A stretch of DNA of 64,000 nt from Kordiimonas sp. SCSIO 12610 (lineage in GTDB: Bacteria > Pseudomonadota > Alphaproteobacteria > Sphingomonadales > Kordiimonadaceae), in the NCBI RefSeq assembly GCF_024398015.1, contig NZ_CP073747.1, positions 1,312,501 through 1,376,500 of the forward strand, given 5' to 3'. Shown here in pieces: positions 1 through 64,000 of this stretch. The position numbers and the translations under genes were made by a program. Each line of letters begins with the position of its first letter. Position 1 is the first letter of the stretch. The notes beneath the pieces are model-generated. The model searched no databases and was not told where the DNA came from. It worked only from the letters and a program-made list of their open reading frames with translations.

Positions 1-22
1 TTATAAAGCCGTAGACTTTGAC

Positions 23-877
23 CTAACCGCCATAATCCAAACCAATGTCAACCGCGGGGGCAGATTGGGTCAGACGTCCGACAGAGATAAAATTGATGCC
101 CGTTTCAGCGATCGCCCTAATGGTTTGAAGATTGACGCCGCCTGATGCTTCGCACGGTATTTTGCCGCCCACAATTTCAAGCGCCTGACGCAGTGTTTCG
201 GGCGGCATGTTATCAAGAAGAAGGCTATTGGCACCAAACTTAAGGGCATCGGACACTTGGCTGAGCGTGTCGCACTCGACTTGAATATCCCGCCGTCCAG
301 CAGCTTTCGCGCCCAAAATTGCCTTTTCAACCGAGCCCGCGACCGCGATATGATTGTCTTTAATCATCACTGCGTCAAAAAGGCCGATACGGTGGTTTTT
401 GGCACCGCCCATTTTCGTCGCGTATTTGCCGAGCATCCTGAGCCCCGGAATGGTCTTTCGCGTATCGAGTAAGCGGGCGTTTGTGCCTTCGATCACATCA
501 ACATACTGGCGGGTGAGGGTCGCAATGCCGGATAAATGCTGTAGCGTATTGAGGGCCGTGCGCTCAGCGGACAAAAGCGCCCGCGCCTTACCGCTAATGG
601 TCATGATTTTACTGCCGGGGCTAAGCCTTTCGCCGTCTTCGGCGAAAGTCTCTATCGTACAATCGGGGTCGAGGCGTTTGAAGATGGGGGTCATTAAGGG
701 TAGGCCAGCGATGACCATATCTTCGCGTGCGTTCATCGTTGCGGATAATATTGCACCCTCAGGGATAACTGTTTCGCACGTTACATCACCCGCACCGATA
801 TCCTCTGCGAACGCCGTATCGATAAAATGGTCAATCTCTGCGCTAGAGAGTGGGAAATCCCCGTTTGCCACACTCAT
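23..877 (-). CDS. nadC: Nicotinate-nucleotide pyrophosphorylase (carboxylating)
   Basis: This cytoplasmic enzyme converts quinolinate and PRPP to nicotinate mononucleotide, CO2 and pyrophosphate in de novo NAD synthesis. The 284-aa length is normal for the family. The DTRKT motif followed by PGLRMLGKYA and the downstream GGAKNHR are the quinolinate/PRPP-binding signatures. A C-terminal half with VECDTLSQ, LLLDNM and EASGGVN forms the alpha/beta barrel, including conserved acidic residues. It lies 2 bases downstream of nadA on the same strand, so the two are almost certainly co-transcribed. nadB, which often sits between them, is absent here. The identification is firm. Confidence 0.97.
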   Translation of the reverse strand: MSVANGDFPLSSAEIDHFIDTAFAEDIGAGDVTCETVIPEGAILSATMNAREDMVIAGLPLMTPIFKRLDPDCTIETFAEDGERLSPGSKIMTISGKARALLSAERTALNTLQHLSGIATLTRQYVDVIEGTNARLLDTRKTIPGLRMLGKYATKMGGAKNHRIGLFDAVMIKDNHIAVAGSVEKAILGAKAAGRRDIQVECDTLSQVSDALKFGANSLLLDNMPPETLRQALEIVGGKIPCEASGGVNLQTIRAIAETGINFISVGRLTQSAPAVDIGLDYGG

Positions 878-879
878 GG

Positions 880-1878
880 TTATTCACCAATCGCCGATAC
901 ATCCTTCGATGGGCCTTTGGTTGGGCTGAGTTCCAGCATACGGCGAAGCGGCTTTTCCGCGAGCACGCGAGTTTCCTCATCAAGGTCAATTTCGGGGCCG
1001 AGATCGCGCAGGCATGTATAAAGCTTTTGCATGGTATTGAGCGCCATATAAGGGCAGGTGTTACAGTTACAATTGCCGTCCGCGCCCGGCGCGCCGATAA
1101 AGGTTTTATGGGGGGCCGCTTTTTCCATCTGGTGGATAATGCCTGGTTCTGTCGCGACAATGATTGTATCGGCATCCGATTTGATTGAAAAATCGAGGAT
1201 CGAGCTTGTGGAACCCACATGGTCTGCATGCTGAACGATCTGATCAGGGCACTCGGGGTGCGCTGCAACCGGCGCGTCAGGGTGCTTTGCTTTCAGCTTG
1301 ATCAGTTCTTTTTCACTAAAGAGTTCGTGGACGATACAGGTCCCTTGCCACAGTAGCATGTCACGGCCAAGTTTGCGTGACAGGTAACCGCCCAAATGCC
1401 TGTCAGGCGCGAAAATAATTTTCTGGTCTTCGGGTAATGAAGATACGATATGTTCGGCGTTGGAGCTGGTGACGATAATATCGGTCATTGATTTAATTGC
1501 CGCTGAACAATTGATGTAAGAGAGCACCATATGGTCAGGGTTGGCATCGATGAATTTTCTGAATTCGTCGGGTGGGCAGCTATCTTCCAAACTGCATCCG
1601 GCCTTCAGGTCTGGTAATACTACTGTTTTATTCGGGCTCAGTATTTTTGCCACTTCAGCCATAAACTTAACGCCGCAGAAGACGATAACATCAGCGTCTG
1701 TTTCAGCGGCCTTACGTGACAAATCAAGGCTGTCGCCGACAAAATCAGCGATATCCTGAATTTCGGCAGCCTGATAATAGTGGGCAAGGATAACAGCATT
1801 TTTCTCACGACGTAGGCGATTGATTTCCTCAACCAAGTCAAGGGTTGGATCAACTTCTGGGGTTGAAACAAGATTCAT
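880..1878 (-). CDS. nadA: Quinolinate synthase A
   Basis: This [4Fe-4S] enzyme condenses iminoaspartate with dihydroxyacetone phosphate to give quinolinate, the substrate of the adjacent nadC product. Three candidate cluster cysteines are visible in the contexts VFCGVKFMAEVAKIL, GTCIVHELF and CNCNTCPYM. The ILAHYYQ...IQDIADFVGDSL motif near the N-terminus is typical of the family. The ATG at 1878 is chosen over an immediately preceding TTG because GGGAG lies 7 bases upstream of it, which gives 332 aa. No aspartate oxidase gene (nadB) is present, so iminoaspartate must come from an enzyme encoded elsewhere. Confidence 0.97.
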   Translation of the reverse strand: MNLVSTPEVDPTLDLVEEINRLRREKNAVILAHYYQAAEIQDIADFVGDSLDLSRKAAETDADVIVFCGVKFMAEVAKILSPNKTVVLPDLKAGCSLEDSCPPDEFRKFIDANPDHMVLSYINCSAAIKSMTDIIVTSSNAEHIVSSLPEDQKIIFAPDRHLGGYLSRKLGRDMLLWQGTCIVHELFSEKELIKLKAKHPDAPVAAHPECPDQIVQHADHVGSTSSILDFSIKSDADTIIVATEPGIIHQMEKAAPHKTFIGAPGADGNCNCNTCPYMALNTMQKLYTCLRDLGPEIDLDEETRVLAEKPLRRMLELSPTKGPSKDVSAIGE

Positions 1879-2089
1879 CAATCATCTCCCGTTTGCGGTA
1901 AAACAGACCGCATTCTTTTAAACTTCGATAAGCTGGTATCTATACAGTATCATACTGGCGCTGGATCATGGCCATTGCCGATAATCGAGCTTTGAGTTAA
2001 CTCGGCAGTATAAATATAGTGCGCTGCACCGTTATGCAACGCTGGATTTCAGGAAATTCGTGATATTTTCTTATGTTACAGTCAAATTA

Positions 2090-2983
2090 TTATGGCAGAT
2101 AATATGAGGTTGTAAGCGATAAGGGGCCTTCGCAGGCAATACGATTTTCGTCATGGAGCGCGATAATATGCGCGAAAACCGAGCGCGCTGCCGCGCCGTG
2201 GAGGCGTTTGTCCACATCCTTATACATGCTTTTGACGATGTGAGGGATTGTGCAAGGACCGCCCTTAAGATGCTCTAATATCTGGCCTTCGCGCATTTTT
2301 CGGTGGATGATTACACCGCGGATAAAAGCATTGCCGTTTTCTATTGTAGGCCCGTGGGTGGGGTAAAGTGTGTCAGCTTTGAATGATTTTAGTTTCTCTA
2401 TGCTTTTTAAATAGGCCCGCATGTCACCGTCAGGCGGCGAAATGACCGTTGTTGCCCACTTCATCAGGTGGTCACCAACGAAAATAGAATTTTCCTCATT
2501 GAGTTTAAAACAGACATGATTGGAGGTGTGACCGGGCGTGTGGATGCACTCCAATGTCCAATCATCGCCATTGATACTGTCGCCGTCAGCAATGATATGA
2601 TCGGGCGTAAAGTCCTTATCGGCGCCTGCTTCGACCTCTTCAAATTCTAGTCCGCCGGATCGGCCTGTTCCGTGCCTGCCAAACGCATATATTGGCGCAC
2701 CTGTTTGCTCAGACAGCCAGTTTGAAAGCGGGGAATGGTCCAGGTGAGTATGGGTCACTAGAATATGACTAACGTCGCGCCCACCGATTGCCTTTAGGAT
2801 GGCGTTTCCGTGTTCCATATCGACAGGGCCGGGGTCAATCACTGCCACCGATGACGTGCCGACAATATAGGTTTGTGTGCCTGTAAACGTATAGGGGCTT
2901 GGATTTTTACAAAGTACCTTCGCAACAAGCGGTGTGATTTGCTCAAGCGTCCCAAAGTTGGCATCTGATAGATCGAGATTCAT
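2090..2983 (-). CDS. MBL-fold metallo-hydrolase (LACTB2/glyoxalase II-like)
   Basis: This is a predicted cytoplasmic metallo-beta-lactamase-fold hydrolase of 297 aa. The zinc-binding HTHLDH motif is preceded by VIDPGPVDMEHG, and HTPGHTSNH and FVGDHLM provide further metal ligands. A C-terminal helical region (IIHRKMREGQILEHL through VFAHIIALHDENRI) resembles the winged-helix tail of LACTB2-like hydrolases. The natural substrate cannot be told from sequence; thioester, phosphodiester and RNA-cleaving members share this core. The start lies 20 bases downstream of the modA stop, so it may be transcribed with modA. Confidence 0.85.
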   Translation of the reverse strand: MNLDLSDANFGTLEQITPLVAKVLCKNPSPYTFTGTQTYIVGTSSVAVIDPGPVDMEHGNAILKAIGGRDVSHILVTHTHLDHSPLSNWLSEQTGAPIYAFGRHGTGRSGGLEFEEVEAGADKDFTPDHIIADGDSINGDDWTLECIHTPGHTSNHVCFKLNEENSIFVGDHLMKWATTVISPPDGDMRAYLKSIEKLKSFKADTLYPTHGPTIENGNAFIRGVIIHRKMREGQILEHLKGGPCTIPHIVKSMYKDVDKRLHGAAARSVFAHIIALHDENRIACEGPLSLTTSYYLP

Positions 2984-3003
2984 AGAGTTTTATACTCGTA
3001 TTA

Positions 3004-3846
3004 TTAATCTTCTATAGGGTTTTGAAGTTTGGATGAAAACCCAAAGGATTGCCATATATTTTCAGCCTGCTTGGACATCAGGAACTTTAAATAGTCGGCG
3101 GCTGCCTTTTTGTTCTTACTGCCTGTAATAATAGCCGCATAATATTGAATGTCTTCGGCATTTTTGAAAGATGCGATGATTTCTACTTTGTCGCTTTGTA
3201 TCGCACTGCTTTGATAAACGATACCTGGAATATTTCCTCTTTCTACAAGCAGTAGAGTAGCGCGGGCGTTATTGGCATATGCTGCTTTGGCTTCTACTTC
3301 GCTCCATAGATTGATTTTTTGAAGGCTGTTAACTGTATACGCGCCAAGCGGTGAGATTTTTGGATTGGCAATTGCTATGCGGTGCGATGATAGAAGGAAA
3401 GATTTTATGCCTGAAAGAGCGTTTATTGGAACCATAGCTTTGTTATTTTTTGGTATCGCGAGAACAAGCCTATTGCTTGCTAGGGTTTCGACGTCTGTTG
3501 CGATCGAGCCCGTTGTTGTCAGATAATCAATCCATTCTTTGTTAGCAGAAATAAAGATATCTGCAGGGGCCTTTGCAGCGATTTGACGTGCGAGCGTGCC
3601 GCTTGGGCCGGTTACAATTGTGGGTGTAGTCTCGGAGCTTTGATTTTGCCAATGATTGTTCAGGCTATTCAATACGGATGTTAAGCTCGCTGCGGCAAAG
3701 ACATTAAGGGGGGGCGCGGTTTGACTATCTGCCAACGAAATATTCTCAGGCATTTGCCTTTTGTTTTCAGATGACCATAAAGGCAATGAGATTGCCGTCA
3801 GTGGCAACATTAGCAGCAATGCTGAGGCTATAGAATTTTTTATCAT
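3004..3846 (-). CDS. modA: Molybdate ABC transporter substrate-binding protein
   Basis: This is a periplasmic oxyanion-binding protein of 280 aa. An N-terminal hydrophobic stretch (SIASALLLMLPLTAISLPLW) acts as a signal peptide. The mature part begins with the ModA-type sequence NVFAAASLTSVLNSL and continues with VTGPSGTLARQIAAKAPADIFISANKEW, which carries the serine/threonine ligands for molybdate or tungstate. SPLGAYTVNSL and AKAAYANNARATLLLVERGNIPGIVY match the second lobe. No modB or modC gene follows, so the permease and ATPase must be elsewhere or the protein is an orphan. No clear ribosome-binding site precedes the ATG. A CtrA-like box lies about 90 bases upstream. Confidence 0.85.
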   Translation of the reverse strand: MIKNSIASALLLMLPLTAISLPLWSSENKRQMPENISLADSQTAPPLNVFAAASLTSVLNSLNNHWQNQSSETTPTIVTGPSGTLARQIAAKAPADIFISANKEWIDYLTTTGSIATDVETLASNRLVLAIPKNNKAMVPINALSGIKSFLLSSHRIAIANPKISPLGAYTVNSLQKINLWSEVEAKAAYANNARATLLLVERGNIPGIVYQSSAIQSDKVEIIASFKNAEDIQYYAAIITGSKNKKAAADYLKFLMSKQAENIWQSFGFSSKLQNPIED

Positions 3847-3937
3847 AGTCGATTTGTCTAGATCACGAAAACGTTTGTTGGTTTGAGTTGTATTTATAAA
3901 AGCGAGTTGGTTCGCGAATCACTATTTTACTCGAATA

Positions 3938-3953
3938 GTTAACAAAAGGTTAA
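3938..3953 (-). promoter_or_regulatory. CtrA-type binding site (full box)
   Basis: Read on the minus strand this is TTAACCTTTTGTTAAC, an exact match to the CtrA consensus TTAA-N7-TTAAC. On the plus strand a -10-like TATACT lies 17 bases after the box, so the box would overlap the -35 region, as in CtrA-activated promoters. The gap is divergent, so the box could act on modA or on the PEP-CTERM gene. Binding itself is inference. Confidence 0.5.
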
Positions 3954-4073
3954 TGGTTTAAAAATTATGGTATACTATAACAAGCGCAAGACTTGTTTTT
4001 ATGAGTTCTGATATTTCTTTATTTATCAATAGCTTGTTGTATTTTTATTAGTTTGTAGTGAAAAAAATTAAAA

Positions 4074-4120
4074 TTAATAAAAAATTAACTTTAATTCAGG
4101 CTTACAATTCATGGTATAGA
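4074..4120 (+). promoter_or_regulatory. Candidate CtrA-regulated promoter of the first PEP-CTERM gene
   Basis: TTAATAAAAAATTAAC at 4074-4089 fits TTAA-N7-TTAAC exactly, and a -10-like TATAGA follows at 4115-4120. The arrangement (box, then a -10 about 25 bases further, then a 5' leader of about 125 bases) parallels the promoter region of the second PEP-CTERM gene. The surrounding DNA is AT-rich, so chance matches must be considered. The evidence is motif and position only. Confidence 0.5.
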
Positions 4121-4251
4121 TCATCTCATAAAAACGAGTAAAATATTCAGGTTCGTAATATTTAATTTATTTCAGGCATTGTCAGAGCCTTTTGGCTTTT
4201 GAACAACAAAAAAACATTATGTGAAACATCCTTGAAGACTGGGGAATAATA

Positions 4252-4923
4252 ATGAGACACTTAACTAAATTAATCGCTGCAGCAGCCGTATTCGCGGGCT
4301 CACTTGCTGCTTCAGCTAGTACAACTTTTGATTTTACAACAGGCGCTGGCGCTGGCGTTCGCAACGCGGACGACTCTTTAACCTTTACGCTTGGAACTCT
4401 AAGCGTTGATGTTTTTGGTTTCCGTGCTAACGACAACGACCTTACTTTGCCTTTAAGTGGTGGGTTGGATAACGACGGCGTTCTGCAGAACAGTTTTGGG
4501 TTGGTATTCGATCTTGAAGGTGACCCAGATGGCGTTGGTGGAGGTGATGATCACCGTGTAGATGGTGCATTCAGCAACGAAATCTTAGTTTTCCGGTTCA
4601 ACCAGAAGGTAACTATCGAGACAGCTAATTTCAGCTTCTTCAGTGGTAATTTTACTGGGTTTGGCGGTGTTGAATTCACACCAAATAGTCTAACGGCTGG
4701 GTTAATCAATCCTAATCCTGGCTCAATAGCAAGCACTGTTAATTTGAACCTTGGTCAAGGAAATACATTCGGATTGGGTGCTATTGGAAGTCGTGATGCG
4801 TTTAAACTGCAATCGCTTACCGTATCGGCTGTTCCTGAGCCAGCGACTTGGTTGATGATGATCCTTGGGTTTGGCATTGTTGGGCTGGCGCGCAAACGCC
4901 GCACAAGCAAGCAATTTGCATAA
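4252..4923 (+). CDS. PEP-CTERM sorting-domain protein (first of two paralogs)
   Basis: This is a secreted, presumably envelope-anchored protein of 223 aa. Residues 1-23 form a Sec signal peptide (RHLTKLIAAAAVFAGSLAASAS). The mature part is rich in Gly, Asn, Asp and Phe, as in beta-sandwich PEP-CTERM proteins. The C-terminus carries VPEPATWLMMILGFG followed by a short hydrophobic stretch and a KRR basic tail, the alphaproteobacterial PEPxxW variant that exosortases recognise. NEILVFRFNQKV and the tail region align with the gene at 5261, so the two are tandem paralogs. Start: ATG with GGGGA 6 bases upstream. The biological role is unknown; no exosortase gene is in the window. Confidence 0.9.
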   Translation: MRHLTKLIAAAAVFAGSLAASASTTFDFTTGAGAGVRNADDSLTFTLGTLSVDVFGFRANDNDLTLPLSGGLDNDGVLQNSFGLVFDLEGDPDGVGGGDDHRVDGAFSNEILVFRFNQKVTIETANFSFFSGNFTGFGGVEFTPNSLTAGLINPNPGSIASTVNLNLGQGNTFGLGAIGSRDAFKLQSLTVSAVPEPATWLMMILGFGIVGLARKRRTSKQFA

Positions 4924-4957
4924 TCCATAGGTAAGATTAAAACTATAAAATGTATAG

Positions 4958-4987
4958 ACAGCGGCGCTTTTGCGTCGCTGTTTTTTT
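4958..4987 (+). terminator. Rho-independent terminator after the first PEP-CTERM gene
   Basis: A 10-base-pair stem with one G-U pair (ACAGCGGCGC / GCGTCGCTGT) closes a TTTT loop and is followed directly by a run of T. It sits about 35 bases after the stop codon. Confidence 0.9.
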
Positions 4988-5119
4988 GTGTGATATTCAG
5001 GCTGTGGGTATTAACCATTTTTATTCATTATGTTTTTTAACTGATACGTCTGAACCTGTTGTAAAAAAGCCATTATGTCTTCGGTTTAATCAAAAAAAAC
5101 GTTATGCGCGAATTAAGGG

Positions 5120-5172
5120 TTAAAAAAGAGTTAACAAAAGATTAAAATTGTGTAGATTGAGATGGCTATAGC
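5120..5172 (+). promoter_or_regulatory. Candidate CtrA-regulated promoter of the second PEP-CTERM gene
   Basis: Three TTAA units occur in exact 11-base phase at 5120, 5131 and 5142. They create one full TTAA-N7-TTAAC box on the plus strand (5120-5135) and a second on the minus strand (5130-5145). A -10-like TATAGC lies at 5167-5172, so the boxes end at the -35 region. The 16-base stretch 5130-5145 differs by one base from 3938-3953. These features support CtrA control, but the evidence is motif and position only. Confidence 0.55.
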
Positions 5173-5260
5173 ATTTAGGACAAATGATACTCAGGCAAAG
5201 AAAGTATCTCAGGTGCGTTCCTAAGTAAGTATGTAACTAGTTTGTACATTGGGAGGTACA

Positions 5261-5944
5261 ATGAAAAAATTACTCAAGACAATTGCTGCTGCGGCATTCT
5301 TTATTGCTCCTGCAGCTAATGCAACTACAGTTTTTAATGTTGATTTCGATTTCAGACAAGGCGGCGGTGCCGTTGATGAAGCATTTTTCTCAGTGATGGG
5401 TGTAGACTTGGCAGTTCGCGCGGGCACGTTTGACAGCGATGGTATTCGCATCGGTACACGTGATGTGTTCCAGTCTACTGGAGGTCTCGGTGTTTTAGGC
5501 CCTGATGAGGAAAGACCACGCCAAGGTGATGAAGTTCCAGATTCGACAAATGTTGACGGTCGCCGCGCCAATGACATTCTTGTTTTTGATTTCAGCCAGC
5601 GCGTGCGTTTGAACTCTGTAACATTCTCGTTTGTTGATGATAACGATCAGTTCCGTTTCTTCCAGGATGTTGATGGCTTCGGTCAGTTGATCGGCTTTGG
5701 TGGTAATACCCCAATAGTTGGTGGTCAGGTTGATATTCCGTTCTCAAACACATTCTCGTTTGCACCAGGCCTTTTTGCCTCTGAACTATTTGGAATTGGC
5801 GCCGCGCAAGGTAACGACGACTTCCGTATCGCGGGCTTTAGCGTTACAGCTATTCCAGAGCCGGCAACTTGGTTGATGATGATCCTGGGCTTTGGCCTAA
5901 CAGGTCTATCACTACAGCGCCGCCGTAAATACGCGAGCGCGTAA
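5261..5944 (+). CDS. PEP-CTERM sorting-domain protein (second of two paralogs)
   Basis: This is a secreted, probably surface-linked protein of 227 aa. The ATG at 5261 is chosen because GGGAGG lies just before it; an in-frame TTG at 5249 would place the ribosome-binding site inside the gene. Residues 1-21 are a signal peptide (KKLLKTIAAAAFFIAPAANA). The body is Gly/Asp/Phe-rich, and the tail IPEPATWLMMILGFG, a short hydrophobic stretch and a basic QRRRK end form the sorting signal. NDILVFDFSQRVRLNSVTFSF aligns with the paralog at 4252. It is monocistronic, framed by its own promoter region and a bidirectional terminator. Function beyond cell-surface sorting is unknown. Confidence 0.9.
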   Translation: MKKLLKTIAAAAFFIAPAANATTVFNVDFDFRQGGGAVDEAFFSVMGVDLAVRAGTFDSDGIRIGTRDVFQSTGGLGVLGPDEERPRQGDEVPDSTNVDGRRANDILVFDFSQRVRLNSVTFSFVDDNDQFRFFQDVDGFGQLIGFGGNTPIVGGQVDIPFSNTFSFAPGLFASELFGIGAAQGNDDFRIAGFSVTAIPEPATWLMMILGFGLTGLSLQRRRKYASA

Positions 5945-5984
5945 GGTAGGTATTTTTATACTTATCAAGGGAGCTAAAACGATC

Positions 5985-6012
5985 AAAGCCCGGCAGATTT
6001 GCCGGGCTTTTT
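5985..6012. terminator. Bidirectional rho-independent terminator
   Basis: A perfect 11-base-pair hairpin (AAAGCCCGGCA / TGCCGGGCTTT) with a GATT loop is flanked by A on one side and T on the other. It lies between the convergent PEP-CTERM gene and ispB and can serve both. Confidence 0.9.
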
Positions 6013-6093
6013 CGTATTATAATGAGTTTCAGTTTTGTTGGTTTTTAAAGGATTGTCTAAATACAGACTTTTAGTGTTGTATGCCGTCTTTTT

Positions 6094-7149
6094 CTAGTAG
6101 GCGCGTGAAATGCAGAAATCAACAATATCACAAAGAACCTGTTTCGCAGGATTGTTCGGGAAAGTTCCTAACGCGTCCTTTGCCATGGCGCCGTAATGTT
6201 TCGCGCGCTCGATCGTGTCTTCAAGCGCTGTATGCTTGTTCAAGAGATCAAGGGCATGATCAAGATCACCGTCCTGCTGGTTAAGGTCAGCCATGGTTCG
6301 GTTCCAAAAAGCGCGTTCTTCATCATCTCCGCGGTGGAACGCAAGAATGATAGGCAGGGTAATTTTGCCTTCGCGGAAGTCGTCGCCGACTGTTTTGCCA
6401 AGCGTTGCCTGTTTCGCGGAATAATCGAGAACATCGTCAACAATTTGAAAGGCAATACCAAGATATTTGCCGTATGTAGAAAGCGCGGTTTCAACCTTTT
6501 CACCTTGCTCGGCAACTACGCCCGAAATTTCACAGGCAGCTGCAAAGAGGGCAGCCGTTTTCGCGGCAATAACTTCGAGGTAAACCTCTTCGGTTGTTGA
6601 GGTGTCATTCGCGGTCGTTAGCTGAAGAACTTCACCCTCGGCGATAATGGAGGATGCGCGTGATAAAATCTTCAAAACCTTCAGGGAGCCATCTTCTACC
6701 ATTAATTCGAAGGACCGGCTGAAGAGGAAGTCACCAACCAGTACACTCGGTTGGTTACCCCAGATCACATTTGCGGTTTTGCGGCCACGGCGCAGTTCGC
6801 TTTCATCAACCACATCATCATGTAATAAGGTTGCTGTGTGGATAAACTCTACACATGCTGCTAGGTTAATGTGGCGCTTGCCTTCGTATCCTAGCATGCG
6901 CGCGGACGCGAGGGTCAGCATTGGACGTAATCGTTTGCCGCCAGACGCGATCAAATGACCTGCTAATTGCGGGATAAGAGCAACCGGGCTTTCCATACGG
7001 TTCAGGATAGCCTCGTTCACCTCATTCATTTCATCAGCGACCATCGCTTGAAGGGTATCAATGGGGCTTGTTTCTTTTTTCTTTGGGCTACCATGAAGCG
7101 GCACAACATTCTCTGGCTGTGCGTTTTCTGCTTGTGACGAGCGTGACAT
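6094..7149 (-). CDS. ispB: Polyprenyl diphosphate synthase (octaprenyl/decaprenyl type)
   Basis: This trans-prenyltransferase extends farnesyl diphosphate with isopentenyl diphosphate to make the long side chain of ubiquinone. The 351-aa protein shows the first aspartate-rich motif in LLHDDVVDESELRRG, the second in FQIVDDVLDYSA, and the GGKRLRPML substrate loop. About 35 N-terminal residues before the core are low-complexity. Start: ATG with GGAAAGG upstream. It diverges from the methyltransferase gene at 7366, a common alphaproteobacterial pairing. Chain length (C40 or C50) cannot be read reliably from sequence. Confidence 0.93.
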   Translation of the reverse strand: MSRSSQAENAQPENVVPLHGSPKKKETSPIDTLQAMVADEMNEVNEAILNRMESPVALIPQLAGHLIASGGKRLRPMLTLASARMLGYEGKRHINLAACVEFIHTATLLHDDVVDESELRRGRKTANVIWGNQPSVLVGDFLFSRSFELMVEDGSLKVLKILSRASSIIAEGEVLQLTTANDTSTTEEVYLEVIAAKTAALFAAACEISGVVAEQGEKVETALSTYGKYLGIAFQIVDDVLDYSAKQATLGKTVGDDFREGKITLPIILAFHRGDDEERAFWNRTMADLNQQDGDLDHALDLLNKHTALEDTIERAKHYGAMAKDALGTFPNNPAKQVLCDIVDFCISRAY

Positions 7150-7254
7150 AAAGTGGCCTTTCCAAATGAAAAAGAATCAAATTAAGGCGGACTGTAGTGT
7201 TCTTGCCTTATTTGATCAAGAAAATGTCGGTAGGTGCGCTGATAGGGCACATAA

Positions 7255-7284
7255 TTGTTACAAATATATTAGGTCTGTTATTAT
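7255..7284 (+). promoter_or_regulatory. Candidate sigma-70 promoter of the methyltransferase gene
   Basis: TTGTTA (7255-7260), an 18-base spacer and TATTAT (7279-7284). The implied transcript would start close to or after a TTG at 7288, which supports the downstream ATG at 7366 as the true start codon. Confidence 0.4.
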
Positions 7285-7365
7285 GCATTGAAGATAGGCA
7301 ATAGGTTTCATTATACTTTAACTAAACAGTTTAAATGTAGAATTTTAGGGTTGGAACTAAAGCCT

Positions 7366-8121
7366 ATGGCTGAAAATGAAACCATAGATAATTTTCTCGA
7401 TGGTAGTGTTCGCCTGATCCAACCTAAGGATGGATACAGAGTATCGATGGATACTGTGTTGCTTGCGGCCTCTGTCCCCGCAAAATCAGGTGACCATGTT
7501 CTTGAAGGGGGGATTGGCTCGGCTGGCGCCTCACTTTGCCTTGCCAGACGTGTTGAGGGTGTTAGCGTTACGGGGATTGAAATTCAGGATGAAATGGTTG
7601 CCTTGGCCGAGAAAAATATTGTTCTGAATGGACTGGAAGATAGTGTTTTAGTTCAAAAGGCATCGATCAAGGATTTGTCCGGTCCTCAATCCCGTTATGA
7701 TCATGTAATGATAAACCCGCCGTACTTGCCAGAAGGTAAGGCCATAAGGCCACCTGACGACAATAAAGGCCAGGCGCATATGGACCTGAATGCAACCCTC
7801 AAGGATTGGATCAGGTTTTGTGTCCATTATGCAAAGCAAAAAGGAACCATTACAATTGTTTACCGTGCTGACCGTATGGATGAAGTGATCAGTCACTTAT
7901 ACGGCCGGGTCGGTGATTTGATTATTATGCCATTTTGGCCGCGCGCAGGGCGCAAGGCAAAGCGGGTAATCATTCAAGGTCGCAAGGGTGTATCTGGTGC
8001 AGTATCCTTGTTGCCGGGGTTGGCGTTGCACGGCGAAGAAGAGCGTTACACCAGCGCGGCAGAGGAAATATTGCGAAAAGGTAAGGCGCTTGACTTGAAA
8101 GGCTTTGCACGCAGTCTTTAA
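7366..8121 (+). CDS. TrmN6/YfiC-like SAM-dependent methyltransferase
   Basis: This is a predicted Rossmann-fold N6-adenine methyltransferase, related to the enzyme modifying A37 of tRNA1(Val). VLEGGIGSAGASLCLARRV is the SAM-binding motif I, GIEIQ is motif II, and MINPPYLPEG is the NPPY catalytic motif of amino-group methyltransferases. An extended frame starts at a TTG (7288), but family members begin near the MAENETIDNFLDG position, and a likely promoter lies just upstream; the product is then 251 aa. It is followed by the S49 peptidase gene, a conserved arrangement next to ispB. The exact RNA target is inference from the family. Confidence 0.8.
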   Translation: MAENETIDNFLDGSVRLIQPKDGYRVSMDTVLLAASVPAKSGDHVLEGGIGSAGASLCLARRVEGVSVTGIEIQDEMVALAEKNIVLNGLEDSVLVQKASIKDLSGPQSRYDHVMINPPYLPEGKAIRPPDDNKGQAHMDLNATLKDWIRFCVHYAKQKGTITIVYRADRMDEVISHLYGRVGDLIIMPFWPRAGRKAKRVIIQGRKGVSGAVSLLPGLALHGEEERYTSAAEEILRKGKALDLKGFARSL

Positions 8122-8178
8122 AACCGCTAACAATACGGCACGAATAATAAACGCTATTCCTCTGGAGAAGAAAACGAC

Positions 8179-9081
8179 ATGCGCAAAACAATTTCGACAG
8201 CATGGTTTCAACTGAAAAAAACTGTTTTTGGTGAACCAGCGCCGAAGGTCGCTGTTATCCGCCTGGAAGGGGTAATTGCCTCTGGCGGTGGTCGTTTCCG
8301 CTCAAATCTAAACTTGGCGAGTGTAGCAGATCAAATTGAGCAGGCTTTCACCATGCAGGGTGTAAAGGCGGTGGCTCTTCTCGTTAATTCGCCGGGTGGT
8401 TCGCCGGTTCAGTCAGCGATGATTACAGATAGAATTCGCGCATATGCCGACGAAAAAGACATTCCTGTCTTGGCGTTTGCTGAGGATGTCGCCGCGTCTG
8501 GTGGCTATATGATATCGCTCGCAGCAGACGAAATTTATGTGAATGAAGCCTCGCTTGTTGGAAGTATCGGCGTTATTTCAAGCGGATTTGGTTTTCAGGA
8601 AGCTATCAAGAAAATAGGTGTCGAACGCCGCGTTTACACAGCCGGCGAAAGCAAATCCATGCTCGATAGCTTTGCTGATGAAAAAGAAGAAGATATTGCA
8701 AGGCTCCGCGAAATTCAGGATGAAATCCACGAATTTTTCAAATCAATGGTCAGAAAACGCCGCGGTAAGCGTCTCAAAGGACTGCGGGGCAAGATATTCT
8801 CTGGCGATGTGTTTACCGGGAATGAAGCGATTAAGCTTGGTTTGGTTGACGGCGTCGGCGATGTTCGCTCGGTCATGCGGGACCGTTTCGGCGACAAGGT
8901 CGTTTTGAAAGTCGTTGGTGAAAAGAAATCAAAATTTGGCGCTTTGTTGGGCTTAAAAAGCGGACAGATATCAATTGATGAAATTGTAACAGCAAACCGA
9001 TTGGGTAAGGTTGAAGATTTGCCAGCAGGGTTAATCAGTGCTGTTGAAGAACGTATGTGGTGGAACAGATTTGGGCTGTAA
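8179..9081 (+). CDS. S49 family serine peptidase (SppA/SohB-like)
   Basis: This is a signal-peptide-peptidase-type protease of 300 aa with a Ser-Lys dyad. The nucleophile region is seen in DVAASGGYMISLAADEIYVNEASLVGSIGVI and the lysine in TAGESKSMLDSF. LLVNSPGGSPVQSAMI is the conserved first-domain motif of the ClpP-like fold. There is no clear N-terminal transmembrane segment, unlike E. coli SppA, so it resembles the short single-domain members. Start: ATG with GGAGAAG upstream. Its neighbours (trmN6-like, glyQS) match the usual alphaproteobacterial context. The substrate is unknown. Confidence 0.88.
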   Translation: MRKTISTAWFQLKKTVFGEPAPKVAVIRLEGVIASGGGRFRSNLNLASVADQIEQAFTMQGVKAVALLVNSPGGSPVQSAMITDRIRAYADEKDIPVLAFAEDVAASGGYMISLAADEIYVNEASLVGSIGVISSGFGFQEAIKKIGVERRVYTAGESKSMLDSFADEKEEDIARLREIQDEIHEFFKSMVRKRRGKRLKGLRGKIFSGDVFTGNEAIKLGLVDGVGDVRSVMRDRFGDKVVLKVVGEKKSKFGALLGLKSGQISIDEIVTANRLGKVEDLPAGLISAVEERMWWNRFGL

Positions 9082-9130
9082 TTCTGAAATGAAGGGAATA
9101 GTTTCTATATGAATAGGAACTATTGATAAG

Positions 9131-9430
9131 ATGGAATTGAATCACAAAAAGAAACTTCAGGAATACCGCGAAAGCATTGATAATATTGATGCTGCACTTG
9201 TTTTTATGTTGGCGGAACGCTTTAAGATTACAAAAAAAGTTGGTTTTTATAAGAAAGAGCATGATCTGCCACCCGCTGATCCATCACGGGAGGAAAAGCA
9301 AATTGCGAGGCTCAGGGATCTCGCGAAATCTGCTAACCTCGATCCGGCTTTCAGTGAAAAGTTCCTTCATTTTATTATTCGCGAGGTTATTCAGCACCAT
9401 GAGCGAATTAGGGAAAACGGCGAAATATGA
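9131..9430 (+). CDS. Chorismate mutase, AroQ class
   Basis: This 99-aa all-helical enzyme converts chorismate to prephenate in phenylalanine/tyrosine synthesis. The pattern LQEYRESIDNIDAALVFMLAERFKITKKVGFYKK matches helix 1 of AroQ enzymes with its catalytic arginine and lysine positions; ADPSREEKQIARLRDLA and the REVIQHHERIR helix complete the fold. It is a stand-alone mutase with no fused prephenate dehydratase or dehydrogenase and no signal peptide. Its last codons overlap the next gene (ATGA), implying translational coupling to the methionine aminopeptidase. Confidence 0.88.
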   Translation: MELNHKKKLQEYRESIDNIDAALVFMLAERFKITKKVGFYKKEHDLPPADPSREEKQIARLRDLAKSANLDPAFSEKFLHFIIREVIQHHERIRENGEI

Positions 9431-10167
9431 CAGTTAATGATGTCGATAGTTTAAAAAAACTTCAGGAAATTGGGGCAATCTGCCGCGATGTACTCCGCGA
9501 GATGGGGGCAGCGGTTAGGCCAGGGGTAACACCGCGCGAGCTTGATATGATCGGTGGGCGTATGCTCGCTGAACGAGGTGCGCAGTCAGCGCCCATGCTT
9601 GCTTATGATTTTCCGGGCTTTACCTGTATTTCGGTCGAAACTGCGATCGCGCACGGTATTCCTGATGATGTTCCGCTTCAGGAAGGGCAATTGGTCAACA
9701 TCGATGTATCAGCGGAAAAAGATGGTTTCTTCGGTGATACAGGGGCAAGCTTCGCGGTTGGTGAAATCAGCGTTGAGCGGCAGAAATTGTTGGATGTTAC
9801 CCAAACGGCGCAGCGCAAGGCCATGTATGCGGCTAAGGCAGGCGAGCCCATCAATATTATCGCCAAGGTGGTTGAGCGAGAAGCGAAAAAGCATGGCTAT
9901 AATATCATTGAAGGATTGAACGGCCACGGTGTTGGCGCATGGATCCACGAGGAACCTACCGTTTCCAATAAATATTACCCGAGCGACCGCAAACGCCTTG
10001 TGGAAGGACAGGTTCTAACAATTGAACCTTTTCTTGCGACCAAAAGCAGATCGTACGCGGAGGATGATGATGGTTGGACACTCCGTCTTGCAAATGGTGG
10101 AATTGGTGCCCAGTTCGAGCACAGTTTTGTCGTGACCAAGGGTGCTCCTATCATTCTGACGGCCTAG
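9427..10167 (+). CDS. map: Type I methionine aminopeptidase
   Basis: This dinuclear-metal peptidase removes the initiator methionine. It is 246 aa long. Metal ligands are seen in NIDVSAEKDGFFGDTGASF (two Asp), GHGVGAWIHEEPTV (His), TIEPFL (Glu) and AQFEHSFVVT (Glu); the substrate-binding His is in AIAHGIPDD. The start ATG overlaps the chorismate mutase stop by 4 bases. A second map elsewhere in the genome is possible. The pairing with chorismate mutase has no obvious metabolic logic. Confidence 0.93.
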   Translation: MTVNDVDSLKKLQEIGAICRDVLREMGAAVRPGVTPRELDMIGGRMLAERGAQSAPMLAYDFPGFTCISVETAIAHGIPDDVPLQEGQLVNIDVSAEKDGFFGDTGASFAVGEISVERQKLLDVTQTAQRKAMYAAKAGEPINIIAKVVEREAKKHGYNIIEGLNGHGVGAWIHEEPTVSNKYYPSDRKRLVEGQVLTIEPFLATKSRSYAEDDDGWTLRLANGGIGAQFEHSFVVTKGAPIILTA

Positions 10168-10200
10168 CCTTTATACCACATGCTCTATCGGGGCTATTCA

Positions 10201-10224
10201 ATGAGAAATTCGGGGTTTTCTCAT
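10201..10224. repeat. Inverted repeat between map and the chemoreceptor gene
   Basis: ATGAGAAA, 8 bases, TTTCTCAT: a perfect 8-base-pair inverted repeat starting 33 bases after the map stop. It lacks a T-run, so it is either a weak terminator or RNA-stabilising hairpin, or an operator. Confidence 0.5.
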
Positions 10225-10368
10225 CAAGTATTTGCTTGTGCCTTTCACGATAGGTGCATCTTATTTCGTCTATTTTTGATCCACACTTCTGATCTCGCCG
10301 TACAGCAAAATGGGGTGTTTTGAGTTTTAAGGGAGATTGGATTAACGATTGAAATAGACGAGGGGTCG

Positions 10369-12114
10369 ATGTTTCAAAAAATTTCAGTTTCTGTCAAACT
10401 TGCTATTCTGGCGGCATTTTCCATCATTGGTGTTCTTCTTATTGGTGGATTTGGTTATATAAATACCGACAAATTGGGTGATACATTCACCGAATACCGC
10501 GCCACCGCGCGTGCACAAAATCTGGTTTCTGATATCGCAGAAGACTTCATGCAGATGCGTATAGCAGCGCTTAAATACCGAACAAGCTTGAACGGTGAAC
10601 AGGCGCGTGAAGTTACTAATAATTATGCCGAGATCGTCGAAACTCAGGGCCTTATCCAACAACTGATTGCAGATCCATCGACACGTACCCTCTTGACCGA
10701 GTTGGAGGAAGAAATAACCGCCTATAACTCTGCTTTTAACCGCGCTGTTCAGTCCGATGATACCATAACCCGTGATGAAATTTATGCCAGCGCTCTCGAT
10801 CAAATCGGCCCCCGCGTTGCATTGGCGCTTGATGGGCTTCAGAACAAACTGCAAACCGCACAGGATACGCTCGGCCCAAATGCCGCTGAAATTGTTAACG
10901 AGAGCAAGGCGAATATGCCCATCATTGTTGTTATGGCTACGTTAGTGATTGGTGTCAGTGTTTTATCACTCGCTCTATCGATCATTAAGCCGATGGCACG
11001 TATTACCGAGGTTATGACCAAAATGGCAGAAACTGGCGATGCCAGCCTTGCGATCCCCGGCCTCGCCCGCGGCGATGAATTGGGTGCAATTGCCAAGGCC
11101 CTGAAACTGTTTCAAAACAGCTTGATTGAAAAAGCAGAACTTGAGGAACAGCAAAGAGCGCAAGCGGAAGCTGATAGGATCGCCCGCCAGGAAATGGAGA
11201 GGCTTGAACAAGCGAAAGAGCGAGAGCGGCTCGCGGCAGAACAGACAGCACAGGAAGAACAAAGGTTGGCGAACAAAAAACTACGTCAGGAACTCGCTGC
11301 AAGCTTTGAGGCAGATATTGGGGCGCTTATTCAGGATGTGATGGCTGCTATAGAGCAAGTAAACAGCTCGGTGCAGTCCATGTCCTCACTGGCGTCAGCA
11401 ACGAGCGAAAGCGCGGGCGTCGCTAAAGGAAATGCAGAACAAACAACAGCAAGTGTAGAGCAGGTTTCAGCCGCAGCAGAGGAATTATCGGCGTCCATTG
11501 AAGCTATTAATCATCAAATAAACCAGTCACAGCGTGCCAACGATAGGGCACAAAATCAGGCAGAGGCTATGGCATCGACAGTTGAAAGCCTGTCTGCCTC
11601 CGCAGGACATATCGGCGAAGTGGTTGACCTTATTTCTGACATTGCCGAGCAAACAAATTTACTGGCCCTCAATGCAACGATAGAGGCAGCGCGCGCTGGC
11701 GAGGCGGGCAAGGGCTTTGCTGTTGTCGCGTCAGAGGTCAAACAATTAGCTGCGCAAACGGCAACAGCAACAGAGGAAATTTCCGGTCAGATATCCGAAA
11801 TTCGAAAAGGTGTCGAAGGCGCTGTGTCTGGGATTTCCGCTGTCTCTGGCACGATGGAAGAGGTGAATGATATCGCCCTTGATGTTGCAGAGGCCGTGCG
11901 GCAACAGGGCGAAGCCACACAGGAAATTGCGGTCTCTGTCAATCACGCGGCAGGTGGTGCTGGAAAAGTGCTTGGTGTGGTAAATGATGTCAATGCTGCG
12001 TCTTCTGATACGCTCGGGCATGCAAACGATGTTTTGGGGGCCGTTTCCGAACTTCGGTCCAAGGCCTCGGCCCTGAATGACAAAGCCAATCACTTTGTTC
12101 AGGAAATGATGTAA
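10369..12114 (+). CDS. Methyl-accepting chemotaxis protein
   Basis: This is a chemoreceptor of 581 aa. A transmembrane helix at about residues 10-30 ([21 protein letters not shown]) is followed by a periplasmic helical sensor region to about 180 and a second membrane helix at about 182-205. A HAMP region ([18 protein letters not shown] and following) and a long coiled coil rich in E/Q/A come next. The cytoplasmic signalling tip [30 protein letters not shown], around residue 430, contacts CheA/CheW. No che genes are nearby, so it is an orphan receptor; the ligand is unknown. The gene is transcribed alone, with about 200 bases upstream and 250 downstream free of genes. Confidence 0.95.
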
Positions 12115-12368
12115 CAAAGCGTATAGGATAGCACACAACTCGGGATATAATGGTACATAGCTTTCCATTCATTGCTCAATATCAGCTCATATGTGTTCAT
12201 TTTGTCATGGGGCCAGTTATTGCTTGATAAAAAGCAATGATATGTCCCATCTCTGTGCTTGACCACGTATGGGCTAGGGGCTAGGTTGCCGCCAAAGATT
12301 CTTTAAGGAAACTCAATCTTATCAAAGTGGGTTTTCTTAATGCTGTGACCTCTTATTGACTGGTATAA

Positions 12369-13298
12369 ATGCCTATGTCCACTTCTGTATCCTCTGCATC
12401 CAAGACTGCGATGCCTTTCCAAAAAATGATCCTGACCTTGCAGGAATACTGGGCACGTCCAGAAAATGGCGGCTGCGTGATCCTACAGCCCTATGATATG
12501 GAAATGGGCGCGGGGACATTTCATACGGCGACAACACTGAAAACATTGGGTCCAGAGCCTTGGAATGCGGCCTTCGTACAGCCATGCCGCCGCCCAACTG
12601 ATGGCCGTTACGGCGAAAACCCGAACCGATTGCAGCATTATTACCAGTTTCAGGTGGTTTTGAAACCAAGCCCCGCCAACATGCAGGACCTTTACCTTGG
12701 CAGTTTGAAGGCAATCGGGATTGACGCAGACCTTCATGATATTCGCTTTGTTGAGGATGATTGGGAAAGCCCAACCCTCGGGGCATGGGGCCTAGGCTGG
12801 GAAATCTGGTGTGACGGTATGGAAGTGAGCCAATATACCTATTTCCAGCAAATGGGCGGCTTTGACTGCAAGCCTGTCGCTGGTGAACTGACGTATGGTC
12901 TGGAGCGCCTTGCGATGTTCGTGCAGGGCGTCGATAATGTTTATGATCTGGATTATAACGGCGCAGGCGTCACGTACGGTGATGTATTTCTCGAGAATGA
13001 GAAACAACAGTCTGCCTTCAATTTCGAGCATGCCAATACCGAAAAGCTTTTCCGTGATTTTGCTGAAGCGCAAGACGAGTGCGCGAAACTGTTGGAAGCA
13101 AAATTACCGCTGCCTGCCTATGAGCAATGTATCCGTGCAAGCCACACCTTCAACTTGCTCGACGCGCGCGGTGTGATTTCGGTTACGGAACGACAGGCCT
13201 ATATTGGCCGCGTGCGCGACCTTGCTAAAGGGTGCTGTGACGTATGGATTGAAAAGAACGAAGATCGTTGGAAAAACGACTATGGATGGGAGAAATAA
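12369..13298 (+). CDS. glyQ: Glycyl-tRNA synthetase alpha subunit
   Basis: This is the class II catalytic subunit of the alpha2-beta2 bacterial glycyl-tRNA synthetase, 309 aa. [36 protein letters not shown] and the motif-2 region [25 protein letters not shown] are diagnostic, as is the C-terminal [24 protein letters not shown]. The predicted ATG gives about 14 extra N-terminal residues compared with typical members; a second in-frame ATG at 12411 is possible. glyS begins 1 base after its stop, so the subunits are translated together. Confidence 0.97.
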
Positions 13299-13299
13299 A

Positions 13300-15465
13300 A
13301 TGGCTGATCTCCTGATTGAATTATTCTCGGAAGAAATTCCTGCACGGATGCAGAAAAAGGCGTCTGATGACCTTAAGCGCATGATAACCGATGGCCTTAA
13401 GGCTGCGGGCCTTAAGTTTGACGGTGCCGATGCCTATGTAACACCGCGCCGCCTTGCGCTTAATGTCACAAACCTTCCTGTCAGTACCCCTGATGTGCGC
13501 GAGGAACGCCGCGGCCCGCGTGCAGATGCGCCCGAAAAAGCGATCGAAGGCTTCCTGCGCGGTGCTGGTGTGGCGCGCGATGCCTGCGAAGAACGCGAAA
13601 CACCAAAGGGTACGTTCCTTTTCGCGGTCATTGAAAAGAAGGGTAAGCAAACAGCCGAGGTCGTTGCAGACCTGCTAGCGGATACAATCAAAAACTTCCC
13701 ATGGCCCAAGTCACAGCGCTGGGGCAGCGGAATGTTAAAATGGGTGCGCCCATTGCATTCAATCCTGTGCATTCTTGACGGTGAAACTATCGATCTTGAA
13801 GTTGAAGGCATCAAATCTGGTAACACCACATCGGGCCACCGTTTTATGGCGCCGGACGAGCTCACAGTTACTGACTTTGCTGACTATAAGGCAAAATTGC
13901 TTGAGCATAAGGTCATGCTGGACGCTGGTGAGCGTGCGGAACTTATTGAAGCGAAGGCGAAAGAACTGGCAGCAGCGAAAGGCCTTGAATGGGTTGAAGA
14001 TCGCGGTTTGTTGGCAGAGGTCGCTGGGCTTATCGAATGGCCAGTGCCCCTGATGGGCGGGTTCGATCCAAGCTTCATGGAAGTGCCTGAGGAAGTTTTG
14101 ATCCTGACCATGAAAAAGGATCAGAAATATTTCGTAACCCGTGATCCGAACACCGGCAAACTTGCGCCGTATTTTATCACGGTTGCCAATATCGAACCAT
14201 CTGACGGCGGCGATGCGGTAGCAGCCGGGAACGAACGCGTTCTATCAGCACGGCTTTCAGACGCGAAATTCTTCTGGGATCAGGATTTGAAAGGCAAGCT
14301 GGATCATAATCTGGATGCCCTTAAGGAAATCGTATTCCACAAAGATTTGGGCAGCGTTCATGACCGCGTTGAGCGCATGAAAAAACTGGCGCGTTATCTT
14401 GCTAATTTCATTCCGGGCTGTGACGCGGACGCGGCGGAACGCGCAGCCGAGCTTGCGAAAGCAGACCTTGTTTCCAACATGGTCTATGAGTTCCCTGAAG
14501 TACAGGGTGCGATGGGCCGTTATTATGCGCTGAAGCAGGGCGAAAGCGATGCGGTTGCCGATGCAATCAAGGATCATTATTCACCGCTTGGCCCGAATGA
14601 CGAATGCCCAACAGCGCCAGTTTCTGTTGCCGTAGCGTTAGCCGAAAAACTCGATACATTAGTTAGCTTTTTTGCGATTGATCAGAAACCCACAGGCTCA
14701 AAAGATCCATTCGCATTGCGTAGAGCTGCACTTGGGGTAATTCGTTTAATTACTGAGAATGAGCTTCGTTTGAGTAATAAGAGTATAATTGAAATAGCGT
14801 ATAATACATACAGCAAGTTTGATAATAATGACGAATCTCCAACAGCATGGGGCCATGGTGAAGTTTTAGAAACTGATGATGTCGGACGAACTAAGGTAAG
14901 GCATGCACCACTTACAGAGTTTATTCAATTAAATGATGTTCAAATCGGGCTTCTATCATTTTTCGCTGATCGTCTGAAGGTTCAGCAACGGGAAAAGGGT
15001 ATCCGTCACGATTTGATCGATGCTGTATTTGCAAACGGTGATGATGATTTGGTTCGCGTATTGAACCGCGTAAATGCTCTAACGGCTTTCCTTGATACCG
15101 ATGATGGTGTCAACTTGCTCGCGGGTTACAAACGTGCAGCAAACATCCTGAAGATCGAAGAGAAAAAGGATGATCGTGCGTACGATGGTGCGATTGAGGT
15201 TGATCGCCTTGAAAGCGCGGAAGAGAAAACCCTCGCTGACGCACTAAGGGTAAATGGTGATGCCGCAAAAACAGCGCTTGAAGGAGAAGATTTCGAGGGC
15301 GCGATGGCAGCGCTTGCGAAACTGCGCGCACCGATCGATGCCTTCTTTGACGCCGTTATTGTGAACGCTGATGATAAAGACATTCGTAAAAATCGCCTGA
15401 ATATTCTGAATGCGATCCGGGGTGCTGTGAACGCCGTTGCGGATTTCGAGAAAATCGAAGGTTAG
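13300..15465 (+). CDS. glyS: Glycyl-tRNA synthetase beta subunit
   Basis: This is the tRNA-binding beta subunit of glycyl-tRNA synthetase, 721 aa. The start is the ATG at 13300, one base after glyQ; an upstream in-frame extension lies inside glyQ and is not real. LLIELFSEEIPARMQ, FITVANIEP, DAKFFWDQDLK and FAIDQKPTGSKDPFALRRAALGVIRL are family hallmarks; a C-terminal anticodon-binding domain ends in DAFFDAVIVNADD. Codons from about 14700 to 14950 are markedly AT-rich compared with both flanks, around the linker IIEIAYNTYSKFDNNDESP; the reading frame is intact. Confidence 0.97.
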   Translation: MADLLIELFSEEIPARMQKKASDDLKRMITDGLKAAGLKFDGADAYVTPRRLALNVTNLPVSTPDVREERRGPRADAPEKAIEGFLRGAGVARDACEERETPKGTFLFAVIEKKGKQTAEVVADLLADTIKNFPWPKSQRWGSGMLKWVRPLHSILCILDGETIDLEVEGIKSGNTTSGHRFMAPDELTVTDFADYKAKLLEHKVMLDAGERAELIEAKAKELAAAKGLEWVEDRGLLAEVAGLIEWPVPLMGGFDPSFMEVPEEVLILTMKKDQKYFVTRDPNTGKLAPYFITVANIEPSDGGDAVAAGNERVLSARLSDAKFFWDQDLKGKLDHNLDALKEIVFHKDLGSVHDRVERMKKLARYLANFIPGCDADAAERAAELAKADLVSNMVYEFPEVQGAMGRYYALKQGESDAVADAIKDHYSPLGPNDECPTAPVSVAVALAEKLDTLVSFFAIDQKPTGSKDPFALRRAALGVIRLITENELRLSNKSIIEIAYNTYSKFDNNDESPTAWGHGEVLETDDVGRTKVRHAPLTEFIQLNDVQIGLLSFFADRLKVQQREKGIRHDLIDAVFANGDDDLVRVLNRVNALTAFLDTDDGVNLLAGYKRAANILKIEEKKDDRAYDGAIEVDRLESAEEKTLADALRVNGDAAKTALEGEDFEGAMAALAKLRAPIDAFFDAVIVNADDKDIRKNRLNILNAIRGAVNAVADFEKIEG

Positions 15466-15590
15466 ATAATTTAATTCAAGTAAGAAAAAGTTAGGTTTTT
15501 TCGGATAGGTGTGGGTGCTTATCACTTTAGTGGGCAAATAGATTTAATTTTTTAATGCATTCCATTTGATGGATAAAAGGACGCTCTAAA

Positions 15591-18254
15591 ATGACGAAAT
15601 GGGTTTATAGCTTCGGCGGCGGCAGTGCAGATGGTCGCGCGGATATGAAAAACCTTCTTGGTGGCAAGGGTGCGAACCTCGCTGAAATGGCATCCCTTGG
15701 CCTTCCGGTTCCTCCGGGCCTTACGATCACCACCGAGGTTTGTACCTATTATTATGATAATGGGCGTCAATATCCGGCAGAACTGGAAGCGCAGGTGAAT
15801 GATGCGCTGAAGGCGGTGGAAGCAAGCGTTGGTGCCAAGTTTGGTGACAGCGATAACCCATTGTTGGTTTCAGTGCGCTCGGGCGCGCGGGTATCCATGC
15901 CGGGCATGATGGATACGGTTTTGAACCTTGGTCTGAATGATGAAACGGTTCAGGGGTTAGCGAGAAACTCAGGCAACGAGCGCTTCGCATGGGATAGCTA
16001 TCGCCGGTTCATTCAGATGTATTCAGACGTGGTTTTGGGCGTTGATCATTACCATTTTGAAGAACTGATCGAAATCCACAAGGAAGAAAAAGGCGTTGAT
16101 CTGGATACGGATCTGGACGCTGATGATTGGCGCGAACTTGCGGGTAAATTTAAAGCCAAAACCGAAGAAGAGCTTGGCCGCCCGTTCCCACTTGATGTCA
16201 AGGAACAGCTTTGGGGCGCGATTGGCGCCGTGTTCGGTAGCTGGCGCATTGAACGCGCGAAGGTTTACCGCAAACTCAACAATATCCCCGAAGCGTGGGG
16301 TACTGCCGTAAACGTGCAGGCCATGGTCTTTGGTAATATGGGTGAAACGTCTGCAACCGGTGTTGCCTTCACCCGTGATCCATCGACAGGCGAAAACGAA
16401 TATTACGGCGAATATCTGATTAACGCGCAGGGCGAGGATGTGGTGGCGGGGATCCGCACACCGCAGAACCTGACCAAACGTGCGCGCGAAAAGGCGGGGG
16501 CAACTGCGCCCTCAATGGAAGAAAGCATGCCGGATGTTTACGGCCAGCTTGCGGATGTTTTCGCCAAGCTTGAGAAGCATTACCGCGACATGCAGGATAT
16601 CGAATTTACGGTTCAAAACGGCAAATTATGGATGCTTCAGACCCGCGCGGGTAAACGGACCGCGAAGGCTGCGCTTAAGATTGCGGTTGAAATGGTTGCT
16701 GAAGGCCTGATCGACGAGGAAACAGCTGTGATGCGTGTTGAGCCGGGTGCTTTGGACCAGCTTCTTCACCCTACGCTTGATCCTGATGCACCGCGCGATA
16801 TTTTAACGCGTGGCCTTCCTGCATCACCGGGTGCAGCTTCTGGTATTGTGGTGTTTGACGCCGACACGGCAGAAGAAAAAGCAAAAGCGGGTGAGGCCGT
16901 GATCCTGTGCCGGATTGAAACCAGCCCTGAAGATATTCACGGTATGCACGCAGCGAAGGGCATTTTGACCGCGCGCGGCGGTATGACAAGCCACGCAGCC
17001 GTCGTTGCCCGCGGAATGGGTCGCCCGTGCGTATCGGGTGCTGGCCAAATCCGCATCGATGGTAAGGCCGGTGTGATGACCTGTATGGGCCGTGAGATCA
17101 AGGCCGGCGATATTATCACCATTGATGGTGGTTCCGGTGAAGTGATGATCGGTGAAGTGAAAACTCTTCAACCGGAGCTTGCTGGTGATTTCGCAAGCCT
17201 AATGGTATGGGCGGACAAATACCGCAAATTGAAGGTTCGCACGAACGCGGACACACCAACCGATACATCAGCGGCGCGTGAGTTCGGCGCGGAAGGTATT
17301 GGCCTTTGCCGGACCGAGCATATGTTCTTTGAGGGTGAGCGGATTATTGCCGTACGCCAGATGATTTTGGCAGAAGACCTGAAGGGCCGCAAGGAAGCCC
17401 TTGCGAAACTACTTCCAATGCAAAAGGGTGATTTTGAAGAGATTTTCAAGATCATGCGCGGCCTTCCGGTAACGATCCGTCTTTTGGACCCGCCGCTTCA
17501 CGAGTTCCTACCGCGTGAAGATGACGAGTTCGAAGATGTCGCAAACGCGATCGGCATGGATGTGAAGAAGCTGAAACAGCGTGCAAACGAGTTGCATGAA
17601 TTTAACCCGATGCTTGGTCACCGTGGTTGCCGCCTTGGTATCACATATCCAGAGATTTATGAGATGCAGGCAAGGGCGATTTTTGAAGCGGCGCTTGCTG
17701 TTGAAGCTGACACAGGTGAAACCGTTGTACCTGAGATTATGATCCCACTTGTGGCGACCGAAAGCGAGCTTGCGATCCTGCGCGGCAAGGTAGAGGCTGT
17801 AGCCGAGGAAGTATTCGCAGAAAAAGGCGCGAAGGTTGATTATATGGTTGGGACCATGATCGAGCTTCCGCGTGCTGCGATAGCGGCAAACAAGATCGCT
17901 AATTCCGCGGACTTTTTCTCGTTCGGAACCAATGATCTGACGCAAACCGCGATTGGGATCAGCCGTGATGACGCGGGCCGTTTCCTTGACCAGTATGTGA
18001 AGATGGATATTTTTGCGCAGGATCCGTTTGTATCGATTGACATAGACGGTGTTGGCGAGCTTGTGAAACTGGGCGCTGAGCGTGGTCGTTCGACCAAAGC
18101 TGACCTCAAGCTTGGTATCTGCGGTGAGCACGGCGGTGATCCGGCGTCTGTAGAGTTCTGCCATAATGTTGGTTTGGATTATGTATCCTGTTCGCCGTTC
18201 CGTGTTCCGATTGCGCGCCTTGCAGCGGCACAGGCGGCGTTAAAGGATCGTTAA
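15591..18254 (+). CDS. ppdK: Pyruvate, phosphate dikinase
   Basis: This reversible enzyme interconverts pyruvate, ATP and phosphate with phosphoenolpyruvate, AMP and pyrophosphate. At 887 aa it has the family's normal length. The N-terminal nucleotide-binding domain includes [15 protein letters not shown] and [21 protein letters not shown]. The phosphohistidine domain carries [22 protein letters not shown] with the catalytic His. The C-terminal PEP-binding barrel contains [20 protein letters not shown] and [10 protein letters not shown], with the active-site Cys in this region. Start: ATG preceded by AAAAGGA. It lies downstream of glyS, a common alphaproteobacterial order, and ends at a strong terminator. 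Confidence 0.98.
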
Positions 18255-18298
18255 GTCCTTTGTTGTAAAACCTGACCTCAGGGTTTAAGCCTTTATAT

Positions 18299-18334
18299 TT
18301 GCTGCCAATATTATGATGTGTTGGCAGCAATTTT
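18299..18334 (+). terminator. Terminator after ppdK
   Basis: A perfect 10-base-pair stem (TTGCTGCCAA / TTGGCAGCAA) with a 12-base loop, followed by TTTT. Confidence 0.8.
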
Positions 18335-18378
18335 AACCGAAATATTTATCAGAGCGCGCTTGGGGGCGGGACAAACAT

Positions 18379-18864
18379 GTGGCGGATAAGTTCGTGATAG
18401 ATGCACTTAGTATTGGGGATATTCCTTCAAGGCATCCTGTTGCTGTATTTGCGGAAAAATGGCCAACCTTCCCAAAGGCCAATGGCGCTGCATTGTGGGA
18501 AAACTTTACACCATTAACCTGTGCTTCAGTTCTTCCGTGGGCGAGTGTTATTGAACGCGCTGAACGTGACGGTAAAACCATCCACCGTATGAAACTTCAG
18601 GGCAGTGAAGTTGAAAAAATGGCGGGAAAAAATGCCCAGGGAACTGCGCTTGAGGATGTTTTAGCCACAGAAGCACTTTCGGAACGCCTGCGTGAATTCA
18701 ACGAACTGATTGCAAACCCAGGCTATATGCTTTCCCATACAGTGATCCCTTTTGAAGGCCGAGAATTCATTAATGTATATCGTGGAATATTTGCCTTCAC
18801 ATCGACAAATGATGCGGTGGATAAAATCGTTATGATTACCGGTGCTGAGAGTACAGAAATTTGA
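18379..18864 (+). CDS. PAS-domain protein, function unknown
   Basis: This 161-aa soluble protein starts at a GTG; family members begin at about this point. Residues about 28-150 look like a compact PAS sensor domain of the alphaproteobacterial stand-alone type: a Trp-rich N-terminal helix (LWENFTPLTCASVLPWASVIERA), a KLQGSEVEKMAGKNAQGTALED segment typical of PAS helices, and a final strand pair FINVYRGIFAFTSTNDAVDKIVMIT. No kinase, cyclase or DNA-binding domain is attached. Such proteins may sense small ligands or act as adaptors; here the role is unknown. Confidence 0.65.
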   Translation: MADKFVIDALSIGDIPSRHPVAVFAEKWPTFPKANGAALWENFTPLTCASVLPWASVIERAERDGKTIHRMKLQGSEVEKMAGKNAQGTALEDVLATEALSERLREFNELIANPGYMLSHTVIPFEGREFINVYRGIFAFTSTNDAVDKIVMITGAESTEI

Positions 18865-18910
18865 AGCTAATTTTTTGTTTGTGACAGTAACACACCGGAA
18901 AGCCAGAATT

Positions 18911-19033
18911 CTAGCTACCTAAAAATAGAAAAAACAAAATAGCTGCCGCGGCAGTTGCACCTAAAACTATGAGCTTTTGTTTTTCTGATTTGCTCATTTC
19001 CTTGTGCGATGATTGTTTTTTACGCTTAGCCAT
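18911..19033 (-). CDS. Predicted 40-aa single-pass membrane microprotein
   Basis: This short gene has a near-perfect ribosome-binding site, GGAGGG, 5 bases before its ATG at 19033, and an intact frame to a TAG at 18911. The product is 40 aa: a very basic, polar first half (MAKRKKQSSHKEMSKSEKQK) and a hydrophobic helix at about residues 21-38 (LIVLGATAAAAILFFLFL), ending GS. This predicts an N-in, C-out inner-membrane peptide. It lies 102 bases downstream of ygfZ on the same strand and converges on the PAS gene. I do not recognise the family. Confidence 0.7.
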   Translation of the reverse strand: MAKRKKQSSHKEMSKSEKQKLIVLGATAAAAILFFLFLGS

Positions 19034-19135
19034 GTCGTCCCTCCGATGTAACTAACCTCTTTATATTCATGATCATGCTATATTTTTATACAGGCCCGCA
19101 ACCCTTTGATTAAATTGCAGGATTATAAGACATCG

Positions 19136-19960
19136 TTACTGATCAGAGGGGGCTGTTATTTCTATGGCTACATCGTCAGCGGTGAAGGTAGCGTCGTCCT
19201 TCAAATATTCCAATCGGACAAACCCAATAGCTGTTGTACCGCATGCACTATGTGTTTCACCGATTGTTTTTCCAGCATCGTTTAATATAGCAACACCCTC
19301 TGCGATCGGGGCTTCTTTGCTATTAAGGGTAACAAGGCTTTTCTTTATACTTGTTCGGTGTTTCATTCTGGCAGTCAGTTCCTGGCCCACATAACAGCCT
19401 TTATCAAAATCAACGCCGTTTAACTTGTCTGCATTGGTTTCAAGCCAGAAATATTTCTCTGTTTTCATATCACGGCTGGCATCTGGAACGGTATTTTGAA
19501 TGCGAAGCTTTTCGTAATCTTCAAATGACATAGCTGAAACGGATAGGGCGCTCTCAGTAATAACCCGTTTGCCGAGCGCGCTAGACCTAGGGTCCGTGAA
19601 AATCGGAGCTTCTGAAATATCAGAATAGTCTTCATTGTCACTCACGACAGCCCAAACATTAAGGGCTTCACTTTCGTCAATAATATCAACGTCTGCCCGT
19701 AATTTATACATTGTGAGGCGGCGAACCAGATCGTCCTTCCGCGCGTGTTCGATATCCAGCAATAAGTCGTCATTATCGGCAATAATGATCATATCAAATA
19801 GATATTTACCCTGGGGCGTTAGCAAACCAGCGTAAACGGCGTCACTGGTTGTGGCACGGTTTACATCATTTGTTATCAAGCCTTGCAGGAACGTGTGAAT
19901 ATCGCTCCCCTTCAGTCGGAGAACTGATCTATTCTCTAATTTAATACCGCGTGATGCCAT
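19136..19960 (-). CDS. ygfZ: Folate-binding Fe-S cluster assembly protein YgfZ
   Basis: This GcvT-like protein of 274 aa binds folate and helps maintain or repair certain Fe-S enzymes. The signature KGCYVGQELTARMKH, the K-G-C-Y-x-G-Q-E motif with its essential Cys, is present near residues 190-204. The N-terminus (LENRSVLRLKGSDIHTFLQGLITNDV) and LLTPQGKYLFDMIII match the GcvT fold. The start ATG is conventional. It is divergent from the LysE-type gene with a 230-base gap. Confidence 0.9.
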   Translation of the reverse strand: MASRGIKLENRSVLRLKGSDIHTFLQGLITNDVNRATTSDAVYAGLLTPQGKYLFDMIIIADNDDLLLDIEHARKDDLVRRLTMYKLRADVDIIDESEALNVWAVVSDNEDYSDISEAPIFTDPRSSALGKRVITESALSVSAMSFEDYEKLRIQNTVPDASRDMKTEKYFWLETNADKLNGVDFDKGCYVGQELTARMKHRTSIKKSLVTLNSKEAPIAEGVAILNDAGKTIGETHSACGTTAIGFVRLEYLKDDATFTADDVAIEITAPSDQ

Positions 19961-20190
19961 GACCTGAACCTTTGACCCAATGAAAAATACTGAAGGATAG
20001 GAAATAAAACTTTTGCCAATTATTTCAAGCCTTGTTGTTTTATCGACCGTTGAATTGTTTGGAACTGCTGTGTCTGCTTAGGGCCGGATTTCTATCAGGC
20101 TTATCCGTTGGAAAACTGTAATAGATATTATATATACCGCCAATATATAGTGTCAGTATATGCGGCTGATGTTAGGCTTTTGGAATAAAG

Positions 20191-20835
20191 ATGGCTGATA
20201 TTGTTGGATATTCATTGTGGGGCATACTGTTTGGCATTCTGGTCTCTGCCCCTGTTGGTCCGGTTAATATCATATGCCTGAAAAGGAGCCTGTCAGGTAA
20301 AGCGCTGGAAGCAACGATCATAGGTTTTGGCGCCGCTATCGCAGATACATTTTATGCTGGCCTTGCTGCATTTGGTTTGGGGGCGGTTCACAAGCTTTTC
20401 ATGGCTTATGAAGTTTGGTTCATTGGTTTTGGGGCAGTGATTATGGCGGCTTTCGCATTTCATACATGGCGATCTGACCCGCATATTGATCAAACACATT
20501 CTAGCACGCAAAGTTCCAAGGGAATGAAAAGTAGCCTTATGGCTAGCTTTTCACTGACGATCGCAAACCCCGGTGTCTTTATTGGTTTTCTGGGGCTTTT
20601 TAGCTTGGCAGGGTTAGGCGATTTTACGGCTGGTACGACTGCGCGCTACCTTGAAGGAGGCATGTTGTGCCTTGGTGTGATTATCGGAAGTATGATTTGG
20701 TGGGCATTTCTGGGGCTTGTGGGTAGCCATTTCAGTTCAAAAATTAGTGATGCGACACTTGTTAAAATTAACAGGGTTTTTGCCATTATTATTGGCTTTT
20801 TTGCCCTTTCAGCGCTTACACGGGCAATCTTTTGA
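20191..20835 (+). CDS. LysE-family translocator
   Basis: This is an inner-membrane exporter of 214 aa with about six hydrophobic helices, the usual LysE/RhtB size. The N-terminal segment LFGILVSAPVGPVNIICLKRSL carries the P-V-G-P-V motif of the family. Further hydrophobic stretches lie near residues 40-62, 72-90, 117-140, 150-175 and 192-212. LysE-type proteins export amino acids or related small molecules; the specificity here is not predictable. The gene is transcribed alone and is followed at once by a terminator. Confidence 0.82.
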   Translation: MADIVGYSLWGILFGILVSAPVGPVNIICLKRSLSGKALEATIIGFGAAIADTFYAGLAAFGLGAVHKLFMAYEVWFIGFGAVIMAAFAFHTWRSDPHIDQTHSSTQSSKGMKSSLMASFSLTIANPGVFIGFLGLFSLAGLGDFTAGTTARYLEGGMLCLGVIIGSMIWWAFLGLVGSHFSSKISDATLVKINRVFAIIIGFFALSALTRAIF

Positions 20836-20866
20836 ACAGTAAAAAATCCCATTTACTGTATTTTTT
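20836..20866 (+). terminator. Terminator after the LysE-type gene
   Basis: Stem ACAGTAAA / TTTACTGT with an 8-base loop followed by a run of six T. It begins directly after the stop codon. Confidence 0.85.
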
Positions 20867-20910
20867 GTGAAATAAGGCATGATTTCAAGCATTTGGCCAC
20901 TTTTGAGTGC

Positions 20911-20939
20911 TTGATCATCTGGAAAGGCAACAGTATAGT
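20911..20939 (+). promoter_or_regulatory. Candidate sigma-70 promoter of pal
   Basis: TTGATC (20911-20916), a 17-base spacer and TATAGT (20934-20939), about 95 bases before the pal start. Two of six positions in the -35 and one in the -10 differ from consensus. Confidence 0.5.
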
Positions 20940-21034
20940 CTTTCGCGAGAAGTGATTTGAAACCATTGGCTGTCATGATCAAGTCGCGTTTATTTGTGTC
21001 GGGAACCCCTAACCCGCTAGAGGGAGCAAAAATT

Positions 21035-21565
21035 ATGTCCGAGAGTTTCGGCAAAAAAGTCGCAATTATTTCTGCTGTTACACTATTGCTTGCAGCTTGT
21101 TCTAAAGACAATAATGTTGATGAGAGTACATCAGGTGTCGATAACACACCTCCGGTTGTAGAAGAAACAACGAATACTGGCCCTGAGACTGTTGCTCCTA
21201 AGCCGTATGATCCACTAACAGGAACAGAGTTACGCGATCTTGAAGCGTATGCTGGCGGCGACCGTGTTTATTTTGAATATGATAGCTCTGAGCTTAATGC
21301 GAATGCACGTGAGACATTAGCGAAGCAAGCGCAGTGGTTACAAGGCAAGCGCATTAATCTTACCATCGAAGGTCACTGTGACGAACGCGGTACACGCGAA
21401 TATAACCTTGCACTTGGTGAGCGCCGTGCAACTGCGGTTAAAAACTATCTTGTGACGCTCGGTGTTCCAGCATCACGCCTTAGCACAATCAGTTACGGTA
21501 AAGAGCGCCCAGTGAGCGCGGGCAACCACGGCCAAAACCGTCGCGGTGTTCTGACTTTTAACTAA
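21035..21565 (+). CDS. pal: Peptidoglycan-associated lipoprotein
   Basis: This outer-membrane lipoprotein of the Tol-Pal system is 176 aa. The ATG at 21035 has AGGGAG upstream and opens a lipoprotein signal with lipobox LLAAC (Cys 22); a longer frame starting upstream is rejected. A disordered acidic/Thr/Pro linker follows, then an OmpA-like peptidoglycan-binding domain with VYFEYDSSELNANARETLAKQAQWL and EGHCDERGTREYNLALGERRA, which includes the Asp and Arg that bind diaminopimelate. It has its own promoter and terminator. tolQRAB are not upstream here, although they usually are. Confidence 0.97.
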   Translation: MSESFGKKVAIISAVTLLLAACSKDNNVDESTSGVDNTPPVVEETTNTGPETVAPKPYDPLTGTELRDLEAYAGGDRVYFEYDSSELNANARETLAKQAQWLQGKRINLTIEGHCDERGTREYNLALGERRATAVKNYLVTLGVPASRLSTISYGKERPVSAGNHGQNRRGVLTFN

Positions 21566-21591
21566 GACTACAATCTGGTTACGAAATTTAG

Positions 21592-21624
21592 CCCTGTCCC
21601 AAGGTAGTTGGGGCGGGGTTTTTT
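21592..21624 (+). terminator. Terminator after pal
   Basis: A 9-base-pair stem CCCTGTCCC / GGGGCGGGG with two G-U pairs, a 9-base loop, and a run of six T. It separates pal from cpoB. Confidence 0.85.
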
Positions 21625-21738
21625 ATACCATTTACACAGAAATGGGCGAACTGTTCGTTTTTTAGCCGTTTTTTGATTGCACATTAGATGCGAAAGAAAC
21701 TAAGACGATACTAGTATCTATAAGGTAGGGAGAAGGTC

Positions 21739-22626
21739 GTGCGGAACCTGTCATTTGTGATCATATGGTGTGTGGGTATTTCCATCGTTGGGGGAGTGTC
21801 TCCCGTTTATGGGCAAGACACAGCAAAGAAAATTGACCGGATTGAGCGGCAACTCCGCGCACTTCAGCGCCGTGTTTTTGGCACAAACGGCGGCAATATT
21901 GATGCGGCGCAGCAGGAATTTGGTAATCCGGCGCAGCCTGCGCAGCAGGGCAGTAATACAACGCGTATCGTTGCCGATATGTCAGTTAAGATTTCTGCTG
22001 TAGAGAAACAGTTGCGTATTTTAACGGGCCGTCTTGAAGAACTGGAATATCGTCAACGCCAATTGGAAGAAGCGTTGGAAGCCGTTCAAAAGGACACTGA
22101 CTTAAAAATCAATGACCTCAAGCAATCAAATGCACTACCACGGAATTCTAATTCAAATCGATCAGCTAACAATGTAACAGATGCTGGCCGAACGCCCGTA
22201 AACCCTGAACCTATTGCACCTGCGATCGAGCTTCCTGCGGGTGATCCTGCGGTGCAGTATGATTATGCGTTCAGCCTGATCCGTCAAAACGATCTGGATA
22301 GCGGCTTGATCGCCATGGAAAAGTTTTTGGCAGCAAATCCGGGCGATAGCCGTACTGGCAACGCCAAATACTGGATTGGACGTATTCATTACCTTCAAAA
22401 ACGGCCAGGGCAGGCCGCTCAAAGCTTTTTGAAATTGATCGAAGAGCACCCCAATCACCCGCGCAGGCCCGATGCGCTTGTTGACCTCGCGGAGACATTG
22501 ATCAATCTGGATAGTTCCTCGGACGCCTGTAATGCTCTGGCGGAGTTTGAGCGAAGCGCGTCTGGCGTTAGCAACAGGCTTCGTGACCGTGCGGTCCGCG
22601 TATCTGGCCGCGCTAAATGTAGTTAA
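21739..22626 (+). CDS. cpoB: Cell division coordinator CpoB (Tol-Pal system protein YbgF)
   Basis: This periplasmic protein of 295 aa links peptidoglycan synthesis with outer-membrane constriction. It starts at a GTG after AGGGAGA. A signal peptide ends near residue 25 (GVSPVYGQ). Residues about 30-120 form a trimerising coiled coil (IERQLRALQRRVFG, EKQLRILTGRLEELEYRQRQLEEALEAVQ), then a variable linker, then a C-terminal TPR region from about 175 (VQYDYAFSLIRQNDLDSGLIAMEKFLAANPGD, YWIGRIHYLQKRPGQAAQSFLKLIEEHPNHPRRPDALVDLAETL). It is followed closely by tilS. Confidence 0.92.
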   Translation: MRNLSFVIIWCVGISIVGGVSPVYGQDTAKKIDRIERQLRALQRRVFGTNGGNIDAAQQEFGNPAQPAQQGSNTTRIVADMSVKISAVEKQLRILTGRLEELEYRQRQLEEALEAVQKDTDLKINDLKQSNALPRNSNSNRSANNVTDAGRTPVNPEPIAPAIELPAGDPAVQYDYAFSLIRQNDLDSGLIAMEKFLAANPGDSRTGNAKYWIGRIHYLQKRPGQAAQSFLKLIEEHPNHPRRPDALVDLAETLINLDSSSDACNALAEFERSASGVSNRLRDRAVRVSGRAKCS

Positions 22627-22651
22627 CCATGACTACCGCTCAGAGGAACAG

Positions 22652-23989
22652 ATGATGACTGCCCCCGAGAAGGGACCTCGATTATTTTCCTCTGATGATC
22701 TTGCGGCTCAGTTACAGGCATTAGGAATATGTTCGGATAGCGAAAGGCTTGCTGTAGCGGTATCTGGCGGTGCGGATAGCCTCGCTTTAGCATTAATGGT
22801 ATCCGAAATTGCGCCTATTGTTGGCTTGACGGTTGATCACCAATTGCGCGGTGAAAGCGCGGATGAAGCCGACTATGTGCATTCACTTCTGACTAAGCAC
22901 GATATCGAGCATCATATCCTGCGTTGGAATGGGGTAAAGCCAGAAAGCAACCTTCAGGCCGAAGCAAGGGAAGCCCGCTATGAATTGCTGGAAAATTGGT
23001 GCCGTGACAATGGGATTGATCACCTTTTAACAGCGCATCATATGAATGATCAGGCAGAAACGTTTCTGTTGCGCTTGGCACGTGGGAGCGGAGTTTATGG
23101 ATTGGCATCGATTGAACCGGTATCATTGGGTTTGACCAATAAAAATATTAAGATCGTCAGGCCGCTATTGAATTTCAGCAAAGATGGTCTGAAAGAGTAT
23201 CTGACAAAGCGAAATATTGAGTGGATAGATGACCCCAGTAATGAAAAGGAACAATTTAACCGGGTGAAGGTGCGTCGTTTCCTGGAAAACCCTATGCTGG
23301 ATGGTTTTACGCCTGAACGTTTGGCCGCGACAGCGAATCATTTCGCGCGTACCCGCGATGCTTTGCGCTTTTATGAGGCAGAATGGGTGTCGAGGCATGT
23401 AGTATTTGATAAATTTGGTTGTGTCTCCTTTAAAGCATCATCGCTCAAGGTCGCGCCTGAAGAAATTATATTAAGAGGGTTGGGGGGGCTAATCCGGCGT
23501 GTTTCAGGAAACCTGTATGCCCCGCGTTTTGAAAAGCTTTATCGCCTCTATGATACTCTTAGAACGAATGACACGTTTTCGGGCCAAACGCTGATGGGGA
23601 CAGAAATCACGCTTTCAGATGACGAAACCCTGATTAGCCGGGAAAATAGCCATATTACTGATAGGGTTACGGTCGAAGGAGGCGGCGAATATATCTGGGA
23701 CAATCGTTTTTCGCTGACAGTTTCAACCTCCAATATTTCATCGGAAACCGATAATTATCCGTACTATATTAGTAAGCTGGGTGAAGACGGATGGCGGGAA
23801 CTTCTACAAAAATTTCCTGAGGTACGGGAAAATGCAGTTGTGGCAAAGCTTCCACACAGGGTGAAATTGTCGCTACCTGCTGTTTTTGATGCTTCTGGAT
23901 TGCGTGCAGTACCGCATTTAGAGTACAGTGATTTGGAAAATATTAAGATCAGTGTGTCTTTAATAAATGGCGCTTTGTCGAAAAAGTGA
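22652..23989 (+). CDS. tilS: tRNA(Ile)-lysidine synthase
   Basis: This ATP-pyrophosphatase attaches lysine to C34 of tRNA-Ile2 (CAU) so that it reads AUA. The P-loop SGGADS appears near residue 35 in LAVAVSGGADSLALALM, with VDHQLRGES, LQAEAREARYELLE and LLTAHHMNDQAETFLLRLARGSG downstream. The N-terminal catalytic domain is followed by an insertion and a less conserved C-terminal region, 445 aa in all. The ATG at 22652 (AGAGGA upstream) is chosen; a longer frame begins inside cpoB and is unlikely. It lies upstream of ftsH as in many alphaproteobacteria. Confidence 0.94.
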   Translation: MMTAPEKGPRLFSSDDLAAQLQALGICSDSERLAVAVSGGADSLALALMVSEIAPIVGLTVDHQLRGESADEADYVHSLLTKHDIEHHILRWNGVKPESNLQAEAREARYELLENWCRDNGIDHLLTAHHMNDQAETFLLRLARGSGVYGLASIEPVSLGLTNKNIKIVRPLLNFSKDGLKEYLTKRNIEWIDDPSNEKEQFNRVKVRRFLENPMLDGFTPERLAATANHFARTRDALRFYEAEWVSRHVVFDKFGCVSFKASSLKVAPEEIILRGLGGLIRRVSGNLYAPRFEKLYRLYDTLRTNDTFSGQTLMGTEITLSDDETLISRENSHITDRVTVEGGGEYIWDNRFSLTVSTSNISSETDNYPYYISKLGEDGWRELLQKFPEVRENAVVAKLPHRVKLSLPAVFDASGLRAVPHLEYSDLENIKISVSLINGALSKK

Positions 23990-24009
23990 CAAATAAATAA
24001 CGATAACCC

Positions 24010-24037
24010 CTTGCACCTTTTTGGAATGAGCTTATTT
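24010..24037 (+). promoter_or_regulatory. RpoH (sigma-32) heat-shock promoter of ftsH
   Basis: CTTG (24010-24013), a 17-base spacer and CTTATTT (24031-24037) match the alphaproteobacterial heat-shock consensus CTTG-N17/18-CYTATNT at every fixed position. The ftsH start lies about 115 bases downstream. ftsH is a classical RpoH target and rpoH itself is in this window at 40522-41397. Confidence 0.75.
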
Positions 24038-24152
24038 CTTGTCCAAAGGGAATATTTGGGTAGCGAGTATTATAAGGCTCTGATAGAGACTGCAACTATT
24101 GATCGCAGATGTGATAAAAGCAGCATACCAGAGTATAGAAAGGCAATAGAAC

Positions 24153-26063
24153 GTGAACAGTTTGATGCGTAATGCACTAATGTGGGCAGTTATTATTCTT
24201 GTGCTGCTTGTACTGTTTCAACAATTTAATAGCGGCTCGGGTAGTTCGGATGAAATACCGTACACTCAGTTCATCGAAGAGATCAAGGCAGGTAATGTTG
24301 CCAAGGTCGAAATCGAAGGACAGGATGTTTCTGGTACGCTTACAAGCGGTGAGGAATTTAGTGCTGTCAAACCTATCTTCCACGAAAATCTTTACGAACT
24401 TCTTTCGGCAAATAATGTCAATTATACTGAGAAGAAGGTTGATCAGAGTTTTCTGACAACTGCTTTGATTTCTTGGCTTCCGTTTATTTTGCTGATTGGT
24501 GTCTGGATATTCTTCATGCGTCAAATGCAAGGCAAAGGCGGCGGTGGCGGCGCTATGGGCTTTGGTAAATCACGCGCACGTTTGCTTACTGAAAAGCAGG
24601 GACGTGTTACATTTGAGGATGTTGCAGGGATCGAAGAAGCCAAGGAAGAATTGGAAGAGATTGTAGATTTCCTGAAAGACCCACAAAAGTTCCAGAAAGT
24701 TGGCGGTCAGATCCCTAAGGGTGCGCTTCTTGTAGGCCCTCCGGGTACTGGTAAAACATTGCTTGCACGTGCGATCGCGGGCGAAGCAAACGTGCCTTTC
24801 TTTACAATTTCAGGTTCTGACTTTGTTGAAATGTTTGTGGGTGTAGGCGCAAGCCGTGTCCGCGACATGTTCGAGCAAGCGAAGAAGAATGCACCGTGCA
24901 TCATCTTCATTGACGAGATCGATGCGGTTGGCCGTCACCGGGGTGCTGGTGTTGGCGGCGGTAACGACGAGCGCGAACAAACGCTTAACCAGTTACTTGT
25001 AGAAATGGATGGTTTCGAAGCAAACGAAGGTATCATAATCGTAGCGGCGACAAACCGCCCTGATGTTCTTGATCCTGCGCTCTTGCGCCCAGGCCGTTTT
25101 GACCGTCAGGTCGTTGTGCCAAACCCTGATATTACAGGTCGTGAGCAAATTTTAGGTGTTCATATCCGTAAAATTCCACAGCTTGCACCGGATGTTAATG
25201 TGCGCACAATCGCACGTGGTACGCCTGGTTTCTCAGGTGCGGATTTGATGAACCTTGTGAACGAAGCAGCGCTTCTTGCTGCCCGCCGCGGTAAAAAAGT
25301 GGTGGCGATGCAGGAATTTGAAGACGCTAAAGACAAGGTCATGATGGGCTCAGAGCGTCGCTCAATGGTTATGACTGATGATGAGAAAAAGCTGACGGCT
25401 TACCATGAAGGCGGCCATGCGCTGGTGTCATTGCACTGTAAATCGTCTGATCCGATCCATAAGGCAACAATCATTCCACGGGGCCGTGCCCTTGGTATGG
25501 TGATGCGCTTGCCAGAGCGTGATGAATATTCGCAGTCGCGTGAGAAAATGCATGACAATCTCGCCATCGCGATGGGTGGACGTGTGGCTGAAGAAATTAT
25601 CTTTGGCTATGATAAAGTAACTTCCGGTGCATCAAGTGATATCCAGTATGCAACGAACCTTGCGCGCGCAATGGTAACCCAGTGGGGCATGTCTGATAAA
25701 CTTGGGCCATTACTCTATGCATCAAATGAGGAAGAGGTATTCCTCGGTCATTCCGTTGCTCGTCAGCAGAATGTATCTGGTGCCACAGCCAAGATTATCG
25801 ACGAGGAAATTCGCAGATTTGTTGATGATGCTAATGACCGTGCAAAACAAATTTTGACTGACTTCAATGATGATCTTCATACACTTGCGAATGCGCTTCT
25901 TGAATATGAAACGCTTTCTGGTGATGAGATTAAGGCATTGCTTGCAGGTGAAGAAATTCGCAAGAATGACAAGTCAGACACACCACCAAAACCACCAGCA
26001 CCAGCGTCCACTGTACCAACATCGGGCGGTGCTAATCTTGGTGAACCACAGCCAGAAGCATAG
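24153..26063 (+). CDS. ftsH: ATP-dependent zinc metalloprotease FtsH
   Basis: This membrane AAA+ protease degrades misassembled membrane proteins and regulators such as RpoH. It is 636 aa from a GTG start. Transmembrane helices lie at about 6-25 and 103-124, flanking a periplasmic domain. The AAA domain has Walker A GPPGTGKT (about 195), Walker [12 protein letters not shown] and the second region of homology [22 protein letters not shown]. The zinc site is HEGGH near residue 418 (HEAGH in most relatives) with a downstream Asp in [18 protein letters not shown]. The C-terminal 25 residues are Pro-rich and disordered. Confidence 0.98.
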
Positions 26064-26077
26064 GGGCTTTTTGCTAG

Positions 26078-27208
26078 GTGTTTGAAAACATTTTAAACAA
26101 TATTTCCGACGGGGCGAGGATTTACCTTGTACCCGTCGGTTCCGTTTTTGGTGGCCTTCAAGGCATCAAACTTGGTGGAACCGGTATCCGCTTTTTATCC
26201 GTTCGAGTTCTTGTGCGTGATCAATCGACAATCCTTGTTGATAAACAGGTTAGTGTGGCAGACGGTACTCAGGCGCTTCTAAGCAGCTTGCCAGATATGT
26301 TGCAAGCACAAGCCTCAGAGCAATTAGAAGCTTTTGAGAGAAATATAACGGCGACCGAGCTTTCCGGTCTTGAGCGAAATCTTGTTTATACAAAACCGAT
26401 TATCATGGGGGTTTTGAATGTAACACCGGATAGTTTTTCGGATGGTGGTGATTTCCTTGATCAAGGTGAAGCGTTAAGGCGCGCAAGGCAAATGATTGCT
26501 GAAGGTGCTGATATCATTGATGTGGGCGGTGAGAGCACCCGCCCGGGCGCCAAACCTGTGTGGGAAGGCGAAGAGTGGGAGCGGGTTGAACCCGTTATTG
26601 CGGCTCTGCGCAGTGAAAAAATCCCAATTTCTATCGATAGCCGCCATTCGTTTGTTATGGATAAGGCTTTGGATGCTGGCGCGCATATCATCAATGACGT
26701 TTCGGCCCTAACTTACGATCCAGAAAGTATCAAGGTCGCTGCGGATAGGGATGCACCGATTATCTTGATGCACGCACAGGGCACGCCGCAAACCATGCAG
26801 GATCAGCCTGACTATGATCATATTCTGTTGGATGTTTATGATCATTTAAGTGAACGTATAGCGGCCTGCGTTGACGCGGGCATTGATAAAGGCCGCTTGA
26901 TCCTCGATCCGGGGATTGGCTTTGGCAAGCGTGTGGTTCAAGATAATCTGGCGCTTATCAATAATATCGCACTTTTCCATACTCTTGGCTGCCCGATTAT
27001 GCTCGGTGCGTCGCGTAAGCGTTTTATTGAAGCCGTAACAAAAACGTTGGACGCCAAAGAACGTATGCCAGGGTCAATCACCGCAGCCACCCTTGCAATG
27101 CAGCAAGGGGTTCAATTGTTCCGCGTTCATGACGTTAAGGAAACCGTTCAGGCCGCACGGATGATACAGGGCTTTATTGATGCGGGTACAATGGATATTC
27201 GGGATTGA
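26078..27208 (+). CDS. folP: Dihydropteroate synthase with N-terminal extension
   Basis: This enzyme condenses 6-hydroxymethyl-dihydropterin diphosphate with p-aminobenzoate; it is the sulfonamide target. The TIM barrel starts near residue 106 with PIIMGVLNVTPDSFSDGG and continues with DIIDVGGESTRPGAK, SIDSRHSFVMDKALDAGAHIINDVSAL, LMHAQGTP, LDPGIGFGKRV and LGASRKRFI. The first ~105 residues are an extra domain (IYLVPVGSVFGGLQGIKLGGTGIRFLSVRVLVRD...) absent from E. coli FolP but, as I recall, present in some alphaproteobacterial proteins; its role is unknown. The start is a GTG 14 bases after ftsH. Length 376 aa against about 280 typical. Confidence 0.93.
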   Translation: MFENILNNISDGARIYLVPVGSVFGGLQGIKLGGTGIRFLSVRVLVRDQSTILVDKQVSVADGTQALLSSLPDMLQAQASEQLEAFERNITATELSGLERNLVYTKPIIMGVLNVTPDSFSDGGDFLDQGEALRRARQMIAEGADIIDVGGESTRPGAKPVWEGEEWERVEPVIAALRSEKIPISIDSRHSFVMDKALDAGAHIINDVSALTYDPESIKVAADRDAPIILMHAQGTPQTMQDQPDYDHILLDVYDHLSERIAACVDAGIDKGRLILDPGIGFGKRVVQDNLALINNIALFHTLGCPIMLGASRKRFIEAVTKTLDAKERMPGSITAATLAMQQGVQLFRVHDVKETVQAARMIQGFIDAGTMDIRD

Positions 27209-27335
27209 TAGTCATATTTTGATCATATCTGGTATGTATCTGAAAACTAAAATGTTTAGAGTTATTTAAGGCTCATTCTGTAAGTAAAGACCTAATAGCT
27301 AAATATCGTCTAATGCATTAAGGGGCAAAGAAGGC

Positions 27336-28676
27336 ATGTCACGTAAATATTTTGGAACTGATGGTATCCGTGGCCGTGTAAACGAAGGCAATTTAACACC
27401 AGAAAAGGCTATGCAGATAGGCCTTGCGGCGGGGCGTGTTTTTACCCGCGGTAGCCATGTGCACCGCGTTGTGATCGGTAAGGATACGCGCCGTTCCGGT
27501 TATATGTTTGAGCCAGCGCTCGCAGCGGGTTTTGTTGCAGCCGGAATGGACGTGGTCCTTGTGGGGCCAATGCCAACCCCAGCGATTGCGATGCTTGTGA
27601 AATCGCTGCGTGCAGATTTAGGGGTGATGATATCCGCAAGCCATAACCCGCATTATGATAACGGCATTAAATTTTTTGGCCCTGATGGGTACAAGCTCTC
27701 TGACGAGCAGGAACTAAGGATCGAGCATTTTATCGATAGTGATAGTTCATCCATTTTACAGGAGCCTGAAAAACTTGGCAAAGCCATGCGCCTTGAGGAT
27801 GAAAAGGGCCGCTATGTAGAGTTCGCGAAAGCAACGGTTCCGGCGGGCGTTACGTTTGACGGCCTGCGTGTCGTTGTGGACTGTGCAAACGGCGCTGCCT
27901 ATAAGGTTGCTCCGACGGTGCTTTGGGAACTCGGCGCAGAAGTTATCCCAATGGGTGTCGAACCTAATGGTTTTAATATTAACCTCGATTGCGGGTCTAC
28001 GCACCCAGAGGCTATGTGTCAGAAAGTGATCGAAACCCGTGCGGACCTTGGTGTCGCGTTGGATGGGGACGCTGATCGTTTGATCCTGTGTGATGAAAAG
28101 GGCCAGATTGTTGACGGTGATCAACTGATGGCACTTATTACCCGTAATTGGAAAAAACGCGGTATTTTGAAGGGTAACGGCCTTGTTGCAACAATTATGT
28201 CGAACCTCGGGTTAGAGCGCCTCCTGGAAAGCGAAGGCATGGTATTGGAACGCACGAAAGTTGGCGACCGATATGTTGTTGAGCGGATGCGCGAAAAAGG
28301 GATGAACGTTGGTGGTGAGCAATCAGGCCATATCGTCCTTAATGATTTTACAACAACAGGGGATGGTTTGATTTCTGCACTTCAGGTCATGACAGAAATT
28401 AAACAATCCGGCCTTAAGGCTTCTGATGTTTGTAATCAGTTTGAACCTGTGCCTCAATTACTCAAAAATGTGCGGTTTAAATCAGGTGATCCGCTGAGCG
28501 CCGATAGTGTTGTGAAGGCTATCGCGGCAGCAGAGAAGAAACTTGAGGGTGTTGGGCGTTTGGTTATCCGCAAATCTGGAACTGAACCTGTTATTCGGGT
28601 GATGGCAGAAGGTGATAATGCAGACCTTGTAACCGAAGTTGTTGACAGCGTTTGCCATGCGATCGAAGCACTATAG
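27336..28676 (+). CDS. glmM: Phosphoglucosamine mutase
   Basis: This enzyme interconverts glucosamine-6-phosphate and glucosamine-1-phosphate on the way to UDP-GlcNAc for peptidoglycan and lipopolysaccharide. The 446-aa length is normal. [12 protein letters not shown] opens the protein; the phosphoserine is in [18 protein letters not shown]; the Mg-binding loop is [11 protein letters not shown]; the sugar-binding loop is GGEQSGHI; and [15 protein letters not shown] binds phosphate. ATG follows AAGAAGG. thiD starts 18 bases downstream. Confidence 0.98.
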
Positions 28677-28694
28677 CCAAAAGGGTATGCCTTC

Positions 28695-29486
28695 ATGACA
28701 GGTCGGGTTCTTATTATTGCAGGGTCTGATTCTGGTGGCGGTGCGGGTATTCAGGCTGATATTAAATCGGTGACCATGCTTGGTGGGTACGCATCCACTG
28801 CGATAACGGCCTTGACCGCGCAAAATACACTCGGTGTGCAGGCGGTATTGTCTGTGGATCCCGGTTTTATACGGGCGCAAATGTTATCGGTGCTCGATGA
28901 TATTGGCGCTGATGTTATTAAAACAGGTATGTTGCATGATGCCGTGACAATCGAAACCGTCTTGAAGACGATCGATGAGATTGGCTGGGCTGGTACACTG
29001 GTGGTTGATCCAGTGATGGTTGCAACATCGGGTGACCCGTTATTACAAGAGAGCGCGCTTGAACAGCTAAAAATTCTGATTGGCCGTGCTGACGTTGTTA
29101 CGCCTAATATTCCCGAGGCTCAGTTGCTTACTGGCGCTAACATTTCCGGCGAGGCAGATATGGAACAGGCCGCAGTTGCCCTTCAGCATATCGGCGCTAA
29201 AAATGTAATTTTAAAGGGGGGACATTTGGAAGGCGACGCTGTTGCTGATCTCCTTTTATCTGCTGATCAAAAACAATGGGTGAGGAATGCCAAGCTGCAA
29301 ACACGCCATACTCACGGAACGGGCTGTACGCTTGCCAGTGCAGTTGCTGCTTTCATAGCAAACGGTGAAACAGTCGAAACGGCTTTTACGGGCGCATGTC
29401 AGTTTGTAAAAGAGGCGATAAAGCATGCACCCGAGTTGGGGGTAGGGCATGGACCTCTTGGGCATATGCATGTTAAATCATTGTGA
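28695..29486 (+). CDS. thiD: Hydroxymethylpyrimidine (phosphate) kinase
   Basis: This bifunctional kinase of thiamine synthesis phosphorylates HMP and HMP-phosphate. The 263-aa ribokinase-fold protein begins with VLIIAGSDSGGGAGIQADIKSVTMLGGYASTAITALTAQNT and contains VVDPVMVATSGDPLL, VTPNIPEAQLLTG, VILKGGH and the catalytic HTHGTGCTLASAVAA anion hole/Asp-Gly-Thr-Gly-type region. It probably shares a transcript with glmM upstream and the hydrolase downstream. Confidence 0.96.
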   Translation: MTGRVLIIAGSDSGGGAGIQADIKSVTMLGGYASTAITALTAQNTLGVQAVLSVDPGFIRAQMLSVLDDIGADVIKTGMLHDAVTIETVLKTIDEIGWAGTLVVDPVMVATSGDPLLQESALEQLKILIGRADVVTPNIPEAQLLTGANISGEADMEQAAVALQHIGAKNVILKGGHLEGDAVADLLLSADQKQWVRNAKLQTRHTHGTGCTLASAVAAFIANGETVETAFTGACQFVKEAIKHAPELGVGHGPLGHMHVKSL

Positions 29487-29513
29487 AGTAACGGGCAGTC
29501 ACGGAAAGCCAAA

Positions 29514-30290
29514 GTGGATTTGGGTGTAATGGACTTATTCTATAGAGTACGCGGAGAGGGTGAACCAATCATATTATTGCATGGTTTGTTTGGCTCGCTT
29601 GACAATTTGGGTGCATTAGTGCGCGGCCTAGAGGCTGAGTATAAAGTGATCGTTGTTGATATGCGTAATCATGGTCGAAGCCCGCATGTTGATGAAATGT
29701 CATATAATTTAATGGCTGAAGATGTTCTGCGTGTCTTGGACCGTGAAAATGTTGGAAGTGCTTATGTGTTTGGTCATTCCATGGGCGGAAAGGCCGCGAT
29801 GCAGTTGGCACTTATGGCCCCGGAGCGCGTGAGTAAATTGATTGTAGGCGATATCGCGCCCGTTAAGTATGGGCCAAACCATGGGCGTATTCTCGAAGGA
29901 ATGACAGCAGTGGCCGCCGAAGCGCCAGATAGCAGGAAGGCCGCACAGGAAATTTTAAGCGCGTACGAGCATGAACCCGCGGTTTTAAGTTTCCTTCTAA
30001 CGAACTGGCGTAAGCAGGAAAATGGCGATTGGGGATGGCGGATAAACCTTGAGGCCATCAAATCCCAATACCCCAATATTGCAGCCGGCATGAAAGAGGG
30101 ATCATTCACGGGGCCAACGCTTTTCATCCGCGGTGGAAACTCTGACTATATCACAGCAGATTACAGGGATCAGATATTGTCCTTATTTCCAAAAGCCGAG
30201 GTAAGAACGATTGAAGGCACCGGCCACTGGTTCCATGCTGAAAAGACTGATTTGACCCTCAGAATCATTAAACGATTTATTGAGGTGTAA
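29514..30290 (+). CDS. Alpha/beta-fold hydrolase (YbfF-like esterase)
   Basis: This cytoplasmic hydrolase is 258 aa. EPIILLHGLFGSLDNLGALVRGL gives the oxyanion-hole strand, VVDMRNHGRSPH follows, the nucleophile elbow is GHSMGGKAAMQLAL, and the catalytic His is in EGTGHWFHAEK; an Asp near residue 210 (GGNSDYI) could complete the triad. The start may be the GTG at 29514 or the ATG at 29529. It resembles acyl-esterases related to YbfF; the physiological substrate is unknown. It lies 27 bases after thiD. Confidence 0.85.
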   Translation: MDLGVMDLFYRVRGEGEPIILLHGLFGSLDNLGALVRGLEAEYKVIVVDMRNHGRSPHVDEMSYNLMAEDVLRVLDRENVGSAYVFGHSMGGKAAMQLALMAPERVSKLIVGDIAPVKYGPNHGRILEGMTAVAAEAPDSRKAAQEILSAYEHEPAVLSFLLTNWRKQENGDWGWRINLEAIKSQYPNIAAGMKEGSFTGPTLFIRGGNSDYITADYRDQILSLFPKAEVRTIEGTGHWFHAEKTDLTLRIIKRFIEV

Positions 30291-30318
30291 AATTTTAATC
30301 TTATGGTATGAATAACCC

Positions 30319-31527
30319 ATGTTAAGATTATTCCTCCTTGCTGTTGTTTCATTAGCCGTTTGTAATATATCGGCTTTTCCCGCCCTTTCTGCTGCTTCGA
30401 CCAATGAGCCAGCTAATGAACCAGGTGACAAGTTTGATGCAAAAGTACGTTTGTTCGATACGCATTTCAAAGAACTTTTGACCAAGAATAAAATTCCGGG
30501 CGGGGCTTACGCGATCCTGCGCGGCGGTAAAATTTATAAAATTCAAACCTATGGGCAACGAAAAAAAGGCGAAACGGCAAAAGTCAATGCAGATACTGTT
30601 TTTCGTTGGGCATCGGTTTCGAAAACCTTTGCAGGTGCATTAACGGCTAAACTTGTCGAAGAGAAAAAGCTTGGTTGGAATGAGCCGGTTACCAAATTTG
30701 TGCCCGGGTTTCAGTTAAAGAAACGGGGACATACGTCTGGTGTGCAATTGCGCCACCTTCTTAGCCACAGCGCCGGGATCATTCCCAATGCTTATGACAA
30801 CTATTTGGAAGACGGTTGGAGTGTTGATAAAATAATTCCTCGGTTCAAACGTGTTAACCCCATCTGTTCACCGGGTAATTGTTATGGGTATCAAAATATT
30901 GTTTTCAGTCTTATTGAACCTGCAATTGAGACACGCACAGGTCAGACATACAAAGACTTGATTGAGCAGGAGTTCATAACGCCTTTGAAGATGAAGACGG
31001 CGAGTATCGGCTATGACGGCTTTAAGGCGAGTAGTAATCGTGCGCTCCCACATGTGAAGACTCGACGGGGATGGCGATCGACGAGGGTTACCCCGAACTA
31101 TTACGAGATTGCCCCTGCAGCGGGTGCAAATGGAAGTATCACTGACCTCGCGAAATGGGTCGAGGCACAAATGGTGCATGATGAAAATATATTGCCATTA
31201 AGTGTTGTGAACACCGTCACGAACAAGCGTGTTCGAACGAAGAAAGAGCTTTATAAGCGTGACTGGCGCGATTATTTGGCGGATGCCCATTATGGATATG
31301 GGTGGCGAATTTATGACTTTGGTGATGACACGCTTGTTTTCCACGGTGGCGGTGTGACGGGGTATCGCAGCAATGTGGCTTACGCGCCAGATCATGGTAT
31401 TGGACACGTCATCTTATTGAATGCAGAAACGAGGCTAATCAATGATCTGAGTATTAAATTCTGGTCTGATATGCTTGGCGACCCGAAGAAAACGGTACGG
31501 CTCAAAAAAATTCAACAGGGCAGATAA
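30319..31527 (+). CDS. Serine beta-lactamase-family hydrolase, exported
   Basis: This is a class C beta-lactamase/DD-peptidase-type protein of 402 aa. A signal peptide spans about residues 1-24 (LRLFLLAVVSLAVCNISAFPALSA). The SxxK motif is seen in FRWASVSKTFAGALTA (Ser-Val-Ser-Lys), the YxN motif in GYQNIVFSL, and an HGG triad in VFHGGGVTGYRSNV. The family includes esterases, peptidases and penicillin-binding relatives, so antibiotic resistance should not be assumed. It converges on the EF-hand gene. Confidence 0.85.
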   Translation: MLRLFLLAVVSLAVCNISAFPALSAASTNEPANEPGDKFDAKVRLFDTHFKELLTKNKIPGGAYAILRGGKIYKIQTYGQRKKGETAKVNADTVFRWASVSKTFAGALTAKLVEEKKLGWNEPVTKFVPGFQLKKRGHTSGVQLRHLLSHSAGIIPNAYDNYLEDGWSVDKIIPRFKRVNPICSPGNCYGYQNIVFSLIEPAIETRTGQTYKDLIEQEFITPLKMKTASIGYDGFKASSNRALPHVKTRRGWRSTRVTPNYYEIAPAAGANGSITDLAKWVEAQMVHDENILPLSVVNTVTNKRVRTKKELYKRDWRDYLADAHYGYGWRIYDFGDDTLVFHGGGVTGYRSNVAYAPDHGIGHVILLNAETRLINDLSIKFWSDMLGDPKKTVRLKKIQQGR

Positions 31528-31547
31528 ATGTACCTGATACGATGGAA

Positions 31548-32087
31548 TTAGTTGTCAATATCGTCGATTTTTCCGCCTTCGCGACCACGTTTTTTCTTCT
31601 TGTCTTCTGATCCGCGCGCGCCCAGTCTGCTTCGGTCTGCAAAGGCAGCCAATACGGCTTCTTGTTCATCCAAAATGCAATTGGCGTCGCGGTCGATACC
31701 TTGAAAGCTTCTGTTTGGTATTATCGTAAACTCTGATCGGTCGATACGACCAGAAACATCAGTGTCCGCTGTATCAAACTCGATGAAAACAAATGATTTA
31801 TCTTCGAACGCCGCTAAACGATATTCGCCTTTACGTAACAGCCCATCGTTATTTTTGTCCAAACTGTCAAAAAGTGCGTTACGGCTTTGTAAAACGTCAT
31901 CACACGTAGCAACGCCGTTTCTGTCTGTATCCCAGCTTTTGATCAGGTTTTTATGAATTTGGGCTCTTTGAGCGGGTTCCAACTTTGGTAGTTTGCTCTC
32001 AGGGCCTTTGCTGGCACAGGCTGATAATAACAGTGCTGTGGAGGCCAAAGCCAAAGTTGACATCTTTGCAATGGAAGGTTTGGACAT
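31548..32087 (-). CDS. EF-hand-repeat lipoprotein
   Basis: This is a predicted lipoprotein of 179 aa. A signal sequence and lipobox LLSAC place the modified Cys near residue 24 and a periplasmic or outer-membrane location. Four EF-hand-like loops follow: DTDRNGVAT, DKNNDGLLRKGE, DTDVSGRIDRSE and DRDANCILDEQE, the last missing the usual central Gly. The C-terminus is highly charged (GSEDKKKKRGREGGKIDDIDN). An in-frame GTG 12 bases upstream (32099) is an alternative start; neither has a strong ribosome-binding site. Calcium binding is likely but untested; the role is unknown. Confidence 0.8.
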   Translation of the reverse strand: MSKPSIAKMSTLALASTALLLSACASKGPESKLPKLEPAQRAQIHKNLIKSWDTDRNGVATCDDVLQSRNALFDSLDKNNDGLLRKGEYRLAAFEDKSFVFIEFDTADTDVSGRIDRSEFTIIPNRSFQGIDRDANCILDEQEAVLAAFADRSRLGARGSEDKKKKRGREGGKIDDIDN

Positions 32088-32221
32088 TCTTTTTTCCACT
32101 CATCATTTCTTACGTGATACGTACCAGATCAAAACTTCATTCGCTAGTTTTTCTCATCAAACTGTTTCTGAAAAGTAGTTTTTGTATCGTATCAATTCAC
32201 ATATGTGTCAGAATATTATCC

Positions 32222-32357
32222 TTGACTCTCCTCCAAGTTTCTATAAATGTCGCCCTCGGTACTTCCCCCGACTGGGAAGCGGCTGTCTGTGAGGTCAGCA
32301 TGAACAATTGGGACACGCCTCCCCAACGAGGTGCAACTATCTGTAAGGGTAGAGAAA
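32222..32357 (+). ncRNA. Candidate SerC leader RNA controlling serC-serA
   Basis: Three short hairpins, each with a 6-base loop, occur in order before serC: CTTCCC/GGGAAG (32262-32279), CGCCTC/GAGGTG (32316-32333) and CTATC/GGTAG (32337-32352). The last one encloses the AAGGG ribosome-binding site of serC. A regulatory leader whose final stem covers the serC ribosome-binding site is the description I know for the alphaproteobacterial SerC leader. A TTGACT (32222) and TATAAA (32242) pair could be the promoter, but the 14-base spacer is short. The class assignment is from memory and needs a covariance search. Confidence 0.55.
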
Positions 32358-33509
32358 ATGGAAAGACCTGCTAAGGCGCCTTTACGTCCGGAATTTAGTT
32401 CTGGGCCATGCGCAAAACGTCCGGGATGGAACTCGGATGCTCTTGAAAACGCTCTTTTAGGACGTTCACATCGCTCAAAGCCTGGTAAAGCAAAGCTTCA
32501 GGAAGCGATAGATAAAACCCGTAAAATTTTGAAAGTTCCTGCTGATTATAAAATCGGCATTGTGCCCGCATCCGACACAGGTGCCGTTGAAATGGCGCTT
32601 TGGTCCATGCTTGGTGCCCGCGGCGTTGATATGGTCGCGTGGGAGAGTTTTGGCAAGGGCTGGATAACTGATGTTGTCAAGCAATTGCAGATAGAGGATG
32701 TCCGCATTCTGGAAGCTGGTTACGGCCATTTACCTACTCTTGCTCATATTGATACAGACCGCGATGTAGTCTTTACATGGAACGGAACAACGTCAGGCGT
32801 TAAGGTTCCAAATGCTGATTGGATTAAGGAAGACCGCGAAGGTTTGACAATCTGTGACGCAACATCCGCTGCCTTTGCGATGGACTTACCGTTTGAGAAA
32901 CTGGATGTCGTGACCTACAGCTGGCAAAAAGTTCTAGGCGGTGAGGCCGCACACGGCGTGCTGATATTATCACCGCGTGCTGTCGAGCGCCTCGAAAGCT
33001 ATACACCACCATGGCCTCTACCGAAGATTTTCCGTCTGACGAAAGGTGGTAAACTGATCGAAGGCATATTCACTGGTGCCACAATCAATACGCCGTCAAT
33101 GCTATGTGTTGAAGATTATCTTGATGCCCTAAACTGGGCTGATAGTGAAGGCGGCCTTGATAGCTTGATCGCTCGTTCTGAGGCTAACCTTAAGGTTCTT
33201 GAAGACTGGGTTGAAAAAACCGACTGGATTGATTTTCTGGCTGTTGAACAATCCACCCGCTCTAATACATCAGTGTGCCTGAAATTTACGGACCCATGGC
33301 TTGATACACTTGATGAAGACGCACAGGCCGCTGTTCCGAAGAAAGTTGCAAGCCTTCTGGATGCCGAAGGTGTCGCATATGATATCGGGGCTTACCGTGA
33401 TGCACCTCCGGGGCTTCGTATATGGGCAGGTGCAACCGTTGATGCAAGCGATCTTGAATTGCTGACACATTGGTTCGATTGGGCATATGCAAGCGTGAAA
33501 TCCGCTTAG
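32358..33509 (+). CDS. serC: Phosphoserine aminotransferase
   Basis: This PLP enzyme converts 3-phosphohydroxypyruvate to phosphoserine. The 383-aa protein starts at the ATG at 32358 (AAGGG upstream) rather than an upstream [20 protein letters not shown] opens the protein; the PLP lysine is in [40 protein letters not shown] and [15 protein letters not shown] contribute to the cofactor site. This longer SerC subtype is the one typical of alphaproteobacteria. serA follows after 94 bases, giving a serine operon. Confidence 0.95.
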
Positions 33510-33603
33510 GGTTATTATCCCAAATATACCGAGTGAACATTATATCAAATACAGGGAGCATTCAGTGCTCCCACCTATTCCATTTTAATGAAAGGACGAG
33601 ATC

Positions 33604-35193
33604 ATGCCAAAGGTATTGATTTCAGATAAGATGAGCCCGCTTGCGGAGCAAACGTTTAAAGACCGCGGTGTTGAGGTAGACTTTAAACCAGGTCTAACGA
33701 AAGAAGAATTGATCGAAATTATCGGTGATTATGATGGTCTTGCCATTCGTTCGAGCACCAAGGTTACGCCAAATGTATTGAAAGCTGCCAAGAATTTGAA
33801 GGTTATCGGCCGCGCAGGGATTGGTGTTGATAATATCGATGTTGCCGCAGCAACCAATTCCGGTGTTGTAGTGATGAATACCCCGTTTGGTAACTCAATC
33901 ACGACGGCCGAACACGCCATTGCAATGGTTATGGCGCTCGCTCGTCAAATCCCGCAGGCAAATGCTTCTACCCACGAAGGGAAGTGGGAAAAGTCTAAAT
34001 TCATGGGTGTGGAAATAACCGGCAAAACCCTAGGGCTTATTGGTTGCGGTAATATTGGCTCTATTGTTGCCGAGCGCGCACTTGGCCTGAAAATGAAAGT
34101 CCTTGCTTACGATCCATTTTTGTCTACTGAACGCGCGAGCGATATGGGCATAACCAAAGTGGAATTGGATGAACTGTTTGCGAAAGTTGACTTTATTTCA
34201 CTGCACACGCCGCTTACGGATCAGACCCGCAACATTGTGGATGCTGATGCTCTGGCAAGAATGAAGGATGGGGTTCGTATTGTTAACTGCGCGCGCGGTG
34301 GTTTGATTGACGAAGCCGCGCTTAAGGATGCGCTTGATAGCGGCAAGGTCGCTGGCGCCGCCCTCGATGTATTTGCTGAGGAACCAGCCAAAGAAAATCC
34401 GCTCTTTGGTCATGCCAATCTTATTTGTACACCGCACCTTGGTGCATCAACCTCGGAAGCACAGGTGAATGTTGCCCTGCAGGTTGCTGAACAAATGGCG
34501 GAGTATTTATTAACTGGCGGTGTTACAAATTCCCTCAATATGCCGTCTATTACGGCGGAAGAAGCACCGAAGTTAACGCCCTATATGAAACTGGCTGAAC
34601 AGATTGGTGGTTTCGCAGGTCAATTGACCGAAAATGGTCTGAAGCGTGTCGTTGTAGAATACGAGGGGCATGTTGCAGAATTGAATACCAAGCCTCTGAC
34701 TGCTGTTGTGCTTGAAGGTCTGATGTCGCCCTTGATGAGCAGCGTGAATATGGTCAATGCGCCTGTGATCGCGAAAGAGCGCAACATTCAGGTGACAGAG
34801 GTAAAGCATGACCGGGAAGGTGACTATCATACGCTGATTCGCTTAACTGTTGAGACAGAGCGCGGTGAACGCACGATATCAGGCACGCTGTTCGCAAATA
34901 AGTTACCACGAATCGTGGAAATTCACGGTGTTCGTATGGAGGCAGAATTATCTGAGCATATGCTCTATGTGGTAAATGACGACAAGCCCGGTTTCATTGG
35001 GGCTTTGGGCTCTCTTGTAGGCTATAACGGTGTTAACGTTGCTACATTTGCGCTTGGTCGCCGTGTTGAAGGTGAAGAAGCTGTTGCCTTAATTGCTGTT
35101 GATCAACCAATAAAAGATATTGTGCTTGACCAAGTGGCCGCTCTCGCTCATGTACGTCAGGCAAAAAGGTTGACTTTCTCCAAGACTGATTAG
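33604..35193 (+). CDS. serA: D-3-phosphoglycerate dehydrogenase
   Basis: This enzyme oxidises 3-phosphoglycerate to 3-phosphohydroxypyruvate, the first step of serine synthesis. The 529 aa indicate the long form: catalytic and NAD domains to about residue 315 ([20 protein letters not shown] nucleotide loop; [36 protein letters not shown] with the catalytic His), then an allosteric-substrate-binding domain and a C-terminal ACT domain ([33 protein letters not shown]) that likely senses serine. ATG follows GAAAGGACGAG. Confidence 0.97.
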
Positions 35194-35244
35194 GTCTGCG
35201 TTAGTCGGCCAACGACGACAAACAGCATAAGGAGTGGACCAATC

Positions 35245-36459
35245 ATGACTGGTCCTGTGGATAATACCGCAAAAAATATGGCTGGGCGTGTAAGCGCCCG
35301 CCAACAGGTTAGTAAAAATTACGCAAAGCAGGCTTTGTTGCCTGAAGGCTTTCGCGATCAGATCGGCGAACATGCCGAGCAGGAAGCACATCTGGTTCGC
35401 CAGCTTGTTGATACTTTCCTAAGTCATGGATACGACCGTGTTTCACCGCCACTTGTTGAATATGAAGATAGCTTGTTGGCTGGACCGGGCGCGCTGAAGG
35501 GGGCGCAGATGTTCCGCCTGATGGATGCAGATACGCAGCGTATGATGGCGCTTAGGGCTGATATGACGGTCCAGATATCACGGCTGGCTGCAACCCGCCT
35601 GTCGACAAGCCCAAGGCCGCTTCGACTTGCTTATGCTGGTAGTGTGTTACGTACAAAAGGCAGCCAAATCAGGCCGACACGCCAGTTCTATCAAGCTGGT
35701 TTTGAACTGATAGGAAGTGATAGTGTCGCCGCAGAGGTTGAAGTTATTGCGCTTGCTTGCGAGGCGCTGGCCTCCGTTGGGCTAAACAAGCTAAGTGTTG
35801 ATATAACGCTTGCCCCGATGATTGCAGATATCCTTGCCTATCTCGATGTTGATGAAGCATTGCAGGATAGCGTGATTGAAGCGTTGGACGTGAAAGATAT
35901 AAGTGCCTTTCAAAGCCTACCTGACGAACAGCGTAGTGTTTTTGAGGTTCTTCTCGGTGCTGCTGGTCCCGCAGAAACATCAATTGAAATTTTGAAAGGC
36001 CTGAACCTGTCGGGACGCGCGGGTAGTTTGATCAAACGCGTTGAGGAAATGCTGGCTGTTCTCTCAAGAAGAGTTCCGGATGTATCCGTTACACTTGATC
36101 CGTGCGAGAGTAAGGGGTTTGAGTATAAAACAGGCATTGGTTTCGCAATTTTTGCGGAAGGCGGAACGAGCGAAATTGGCCGCGGCGGTCACTATGATGT
36201 AAGTTACCCCGATGGTTCTACGGAACCAGCAACAGGCTTTTCTGTGTATCTTGATAGCTTACTTGCCATGCTTCCAGCGTCAAATCAGGTCAAAAAAATC
36301 TATTTGCCTGCCGGGACACAGCAAAATGTTGCAGTGGATTTACGTAGAAACAACTGGCGGACCATTCAGGGCTTGACAGAAGGCGAAGATAGTATCAAAG
36401 AAGCGCGTCGATTAAACTGTAGTCATGCATTGATTGCAGGCGAAATTGAGGCTATTTAA
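35245..36459 (+). CDS. hisZ: ATP phosphoribosyltransferase regulatory subunit
   Basis: This catalytically inactive HisRS-like protein activates the short form of HisG in histidine synthesis. It is 404 aa, with QALLPEGFRDQIGEHAEQEAHLVRQL, VSPPLVEYEDSLLAG, the motif-2-like MMALRADMTVQISRLAATRL and FYQAGFELIGS. The C-terminal domain ends ARRLNCSHALIAG. hisG is not adjacent. Its placement between serA and purA is typical of alphaproteobacteria. Start: ATG after AAGGAG. Confidence 0.92.
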   Translation: MTGPVDNTAKNMAGRVSARQQVSKNYAKQALLPEGFRDQIGEHAEQEAHLVRQLVDTFLSHGYDRVSPPLVEYEDSLLAGPGALKGAQMFRLMDADTQRMMALRADMTVQISRLAATRLSTSPRPLRLAYAGSVLRTKGSQIRPTRQFYQAGFELIGSDSVAAEVEVIALACEALASVGLNKLSVDITLAPMIADILAYLDVDEALQDSVIEALDVKDISAFQSLPDEQRSVFEVLLGAAGPAETSIEILKGLNLSGRAGSLIKRVEEMLAVLSRRVPDVSVTLDPCESKGFEYKTGIGFAIFAEGGTSEIGRGGHYDVSYPDGSTEPATGFSVYLDSLLAMLPASNQVKKIYLPAGTQQNVAVDLRRNNWRTIQGLTEGEDSIKEARRLNCSHALIAGEIEAI

Positions 36460-36471
36460 ACAGGCTGTTGT

Positions 36472-36492
36472 GTGTATCCACAATTGATACAC
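36472..36492. repeat. Inverted repeat in the hisZ-purA gap
   Basis: GTGTATC, 7 bases, GATACAC: a perfect 7-base-pair dyad starting 28 bases before the purA ATG. It could be an operator or an mRNA hairpin; no T-run follows. Confidence 0.55.
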
Positions 36493-36519
36493 TGAAATCC
36501 TATACAAAGGGGATATCTC

Positions 36520-37812
36520 ATGGGCAACGTAGTTGTCATCGGTTCACAATGGGGCGATGAAGGTAAAGGTAAAATCGTTGATTGGCTTTCAGAGCGTGCT
36601 GACGTTGTTGTACGTTTTCAGGGCGGTCATAATGCGGGTCATACACTCGTTATCGATGGAACGGTTTACAAGCTCTCTCTTTTGCCGTCTGGAATTGTGC
36701 GCGGCGGTAAAACCAGTGTTATTGGAAACGGTGTAGTCATTGACCCTTGGGCATTATTGTCTGAAATGGATACCTTGCGCGGGCAGGATGTTGAAATTAC
36801 TCCTGAAACGCTACAGATTGCAGCCAATGCAACGCTGATTATGCCGTATCACCGTGAACTTGATGCGTTGCGTGAAGACGCTTCTAAAGGTGTAAAAATC
36901 GGAACAACACGCCGGGGTATTGGCCCTGCTTACGAAGATAAGGTCGGCCGCCGTGCGGTTCGTGTGTGTGATTTACATTCCCGTGAACTTGTTGAAGCCC
37001 GCCTTGAGGTTGCGCTTACGCATCATAATGCGCTGCGCCGCGGCCTCGGTGAAGCAGAAATAAACGGTAAGGAAATTGCCGATGATTTGATGCAGCTGGC
37101 AGATAAAATTCTTCCATATGTTACGAATGTATGGAGCACGCTTGAAAAGGCGGAAGAAAGTGACCAGCGTATCCTGTTTGAAGGTGCGCAGGGTGCACTT
37201 CTTGATGTTGACCATGGAACATACCCTTTTGTGACTTCTTCAAACACCATTGCAGGCCAGGCCGCTGGTGGTAGCGGTATGGGCCCCGCTAGCCTTGATT
37301 ATGTTCTTGGCATTACAAAGGCCTATACAACACGTGTTGGGTCTGGGCCTTTCCCGACTGAGCAGGAAAATGAAATTGGCCAGTATCTTGGTGAAAAAGG
37401 CCATGAATTTGGAACCGTGACTGGACGTTCTCGTCGTTGTGGTTGGTTTGATGCTGTGCTTGTTCGCCAAACATTAGCGATCAGCGGAGTGACGGGCATT
37501 GCGCTTACGAAACTTGACGTGCTTGACGGCCTTGAAGAATTGAAAGTTTGTGTTGGTTATAAACACAAAGGCGAAGTGATTGATTATCTTCCCTACGGAA
37601 TGGAAGATCAAGCGAACGTTGAGCCAGTTTATGAAACACTGGAAGGCTGGAGCGAGAGCACATTTGGTGCTCGGTCGTGGGCGGACCTGCCAGCGACAGC
37701 TGTTAAATATATCAGACGTATTGAAGAACTGATTGGCGTGCCTGTTGCGATGTTGTCAACAAGCCCTGAGCGGGATGACACAATTCTGGTGCGTGACCCA
37801 TTTAAAGACTAA
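36520..37812 (+). CDS. purA: Adenylosuccinate synthetase
   Basis: This GTP-dependent enzyme condenses IMP and aspartate in AMP synthesis. The 430-aa length is standard. [20 protein letters not shown] is the N-terminal P-loop-like motif with the catalytic Asp, [10 protein letters not shown] contains the conserved His, and [36 protein letters not shown] and [13 protein letters not shown] are further signatures. It is followed by a terminator. Confidence 0.98.
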
Positions 37813-37841
37813 ATACAAAGACTTAGCGAAGTTTACAATCG

Positions 37842-37875
37842 GAAGCAGTTCTTTTTCAGGGCTGCTTCTTTTTTT
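37842..37875 (+). terminator. Terminator after purA
   Basis: Stem GAAGCAG / CTGCTTC with a 13-base loop followed by seven T. Confidence 0.85.
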
Positions 37876-37993
37876 ATGCGTATTGTTTGCGTTACTACAA
37901 TTTTTCCCGTTAAATAATAATTTGTTAATAAATTTCTAAGCTTTGGGGGCTAATTTACTATTCTGTGCTGTTTGTAGAAGAAAGGGCGCCGTC

Positions 37994-40021
37994 TTGAGTT
38001 CTGATCTGGCTCCAGCACCAAAGACCAAAAGCAAGTTCGCAGAACGCTACTCTGTGGCAATAAAAGAACCGTTGCCTGAATTTAATACACCGGGCGGTGA
38101 AGCCTATGCTGTTTCAGATAGTGCTAACCCGGACGCAGCAATTTATGCTTTGGTTCATTATCCCTCAGTCCCTGTCCGTGAAGATTTATATAAAGCCTTA
38201 AAAGAGAAACCGATTGCTAATCTGGTTTGCCCAAAAGATCGTGGCCTAATGACATTAGGATTAAAGGGCGGCGATCAGCAGCGATTGGTTACGATTTTTG
38301 AACGTCCGCTCGGTGGCCCGTTGATGACAGAGCAGGGGGCTGTGAATGAAGGAGTAAACCCACTTCATCTCCGGCAAAATATTATCCTTTGTACCCTTAA
38401 GGCAATCGCCGGGCTTCATAAAATAGATCACACCCATCGCTCTATCAGGCCGACTGCGATGTATTTTCTGAAAGCCGATCGTTCAGATATAACGATTGGG
38501 GAATGTTGTAGTTATCCTATCGGTTACAAGCATCATTATGCATTGGATGCTCTTGAAAATTGCTTCACTGATGAAAGAAGTAAACCCAAAGGGGATAAAT
38601 CAAGTGATTTTTTCCAGTTTGGTGCGGCTCTTTTGTGTTTGAATGTAAGGGCAGCAGCGTGGCAGGGCCGTGATGGTGAAAGTTTTATAACCGCGCGGAT
38701 CAACCAAGGTTCCTATTGGGCGCTTGGTGGTGGTCAGGAAATCCCGGGGGCGACCGGTAATTTGGTTAAGGGTTTGATGGCCGATGACCTAAGCGAACGG
38801 TGGGATGCGCAGGATGTGCTGGATTGGTTCGAAGGCGCTGTTAAACCAAAGCGTACGAGCATGAAAGCCTGGTCAATGAACCGGCCAACACGTTTCAATG
38901 GCAAGTCCTATATTGATCGGAGGTTACTCGCGGATGCATTTGCAAACGAACCAGAGGCCGCGCTGAAGTTCTTGCGTGATATGAATTTTGCCACATGGAT
39001 TCAAATGTCGTTTCGTGACGAAGTTTTAAGTGAACGGGCAGAAAAACAGTTAGGGATCAACCCTTCCGAAGGAATGGCTAGTTCACGTAATCACGACCAT
39101 GAAACAATTGCCAGAATATGCATGTTTTTATACCCGCAAGGTCCAATTCGTTATAAAGGATTGGCGGTAAGTGTTGATAACCTTGGTGGGATATTGGCCG
39201 ACGCTTTTGCAAAAGATGATCGTCAAATGCTCACGGTCTTGTCTGAAATTCTTGCACCGCGATTTCTGAATAGTTTGATGGAAACACTGGGTGGAAAAGC
39301 GCCAGAGTTCAATCAACATGTTGCTATGTTGCGTAAGGTTGGTGACATAGCCAAGAGCACACAATTGGCGCAAGGTATGGAGCGTGTTCTTTATGAATTA
39401 AATCCTTCGATGCCTTGTTTGAGTAACCGGTTTGAGAAAAACTGGATTGTGTCCGTAGATCAGGCCGTTAAGGCCTTAGACCGGTTGGCGAGTTCCGGGA
39501 ACGTAGCCAACGTATTAACGGACCGTCATATCGCAGCCTTTATGTCAAAGCATGGAAGCGGTTTAGAGCAAGAATTCAATAAGTTGTCGTCCGCCCAAGG
39601 TAACTCAGCACGGTTTAATACTTTAAGCTTAGATTTTTTCGGCGCGCTTCAAAAACGCTTTAGGATTGGCCCTTTGCCATCCTTGACCGATAAGTTGGTT
39701 AGCGGGTTGATGCCTGCAATCAAGGGTATGAAGAATCAGAAAAACAAGGAACGGCTCAAAAGCCTTTTGGAAAAACTCAAAAAGGGCGGTGATTTATCCA
39801 AGATCAGTTCGGACATTAACATCAGTAAAATGTTGGCAGATGACGCACGAGCATTTGCCAATGCCCGCGGTCTTTTGGCGAAGTTGGAAAAAGATCGGTT
39901 CAGGCTTTCGGGGCGCATATCAGCCAAAGACCCTGAGGCTTTAGAGAAAGGGGTAAAGGGCGCTAGAACGCTGGCATTCATTATATTTACCCTAACAATC
40001 GTGCTGGTTACCATGCAGTAA
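37994..40021 (+). CDS. Tail-anchored protein-kinase-like (probable pseudokinase) protein
   Basis: The family is not one I can name. Translation probably starts at a TTG (37994) preceded by AAAGGG, giving 675 aa; a further TTG at 37943 is less likely. Residues about 25-275 look like a protein-kinase fold: a helix with LKAIAGLHKIDH is followed at about 147 by HRSIRPTAMYF where kinases have HRDxKPxN, so the catalytic Asp is Ser. ITIGEC stands where DFG is expected; a helical lobe SSDFFQFGAALLCL ... LVKGLMADDLSERWDAQDVLDWF matches kinase subdomains IX-XI. Residues 290-640 are mostly helical. A single hydrophobic helix (LAFIIFTLTIVLVTM) ends the protein, implying a cytoplasmic body anchored by its tail. 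The next gene encodes a membrane protein 26 bases away. Confidence 0.65.
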   Translation: MSSDLAPAPKTKSKFAERYSVAIKEPLPEFNTPGGEAYAVSDSANPDAAIYALVHYPSVPVREDLYKALKEKPIANLVCPKDRGLMTLGLKGGDQQRLVTIFERPLGGPLMTEQGAVNEGVNPLHLRQNIILCTLKAIAGLHKIDHTHRSIRPTAMYFLKADRSDITIGECCSYPIGYKHHYALDALENCFTDERSKPKGDKSSDFFQFGAALLCLNVRAAAWQGRDGESFITARINQGSYWALGGGQEIPGATGNLVKGLMADDLSERWDAQDVLDWFEGAVKPKRTSMKAWSMNRPTRFNGKSYIDRRLLADAFANEPEAALKFLRDMNFATWIQMSFRDEVLSERAEKQLGINPSEGMASSRNHDHETIARICMFLYPQGPIRYKGLAVSVDNLGGILADAFAKDDRQMLTVLSEILAPRFLNSLMETLGGKAPEFNQHVAMLRKVGDIAKSTQLAQGMERVLYELNPSMPCLSNRFEKNWIVSVDQAVKALDRLASSGNVANVLTDRHIAAFMSKHGSGLEQEFNKLSSAQGNSARFNTLSLDFFGALQKRFRIGPLPSLTDKLVSGLMPAIKGMKNQKNKERLKSLLEKLKKGGDLSKISSDINISKMLADDARAFANARGLLAKLEKDRFRLSGRISAKDPEALEKGVKGARTLAFIIFTLTIVLVTMQ

Positions 40022-40047
40022 TAAATTTCGGGAAACATTGAAGTTAA

Positions 40048-40503
40048 ATGGCGAAACAAAATACATCATCAAACTTTAAACTTGTCACAATGATCCTGTT
40101 GGGGGCTGGTGGTTTAGCTGTGTTAAGCTGGCAAACAGCCGCTTTTGTTGCAATCGGACTTCTGCCGTCTTTGGTGCTGGTATATACAGGCACAGGTCCG
40201 TGGAAGATGGAGAAATTGCAGTGTGTGTTTCTCTTGAATGCAGCCACGATTATCCCATTTGCGTATGATATTTGGCAGAACCCCAGTAGCTTTAGTTATC
40301 AAATTTCCAATCCAGTTTCTATTGCAGGCATGTATTCTGGCGCAGCCATTGGATATGCATTTATTTTTATGGGGCCTGTGTTCGCCGCCGCAATTCTGCA
40401 AATTCTGGCTAAAGACAAATTAAGGCGTATCAATCAAGGCAGGAAAGCCTTGATTGATGAATGGGGTGATGAATTGACATCACCCGATAAAGCTAAAAAG
40501 TAA
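40048..40503 (+). CDS. Small polytopic membrane protein of unknown function
   Basis: This 151-aa protein has three to four hydrophobic segments: about 9-32 (LVTMILLGAGGLAVLSWQTAAFV), 33-47, 57-70 and 92-120 (YSGAAIGYAFIFMGPVFAAAILQIL), then a charged cytoplasmic tail (KDKLRRINQGRKALIDEWGDELTS). I do not recognise a family. It lies 26 bases after the kinase-like gene on the same strand, so the two are probably one operon and may form a membrane complex; that link is inference from position alone. It converges on rpoH with an 18-base gap. Confidence 0.7.
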   Translation: MAKQNTSSNFKLVTMILLGAGGLAVLSWQTAAFVAIGLLPSLVLVYTGTGPWKMEKLQCVFLLNAATIIPFAYDIWQNPSSFSYQISNPVSIAGMYSGAAIGYAFIFMGPVFAAAILQILAKDKLRRINQGRKALIDEWGDELTSPDKAKK

Positions 40504-40521
40504 TAAGGTTAAGCGGCTTGC

Positions 40522-41397
40522 TTAAACAGAACTGGCTTGCAGTCGAATAGCTTTCTGGACTTTTTCAAAGGCGCGCACTTCAATTTGACGAACACGTTCA
40601 CGGCTAACACCGTATTCTTTGGATAATTCTTCCAGTGTCGTTGCAGGTTCTTTGAGGCGGCGTTCACGCAGGATATGCTGCTCCCGCTCATTAAGGCCAG
40701 ACATGGCATCTTCGAGCATTGCCATGCGCTGATCCATTTCTTCCTTATCAGCGGTTGCCGTTTCTTGATCCGGGCTTTCATCCACAAGCCAGTCCTGCCA
40801 TTCACCTTCCATATCGGCCTTCAAAGGCGCGTTTAAGGAGTGATCATGGGCTGACAGCCTGCGGTTCATGTTTTCAACCTCGGTTTCGGATACACCGAGT
40901 TTGTCTGCGATCACCTTCAGGTTTTCAGGCTTCAGGTCACCTTCTTCGACTGCCTGAATTTGGCCTTTCATCCGGCGTAGGTTGAAGAAGAGTTTTTTCT
41001 GTGCAGCAGTTGTACCGATTTTCACAAGGGACCAGCTTCTCAGGATATACTCCTGAATAGCAGCTCGGATCCACCACATAGCGTAAGTCGCCAGACGGAA
41101 ACCTTTGTCGGGGTCAAAGCGCTTGACCGCTTGCATCATTCCAACATTGCCCTCGGAAATCAGATCAGCAACAGGCAGGCCATAGCCTCTGTATCCCATC
41201 GCCAGTTTTGCAACAAGACGCAGGTGGCTTGTAACCATTTTGTGGGCTGCTTTACGGTCGCCGTGATCTACCCATGCCTTGGCCAGCATGTATTCTTCGG
41301 TTGCTTCCAGCATGGGAAACTTGCGAACTTCCTGAAGATATTGGCTTAAACTGCCTTCGGGTGAAAGCGTTGGTAAATTACTAGGTGCTGTCGTCAT
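40522..41397 (-). CDS. rpoH: RNA polymerase sigma-32 factor
   Basis: This is the heat-shock sigma factor, 291 aa from the ATG at 41397 (AAGGGA upstream); an upstream in-frame ATG at 41439 is less likely. Region 2 shows LVAKLAMGYRGYGLPVADLISEGNVGMMQAVKRFDPDKGFRLATYAMWWIRAAIQEYILRSW; the RpoH box lies in the following SLVKIGTTAAQKKLFFNLRR. Region 4 contains LNEREQHILRERRL and a helix-turn-helix EEYGVSRERVRQIEVRAFEKV-like segment (here SKEYGVSRERVRQIE). A matching promoter precedes ftsH in this window. Confidence 0.97.
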   Translation of the reverse strand: MTTAPSNLPTLSPEGSLSQYLQEVRKFPMLEATEEYMLAKAWVDHGDRKAAHKMVTSHLRLVAKLAMGYRGYGLPVADLISEGNVGMMQAVKRFDPDKGFRLATYAMWWIRAAIQEYILRSWSLVKIGTTAAQKKLFFNLRRMKGQIQAVEEGDLKPENLKVIADKLGVSETEVENMNRRLSAHDHSLNAPLKADMEGEWQDWLVDESPDQETATADKEEMDQRMAMLEDAMSGLNEREQHILRERRLKEPATTLEELSKEYGVSRERVRQIEVRAFEKVQKAIRLQASSV

Positions 41398-41476
41398 AAA
41401 GTCCCTTATTCTGTCGAAGCTCTCTTCCTTTAGCCGCAACAGCCTTTATATCATTATCGGCCTACGCCAAAGCAGC

Positions 41477-42469
41477 TTACACCTTATATGGTGTCAGTGT
41501 TTCAACTAGCCCTTTCATATCATATGGTAATTCGCTCTCGAATTTAAAGGGTTTTCCTGAAATTGGATGTATGAAGCCGAGTGTGCGGGCATGCAGGGCT
41601 TGCCTGTCAAACGATTGAATGGCAGCGCGTACAGGTCCTGCAATCGCGCCAGACAGCTTTGCAGTACGGCCATAAACAGGGTCACCAATCAGGGTATGAC
41701 CGATGTGGTTCATATGAACGCGAACCTGATGGGTACGGCCTGTTTCCAACTTGCATTCAATGAGGGACGCAATCGCTTTACCGCCCGCCTGATAATTAGC
41801 AATTGTTCGGTAATGTGTTGCTGCCCATTTCCCGTGCCCATCATAGACAGCCATTTTCTTACGGTCGCTGGAATGACGTGCGATATGGCCTTCGATACGA
41901 TTATTTGCGGGATTAGGATGCCCTTTGCATATAGCGGTATACAGTCGCTCGATTGAGTGGTCGGCAAACTGTTCAGCGAGCCCTGTGTGCGCCTTATCAT
42001 GTTTTGCCATGATAATGATACCGCTGGTATCTTTATCAATCCTGTGAACAATTCCGGGGCGTTTGACACCCCCAATCCCGCTAAGGCTATCGCCGCAGTG
42101 ATGAAGCAGCGCGTTCACAAGCGTACCTGTTGGGCTCCCGGGTGCAGGGTGTACGACCATACCAGCCGGTTTGTTCACAAGAATGATATGCTCGTCCTCA
42201 AAAACTACATCCAAGGGGATATCTTCTGCGACCGGGTCGGGTTCAACGGCATCAGGAATTATGATTTCAATTTGATCACCGGGTTTGACCGTTCGCGATG
42301 GTGTCGGTATGGTGCGCGCACCAGATGATGAAACCAAGGCAACAGCCTGATCGTTAATCAGGTTTTTTAACCTAGACCTGGACATGTCAGGAATATGCTG
42401 CGTCAATAATTTATCAAGACGCACACCTGCCGTGTCTTCGGTAACGATGATGGTATATGTATCGGTCAT
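41477..42469 (-). CDS. rluD: Ribosomal large-subunit pseudouridine synthase, RluD type
   Basis: This enzyme makes pseudouridines in 23S rRNA (positions 1911/1915/1917 in E. coli for RluD). The 330-aa protein has an N-terminal S4 RNA-binding domain (VRLDKLLTQHIPDMSRSRLKNLINDQAVAL) and a catalytic RluA domain with the nucleophilic Asp in GIVHRIDKDTSGIIIMAK and substrate strands ETGRTHQVRVHMNHIGHTLIGDPVYG. The start ATG lies 10 bases from the start of the divergent gene at 42480, so each promoter must sit in the other gene. RluD-type is inferred from length and S4 domain. Confidence 0.9.
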   Translation of the reverse strand: MTDTYTIIVTEDTAGVRLDKLLTQHIPDMSRSRLKNLINDQAVALVSSSGARTIPTPSRTVKPGDQIEIIIPDAVEPDPVAEDIPLDVVFEDEHIILVNKPAGMVVHPAPGSPTGTLVNALLHHCGDSLSGIGGVKRPGIVHRIDKDTSGIIIMAKHDKAHTGLAEQFADHSIERLYTAICKGHPNPANNRIEGHIARHSSDRKKMAVYDGHGKWAATHYRTIANYQAGGKAIASLIECKLETGRTHQVRVHMNHIGHTLIGDPVYGRTAKLSGAIAGPVRAAIQSFDRQALHARTLGFIHPISGKPFKFESELPYDMKGLVETLTPYKV

Positions 42470-42479
42470 GGAGAACCTT

Positions 42480-42932
42480 ATGAGCGTAAATCAGGGAAAT
42501 GTCACCCCCAACAATGATCCAAACGGTCAAAATCCTGCTGACGGTGCAGAAGATAAGCCGCCAGTGTGGTTGATCATTACAGTCGTTGTTTTAGGACTTG
42601 CGATCATTGGTATGCTTGTGGTGATCGTGATGAAGGTTCTGATTGGCGACAAGGGTGATGAGAATATAACAACTGATACTGTGAGTATTTCTGAGAAAAA
42701 AGTAAAAGAACCATCGAAAGAGTTTTTAAGTTTAATTGAAAATTCTTGGCCTGAGTATCTTGAAAAAATTGAAGTTGATCGACCTGTTGGAGGTAAGCTC
42801 GTTGCGTCAACTGTTGATTATCATAGTGTTATACTGACTTTCCAACTTAAAGACGGTAGCGATGTTATCATGATTGTGAACCGTAATGATGGCAGTGTTG
42901 ATACGATATCTATCCCGCTCAATCCTTCATAA
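42480..42932 (+). CDS. Single-pass membrane protein of unknown function
   Basis: This is a 150-aa protein. The ATG at 42480 follows GGAGAA; longer frames reach back into rluD and are rejected. Residues 1-31 are Asn/Pro/Gly-rich and polar, one transmembrane helix spans about 32-56 (VWLIITVVVLGLAIIGMLVVIVMKV), and about 90 residues outside the cytoplasm follow, with two beta-like repeats (KLVASTVDYHSVILTFQLKDGSDVIMIVN, SVDTISIPL). It may belong to a small alphaproteobacterial family found beside rluD (possibly DUF6476), which I recall only loosely. Function unknown. Confidence 0.7.
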   Translation: MSVNQGNVTPNNDPNGQNPADGAEDKPPVWLIITVVVLGLAIIGMLVVIVMKVLIGDKGDENITTDTVSISEKKVKEPSKEFLSLIENSWPEYLEKIEVDRPVGGKLVASTVDYHSVILTFQLKDGSDVIMIVNRNDGSVDTISIPLNPS

Positions 42933-42941
42933 TGCTAACGA

Positions 42942-43367
42942 ATGATAAGGCTTTTAAAAAATCACCTCACAGAGCTAGAAAATAGTGCACTGACTGCCTT
43001 TCCTGAGGAAGCATGTGCTTTGCTCCTAGGAACTTGGGTTGGTGAAAATGCCCAAATCACTCAGGTTTGCCTCAGTGATAATATGAGCGAAGATGATAAA
43101 ACAACATCCTTTGAAATTGATCCTTCGCTTTATATTCGGTTGCAGAAGCAAGCGCGGGCGGGCGGCGCTGAGGTGATCGGCGTTTGGCATTCTCACCCTA
43201 ATGGGATGCCCGCTCCATCTAAAACGGACCATATGCGTTCAATTGAGAAAAACTGGGTGTGGCTTATTACATCGGTCAACGGAGGTAAAGCCCAAACAAA
43301 AGGGTACCTGAGTGGATCAGATACCCCAAATATTTTTCAAGAAATAAGTATTTCAGTCGTTGATTAG
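42942..43367 (+). CDS. JAMM/MPN-domain metallopeptidase (M67 family)
   Basis: This is a stand-alone 141-aa JAMM protein. The zinc site is complete: a Glu in AFPEEACALLLG, the His pair in GVWHSHPNG and the Asp in PSKTDHM, matching E...HxHPx(n)SxxD. Bacterial JAMM proteins process ubiquitin-like sulphur carriers in cysteine or thiamine pathways or act with E1-like proteins, but no such gene is adjacent. It lies 9 bases after the membrane-protein gene and its stop codon overlaps that of the convergent EipA gene. Confidence 0.85.
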   Translation: MIRLLKNHLTELENSALTAFPEEACALLLGTWVGENAQITQVCLSDNMSEDDKTTSFEIDPSLYIRLQKQARAGGAEVIGVWHSHPNGMPAPSKTDHMRSIEKNWVWLITSVNGGKAQTKGYLSGSDTPNIFQEISISVVD

Positions 43368-43972
43368 AATGGCAGATAGCTGGTTTTCTTGGTGAATTTC
43401 AAGTAACCGACGGATGCCTGTGCACGAAGGCCAACACCAACACGGACAATCGCGATTACAACATCCTTCTTGCCGTATACGCTAACCCCGAGGCCACCTA
43501 CGAAATAAAATGATCCTTCAAGCGCGCCGACACGCGTATAGATTTCTTCGGTGTCATAGAGGTTATAAACAAGGGCGAAAGTTTTTACAGCGTCTGCGCC
43601 AGCGTCAAAGCCAATGGATGGACCTGTCCAGTGGATAGGGCGTTGTCCCTCGATCTTATGATACAGGTCACCGCCGCCATAACGAAGGCCAACTATCAAA
43701 CCGCCGCCAGCTTCATTGCCGGTAATGTAGGCATTCGGGCGTCCATAGCTTTTGAAAACGCCTTCAAGCGCCTTTGCAACCACTTCTGCGCCTTTGCCCA
43801 AGTAGCCAGCACCAGCGTCAACAATCGATTCCTCAGAATATGTATTTTCCGGTGTACTGATTCTGGGCTGTGAAGACGATGGTTTGCTTGTTGAGCTTGA
43901 ACTGGAGCACGCAGCCAAAAATGCGATTAAGATAAGAGCAAGAGGTTTTTTAAATCCTGAAAATAGTGCCAC
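43364..43972 (-). CDS. EipA-family (DUF1134) envelope lipoprotein
   Basis: This 202-aa protein is conserved in alphaproteobacteria; its Brucella relative EipA is a periplasmic protein needed for envelope integrity. It starts at GTG after GGGAGAG. A signal peptide ends in a lipobox FLAAC followed by a serine-rich stretch, so this version is a lipoprotein. The DUF1134 core is visible in GRPNAYITGNEAGGGLIVGLRYGGGDLYHK, GPSIGFDAGADAVKTFALVYNL and VGALEGSFYFVGGLGVSVY. The gene name is withheld because only family membership is clear. Confidence 0.85.
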   Translation of the reverse strand: MALFSGFKKPLALILIAFLAACSSSSSTSKPSSSQPRISTPENTYSEESIVDAGAGYLGKGAEVVAKALEGVFKSYGRPNAYITGNEAGGGLIVGLRYGGGDLYHKIEGQRPIHWTGPSIGFDAGADAVKTFALVYNLYDTEEIYTRVGALEGSFYFVGGLGVSVYGKKDVVIAIVRVGVGLRAQASVGYLKFTKKTSYLPF

Positions 43973-44218
43973 AACGGCTCTCCCTACGCTGAAATAGGAT
44001 TAAATTTATAAATATAATTCTGAATATGAATCAATATGTAGGGATTATCCAGAAAAAACAGCAAGAATATGACCAAGATATTGTTGCAAAGACAATTCCC
44101 TTGTCTTTAAGGTCTTGTTTTATGGGGCTAAGCCAAAAAAGCGAATTATGCGATTGATATTCACGGGCGCGAATTTATAGTAATTAATGGAAGTGCTTAA
44201 TTGAATAGGGAGATCTCA

Positions 44219-45847
44219 ATGCTGGGCTTGATGCAGGATTGGCCATTATTGGTTTCAAAGTTTATTGATCATGCAGCGGTTAACCATCCGAACCGGGAAA
44301 TTGTTGGCCTTTTACCTGAAGGCGGTAAGTTCAAATATACTTATGCTGATATGGCGAAGCGCTCAAAAATGTGCGCTCAGGCGTTAGAGCGAGCTGGCAT
44401 TAAACTGGGTGACCGGGTTGGAACTTTGGCGTGGAATTCACACCGCCATGCAGAAATTTGGTTCGGTGCATCAGGAATGGGCGCTGTTACACATACAATC
44501 AACCCACGTCTTTTCCCTGAGCAACTTATATATATTATGAACCATGCAGAGGATAAGCTTTTATTCCTCGATATTACCTTTGTGCCTTTGGTTGAAAAAC
44601 TCGTTGAGCATCTGACAAGTATTGAAACATTTGTCATCATGGTTGGCCGCGACCATATGCCGGACACGACCCTAAAGGGTGCGCTTTCATACGAAGAATT
44701 TATCGGCGCAGAAGACGGCAATTATGATTGGCCGCAGTTTGATGAAAATACCGCCTGTAGCCTTTGCTACACATCGGGTACAACAGGTAACCCGAAGGGC
44801 GTACTGTATTCGCATCGCTCTAACTTCTTGCACACACTTGTGGCCCTTGCCGGTGACACGCTTGGTATTGGTGGTCAGTCGGTTATTTTGCCCGTGGTAC
44901 CCATGTTCCATGCAAACGCGTGGGGTATCCCGTATGCGGCAGCAGGCTGCGGCGCCAAGGTTGCGTTCAACGGCCCGCATCATGACCCAGAAACCCTGCA
45001 TCAATTGATGATGGACGAAGGGGTGACCGTGACAGCAGCGGTGCCGACTGTATGGCTTGGAATGCTTAAATATTTGCAGGCAACTGGCAAAGATGTTGGC
45101 AAGCTAACGACTGTAACCATTGGTGGCTCTGCGGCGCCGCGCAGCATGATCCAGACCTTCCAGGACGAATACGGTGTTCGTGTGAACCATGCATGGGGTA
45201 TGACCGAAACCAGCCCGCTTGGGTCGCTTGGTAGTGAAAATGCAGCGGTTCAAAACCTTAGCAAGGAAGAAAAACTGGATATCCAGTGTAAGCAAGGCCG
45301 TTCGGTTCTGGGCGTTGAGATGTCTGTTAAGGATGATGACGGTAATGACCTGCCGCGTGACGGTGAAAGCTCTGGTGGGCTTTATGTTCGTGGGCCATGG
45401 GTTATCAAAGAGTATTTCAAAGGCGAAGCTGGTCAAATACTGGATGATAATAACTGGTTTGATACGGGTGATGTGGCCTGCATCGATGAATATGGGTACA
45501 TGCAGATCACTGACCGCGCGAAGGATGTGATCAAATCCGGCGGTGAATGGATTAGTTCGATTGACCTTGAGAATGCGGCTGTTGCCCATCCTGATGTGGC
45601 CGAAGCAGCTGTTATTGGTGTTTTCCATCCAAAATGGGATGAACGTCCACTACTTGTTCTAGTGATGGAGGAAGGCAAAACAACCACGCTTGAAGCCATG
45701 AATGAGCATCTTGTGAAGCATGTTGCGAAATGGTGGTTACCTGATGACGTTCAGTTTGTGAACGAATTGCCCCATACGGCAACCGGTAAAATATCCAAAA
45801 AGGATCTACGGGATCAATTTAAGGACTATTCATTACCAACGGCCTAA
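44219..45847 (+). CDS. Fatty-acyl-CoA ligase (medium/long-chain)
   Basis: This is an ANL-superfamily adenylating enzyme of 542 aa. The ATG at 44219 follows GGGAG and is preferred to an upstream TTG. The AMP-binding P-loop is [20 protein letters not shown], the A5 motif is [13 protein letters not shown], the A7/A8 region is [38 protein letters not shown], and the C-terminal catalytic Lys is in [11 protein letters not shown]. It most resembles AlkK-type medium-chain acyl-CoA synthetases by length and the Trp-Gly-Ile region. It likely feeds beta-oxidation; the substrate chain length is inference. Confidence 0.9.
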
Positions 45848-45909
45848 GGCGTTAATATCCTAGATCACTGGTAACACCTTGGTAACATAGAGTTTAATGG
45901 GAATTTGTT

Positions 45910-46383
45910 ATGAACACTGTCATTCACACTGCAGTAAAAATAGGGTTGGCTATTCTACTGGTAATATCAGTATCAACCCAGATAAAAGCAGGTGGTGATA
46001 CAATGGATGTCAAAAGCAAATTCTCATTCTCTGAAACAGTTACAAAGCTTGAAGAGGCAATAACCTCGCGCGGGCTTAAGGTTATTGCCAAGGTTGATCA
46101 CGCGAAGGGTGCTGCGGCCGCTGAGCTTGAGCTTCGCCCAACGCTTCTGGTTTTATTCGGCCATCCAAAAGCGGGAACGCCCTTGATGCAGATTAATCAG
46201 CGTGTTGGTCTTGATCTTCCACTACGGGTTGTCGTTTGGGAAGACAGTGAAGGTTCTGTAATGCTGACATACCGGGAACCAGCGTTCGTCAGCGATGCGT
46301 GGGAACTTGATCCGGTTCCACCACAAATCGGCGGCATGACCAAGGCAATCGCGGCGATTACCGCTGAAGCGGCTGGTGAGTGA
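45910..46383 (+). CDS. DUF302-family exported protein
   Basis: This is a 157-aa protein with an N-terminal hydrophobic signal or anchor at about residues 9-24 (VKIGLAILLVISVSTQIKA). The DUF302 domain spans about residues 35-130: SFSETVTKLEEAITSRGLKVIAKVDHAKGA, LLVLFGHPKAGTPLMQINQRVGLDLPLRVVVWEDSEGSVMLTYREP. The function of DUF302 proteins is not established. Mature periplasmic location is inferred. Confidence 0.82.
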   Translation: MNTVIHTAVKIGLAILLVISVSTQIKAGGDTMDVKSKFSFSETVTKLEEAITSRGLKVIAKVDHAKGAAAAELELRPTLLVLFGHPKAGTPLMQINQRVGLDLPLRVVVWEDSEGSVMLTYREPAFVSDAWELDPVPPQIGGMTKAIAAITAEAAGE

Positions 46384-46460
46384 TTAAGCCTCGTCCGCTT
46401 GGGTGTTAAGACCATTACAACCCACCATAATTATTAGTATTAGCAGCAGGAATGAAATGA

Positions 46461-47492
46461 ATGAATTTTCTTAAAGCTGCTGTAAGTTATAGTATCAAAG
46501 CGCTGATTATTTTGTCAGCGCTTTTCGTATGTATCGCTATTGGTGAAATTTATGTTGGGCGCGATCGTTCTGACGCGCGGGAAATCACGGTACCGGCGAC
46601 CAATGTGAAGTCCTTAAAAATTCTAACCTACAATGTTGGCCTCTTGGAGGTGAAACTCTTGGGCTTTGAGCTGTTCAAACCTTCGGATTATCTGGAGGAA
46701 CGCCTTCAATATTTGCCTGATGCTCTTAAGAGTACGGATGCGGATATTATTGCCCTTCAGGAACTTTACAGCGACCGACAAGCAGAATTTGTTTTGGATG
46801 CGCTTTCGGATATTTACCCCTATCATTACCACGCCGATAATACTCTGTGGCGGGTTCAAAATGGCCTGATGCTTTTATCGAAATATCCAATCCGAAATAC
46901 CGCCCTTATTAAAATGGATGACGGCCCGCGCGATGAACGCTATTTCGCAAGTAAGTCCATTATGGCGGCAGAGGTTGTTTTGGGGCCTGACCTAACGGTT
47001 GATATTGCCAATATTCACCCAACAGGGGGCGGTACTGAATTAGCGCAGGACCACCCGAGCAATATCACGGCGCGGGGTAACCAAATTCAACAGACGTATG
47101 ACCTGTTAAACGAAGGCGAAGGTCTGTTTCAAAGTGACTATAAGATTATCATGGGTGATTTTAATGCGGGCCCTGAAATCGCCGAAGAAAATTATAAATT
47201 ACTGGCGAACTATGGATATGTTGATGCCTACGCCAGATTTGCGAATACGCATGATGAGCCGCTTAAGATAACATGGGACGCCAATAATATTTTAAACCGC
47301 CAAGGCGCACATGCGGGTGCAATTTCGCAGCGGATTGACCATATTTTCCTGTCGCCCGATATGGCGTCCAATATGTCTGTTACAAATGCAGAGGTATTAT
47401 ACGAGAGCTGTATCGTGCCTGTTCAGGGCGGCGATTTAGTACCTGTTTCCGATCATTATGGTGTGATGGTTGAATTGGTTTTAAATACCTAA
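46461..47492 (+). CDS. Endonuclease/exonuclease/phosphatase-family protein, membrane-anchored or exported
   Basis: This is a metal-dependent phosphodiesterase-fold protein of 343 aa. An N-terminal hydrophobic helix at about 12-32 acts as anchor or signal. The core signatures are LKILTYNVGLL (Asn ligand), IIALQELYSDRQ (Glu), NIHPTGGG, IIMGDFNAGPE (Asp/Asn) and VSDHYGVMVEL (Asp-His). This layout resembles neutral sphingomyelinases and related lipid phosphodiesterases more than DNA-repair nucleases. The substrate is unknown. Its last 4 bases overlap the convergent DUF2842 gene. Confidence 0.82.
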   Translation: MNFLKAAVSYSIKALIILSALFVCIAIGEIYVGRDRSDAREITVPATNVKSLKILTYNVGLLEVKLLGFELFKPSDYLEERLQYLPDALKSTDADIIALQELYSDRQAEFVLDALSDIYPYHYHADNTLWRVQNGLMLLSKYPIRNTALIKMDDGPRDERYFASKSIMAAEVVLGPDLTVDIANIHPTGGGTELAQDHPSNITARGNQIQQTYDLLNEGEGLFQSDYKIIMGDFNAGPEIAEENYKLLANYGYVDAYARFANTHDEPLKITWDANNILNRQGAHAGAISQRIDHIFLSPDMASNMSVTNAEVLYESCIVPVQGGDLVPVSDHYGVMVELVLNT

Positions 47493-47734
47493 GATTCGCC
47501 GTCTTTTTTGTGACCCTTACCCATCCATTCAAGGATTTTTTTGGCAGGGAAAATCCATAATATGCCAGCGATCAGATAAAAGATCATTTCGATCGCCAAG
47601 GGCCACGGTTCGATAATATCGCCAATCGCGGCAGCGCCGAACGCGTATAGCGTTAAACCAAAAATCAGGACAAACATACCAATCAGGCTGCGGGCTGATG
47701 GTCTTGGCTGGGAATTTGGTTCAGGCTGTGACAT
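47489..47734 (-). CDS. DUF2842-family small membrane protein
   Basis: This 81-aa protein has two hydrophobic helices at about residues 17-39 (LIGMFVLIFGLTLYAFGAAAIGDII) and 44-64 (PLAIEMIFYLIAGILWIFPA), followed by KKILEWMGKG. The pattern is that of DUF2842, a small alphaproteobacterial membrane family without an assigned role. It may share a transcript with the NUDIX gene upstream on the minus strand (60-base gap). Confidence 0.75.
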   Translation of the reverse strand: MSQPEPNSQPRPSARSLIGMFVLIFGLTLYAFGAAAIGDIIEPWPLAIEMIFYLIAGILWIFPAKKILEWMGKGHKKDGES

Positions 47735-47794
47735 ACGCGGTCAGGTCCTTGGTTTTATATTAGTCCAGTGGAATAGGGAAAGACTTATAGTCTT

Positions 47795-48256
47795 TTATGG
47801 TATCAAAGGGGGGAGTGTCAGCCCCTTTTTTTCTGCACCTAGCAAAATCATGCGTTTGGTCTCTGACCATAAGGGAAGGTTGAGAGCGTCCTCTAGCGTG
47901 AAAAAGCGAGCGTCCTTCGCGTCGCTTGCGGCGACTGGCTGATCGCTTGTACTTTCCGCCATATAGTCAATTAAGGTATAGTGAAATGCTATCTGACCAT
48001 TGCTGTGTTCAATATAGTCGATTACGTCCAATAATGGACCGGGTTTGACCTTCAGGCTAGTTTCTTCAAACACTTCGCGGACCATTGTATCAATCACGCG
48101 TTCACCGATTTCCTGACGGCCACCAGGCAGGCTCCATTCATCTTCTTTCGGTGGTTTCCCGCGTTTGATCAATAAAACTTTGTCTCCAAAGAAAACGACA
48201 GCGCCAACCCCGACAACAGGGTACTTTGGAACAGTATGTTTATGGTCATTTGGCAC
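47795..48256 (-). CDS. NUDIX hydrolase (ADP-ribose pyrophosphatase-like)
   Basis: This hydrolase acts on nucleoside-diphosphate-linked substrates. The GTG at 48256 with AGGAAA upstream is chosen over an upstream TTG (48328), giving 153 aa. The NUDIX box is complete: GGRQEIGERVIDTMVREVFEETSL. VVGVGAVVFFGDKVLLIKRGKPP precedes it and FTLEDALNLPLWSETKRMILLG follows. It resembles the short ADP-ribose pyrophosphatase group; the substrate is not proven. Confidence 0.85.
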   Translation of the reverse strand: MPNDHKHTVPKYPVVGVGAVVFFGDKVLLIKRGKPPKEDEWSLPGGRQEIGERVIDTMVREVFEETSLKVKPGPLLDVIDYIEHSNGQIAFHYTLIDYMAESTSDQPVAASDAKDARFFTLEDALNLPLWSETKRMILLGAEKKGLTLPPLIP

Positions 48257-48334
48257 TGAATTTTCCTGATTTCTTGTTTTCAACTGATCGGTATGGCGTA
48301 TAGTGCGTTGTGATTTAAAGTGAGGCAATAGTTC

Positions 48335-49057
48335 ATGTGCGGACGGTTCATGTTAACATCTGATCAGGCTGAGATTGCAGCCCTTTTTGGGGTGCAAACC
48401 CCGCATATGATCCCTGAACGTTACAATATTGCCCCGACCCAGCCTGTGCTGGTTATCCGTGAAGCGGACACGCAAGTATTCGGCACCCGAGGCGCGCGCG
48501 AACTCGCTGCACTTGAATGGAATTTTGTTCCCGAATGGGCGAAGGAAAAAAATACCAAACCCCTTATTAACGCCCGCGTTGAAACCATTGAGGCAAAGCC
48601 CTCGTTTCGATCAAGCATAAAGCGACGTCGCTGCCTGGTTCCGTTTAACGGTTGGTATGAATGGAAATCAGTGAACGGTAAAAAGCAGCCTTATTTTATT
48701 CAGAAGGTTGGCGCAAATGGTTTGAACGAACTTGCGGCCTTTGCTGGTGTGTGGTCCACATGGCACGGGCCGGACGGCGAATTTTGGCTGGAGACCTTTG
48801 CAATTATAACCGCAGAAGCAACAGGCCCTTTGAGGGCAACCCATCACCGGAAGCCCCTGGTGGTAAAGCCCGCGGATTATGACCGCTGGCTCATGCCGCA
48901 TGACCCGCTGCCCCCAACATTTTTGAAATCATTCGACTGGGAAGCTGAAGGCGCGTTTCATAGCAAACCTGTTAGTACGCGGGTGAACAGTATCAGGTTT
49001 GATGACCCTGCATGCCTCAATCCGCCCGAAGAAGAAAAGCAACCCAGCTTGTTTTGA
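48335..49057 (+). CDS. SRAP-domain protein (YedK/HMCES type)
   Basis: This protein covalently shields abasic sites in single-stranded DNA through its N-terminal cysteine. The 240-aa protein begins MCGRFM; Cys 2 is the crosslinking residue after Met removal. Other active-site residues are seen in NARVETIEAKPSFRSSIKRRRCLVPFNGWYEW (Asn, Glu) and RATHHRKPLVV (His). It is divergent from the NUDIX gene; TGAGG lies 9 bases before the ATG. Both neighbours handle damaged or modified nucleotides, but a functional link is speculation. Confidence 0.93.
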   Translation: MCGRFMLTSDQAEIAALFGVQTPHMIPERYNIAPTQPVLVIREADTQVFGTRGARELAALEWNFVPEWAKEKNTKPLINARVETIEAKPSFRSSIKRRRCLVPFNGWYEWKSVNGKKQPYFIQKVGANGLNELAAFAGVWSTWHGPDGEFWLETFAIITAEATGPLRATHHRKPLVVKPADYDRWLMPHDPLPPTFLKSFDWEAEGAFHSKPVSTRVNSIRFDDPACLNPPEEEKQPSLF

Positions 49058-49112
49058 AAAAGCAATATTGGGGCACATAGCAATTAAAAATATGAAATAG
49101 GAAATGGCACAT

Positions 49113-49928
49113 ATGTCAGATAACGATCAATCCTTGTGGGATACTAGCGCACCAATCCATATTGCGAAAACAGGCGCGATTGGATGGATATATATTAACC
49201 GGCCTGAAAAATATAACGCGCTTAAAATCAGTATGTGGCAACAAATCCCTGCCTGTGTCGCAGCGCTTGATAATGACCATGATGTACGCGCGATCATCAT
49301 AACAGGTTTGGGCGGTAAGGCGTTTTCGACCGGGGCTGATATCGGTGATATTGGTGCGGGCGTTGGTAACCCAGATATTCAGGAAGTTAACCGCCTCGCC
49401 ATCCGGAACGGGCAGCGCGCGCTCGCGCGTGCGCGAAAACCCGTGATTGCTATGATTGATGGCCTGTGTATCGGTGGTGGATGCGGCCTCGCAATCCACT
49501 GTGATGTGCGGTTTGCGAGCGAACGATCCCGCTTCGCTATAACGCCAGCAAAACTTGGGATCGTTTATCCCTTAAATGACACGAAAGAACTCGTTGACCT
49601 CGTGGGGCCCGCCCGCGCGAAGATGCTTCTGTTTTCTGCCGATCAGATCGATGCCCAAAAAGCCCAGGAAATTGGGTTGATTGACGAATTGATCCCAGAA
49701 GAAGGCCTAAGGGCCAGTGTTCTTGCCTTTGCAGGGCGTATCTCTGAGCTATCGGCGTTTTCCATCCAACATATGAAAGCAAATATTCAGGCAATTCTGG
49801 ATGGTCAGATTGATGATGACGAGCGAACATCCAATCTGTTCAATGACGCACATGACGCTGATGACGGGCTGGAGGGCTTCCGCGCATACTCGGAAAAACG
49901 AAAACCCGACTTTAAATGGAACGGGTAG
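49113..49928 (+). CDS. Enoyl-CoA hydratase/isomerase family protein
   Basis: This crotonase-fold enzyme is 271 aa. The ATG at 49113 has AGGAAA at suitable distance; an in-frame ATG at 49104 lacks one. The oxyanion-hole regions are GGKAFSTGADIGDIG and IDGLCIGGGCGLAIHCDVRFAS; the residues corresponding to catalytic Glu in hydratases fall within RFAITPAKLGIVYPL, where the usual Glu pair is not obvious, so the reaction type is uncertain. It converges on the amidase gene with a 17-base overlap of coding ends. Confidence 0.85.
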   Translation: MSDNDQSLWDTSAPIHIAKTGAIGWIYINRPEKYNALKISMWQQIPACVAALDNDHDVRAIIITGLGGKAFSTGADIGDIGAGVGNPDIQEVNRLAIRNGQRALARARKPVIAMIDGLCIGGGCGLAIHCDVRFASERSRFAITPAKLGIVYPLNDTKELVDLVGPARAKMLLFSADQIDAQKAQEIGLIDELIPEEGLRASVLAFAGRISELSAFSIQHMKANIQAILDGQIDDDERTSNLFNDAHDADDGLEGFRAYSEKRKPDFKWNG

Positions 49929-51270
49929 GGTTTAGCCCTTCTAACATTCTCGCAATGGTTATGATTTTGCGCTCGGACAGGATGTTTCCCATTATCTGAA
50001 GGCCGAAGGGCATGGCGTTCTCTGATGAAAGGCCAAAGGGAATGCTGATGGCGGGCATGCCTGCGAAATTGGCGGGGGCCGTATAATCATACATGCCTTT
50101 TGGCGCTTGTTCGCTTGCACCGAATGTACTTACGGGTGTTGTAGGGGTGATAATGGCGTCGAGTGGCATCATGGCTTCGTCCACACTGTCGCCCATGCGC
50201 GCGATTGCCGTCATAGCCTTTAACTTGATGTTGTCGCCCGCTTTCATGCCCCATTCGATCATGCCCTTGAAGCGTTCGCTGAAAGCATCCGGCGTTTCAT
50301 GGTACATGGCGCCGTGAAACTCTGCCATTTCAATTTCGCAGATTTCAAATGCTGCCTTGCGGGCAATATCAATATCATAATTTCTGAAATTCATAGGTTG
50401 AATAAGGGCTCCAAGATCCTTAAGTTTCTGCACTGCCGTTTCGAAGTTGTGAAACACTTCGTCCGACAGGGCAGGGCAATTTGGAATGAAATCATAAGGA
50501 ACACCGATTTTCATGCCCTTTATATCATTTGGTAGCTTGTCAGCGCTGGCCGGGATGCCAAGAAGGGCAGATAACATCATAAATGTGTCGTCAACACTGC
50601 GCGTCATTGGCCCCACATGGTCGAATGTCCACGAAAGGGGAATGGTGCCAAGGGTGCGCACAAGGTTGCGGCTTGGCTTTAGTCCCACAATACCGCACAA
50701 GCTTGCAGGAATACGAATACTGCCTAAGCTATCGGAACCAAGGGCCGCTGGCATCATGTTCGCAGCAAGCGCTGCGGCTGTACCCGAAGAACTTCCCCCG
50801 GGGCTGAACTGACTATTCAGCGGGTTTATCGTGTCACCAAAATAGTCATTTCGCCCTGTAATGCCAAGCGCGCCTTCGTCCATATTGGTTTGCGCAAACG
50901 GGATCAAACCTGCTGCCTTTAGTTTGGAAATGGCGTGGCTGTCATTTGGGGCAACGCTTGATTTTCGCCCCCTTATCCCTGCATGGTCCGCATACCCTTC
51001 GACTAAGATATTCGCTTTGAAACCAAAGGGAATGCCATCAAGCGGGCCAAGGGCTTGGCCGCCCGCACGGCGGGTATCGCTATCTTGTGCAGCCTTTAGT
51101 GCTGCCTCAGTTTGCACGCTCGTAATAGCATTAAGGGAAGTGTTTTGCTGCTCTACAGACTCAAGGCAGGCTTCGGTGATTTGAACCGATGTAATCTGAC
51201 TCTCTGTTAACGCCTTTGATAGTGATATTAACGATTGCTCTGCTAATGGCTTGTTTGAAACATCACTCAT
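49912..51270 (-). CDS. Amidase (amidase-signature family)
   Basis: This 452-aa serine hydrolase has the Ser-cisSer-Lys triad. Lys lies in DGIPFGFKANILVEG, the cis-Ser in SPGGSSSGTAAALAANM and the nucleophile region in ALGSDSLGSIRIPASLCGIVGLKPS (Leu replaces the Gly usually before SIR). Related enzymes hydrolyse carboxamides, including GatA for tRNA amidation, but no gatB/gatC is adjacent and the C-terminus differs, so this is probably a catabolic or detoxifying amidase. Start: ATG after GGTGA. Confidence 0.88.
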   Translation of the reverse strand: MSDVSNKPLAEQSLISLSKALTESQITSVQITEACLESVEQQNTSLNAITSVQTEAALKAAQDSDTRRAGGQALGPLDGIPFGFKANILVEGYADHAGIRGRKSSVAPNDSHAISKLKAAGLIPFAQTNMDEGALGITGRNDYFGDTINPLNSQFSPGGSSSGTAAALAANMMPAALGSDSLGSIRIPASLCGIVGLKPSRNLVRTLGTIPLSWTFDHVGPMTRSVDDTFMMLSALLGIPASADKLPNDIKGMKIGVPYDFIPNCPALSDEVFHNFETAVQKLKDLGALIQPMNFRNYDIDIARKAAFEICEIEMAEFHGAMYHETPDAFSERFKGMIEWGMKAGDNIKLKAMTAIARMGDSVDEAMMPLDAIITPTTPVSTFGASEQAPKGMYDYTAPANFAGMPAISIPFGLSSENAMPFGLQIMGNILSERKIITIARMLEGLNPTRSI

Positions 51271-51408
51271 GCATCACCTGTTTTAATTTCGTTTTGCCTT
51301 CACCAAAGATACTCAGATCAAAAAAATGGCATAGGGCTGATTGCCTGTTGAAGCATTCTTATGATGCAGTTAGCCTGTATTCGGGTTTAAGGAAAGGGAT
51401 AATTCATC

Positions 51409-52224
51409 ATGGTACAGTCGTTTAAGGATAAAACAGTTTGGATCACCGGGGCATCGTCCGGTATCGGTGAAGCACTGGCGTACGAGTTTGCAAACGAAGG
51501 TGCCAAGCTGATTTTATCAGCCCGTCGTATGGATGAATTGGAACGCGTAAAGGAAGGCTGTGTGAAGGCAGGCAGTCGTGATGCTGATATCCTAACGCTT
51601 GCCCTCGATGTTACTGACGAAACTGCGATGGCTGAGAAGGTTAAGGCCGCGCATGCACACACAGGCCGCATTCATATGCTTATCAACAACGCAGGGATTT
51701 CACAGCGTTCTTTGTGCGTTGATACAGATATGGAAACATACCGGAAGCTTTTTGATGTGGATGTGTTTGGTCAGATCGCCCTTACTAAGATGGTGCTTCC
51801 GATTATGCTCGATCAGAAAGAAGGGCATATTGCGATCACATCATCGGTGGCAGGAAAAATCGGTGTGCCGTACCGAACAGGTTACTGCGCAGCCAAGCAC
51901 GCGGTTATGGGGTTTTATGATGCGCTTCGGGCAGAAATGGCGAACTCTGGCATACGTGTTACCACTATAACACCGGGCTTTATCCGCACGAATATTTCCA
52001 AATATGCCCTGAAGGGTGACGGAAGCGAGTTTGGTAAAACCGATCAGAATATCGCGGGCGGAATGGATGTGACAGCCTGCGTTAAGGTGATTATGGATGG
52101 CTTCCATAAAGGAAAACCGGAAATTGCAGTTGGTGAGGGCCGTGAAATGAGTGCACTTTGGGTAAAACGTCTATTCCCGAAACGCTTGTTTAAAATGGTT
52201 GAGAATGTTCCGAAGCCGGAATGA
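51409..52224 (+). CDS. Short-chain dehydrogenase/reductase
   Basis: This NAD(P)-dependent oxidoreductase is 271 aa and has a Rossmann fold. VWITGASSGIGEALAYEFANEG is the cofactor loop, LINNAGISQRSL contains the NNAG motif, and the catalytic Ser and Tyr-x-x-x-Lys occur in ITSSVAGKIGVPYRTGYCAAKHAVMGF. The C-terminus (LWVKRLFPKRLFKMV) resembles the DHRS7-like group that acts on lipids or steroids. The exact substrate is unknown. ATG follows AAGGGA. Confidence 0.9.
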   Translation: MVQSFKDKTVWITGASSGIGEALAYEFANEGAKLILSARRMDELERVKEGCVKAGSRDADILTLALDVTDETAMAEKVKAAHAHTGRIHMLINNAGISQRSLCVDTDMETYRKLFDVDVFGQIALTKMVLPIMLDQKEGHIAITSSVAGKIGVPYRTGYCAAKHAVMGFYDALRAEMANSGIRVTTITPGFIRTNISKYALKGDGSEFGKTDQNIAGGMDVTACVKVIMDGFHKGKPEIAVGEGREMSALWVKRLFPKRLFKMVENVPKPE

Positions 52225-52233
52225 TAGCTTTTT

Positions 52234-52641
52234 TTATGACGGATCTTCCAAATTCCTGATTTTGCCGCTGCCGTTTAACCGGATTAAAAGGTTACGGCAG
52301 CCCCGCATAAGTGGATAGAGAAGCCTCGCCAGGGTATCTGACCAGAATAGGGATTGGGTAAACCAGTTAAACAGACCTTTTTTGTCACCAAAACGGGCCA
52401 TAAATTTTAGCGCACTTTTACCGTGATAAAATTGGCCGTCAACATAGATAACCATCCCTTCATCAAGGTCAAACTTACGTTTGTTGATTTCTGCCAAAAG
52501 GGCTGTTCCTTCGGCTTCCCTCGCATTCAAAAGATTTAAAGCGCCGTATTCTTCTTTGATTTTCAGTGCGTGTGCGGCCATACGGCAAATCGGACAGTCA
52601 CCGTCATAAACAAACCAGATACCGTTCTGATACTCTTCCAT
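52234..52641 (-). CDS. DCC-family thiol-disulfide oxidoreductase-like protein (DUF393)
   Basis: This small protein (135 aa) has the hallmark FVYDGDCPICRMAAHALKIKE near its N-terminus: the DxxCxxC motif of a thioredoxin-like fold. Other conserved points are LLNAREAEGTALLAEINKRKFD and the GKSALKFMARF segment. Redox activity is presumed from the CxxC and is not shown for most members. The stop lies 9 bases from the convergent SDR gene. Confidence 0.85.
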   Translation of the reverse strand: MEEYQNGIWFVYDGDCPICRMAAHALKIKEEYGALNLLNAREAEGTALLAEINKRKFDLDEGMVIYVDGQFYHGKSALKFMARFGDKKGLFNWFTQSLFWSDTLARLLYPLMRGCRNLLIRLNGSGKIRNLEDPS

Positions 52642-52675
52642 GATGTCGGAACTCAGTTTCTCCAGTAATACGGTG

Positions 52676-53173
52676 TCAGTCTTTGTGCTCGGTTTTGACT
52701 TTCGCCTCGAACGCTCGAATGTCCTTGATCACTTCAACGAAAATATCATTGGGAATAGGGAAGGTCAGATGGTATTGGGCCACCTTCCAGCCATTTTGGG
52801 TACGCACTAAAACGCCGGTCCCACGGCTTTTCCCGTATTTTTCGTTATCTAGGATTTCGTCGAACCATGCGCTATTGCCATCCGGGGTAAAATCAACATG
52901 GCGCTCAATAGCCCAGTAATGCCAACCGCTTGGGCGTTCCTTGGCGTAGGCCATGAATGTCGGCATGTCCCAGCGCTCTGTAATGTCTGTGCCCATGAAT
53001 ACGGCATCTTTGGTATAAAGGTCGAAATATTCATTCCAATCCCCTGTTGACGCATGGCGGTGAACACCGTCCAATGTTGCGTCAATTGCTTTCCGGTCTG
53101 CTTCGCTATCCGCGATTACGGTCAAACTAAAGCCAAGCAAAATTAATGAAGCCATCAATAGTGATCGGAACAT
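52676..53173 (-). CDS. Exported NTF2-like (SnoaL-type) protein
   Basis: This is a 165-aa protein with a clear signal peptide (FRSLLMASLILLGFSLTVIADS) ending about residue 21. The remainder is an NTF2/SnoaL-type cone fold: KAIDATLDGVHRHASTGDWNEYFDLYTKDAVFMGTD, ERWDMPTFMAYAKE, TGVLVRTQNGWKVAQYHLTFPIPND. Members can be enzymes, scaffolds or binding proteins; the role here is unknown. ATG follows GGGGGAA. Confidence 0.8.
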   Translation of the reverse strand: MFRSLLMASLILLGFSLTVIADSEADRKAIDATLDGVHRHASTGDWNEYFDLYTKDAVFMGTDITERWDMPTFMAYAKERPSGWHYWAIERHVDFTPDGNSAWFDEILDNEKYGKSRGTGVLVRTQNGWKVAQYHLTFPIPNDIFVEVIKDIRAFEAKVKTEHKD

Positions 53174-53260
53174 GATATTCCCCCTTTTCGTTTCGAAATT
53201 TGGCCTAACCGGAATAGATGATCACCGCGCCGTCTATATTTCGACCGGTCTAAATATCCA

Positions 53261-54763
53261 TTAGGCTTTGGTTTCCTTGATTTCACCGGATTTTAATCTG
53301 GCTATATAGCTTGCGACATCACGCTTGATCTCTGGTGCCAGAATGTAAATGCCGATGATGTTCGGGATCGCCATTAGGAAAAACATACTATCCATTAGGG
53401 TGAATACGGTATCTGATGTGAACACCGCACCGGGCACGAGAGCAGCGCAGAAAATAATTTTGAATGTCGTCATCGACTTATCAGAGCCACCGATAACAAA
53501 TTCCCATATTTTACCAGCGTAATAGCCCCAGCTGATCACGGTTGAGAAAGCAAACATCAAAACGGCTACCGCCAGAACAATCGGGAACCAACTGATGATT
53601 GAACCAAAGGCAGCTGATGTCATTTGAATATCACTGTAGCCTTCAACGGTATATGTACCCGTAATCACGATAACAAGCGCCGTCATAGTGCAAACAACAA
53701 CCGTATCAATGAACGGTTCCATCAACGCAACCATACCTTCTGATACAGGTTCGTTAGTTTTCGCGGCAGCGTGCGCCATTGTGGCTGAGCCGAGGCCCGC
53801 TTCACTTGAATATACGGCGCGCTGCATACCAATAACAATAACACCTAAAACGCCGCCGGTGGCAGCATCCGGGTTCATAGCGCTCGAAATAATGGTACCA
53901 AAGGCGGCTGGTACCTCACCAATATTACCGAGGATTACAAAAAGTGCCGCCAAAACATAAATTAGGCACATCAAAGGAACCAGTTTGGATGTTACATTTG
54001 CAATAGAGCGGATACCGCCAATGATAACGACGGCAGTGAGGCCCGCAAAAATGGCCCCAAAGGTCCATGCAGCGAAATCGCTATTAAGGCCCGTTACTGC
54101 GCTTAATTGACTGTATGCCTGATTAACCTGCGCCACCTGAAGAAACGTTGGTAGTGCCAAAATACCATACGTCCACGCAAGGAATAAACCAGCCTTGGTC
54201 CATCCTTTTTCCGTCAGACCCTTTTGCAGATAATACATGGGCCCGCCTGCGATTGTGCCGTCTTCTCGGACCGTGCGGTATTTTACGCCCAGTGTACATT
54301 CCGCAAATTTTAGCGTCATGGCAAGCAAGCCAATGATGATCATCCAAAGCGTTGCGCCGGGGCCACCTTTGGCAATAGCGACGGCGACGCCCGCAATATT
54401 TCCAAGGCCAACAGTTCCCGATAGGGCAGTTGCAAGCGCCTGAAACTGGGTAACTTCGCCAGGGGCGTTTTCGTCGTGATAGCGCCCTCGCACGATTTTA
54501 TAGGCAATGCCGAAGCTTTTTAAATTGATGAACCCAAAATAGACAGTCAGAATAATCATCGGTGCGGCCAGAAAGGCCACAACCCATTCGATATCAGTTC
54601 CGAATACATTGATTGTACTGAATACAAAATCACCGAGAGCATTGATCACATCGGTTGCGGCTTTGATGAAGATATTATCGCTTTCACCGTCCTGCGCAAA
54701 TCCGGCGCTGGAAGCTGCCATGACAGCAAGAATACCAATGAAAACCCGCTTTAAAGTACCCAC
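53261..54763 (-). CDS. Sodium:alanine symporter (AGCS family)
   Basis: This is an inner-membrane Na+-coupled transporter of alanine or glycine, 500 aa from a GTG with GGGGAG upstream. A signal-like hydrophobic N-terminus (IGILAVMAASSAGFA) precedes about 11 transmembrane helices. Family signatures include FQALATALSGTVGLGNIAGVAVAIAKGGPGATLWM, the GGPMYYLQKGL region, and SSEAGLGSATMAHAAAKTNEPVSEGMVALMEPFIDT. No adjacent amino-acid catabolic gene indicates the substrate. Confidence 0.93.
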   Translation of the reverse strand: MGTLKRVFIGILAVMAASSAGFAQDGESDNIFIKAATDVINALGDFVFSTINVFGTDIEWVVAFLAAPMIILTVYFGFINLKSFGIAYKIVRGRYHDENAPGEVTQFQALATALSGTVGLGNIAGVAVAIAKGGPGATLWMIIIGLLAMTLKFAECTLGVKYRTVREDGTIAGGPMYYLQKGLTEKGWTKAGLFLAWTYGILALPTFLQVAQVNQAYSQLSAVTGLNSDFAAWTFGAIFAGLTAVVIIGGIRSIANVTSKLVPLMCLIYVLAALFVILGNIGEVPAAFGTIISSAMNPDAATGGVLGVIVIGMQRAVYSSEAGLGSATMAHAAAKTNEPVSEGMVALMEPFIDTVVVCTMTALVIVITGTYTVEGYSDIQMTSAAFGSIISWFPIVLAVAVLMFAFSTVISWGYYAGKIWEFVIGGSDKSMTTFKIIFCAALVPGAVFTSDTVFTLMDSMFFLMAIPNIIGIYILAPEIKRDVASYIARLKSGEIKETKA

Positions 54764-54858
54764 ACTAACTCCCCTTAGTGAATTGCTTTTGTAAATTGAT
54801 CGCCAGATTAGGCGACCAAAACAAATTTAGGAAGGGGAAATGTGATGAAGAGTGTTTA

Positions 54859-55953
54859 TTAATCGGCTAGATCAAAGCTAAAGCGATATTTGACACCCTC
54901 TGTGGCAACTGCCTTGCCGCTTTCAAAGCGAGGTGCATAGCGGAATTTACTGGCTGCTTTGATTGCAGCTTTGCCAAAAGCAGAACTTCCCTTGTAGTCG
55001 ATTACTTTCGGATTTGTAACAAACCCATTTTTATCTACAGTTAACTCGACGATTGCATACCCTTCTTTGCCATTATTGGCGGCGCTACTGGGGTATGTGG
55101 GACCAACTCGGTATACAGGTAGATAGTCCCGGCTTGCTTCAGTCGGTGTTGCGGCTCCTATTGCGCGACAATGCTGTGTCGCCTTATCACTTAAGCCTTG
55201 TTCTTCATAGGCTCTGATAAGAAAAGCATGGGTCGCTAGGGTAGTTTGGGATGAAGGCGCATATTTTTCATATACATTAAGTGATTGTGTAAAATGCTCT
55301 GAAGCGTCTTCGTATTTTTTGTCGGCTAGATAATATTTTCCGAGAGAAAAGTTCGTGGCCGCAAGCTCTGCTAGTGCATTTTCACCGTAGGACTCTAAAA
55401 TAGCTTTGGCTTTTACGAGGTGTTTGACGGCATTTTCAGTACGTGCTTCATAAAGCAAAATGTTTCCGATTTCTTTGCGAATCACACCTTCAATGTAGCT
55501 ATCTTCCTCGTAATGTTTAAGCGTTAAATCGAGCGCTTTTTTGTAATAGCGACGCCCTCTCCTTTGGTCTTTGAATGCGTTGATCGCAGCTTCTGCCTTT
55601 TCAAGGTACACATCAATCAGTTCGGGTGCATCTTCACCGTATATACTAGTGTATAGGTTCTCTGTGATTTTAAGCGCTTTAACTGCCTCATCTTTTTTAT
55701 GCGCATTGTTCGCGGCTTTTGCATAATTAAAGGCAAGGTTTGCCGTATTTTTGTGTTTGTCTCCGAAGGCTCTTAGTCCGGCTTCGAATGCTGCCTTCGC
55801 CGTAGAATACTGCAGGGTATTATTCGATGTGTTCAGGGCTTCATTGTAGGCCGCATAGGCCTCTTTGAAAACTTTAATATCATCCTTTTTATCCGCAAAA
55901 GCCGGTATTGCTATTGAAATAGCTAGCGTTGAAACAATCACAAACTGACGCAT
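54859..55953 (-). CDS. Secreted TPR protein with C-terminal TonB domain
   Basis: This 364-aa protein has a cleavable signal peptide (RQFVIVSTLAISIAIPAFA), a helical TPR-like region at about residues 25-260 (VFKEAYAAYNEALN, ANLAFNYAKAANNAHKKDEAVKALKITENLY, NFSLGKYYLADKKYEDASEHFTQSLNVYEKY), and a C-terminal TonB domain at about 280-360 (YPSSAANNGKEGYAIVELTVDKNGFVTNPKVID, AFGKAAIKAASKFRYAPRF). It lacks the membrane helix and Pro-rich linker of a real TonB, so it is probably a periplasmic adaptor, not an energy transducer. No receptor gene is adjacent. ATG follows AGGGGAG. Confidence 0.82.
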   Translation of the reverse strand: MRQFVIVSTLAISIAIPAFADKKDDIKVFKEAYAAYNEALNTSNNTLQYSTAKAAFEAGLRAFGDKHKNTANLAFNYAKAANNAHKKDEAVKALKITENLYTSIYGEDAPELIDVYLEKAEAAINAFKDQRRGRRYYKKALDLTLKHYEEDSYIEGVIRKEIGNILLYEARTENAVKHLVKAKAILESYGENALAELAATNFSLGKYYLADKKYEDASEHFTQSLNVYEKYAPSSQTTLATHAFLIRAYEEQGLSDKATQHCRAIGAATPTEASRDYLPVYRVGPTYPSSAANNGKEGYAIVELTVDKNGFVTNPKVIDYKGSSAFGKAAIKAASKFRYAPRFESGKAVATEGVKYRFSFDLAD

Positions 55954-56041
55954 GAGAACTCCCCTAATCGTTTAACGTTTAAATCAATTGTAAACTATAG
56001 CAGGAAAATGGCAATTTTGTGTTGCATTAAGAAAGGCGAAA

Positions 56042-56572
56042 TCAAACTTCTTTAAATCGCGGCATTAATTCCACAAAATTGCAGGGTCGGAAGCGGTTAT
56101 CGAGCTGAGTGACGAGGATTTTATCCCACCCATCTTTGACTGCGCCTGTTGAACCGGGAAGCGCGAACATTAAAGTACCGCCAGAGAGGCCGCCTGTGCA
56201 CCGGCTTTGGATCGTGCTTGTTCCGATCAGATCATAGGATAACATTCTGAACAACTCACCAAACCCAGGGATGGCTTTGTCGTATAAGGCTTCGAAGCAT
56301 TCAGGGGTTACATCGCGGCCAGTGATGCCGGTGCCGCCCGTTGAAATAATTACGTCAATACCATCATCCGCAATCCATGCCTTCAACTGCTCGGTGATCG
56401 ATGACTTGTCATCTTTCACGATTTTACGAGCGCCTATTTTATGCCCAATGCCCTCAATGCGCGCGGCAAGTGTGTCACCAGATTTGTCATCCGCTTCCGT
56501 ACGTGTGTCGGAAATCGTCATGACAGCGATATTTACAGGAATGAAAGGACGGGTTTCATCAATCTTCGGCAC
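56042..56572 (-). CDS. moaB: Molybdenum cofactor biosynthesis protein B
   Basis: This is a 176-aa MoaB/MogA-fold protein of molybdopterin synthesis, probably acting in adenylylation of molybdopterin. NIAVMTISDTRTEADDKSGDTLAARIEG and the ISTGGTGITGRDVTPECFEALYDKAIPGFGELFRMLS signature are diagnostic; GGLSGGTLMFALPGSTGAVKDGWDKIL closes the active site. Its start overlaps the end of the lytic transglycosylase gene by 14 bases, so it is translated from the same transcript as udg and slt. Confidence 0.94.
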   Translation of the reverse strand: MPKIDETRPFIPVNIAVMTISDTRTEADDKSGDTLAARIEGIGHKIGARKIVKDDKSSITEQLKAWIADDGIDVIISTGGTGITGRDVTPECFEALYDKAIPGFGELFRMLSYDLIGTSTIQSRCTGGLSGGTLMFALPGSTGAVKDGWDKILVTQLDNRFRPCNFVELMPRFKEV

Positions 56573-58385
56573 GGGTAATGGTCCTGTTTAATGCAATTCT
56601 GTTTAGGCTTTTGATACTACGTTCGGTCTCATCGGTGTCCAGTGAGGCAATCTGCGGCCATTTGCCAGACGCGATCGCATCCAGACTTGGAACGGGTTGC
56701 CCAAGGCGCATACGGTAATGCCAAAGGTTAGAGGCAACACGCTCGATAAAGTTGCGTGTCTCGTAAAAGCCAATAGATTCAATAAATAATAGCGGGTCTT
56801 TTTGATATTCAACGCTTTTTTGCCAGCCAATCAAGCTTCCAGGCCCCGCGTTATAGGCGGCGAGCGTCATGAAAAGATCGTTCCCAATATAATCGGTGCT
56901 TGTCAGTTGCTCCATATATACCTGACCAAGCGCCATATTAAATTGTGGTTCCGAGAGACGGTGCTGGTTCTGGCGCAACACTTTATTGCGGCGGGATATG
57001 AAGCGCGCGGTGGCGGGCATTAATTGCATTAATCCACCTGCACCCACACGGCTTTTGGCGCGGCTGATAAAATCGCTTTCCTGTCGCATCACCGCAAAAA
57101 TAAACGCACGGTCGATCCTGAAACCATCGGCGGGTGCCCAATCGGGCAGGGGATACATTACAGACTTCGGTGCAATGGCAGCCGTTGGGCCTGTACGCGC
57201 CAAACGCATTTGCAATGCGGGCAGGTTCATGTGGGCCGATAGTGCCATCGCATCCTTTTGAATGCTGGCTCCTTCACGGCCCCAAAGCAGGCGAAGTTCT
57301 TCGTCCGCTAAGTCGCCGCGCCCTAATTCCGCAAGGGCAATCGCGCGCTTTGTTGCCTTGTAGCGAAACAGGTTATTCATAGCCCCTTTGTCCAGTACCG
57401 GAAGCGCCCAGTCAAGGTCAAGTTCAATGCCCAGTTGGCGCATGGCAATCATGCCATAAAATGTATTGCTATATCCGCTTGCGCTCTTTAGGTGGCTTTC
57501 ACCTTCGTCAAAACGGCCAAGGCGGTATGCAGCACGGCTGGCCCAAAAATGCCCCGCCGATACCAGCCAATCGCTGGCGCGTGCTGACCCGCTAAGGATA
57601 TCAAAATGCTTGTAGGCCGCATTGATAGCGCCTGTTCGCCACGCGGCAAGGCCTGCGATCCAATCGCCTTGTGGCTCAACCTCACGGCCCAGTTCAGCCG
57701 CGATTTCACCGAACCTGCGGGCTTTGAAATCATTGCCTTTATAATAATAGCTTGCTGCTACACGCTCTAGCGCCTCTGCTTTTTCCCAATCGGCCAATAG
57801 TCCGTGCTTGTCCATTGCCCAGTAGCGTTTTTCAGCGCGGTCCGGGCTGCCGCTTCGGATATATTTGCGGATATTTGCCTTGAATTTGGAAACAGCCTTG
57901 CGCTCTGTGCTGTTGCGCCGAGGTAAAGGGGGTTTTGGTTTTGCTGTTTGCCCAGTAACGCCTGGATATTTGGTAGCAATCGGGCGCTTGGGCGCGCGGG
58001 CGCGGCCTTGCCGCTTGCGGGCAAGCCTATACACACGCCATGCACTTGGATGGTCAGCATAGCTTTTTAACCAGCCTGAGAGTTCACTGAATTTACTGCG
58101 ATAGCTTTTGGGGTGCATATACCGCTGGAACTGAACGTGACCCATTAACAGATCATCATCAAGGGACTTAATTACTTTGTCTGCCTGTTTCCAACGACCT
58201 TGTGTTTGCAGTTCAAAGATACGCTGGTAACGTTTAATGTCCGCATCACTAAGAACTTGTGGGATACTAATGCTGTTTTCAATTGCCTGTTTTTCAGGGC
58301 TTTCCTGCGCTTCCAGTTTAATGGAGCTGATGGCCAAAGACAGGAAAACAAGGGGTAAAAGCGATATTTTGAAACAGGCACTCAT
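56559..58385 (-). CDS. Soluble lytic murein transglycosylase (Slt70-like)
   Basis: This periplasmic enzyme cleaves the MurNAc-GlcNAc bond of peptidoglycan with formation of 1,6-anhydro ends. The 608-aa protein starts with a signal peptide (SLLPLVFLSLAISSIKLEAQ), followed by a superhelical alpha domain to about residue 420. The catalytic SLT domain has Glu near 435 in VMRQESDFISRAKSRVGAGGLMQLMPATA, with AAYNAGPGSLIGW and YETRNFIERVASNLWHYRMRL. It lies 4 bases after udg and overlaps moaB, a conserved alphaproteobacterial order. Confidence 0.93.
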   Translation of the reverse strand: MSACFKISLLPLVFLSLAISSIKLEAQESPEKQAIENSISIPQVLSDADIKRYQRIFELQTQGRWKQADKVIKSLDDDLLMGHVQFQRYMHPKSYRSKFSELSGWLKSYADHPSAWRVYRLARKRQGRARAPKRPIATKYPGVTGQTAKPKPPLPRRNSTERKAVSKFKANIRKYIRSGSPDRAEKRYWAMDKHGLLADWEKAEALERVAASYYYKGNDFKARRFGEIAAELGREVEPQGDWIAGLAAWRTGAINAAYKHFDILSGSARASDWLVSAGHFWASRAAYRLGRFDEGESHLKSASGYSNTFYGMIAMRQLGIELDLDWALPVLDKGAMNNLFRYKATKRAIALAELGRGDLADEELRLLWGREGASIQKDAMALSAHMNLPALQMRLARTGPTAAIAPKSVMYPLPDWAPADGFRIDRAFIFAVMRQESDFISRAKSRVGAGGLMQLMPATARFISRRNKVLRQNQHRLSEPQFNMALGQVYMEQLTSTDYIGNDLFMTLAAYNAGPGSLIGWQKSVEYQKDPLLFIESIGFYETRNFIERVASNLWHYRMRLGQPVPSLDAIASGKWPQIASLDTDETERSIKSLNRIALNRTITRAED

Positions 58386-58389
58386 AACG

Positions 58390-59250
58390 TTATCCGTCGC
58401 TCGATAATTTTTCTTTTATACTCAACAAATCGCGCCATGCCATTCCTTTTTGAGCAGGCTGCCTCAGTAAGTATGCAGGATGATATGTCGGTATTGCGGC
58501 ATATTTCTGACCGGAAAAAGTAAGATCGCGCCATTTACCGCGCAAGCGCGTAATACCATCATCGCTTTCAAGAAGCGATTTGGCAGCAACACCGCCGAGC
58601 ATCAGAATGACTTTTGGTTTTGCAAGCTCAATATGCCGTTTGATAAATGGCATACACATTGTGATAATTGCCTGGTCTGGTGTTCTGTTACCAAGTGGGC
58701 GCCATGGCACAATATTGCTGATATATGTATTCGTTTCCCGTGACCTTCCAATCGCGGCTAGCATTTTATCGAGCAACTGCCCGGATACACCTACAAATGG
58801 TTTGCCCAGTTGGTCCTCGTCGGCACCTGGTGCTTCCCCAATGACCATAAGGTCAGATCCAGCAACACCGTCAGCAAAAACTGTATTTTTGGCAGAGCGT
58901 TTCAAAAGCCCTCCATCAAAGGCCTCCATCGCGGCCTTGAGGTCTTCCAGGGTTGAGGCGGCATTAGCGACCGCTGTTGCGGCTTCAAAGCCGGCGCCGT
59001 GTGTTGAGCTGACGGGCTGAGGCGCAACAGGTCGTGGTGTTGATTTGGGCAGGGATGATTTAGGCAGGGATGATTGGGGTTGAAATGTGCTGGCTTGATT
59101 CGCTTGTTGGGGCGTTGCTTCCGTGCTTCTTACTTCATTTGCTGCTTCAAAACGGTTAACTGGCTCGTCACCGATCGCCTCGTCGGCACCTGCGGCAATA
59201 AGCCATTCGAGCATGGTCAGATCATCATATTGTTCAAACGTTTCGATCAT
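58390..59250 (-). CDS. Uracil-DNA glycosylase, family 4-like
   Basis: This DNA-repair glycosylase removes uracil from DNA. It is 286 aa. A disordered Pro/Ser/Gln region (about residues 35-90) separates an N-terminal helix from the catalytic domain with VIGEAPGADEDQLGKPFVGVSGQLLD, WRPLGNRTPDQ and the HPAYLLRQP loop. The 4Fe-4S ligand cysteines of Thermus-type family-4 enzymes are not present: only one Cys occurs in the whole protein (ITMCMPF), and a Gly (FDGGLLKRSAKNTVFADG) stands where a Cys is usual. It heads the udg-slt-moaB operon and diverges from etfQO. Confidence 0.9.
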   Translation of the reverse strand: MIETFEQYDDLTMLEWLIAAGADEAIGDEPVNRFEAANEVRSTEATPQQANQASTFQPQSSLPKSSLPKSTPRPVAPQPVSSTHGAGFEAATAVANAASTLEDLKAAMEAFDGGLLKRSAKNTVFADGVAGSDLMVIGEAPGADEDQLGKPFVGVSGQLLDKMLAAIGRSRETNTYISNIVPWRPLGNRTPDQAIITMCMPFIKRHIELAKPKVILMLGGVAAKSLLESDDGITRLRGKWRDLTFSGQKYAAIPTYHPAYLLRQPAQKGMAWRDLLSIKEKLSSDG

Positions 59251-59560
59251 TCACTTACAATAGTATTATACCAATTTTCTACATGCCAATCTAATGTGTC
59301 GTAGCGGCAGCAGCGAAACGAACACAGTAGCTCCAACCTTTATGCACAGTTTATCGCGTATTTCAAAACAATCTTATTGTTACGGAATATCGCAGGGCCT
59401 TTCGGTCAATATTACTTAACGTTAACGTAAATTTGTTTTCTAGCGTTTGACCTATGTGCTTCTAACAGGCATAAACACTATGAAACGTAATGCCTTAGGG
59501 AAGTAAGGAACGCCTGTAATCAGGTGTCGTAGGTAGATAATAATAAATGAGGAGCGCTTA
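59251..59560. other. Divergent intergenic region between udg and etfQO
   Basis: This 310-base gap holds a 10-base palindrome ACGTTAACGT (59419-59428) and a promoter-like TTGACC/CATAAA pair for etfQO. A 41-codon frame at 59292 has no ribosome-binding site and is not called. I see no RNA gene or terminator in it. Confidence 0.65.
59419..59475 (+). promoter_or_regulatory. Palindromic operator and candidate promoter of etfQO
   Basis: The perfect palindrome ACGTTAACGT sits at 59419-59428. TTGACC (59447-59452), a 17-base spacer and CATAAA (59470-59475) follow, about 85 bases before the start codon. The palindrome resembles sites of MerR-type regulators of branched-chain amino-acid and fatty-acid catabolism (LiuR-like), whose regulons include ETF genes; that match is from memory and tentative. 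Confidence 0.45.
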
Positions 59561-61219
59561 ATGGAACGCGAATCTATGGAATTTGATGTTGTTATTGTTG
59601 GTGGAGGGCCTGCCGGTCTGTCAGCGGCAATTCGTTTGATGCAGATGGCACAGGAAAAAGATCAGGAATTGATGGTCTGTGTGATCGAGAAGGGGTCTGA
59701 GGTTGGAGCGCATATTCTTTCTGGTGCTGTTGTCGACCCTATCGCCCTAAACGAATTGTTCCCAGACTGGAAAGAAAAAGGCGCTCCCTTAAATACACCG
59801 GTTATCGAAAACCATCATTGGATTTTATCTGAAACAGATAAGTCAGAATTCCCTCATTTCATGATGCCTCCCTTAATGTCAAACGACGGGATGTATACAC
59901 TTTCGCTCGGGAACCTAACACGTTGGCTTGGAGAACAGGCAGAAGCGATGGGTGTGGAAGTTTACCCTGGTTTCGCGGGCGCTGAAGTTCTTTATCACGA
60001 AGACGGCCGTGTGAAGGGGGTTGCAACCGGCGATATGGGGATCAGCCGAGAGGGCGAACAAAAAGGTGGTTACACTCCAGGCATGGAACTGCACGCCAAA
60101 TACACCCTGTTTGCAGAAGGATGCCGTGGATCGCTTACAAAAGAATTAGAAGCCAAGTTTGACTTGCGTGCAGATAGCGAACATCAAACATACGGAATTG
60201 GTATCAAAGAACTTTGGGATATCGAGCCTGAGAAGCACAAAGCAGGCCGCGTAATTCACACCCAAGGTTGGCCAATTGCTGATATGGCAGGTGGTGGATT
60301 TATCTATCATCAAGAAAATAATCAGGTGGCAATCGGTTTCGTTGTTACGCTTGATTATGATAATCCGCATCTATCACCGTTTGATGAAATGCAGCGCTTT
60401 AAAACACACCCTGAAGTGAGAAAGATACTGGAAGGCGGCCGCCGCGTTGCATACGGTGCCAGAGCCATTAATGAAGGCGGACTTCAATCCGTACCTAAAC
60501 TTTCATTCCCGGGTGGTGCGGTCATTGGCTGCGCGGCGGGCTTTGTGAATGTCCCAAGAATTAAAGGTAGTCACAACGCGATGAAATCCGGCATGTTAGC
60601 CGCGGAAGCCGCGTTTGACGCAATCGCCGCTGGTTCTGAAGGAGATCAGGAACTAACGGCATACGGTGAAGCATTCAAGAATAGCTGGATATATAAAGAC
60701 CTCTACAAGGTTCGCAATGCGCGTCCTGCGCTTTCCAAATTTGGCGTGAAACTCGGTACACTTTACGCTGGTTTTGACATGTGGATGAATACGATCGGCC
60801 TTGGCGGTTTGATGCCAACGCTTAAGCATGGTCATAAAGACAATGAAACATTGAAAAAAGCCAAAGATGCGCAGCCTATTGATTATCCTAAGCCAGACGG
60901 TGAAATTACATTTGATAAGCTGTCTAGTGTCTTCCTTTCCAATACAAACCATGAGGAAGATCAGCCAATTCACCTAACGTTGAAAGACGCTTCTATTCCT
61001 GTTTCAGTAAACCTTGCGGATTATGATGGACCAGAGCAGCGTTTCTGCCCCGCTGGCGTTTACGAATATGTTGAGGATGAAGGCGCAACTGAAAAACGTC
61101 TTCAAATCAATGCTCAAAACTGTGTGCATTGCAAAACCTGTGACATTAAGGATATAACCCAAAATATCAATTGGGTGGTTCCAGAAGGCGGTGGCGGACC
61201 GAATTATCCAAATATGTAA
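59561..61219 (+). CDS. Electron-transfer flavoprotein:ubiquinone oxidoreductase
   Basis: This inner-membrane-associated enzyme takes electrons from ETF, which collects them from acyl-CoA and other dehydrogenases, and reduces ubiquinone. The 552-aa protein has the FAD dinucleotide motif in [36 protein letters not shown], and a C-terminal 4Fe-4S domain with [12 protein letters not shown] and [32 protein letters not shown]. The ETF subunit genes are not in the window. The start ATG lies after GAGGAGCGC. It belongs with the TPR protein and ispE downstream. Confidence 0.97.
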
Positions 61220-61248
61220 TCAAGTATTATAGAGGAAGCGTTACACGA

Positions 61249-63033
61249 ATGACGTTGAACCGGAAAAAAGCATCAACTGCACGCTCAATTATATCATTGG
61301 GCGTGTTGTCGTTCGTGATGGCTGCTTGCTCGTCCGCTGAGAAGGGGCCAATTAAGCCCTATATTGGTGATAAGGCAGGCCTTCCGGTCACGGGGTCTTG
61401 GTATAGCGAATTCAAATCAGACGCCAATATTGGCATTAATCATTACAGTGCCTTTTTGGCAGCGACGCTTGCGCAGCAAAATGACCAGCAGTCCAATGCA
61501 GCGGAGTATTTCCTTGATGCCTATAAAGGCGCACCCAAAAGTGGATTTATTGGCGATAGAGCCTTTTCGCAACTTTTGTTCGCGGGGCGTATGGATGAAG
61601 CCGCAGAAGTGGCAGGCCGAATAATTGAGCTCCCAGAGTATGAGGCGGATGATCTTGTTAAGCTGACGCATATTCTGGCAGCGTTTAAAAAACGTGAATG
61701 GCAGGATGCAAGACTGCGCCTGGATACTGACCTGCAAACGGGTTTTGGTTTTCTTCTGAAGCCGCTTTTAAATGCCTGGTCCTTTGCTGCGGAACGCAAC
61801 CTTGAGAAGGTGAATGAAATACTAGCGCCGCTGAAAGCGAATTCACAGCTTAGAAGTATAGCGCTTGAGCATGAAGCTTTTATGCTTGACTATATGAGGC
61901 AATATGAACTCGCAGAAGAAAAATATCGTGCATTGATTGCCGCGAACACGCTGTCTTCTGTCGACCCGATTACTGCATATGCCCATATGCTGTTCGAAAA
62001 TGGTAAAAAAGTTGAAGCGCGTAGCGTTTTTACTGAGCAGATTAAACGCTTCAAGGGGGCACCAATTCTGGTGCAGGCGAGCGCGAGGATTATGCAGGGC
62101 AAGGCGCCTTTGCAAAACCCAGCGACGCCAAATGGTGCAATGGGCATTGTTTTCACGAGACTTGCCAGGGAGTTCACGCAGGCACAATCGCGCCGCGCCG
62201 CGATTATATATCTGCGCTTGGCGTCATACATGACCCCTGATGTTCCTGTATTATATTTTACCTTGGGTGAACTGTTTGAACAGCTTCAAAATCCATTAAG
62301 CGCCGCAGAGATTTATGCCTCCATTTCTGGCGGAAGAGGGTTCTCGCTCGCCGCAAAAAACCGAAGGGCGACCGCTCTTGATCGGGGCGGCGAAACCACG
62401 CAGGCGGTTGCGCTCATTAATGATTTATTGGAAGAGCAGCCAAATAATCGTCAATTGAAGATGCAGCTCGGTGATATTGCAAGGCGTAATAGCGATTTTG
62501 CCTTGGCAGTTCAGCATTACAGCGAAGTTATCGACCGCATTAGAAAACCGAGCCGGAATGACTGGGTTTTATATTTGGCACGTGCCATTAGTTATCAAAA
62601 CCTCGGCGACTGGGAACGCGCTGAAGCTGATATGAAATTTGCACTGACGCTTGATCCCAATCAACCTGATCTGCTGAATAATCTGGGGTATTCATGGATT
62701 GAACGCGGTGAAAATATTACCGAAGCAAAGGCTATGATTGAAAAGGCGGTTCTAGCACGCCCGAATGATGGTCAAATTACGGATAGCCTTGGATGGGTTC
62801 ATTACCTGACGGGCGATTATGAAAGAGCGGTATCCGAGTTGGAAAAAGCTGTGAAGCTTGCCCCAACCGATTCCACAATCAGCGAGCATCTTGGCGACGC
62901 CTATTGGCGTGTTGGCAGGCGCGTTGAGGCCCGCTTTCAGTGGCGCCATGCGCTTGATAATGGTCCGGACGCTGACAAGCAGCATGTGATTGAAGATAAG
63001 TTGGCATTTGGCCTCGCTTCCGGCCAGTTATAA
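61249..63033 (+). CDS. TPR-repeat lipoprotein
   Basis: This 594-aa protein is conserved next to etfQO and ispE in alphaproteobacteria. The ATG at 61249 with AGAGGAAG upstream opens a lipoprotein signal (SIISLGVLSFVMAAC, Cys near residue 24). The rest is a solenoid of TPRs, clearest in the C-terminal third: DWVLYLARAISYQNLGDWERAEADMKFALTLDPNQPDLLNNLGYSWIERG, SLGWVHYLTGDYERAVSELEKAVKLAPTDSTISEHLGDAYWRVGRRVEARFQW. It is probably a periplasmic scaffold; its partners are unknown. Confidence 0.85.
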   Translation: MTLNRKKASTARSIISLGVLSFVMAACSSAEKGPIKPYIGDKAGLPVTGSWYSEFKSDANIGINHYSAFLAATLAQQNDQQSNAAEYFLDAYKGAPKSGFIGDRAFSQLLFAGRMDEAAEVAGRIIELPEYEADDLVKLTHILAAFKKREWQDARLRLDTDLQTGFGFLLKPLLNAWSFAAERNLEKVNEILAPLKANSQLRSIALEHEAFMLDYMRQYELAEEKYRALIAANTLSSVDPITAYAHMLFENGKKVEARSVFTEQIKRFKGAPILVQASARIMQGKAPLQNPATPNGAMGIVFTRLAREFTQAQSRRAAIIYLRLASYMTPDVPVLYFTLGELFEQLQNPLSAAEIYASISGGRGFSLAAKNRRATALDRGGETTQAVALINDLLEEQPNNRQLKMQLGDIARRNSDFALAVQHYSEVIDRIRKPSRNDWVLYLARAISYQNLGDWERAEADMKFALTLDPNQPDLLNNLGYSWIERGENITEAKAMIEKAVLARPNDGQITDSLGWVHYLTGDYERAVSELEKAVKLAPTDSTISEHLGDAYWRVGRRVEARFQWRHALDNGPDADKQHVIEDKLAFGLASGQL

Positions 63034-63053
63034 TATCGGATTGAATTTAGGCC

Positions 63054-63929
63054 ATGGCTGATGTTGGTTCATTGCAAATTATGGCACCAGCCAAAATCAA
63101 CCTCTTTCTGCATGTGGTGGGGAAGCGGTCTGATGGCTATCATTTGCTGCAAAGTATTTTTGCCTTTACAGAAAATGGTGACAAGCTAACGCTTAGCCCC
63201 TCAAACACATTCGAATTTAAGGTTGAGGGACCGTTTGCTGGCGAATTGGATGGGCAGGGCGATGCCACCAATCTGGTCGAAGAGGCTGCGCGGGTATTTG
63301 CAAGTGCCTCTGATCAGGAGTTGGATGTTTCGATTACGCTTGAGAAGAATTTGCCAATTGCTTCGGGGATCGGCGGTGGTTCTGCTGATGCCGCTGCAAC
63401 GCTTAGGCTTTTAAATCGTTATTGGGGATTGGACTGGGAACTGGCGAAGCTTGAGGAAATAGCGATCAAGCTTGGGGCGGATGTGCCAGCGTGCCTTTAT
63501 GGTAAGCCAATATTAGTGCAGGGCATTGGCGAAGATATTTCCTTAGATATCGTCTATGAGGGGCCAGAATATATAACGCTGGTTAATCCGTTGGTTTCAG
63601 TATCAACCCCTCAAGTATTCAAAACCTTTGCAGCCACGTCCGAGTTTGCGGAAACATGTGAAGCTGATGAATTGAAATCGGTTACCACGAGTTTGCTGCA
63701 CGAAACCCACAATGGACTGGAAGAGAGCGCCAAAGCCATTTGCCCAGAAATCAATCTGGTTCTTGATTGTTTGGGCGCTCAGGAGGGTGCTAAAATTGTC
63801 AGAATGGCAGGAAGTGGTGCGACCTGTTTTGCCTTGTTTGAAAGCAGGGCTGCTTCGCTAAAAGCTATAAGGGCGATTAAGTCAGAATATCCAAATTGGT
63901 GGGTTATGGCTGACAAATTACAAAACTGA
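63054..63929 (+). CDS. ispE: 4-Diphosphocytidyl-2-C-methyl-D-erythritol kinase
   Basis: This GHMP kinase of the non-mevalonate isoprenoid pathway phosphorylates the 2-hydroxyl of CDP-methylerythritol. The 291-aa protein has APAKINLFLHVVGKRSDGYHLLQSIFAF at the N-terminus and the ATP loop LPIASGIGGGSADAAATLRLL. The C-terminal MAGSGATCFALFES motif is also standard. It lies 20 bases after the TPR gene. Its product leads to the isopentenyl units that ispB at 6094 uses. Confidence 0.96.
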   Translation: MADVGSLQIMAPAKINLFLHVVGKRSDGYHLLQSIFAFTENGDKLTLSPSNTFEFKVEGPFAGELDGQGDATNLVEEAARVFASASDQELDVSITLEKNLPIASGIGGGSADAAATLRLLNRYWGLDWELAKLEEIAIKLGADVPACLYGKPILVQGIGEDISLDIVYEGPEYITLVNPLVSVSTPQVFKTFAATSEFAETCEADELKSVTTSLLHETHNGLEESAKAICPEINLVLDCLGAQEGAKIVRMAGSGATCFALFESRAASLKAIRAIKSEYPNWWVMADKLQN

Positions 63930-63945
63930 CCTGTTCTATCAGGCT

Positions 63946-64000
63946 TCAAGAAATCTTGTGATACGTTTTGAACCATTCAACAAAGCTGTTCAAACCATCC
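63946..64000 (-). CDS. C-terminal fragment of a gene cut by the window end (possible sugar epimerase)
   Basis: The minus strand is open from the window edge to a TGA at 63946, encoding ...DGLNSFVEWFKTYHKIS. The pattern (acidic-Gly, Phe-Val-x-Trp-Phe/Tyr, Tyr-His) recalls the last helix of NAD-dependent nucleotide-sugar epimerases such as UDP-glucuronate 4-epimerase. Seventeen residues are too few to be sure. It converges on ispE with a 16-base gap. Confidence 0.45.
   Translation of the reverse strand, partial: DGLNSFVEWFKTYHKIS

Follow-up and report, generated by a model that had tools for sequence, protein, structure and literature searches.

Genes at the locus

The window analyzed here is a 64,000-nt stretch of Kordiimonas sp. 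SCSIO 12610 (NZ_CP073747.1, positions 1,312,501-1,376,500, forward strand), part of a 3.5-Mb genome in a single contig. Two adjacent + strand genes were studied: gene A (37994..40021), which has one copy in this genome and encodes a predicted tail-anchored pseudokinase of 675 aa, and gene B (40048..40503), which encodes a putative small polytopic membrane protein of 151 aa. The original prediction had set the limits of the pair at 37994-40503, with 26 bases between the gene A stop (40021) and the gene B start (40048), and both figures were right. Gene A is defined by its open frame, conserved start and relatives, and gene B by its open frame, hydrophobicity and conserved residues. The TTG start of gene A at 37994 is supported because, in an alignment of the upstream regions of 11 loci (the window included), TTG, GTG or ATG precedes AG at one shared position. 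The closest named relative that we found, an uncultured Kordiimonas (L090), shares 76% identity in A and 79% in B.

The genes 5' of gene A are serC, serA, hisZ and purA, and 3' of gene B, in convergent orientation, lie rpoH and a gene for an RluA-family pseudouridine synthase. Matches of the two nearest neighbors to TIGR00184 (purA, 1.9e-163) and TIGR02392 (rpoH, 4.1e-110) bore out the predicted placement of the pair between them, an arrangement that is common among relatives but does not define the pair. With loci cut by contig ends included in the counts, 62 of 80 named loci have purA no more than 3 kb from A, and 55 have rpoH no more than 4 kb from it; the pair is intact at other places in Azospirillum (L128, L147, and L158), and in L193 and L194 it is present as a tandem duplicate. 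Gene calls at the relatives' loci, which are crude where the DNA is GC-rich, were used for neighbors only. The gap between purA and gene A contains a terminator-like hairpin with a T tail (37841..37869, + strand; 12 pairs), which is weak evidence because such sites showed no excess over shuffled sequence in the overall scan (2 found, 3.2 in shuffles). Given this hairpin after purA, A and B may form a transcription unit of their own. The functions of purA and rpoH were considered as a clue from location, but such a link is not supported, since the pair also occurs beside other genes and in tandem, and the link is further weakened by the hairpin that separates purA from A and by the convergent orientation of rpoH.

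Past rpoH and the pseudouridine synthase gene, the interval 42384-43367 holds a small gene (182 aa) and then a JAB/desampylase-like gene (NF041370, 1.3e-16, under the cut-off), and these two recur at that place in several related loci. On the - strand, a 202-aa gene (43364-43972) had no NCBIfam match at 1e-5, and its start resembles a lipoprotein signal by eye.

Gene A contains a kinase fold

The AlphaFold2 model of gene A (pLDDT 87.8, pTM 0.83) contains a bilobal domain whose residues 12-282 superimpose on the kinase WNK1 (5w7t) with Z 22.9 and an rmsd of 3.0 over 246 residues; in the sequence, the pseudokinase domain was assigned to residues 14-282 (38033..38839, + strand). A family set of 57 A sequences, comprising the window copy and 56 relatives, was then compared with known structures and families. 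The profile of this set matched the kinases MK2 (6.3e-12) and WNK1 (2.1e-11), and 52 of the 57 sequences matched PF00069 singly at E <= 0.1, the best at 3.6e-11; the window copy had no match in the Pfam search. Residues 12-282 are thus predicted to have a protein-kinase fold, which places gene A in the kinase-fold superfamily, and the reading rests on both the model and the profile. The protein had originally been called kinase-like, and structure prediction, the check proposed for residues 25-275, gave a kinase fold, the opposite of the non-kinase fold that was to count against the idea.

Through its kinase part, the whole-A profile also picks up many ordinary kinases (157 of 299 genomes sampled across the phylum), and the NCBIfam models LanL (56 of 57 members, best 1.2e-13) and MAD6 (54 of 57, best 1.2e-12), whose matches are far under the cut-offs for the window copy, can be read as generic kinase similarity. 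The anti-phage defense kinase models of PADLOC (MkoA, mad6, and PD-T4-6) matched 47-48 of the 57 sequences (best 2e-13 and 7.5e-13), and the single MkoA alignment range, that of the window copy (E 0.0036), covers residues 93-288, which is the kinase part. These matches look like generic kinase similarity, and a role in a defense system was set aside on that ground, though not firmly.

Catalytic residues are lost and the loop Asn is mostly kept

In the window copy, the beta-3 Lys is replaced by Val54, the HRD Asp by Ser, the loop Asn by Ala155, and the DFG Asp by Glu. The degenerate catalytic loop reads HRSIRPTAM (residues 148-156; 38435..38461, + strand), with Ser in place of the HRD aspartate as the original prediction had noted. 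That prediction also saw no DFG; the canonical motif is indeed gone, but the position itself is present and reads Gly-Glu-Cys (residues 169-171; 38498..38506, + strand). Among the 57 A sequences, none has the beta-3 Lys (the position is Val in 30 and Ile in 20), only 2 have the HRD Asp, and the DFG Asp position is acidic in 52 (Glu in 34, Asp in 18). The three residues that together characterize an active Hanks-type kinase (Lys, HRD Asp, and DFG Asp) are combined in none of the 57, and ordinary phosphotransfer by gene A is, on these alignments, very unlikely. A bacterial pseudokinase has been defined as a kinase sequence that lacks one or more of the three catalytic residues (PMC12599244), and by that definition, as given in the available part of the source, the predicted product of gene A is a pseudokinase.

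The loop Asn has a different distribution, being present in 50 of the 57 sequences and accompanied by an acidic DFG residue in 47. It is kept in the 76%-identical congener and lost in the window copy. When the count was broken down by family (leaving out the fragment L028), the Asn was kept in 16 of 27 Kordiimonadaceae, lost in the other 11, and kept in all 31 of the remaining sequences of the same alignment. Since so many members of the window's own family have lost it, Mg-nucleotide chemistry appears dispensable there, and Mg-nucleotide binding in that family would be optional at best. Mean conservation is higher in the hinge (2.76 bits), catalytic loop (2.85 bits) and DFG stretch (2.81 bits) than in the kinase domain as a whole (2.25 bits), and the C-lobe stretches 239-246 (2.77 bits) and 260-281 (2.71 bits) are about as conserved as the pocket. 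Between congeners, purifying selection acts on gene A (pN/pS about 0.20, with dS near or at saturation) and on its kinase domain, where dN/dS is about 0.07.

A helical C-domain and a tail anchor follow the kinase domain

The prediction of about 350 further helical residues held for the greater part, as the C-domain (residues 286-646; 38849..39931, + strand) is mostly helical in the model, but it also has two small beta hairpins. Modeled alone, the domain had a pLDDT of 86.6. It gave no convincing sequence family match in Pfam or the PDB, and the NCBIfam search covered it as part of whole A. In fold searches, the best Foldseek match had an E of 0.13 and the best VIA-align match a Z of 5.2, a score within what that tool gives as the range of common arrangements, and the modeled C-domain could possibly be a new fold. 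Two stretches had the highest conservation among those compared: residues 459-477 (39368..39424, + strand), with the motif GxGxERxLYELNPxxPCxS and a mean of 3.34 bits, and residues 508-516 (39515..39541, + strand), which contain DRHxAAF and have a mean of 3.50 bits, the mean for the whole C-domain being 2.04 bits. Searched apart from the kinase part, the C-domain profile found 12 of the 299 phylum genomes; 11 of these have a full-length or split A, and the twelfth (G394) is a weak partial match. Full-length or split relatives of A were confined, in this sample, to those 11 genomes, all in the window's own class.

Gene A ends, as predicted, in a single hydrophobic helix. The best 17-mer, residues 659-675 (39968..40018, + strand), has a Kyte-Doolittle mean of 2.14, compared with 1.39 for the top 17-mer between residues 61 and 615, and the model places a helix at residues 647-674. 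Of 79 complete relatives, 78 retain the segment (L150, at a contig end, was left out), with at most nine residues after the best 17-mer. Judged by hydropathy and position, this helix is a tail anchor, and most of gene A presumably lies in the cytoplasm.

Gene B is a small membrane protein

The gene downstream had been described as a small membrane protein, and its hydrophobicity agrees with this: it has three clear hydrophobic segments (around residues 10-28, 30-49, and 99-117), and a fourth, around 57-75, is weaker. Pro40 and Trp139 are invariant in all 78 aligned sequences, and the N-terminus is basic in many relatives. Searches of Pfam and NCBIfam returned only scattered weak matches to B and no convincing family, and the window copy had one chance-level match in Pfam. 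Like gene A, gene B is under purifying selection between congeners (pN/pS about 0.19, with dS near or at saturation).

A and B are inherited together

Of 59 near genomes, 46 contain A, and 45 of these also contain B; in the remaining genome (G040), the contig stops 378 bases from the beginning of A, in the direction in which B would be expected. Conservation of the A/B locus goes beyond chance, given relatives in 46 of the 59 near genomes and purifying selection on both genes.

The original prediction had proposed examining the co-occurrence of the two genes across genomes, and had held that absence of the second gene beside most orthologs would count against a two-gene complex. To cover the whole class, we used 289 alphaproteobacterial genomes that were at least 90% complete. 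A was detected in 100 of these with a single sequence and in 101 with the C-domain profile, and B in 101 with its profile. Two weak matches were set aside, a 52-position fragment of B in G061 (E 6.3e-5) and an A match with two stop codons in G162 (E 2.7e-4), after which the genome sets for A and B were identical, 100 and 100 of the 289. The pair is thus present in roughly one third of the alphaproteobacterial genomes sampled. The two genes lie within 1.2 kb of each other in 98 of the 100 genomes, and G243 and G313 hold both genes apart. The named loci agree with this, since a B profile match (using a model built from 47 of the 80 loci) comes directly after A in 78 of the 80; of the two exceptions, L150 ends at a contig edge and L120 has no B in the fetched stretch. 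The second gene is therefore found beside nearly all orthologs.

Counted by copy, a B lies no more than 1.2 kb away from 106 of the 115 A matches, and 106 of 115 B matches are near A. The nine A matches without a close B include those of G243 and G313, two that have the appearance of contig-edge cases (G314:C5 and G285:C102), and one (G166:C6) for which a local profile search did find a neighboring B. In G138, G173, G255, and G324, a second A copy has no B match within 1.2 kb, and for three of these four genomes there is also no B in the fetched stretch. Among the nine B matches not near A are the extra copies of G069 and G183, three per genome. Genomes as small as 1.4 Mb (G094 and G262) retain the pair, which points to a core rather than an accessory role. 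A mirror-tree comparison was also considered as support for an A-B link and set aside as uninformative, since the partial correlation of A with B given purA and rpoH (0.54) was no better than that of the control, purA with A given rpoH (0.60).

Relation to described pseudokinases

Bacterial pseudokinases are largely unexplored by experiment, and the families described are ActPs1-3, GLW, CP1, DYD, and DLHK (PMC12599244, a 2025 review). In the part of that review available to us, the motif set of A does not appear in any passage. Like Hanks-type kinases (PF00069), A has a bilobal fold at 12-282, but it differs in its lost catalytic residues, long C-domain, tail anchor, and an obligate-looking membrane partner. 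The GLW family is, of those covered there, the nearest to A by taxon and by its membrane helix. GLW pseudokinases carry GLW where HRD would stand and have a poly-Leu motif at beta-3 (PMC12599244), whereas A reads H-R/G-x-I-R-P-x-N, has Val or Ile instead of the Lys, and so lacks the defining motif. GLW at residues 148-150 was absent from the motif lines of 58 readable A sequences; among the 57 of the family set, position 148 is His in 55 and Cys in 2, position 149 is Arg in 40 and Gly in 14, and Trp is not among the eight commonest letters at position 150.

Two other described proteins resemble A in part. EssB/YukC of type VII secretion is, like A, a membrane-bound pseudokinase, and has a non-catalytic role (PMC12599244). 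It is, however, a secretion-system protein of Firmicutes, whereas A is alphaproteobacterial, has another kind of partner and carries its anchor at the C-terminus. The neighbors of A and B that were listed are housekeeping genes, as judged by eye and from their similarity to genes in the window, and no EssB/YukC domain appeared among the best 50 structural matches of A listed, which were ordinary kinases. The MviN pseudokinase domain (ActPs3) resembles A in being a degenerate kinase domain linked to a membrane protein; it differs in that it is actinobacterial, has a deleted activation loop and lies within a membrane protein needed for peptidoglycan synthesis (PMC12599244).

A literature search found no paper on the A-B pair, and the group may bear a label in the kinase atlas underlying PMC12599244. 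The system appears unstudied, and within the reach of these tools the results support the original view of it as undescribed, with no convincing family for the C-domain or B and no paper found. A strictly co-inherited partner gene offers a direct handle on the role of a dead kinase at the bacterial membrane.

Possible roles of the A-B pair

Building on the anatomy and co-inheritance of A and B seen in sequence and model, we infer a mechanism in which the two genes would form a conserved two-gene membrane module, with the pseudokinase serving as a scaffold or allosteric adaptor that works with B. This reading, which we favor, is probably correct, by a modest measure; it combines a dead kinase lobe for binding and a conserved helical domain with a tail helix and a rarely lost membrane partner. 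Nearly all of A would lie in the cytoplasm, and in the cytoplasmic membrane its tail helix might pack against B. The pseudokinase lobe, being non-catalytic, could serve in binding or allosteric control, its target being a client protein or, in lineages with the loop Asn and the acidic DFG residue, a small ligand. The C-domain motifs GxGxERxLYELNPxxPCxS and DRHxAAF may form the working surface, and the module as a whole would act in a core process of these bacteria as a scaffold or adaptor at the membrane, and not as an active kinase. Counted against the scaffold or adaptor reading are the unpaired A copies (G138, G173, G255, G324, and L120), the extra B copies (G069 and G183), and the mirror-tree result.

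Gene A could also be a sensor that depends on a nucleotide or metal, or an enzyme with unusual chemistry comparable to SelO and SidJ, in which the pocket is kept for a ligand. A kept ligand pocket fits better than a pure scaffold with the 47 of 57 sequences that retain both the Asn and the acidic DFG residue and with the conservation of the hinge, catalytic loop and DFG stretches above the domain mean, and the loop Asn is invariant in the aligned sequences outside Kordiimonadaceae. However, the beta-3 Lys that is missing throughout A is kept in SelO and SidJ, according to the available text of PMC12599244, and the loss of the loop Asn within Kordiimonadaceae and the nearly equal conservation of other C-lobe stretches also speak against such a pocket. 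We regard this sensor or enzyme as possible but rather unlikely. A broader proposal, which we advance as a doubtful one, is an alphaproteobacterial membrane signaling unit in which a non-phosphorylating, kinase-shaped domain senses a ligand or client and the orphan helical domain controls B. If true, it would be a new kind of unit, a pair nearly inseparable across much of the class, and the C-domain would hold its own conserved active or docking site.

A role of the pair in flagella or motility was considered in light of the distribution of FlhA (PF00771), which was matched in 93 of the 100 pair-carrying genomes, against 84 of the 189 that lack the pair (Fisher p 1e-17, uncorrected for shared ancestry). 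The tandem A-B-A-B of L194 (G171) adjoins flhA (G171:C2:123526-125514) and is also near genes resembling, by eye, motA and a flbD-type regulator. This is, however, the one locus with flagellar neighbors among the neighbors listed, the pair occurs without an FlhA match in seven genomes (G105, G106, G123, G153, G161, G220, and G234), two of them rated 100% complete, and in families f56, f95, and f103 it is kept in a member without FlhA. Together with the 84 genomes that have FlhA but no pair, these cases make a flagellar role quite improbable. The weakest alternative, an active kinase with rearranged catalytic residues, to which the kinase fold, the HRD-position Asp of two sequences and the NCBI name of the Azospirillum thermophilum relative (serine/threonine protein kinase, with the neighboring B called a hypothetical protein) might point, was rejected on the motif counts in the 57 sequences and on the absence of all four residues from the window copy, and deserves hardly any weight.

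Divergent and extra copies

Five A copies, of which L187, L188, and L189 are without B and L190 and L191 have B, were unmatched by simple patterns for the C-domain motifs, and these paralogs may have diverged at the motifs, as judged by a strict pattern and not by alignment. The three extra B copies in each of G069 (L184-L186) and G183 (L196-L198), which belong to one genus, stand without A, and one of them, L184, adjoins what appear by eye to be genes for a sensor histidine kinase and a response regulator.
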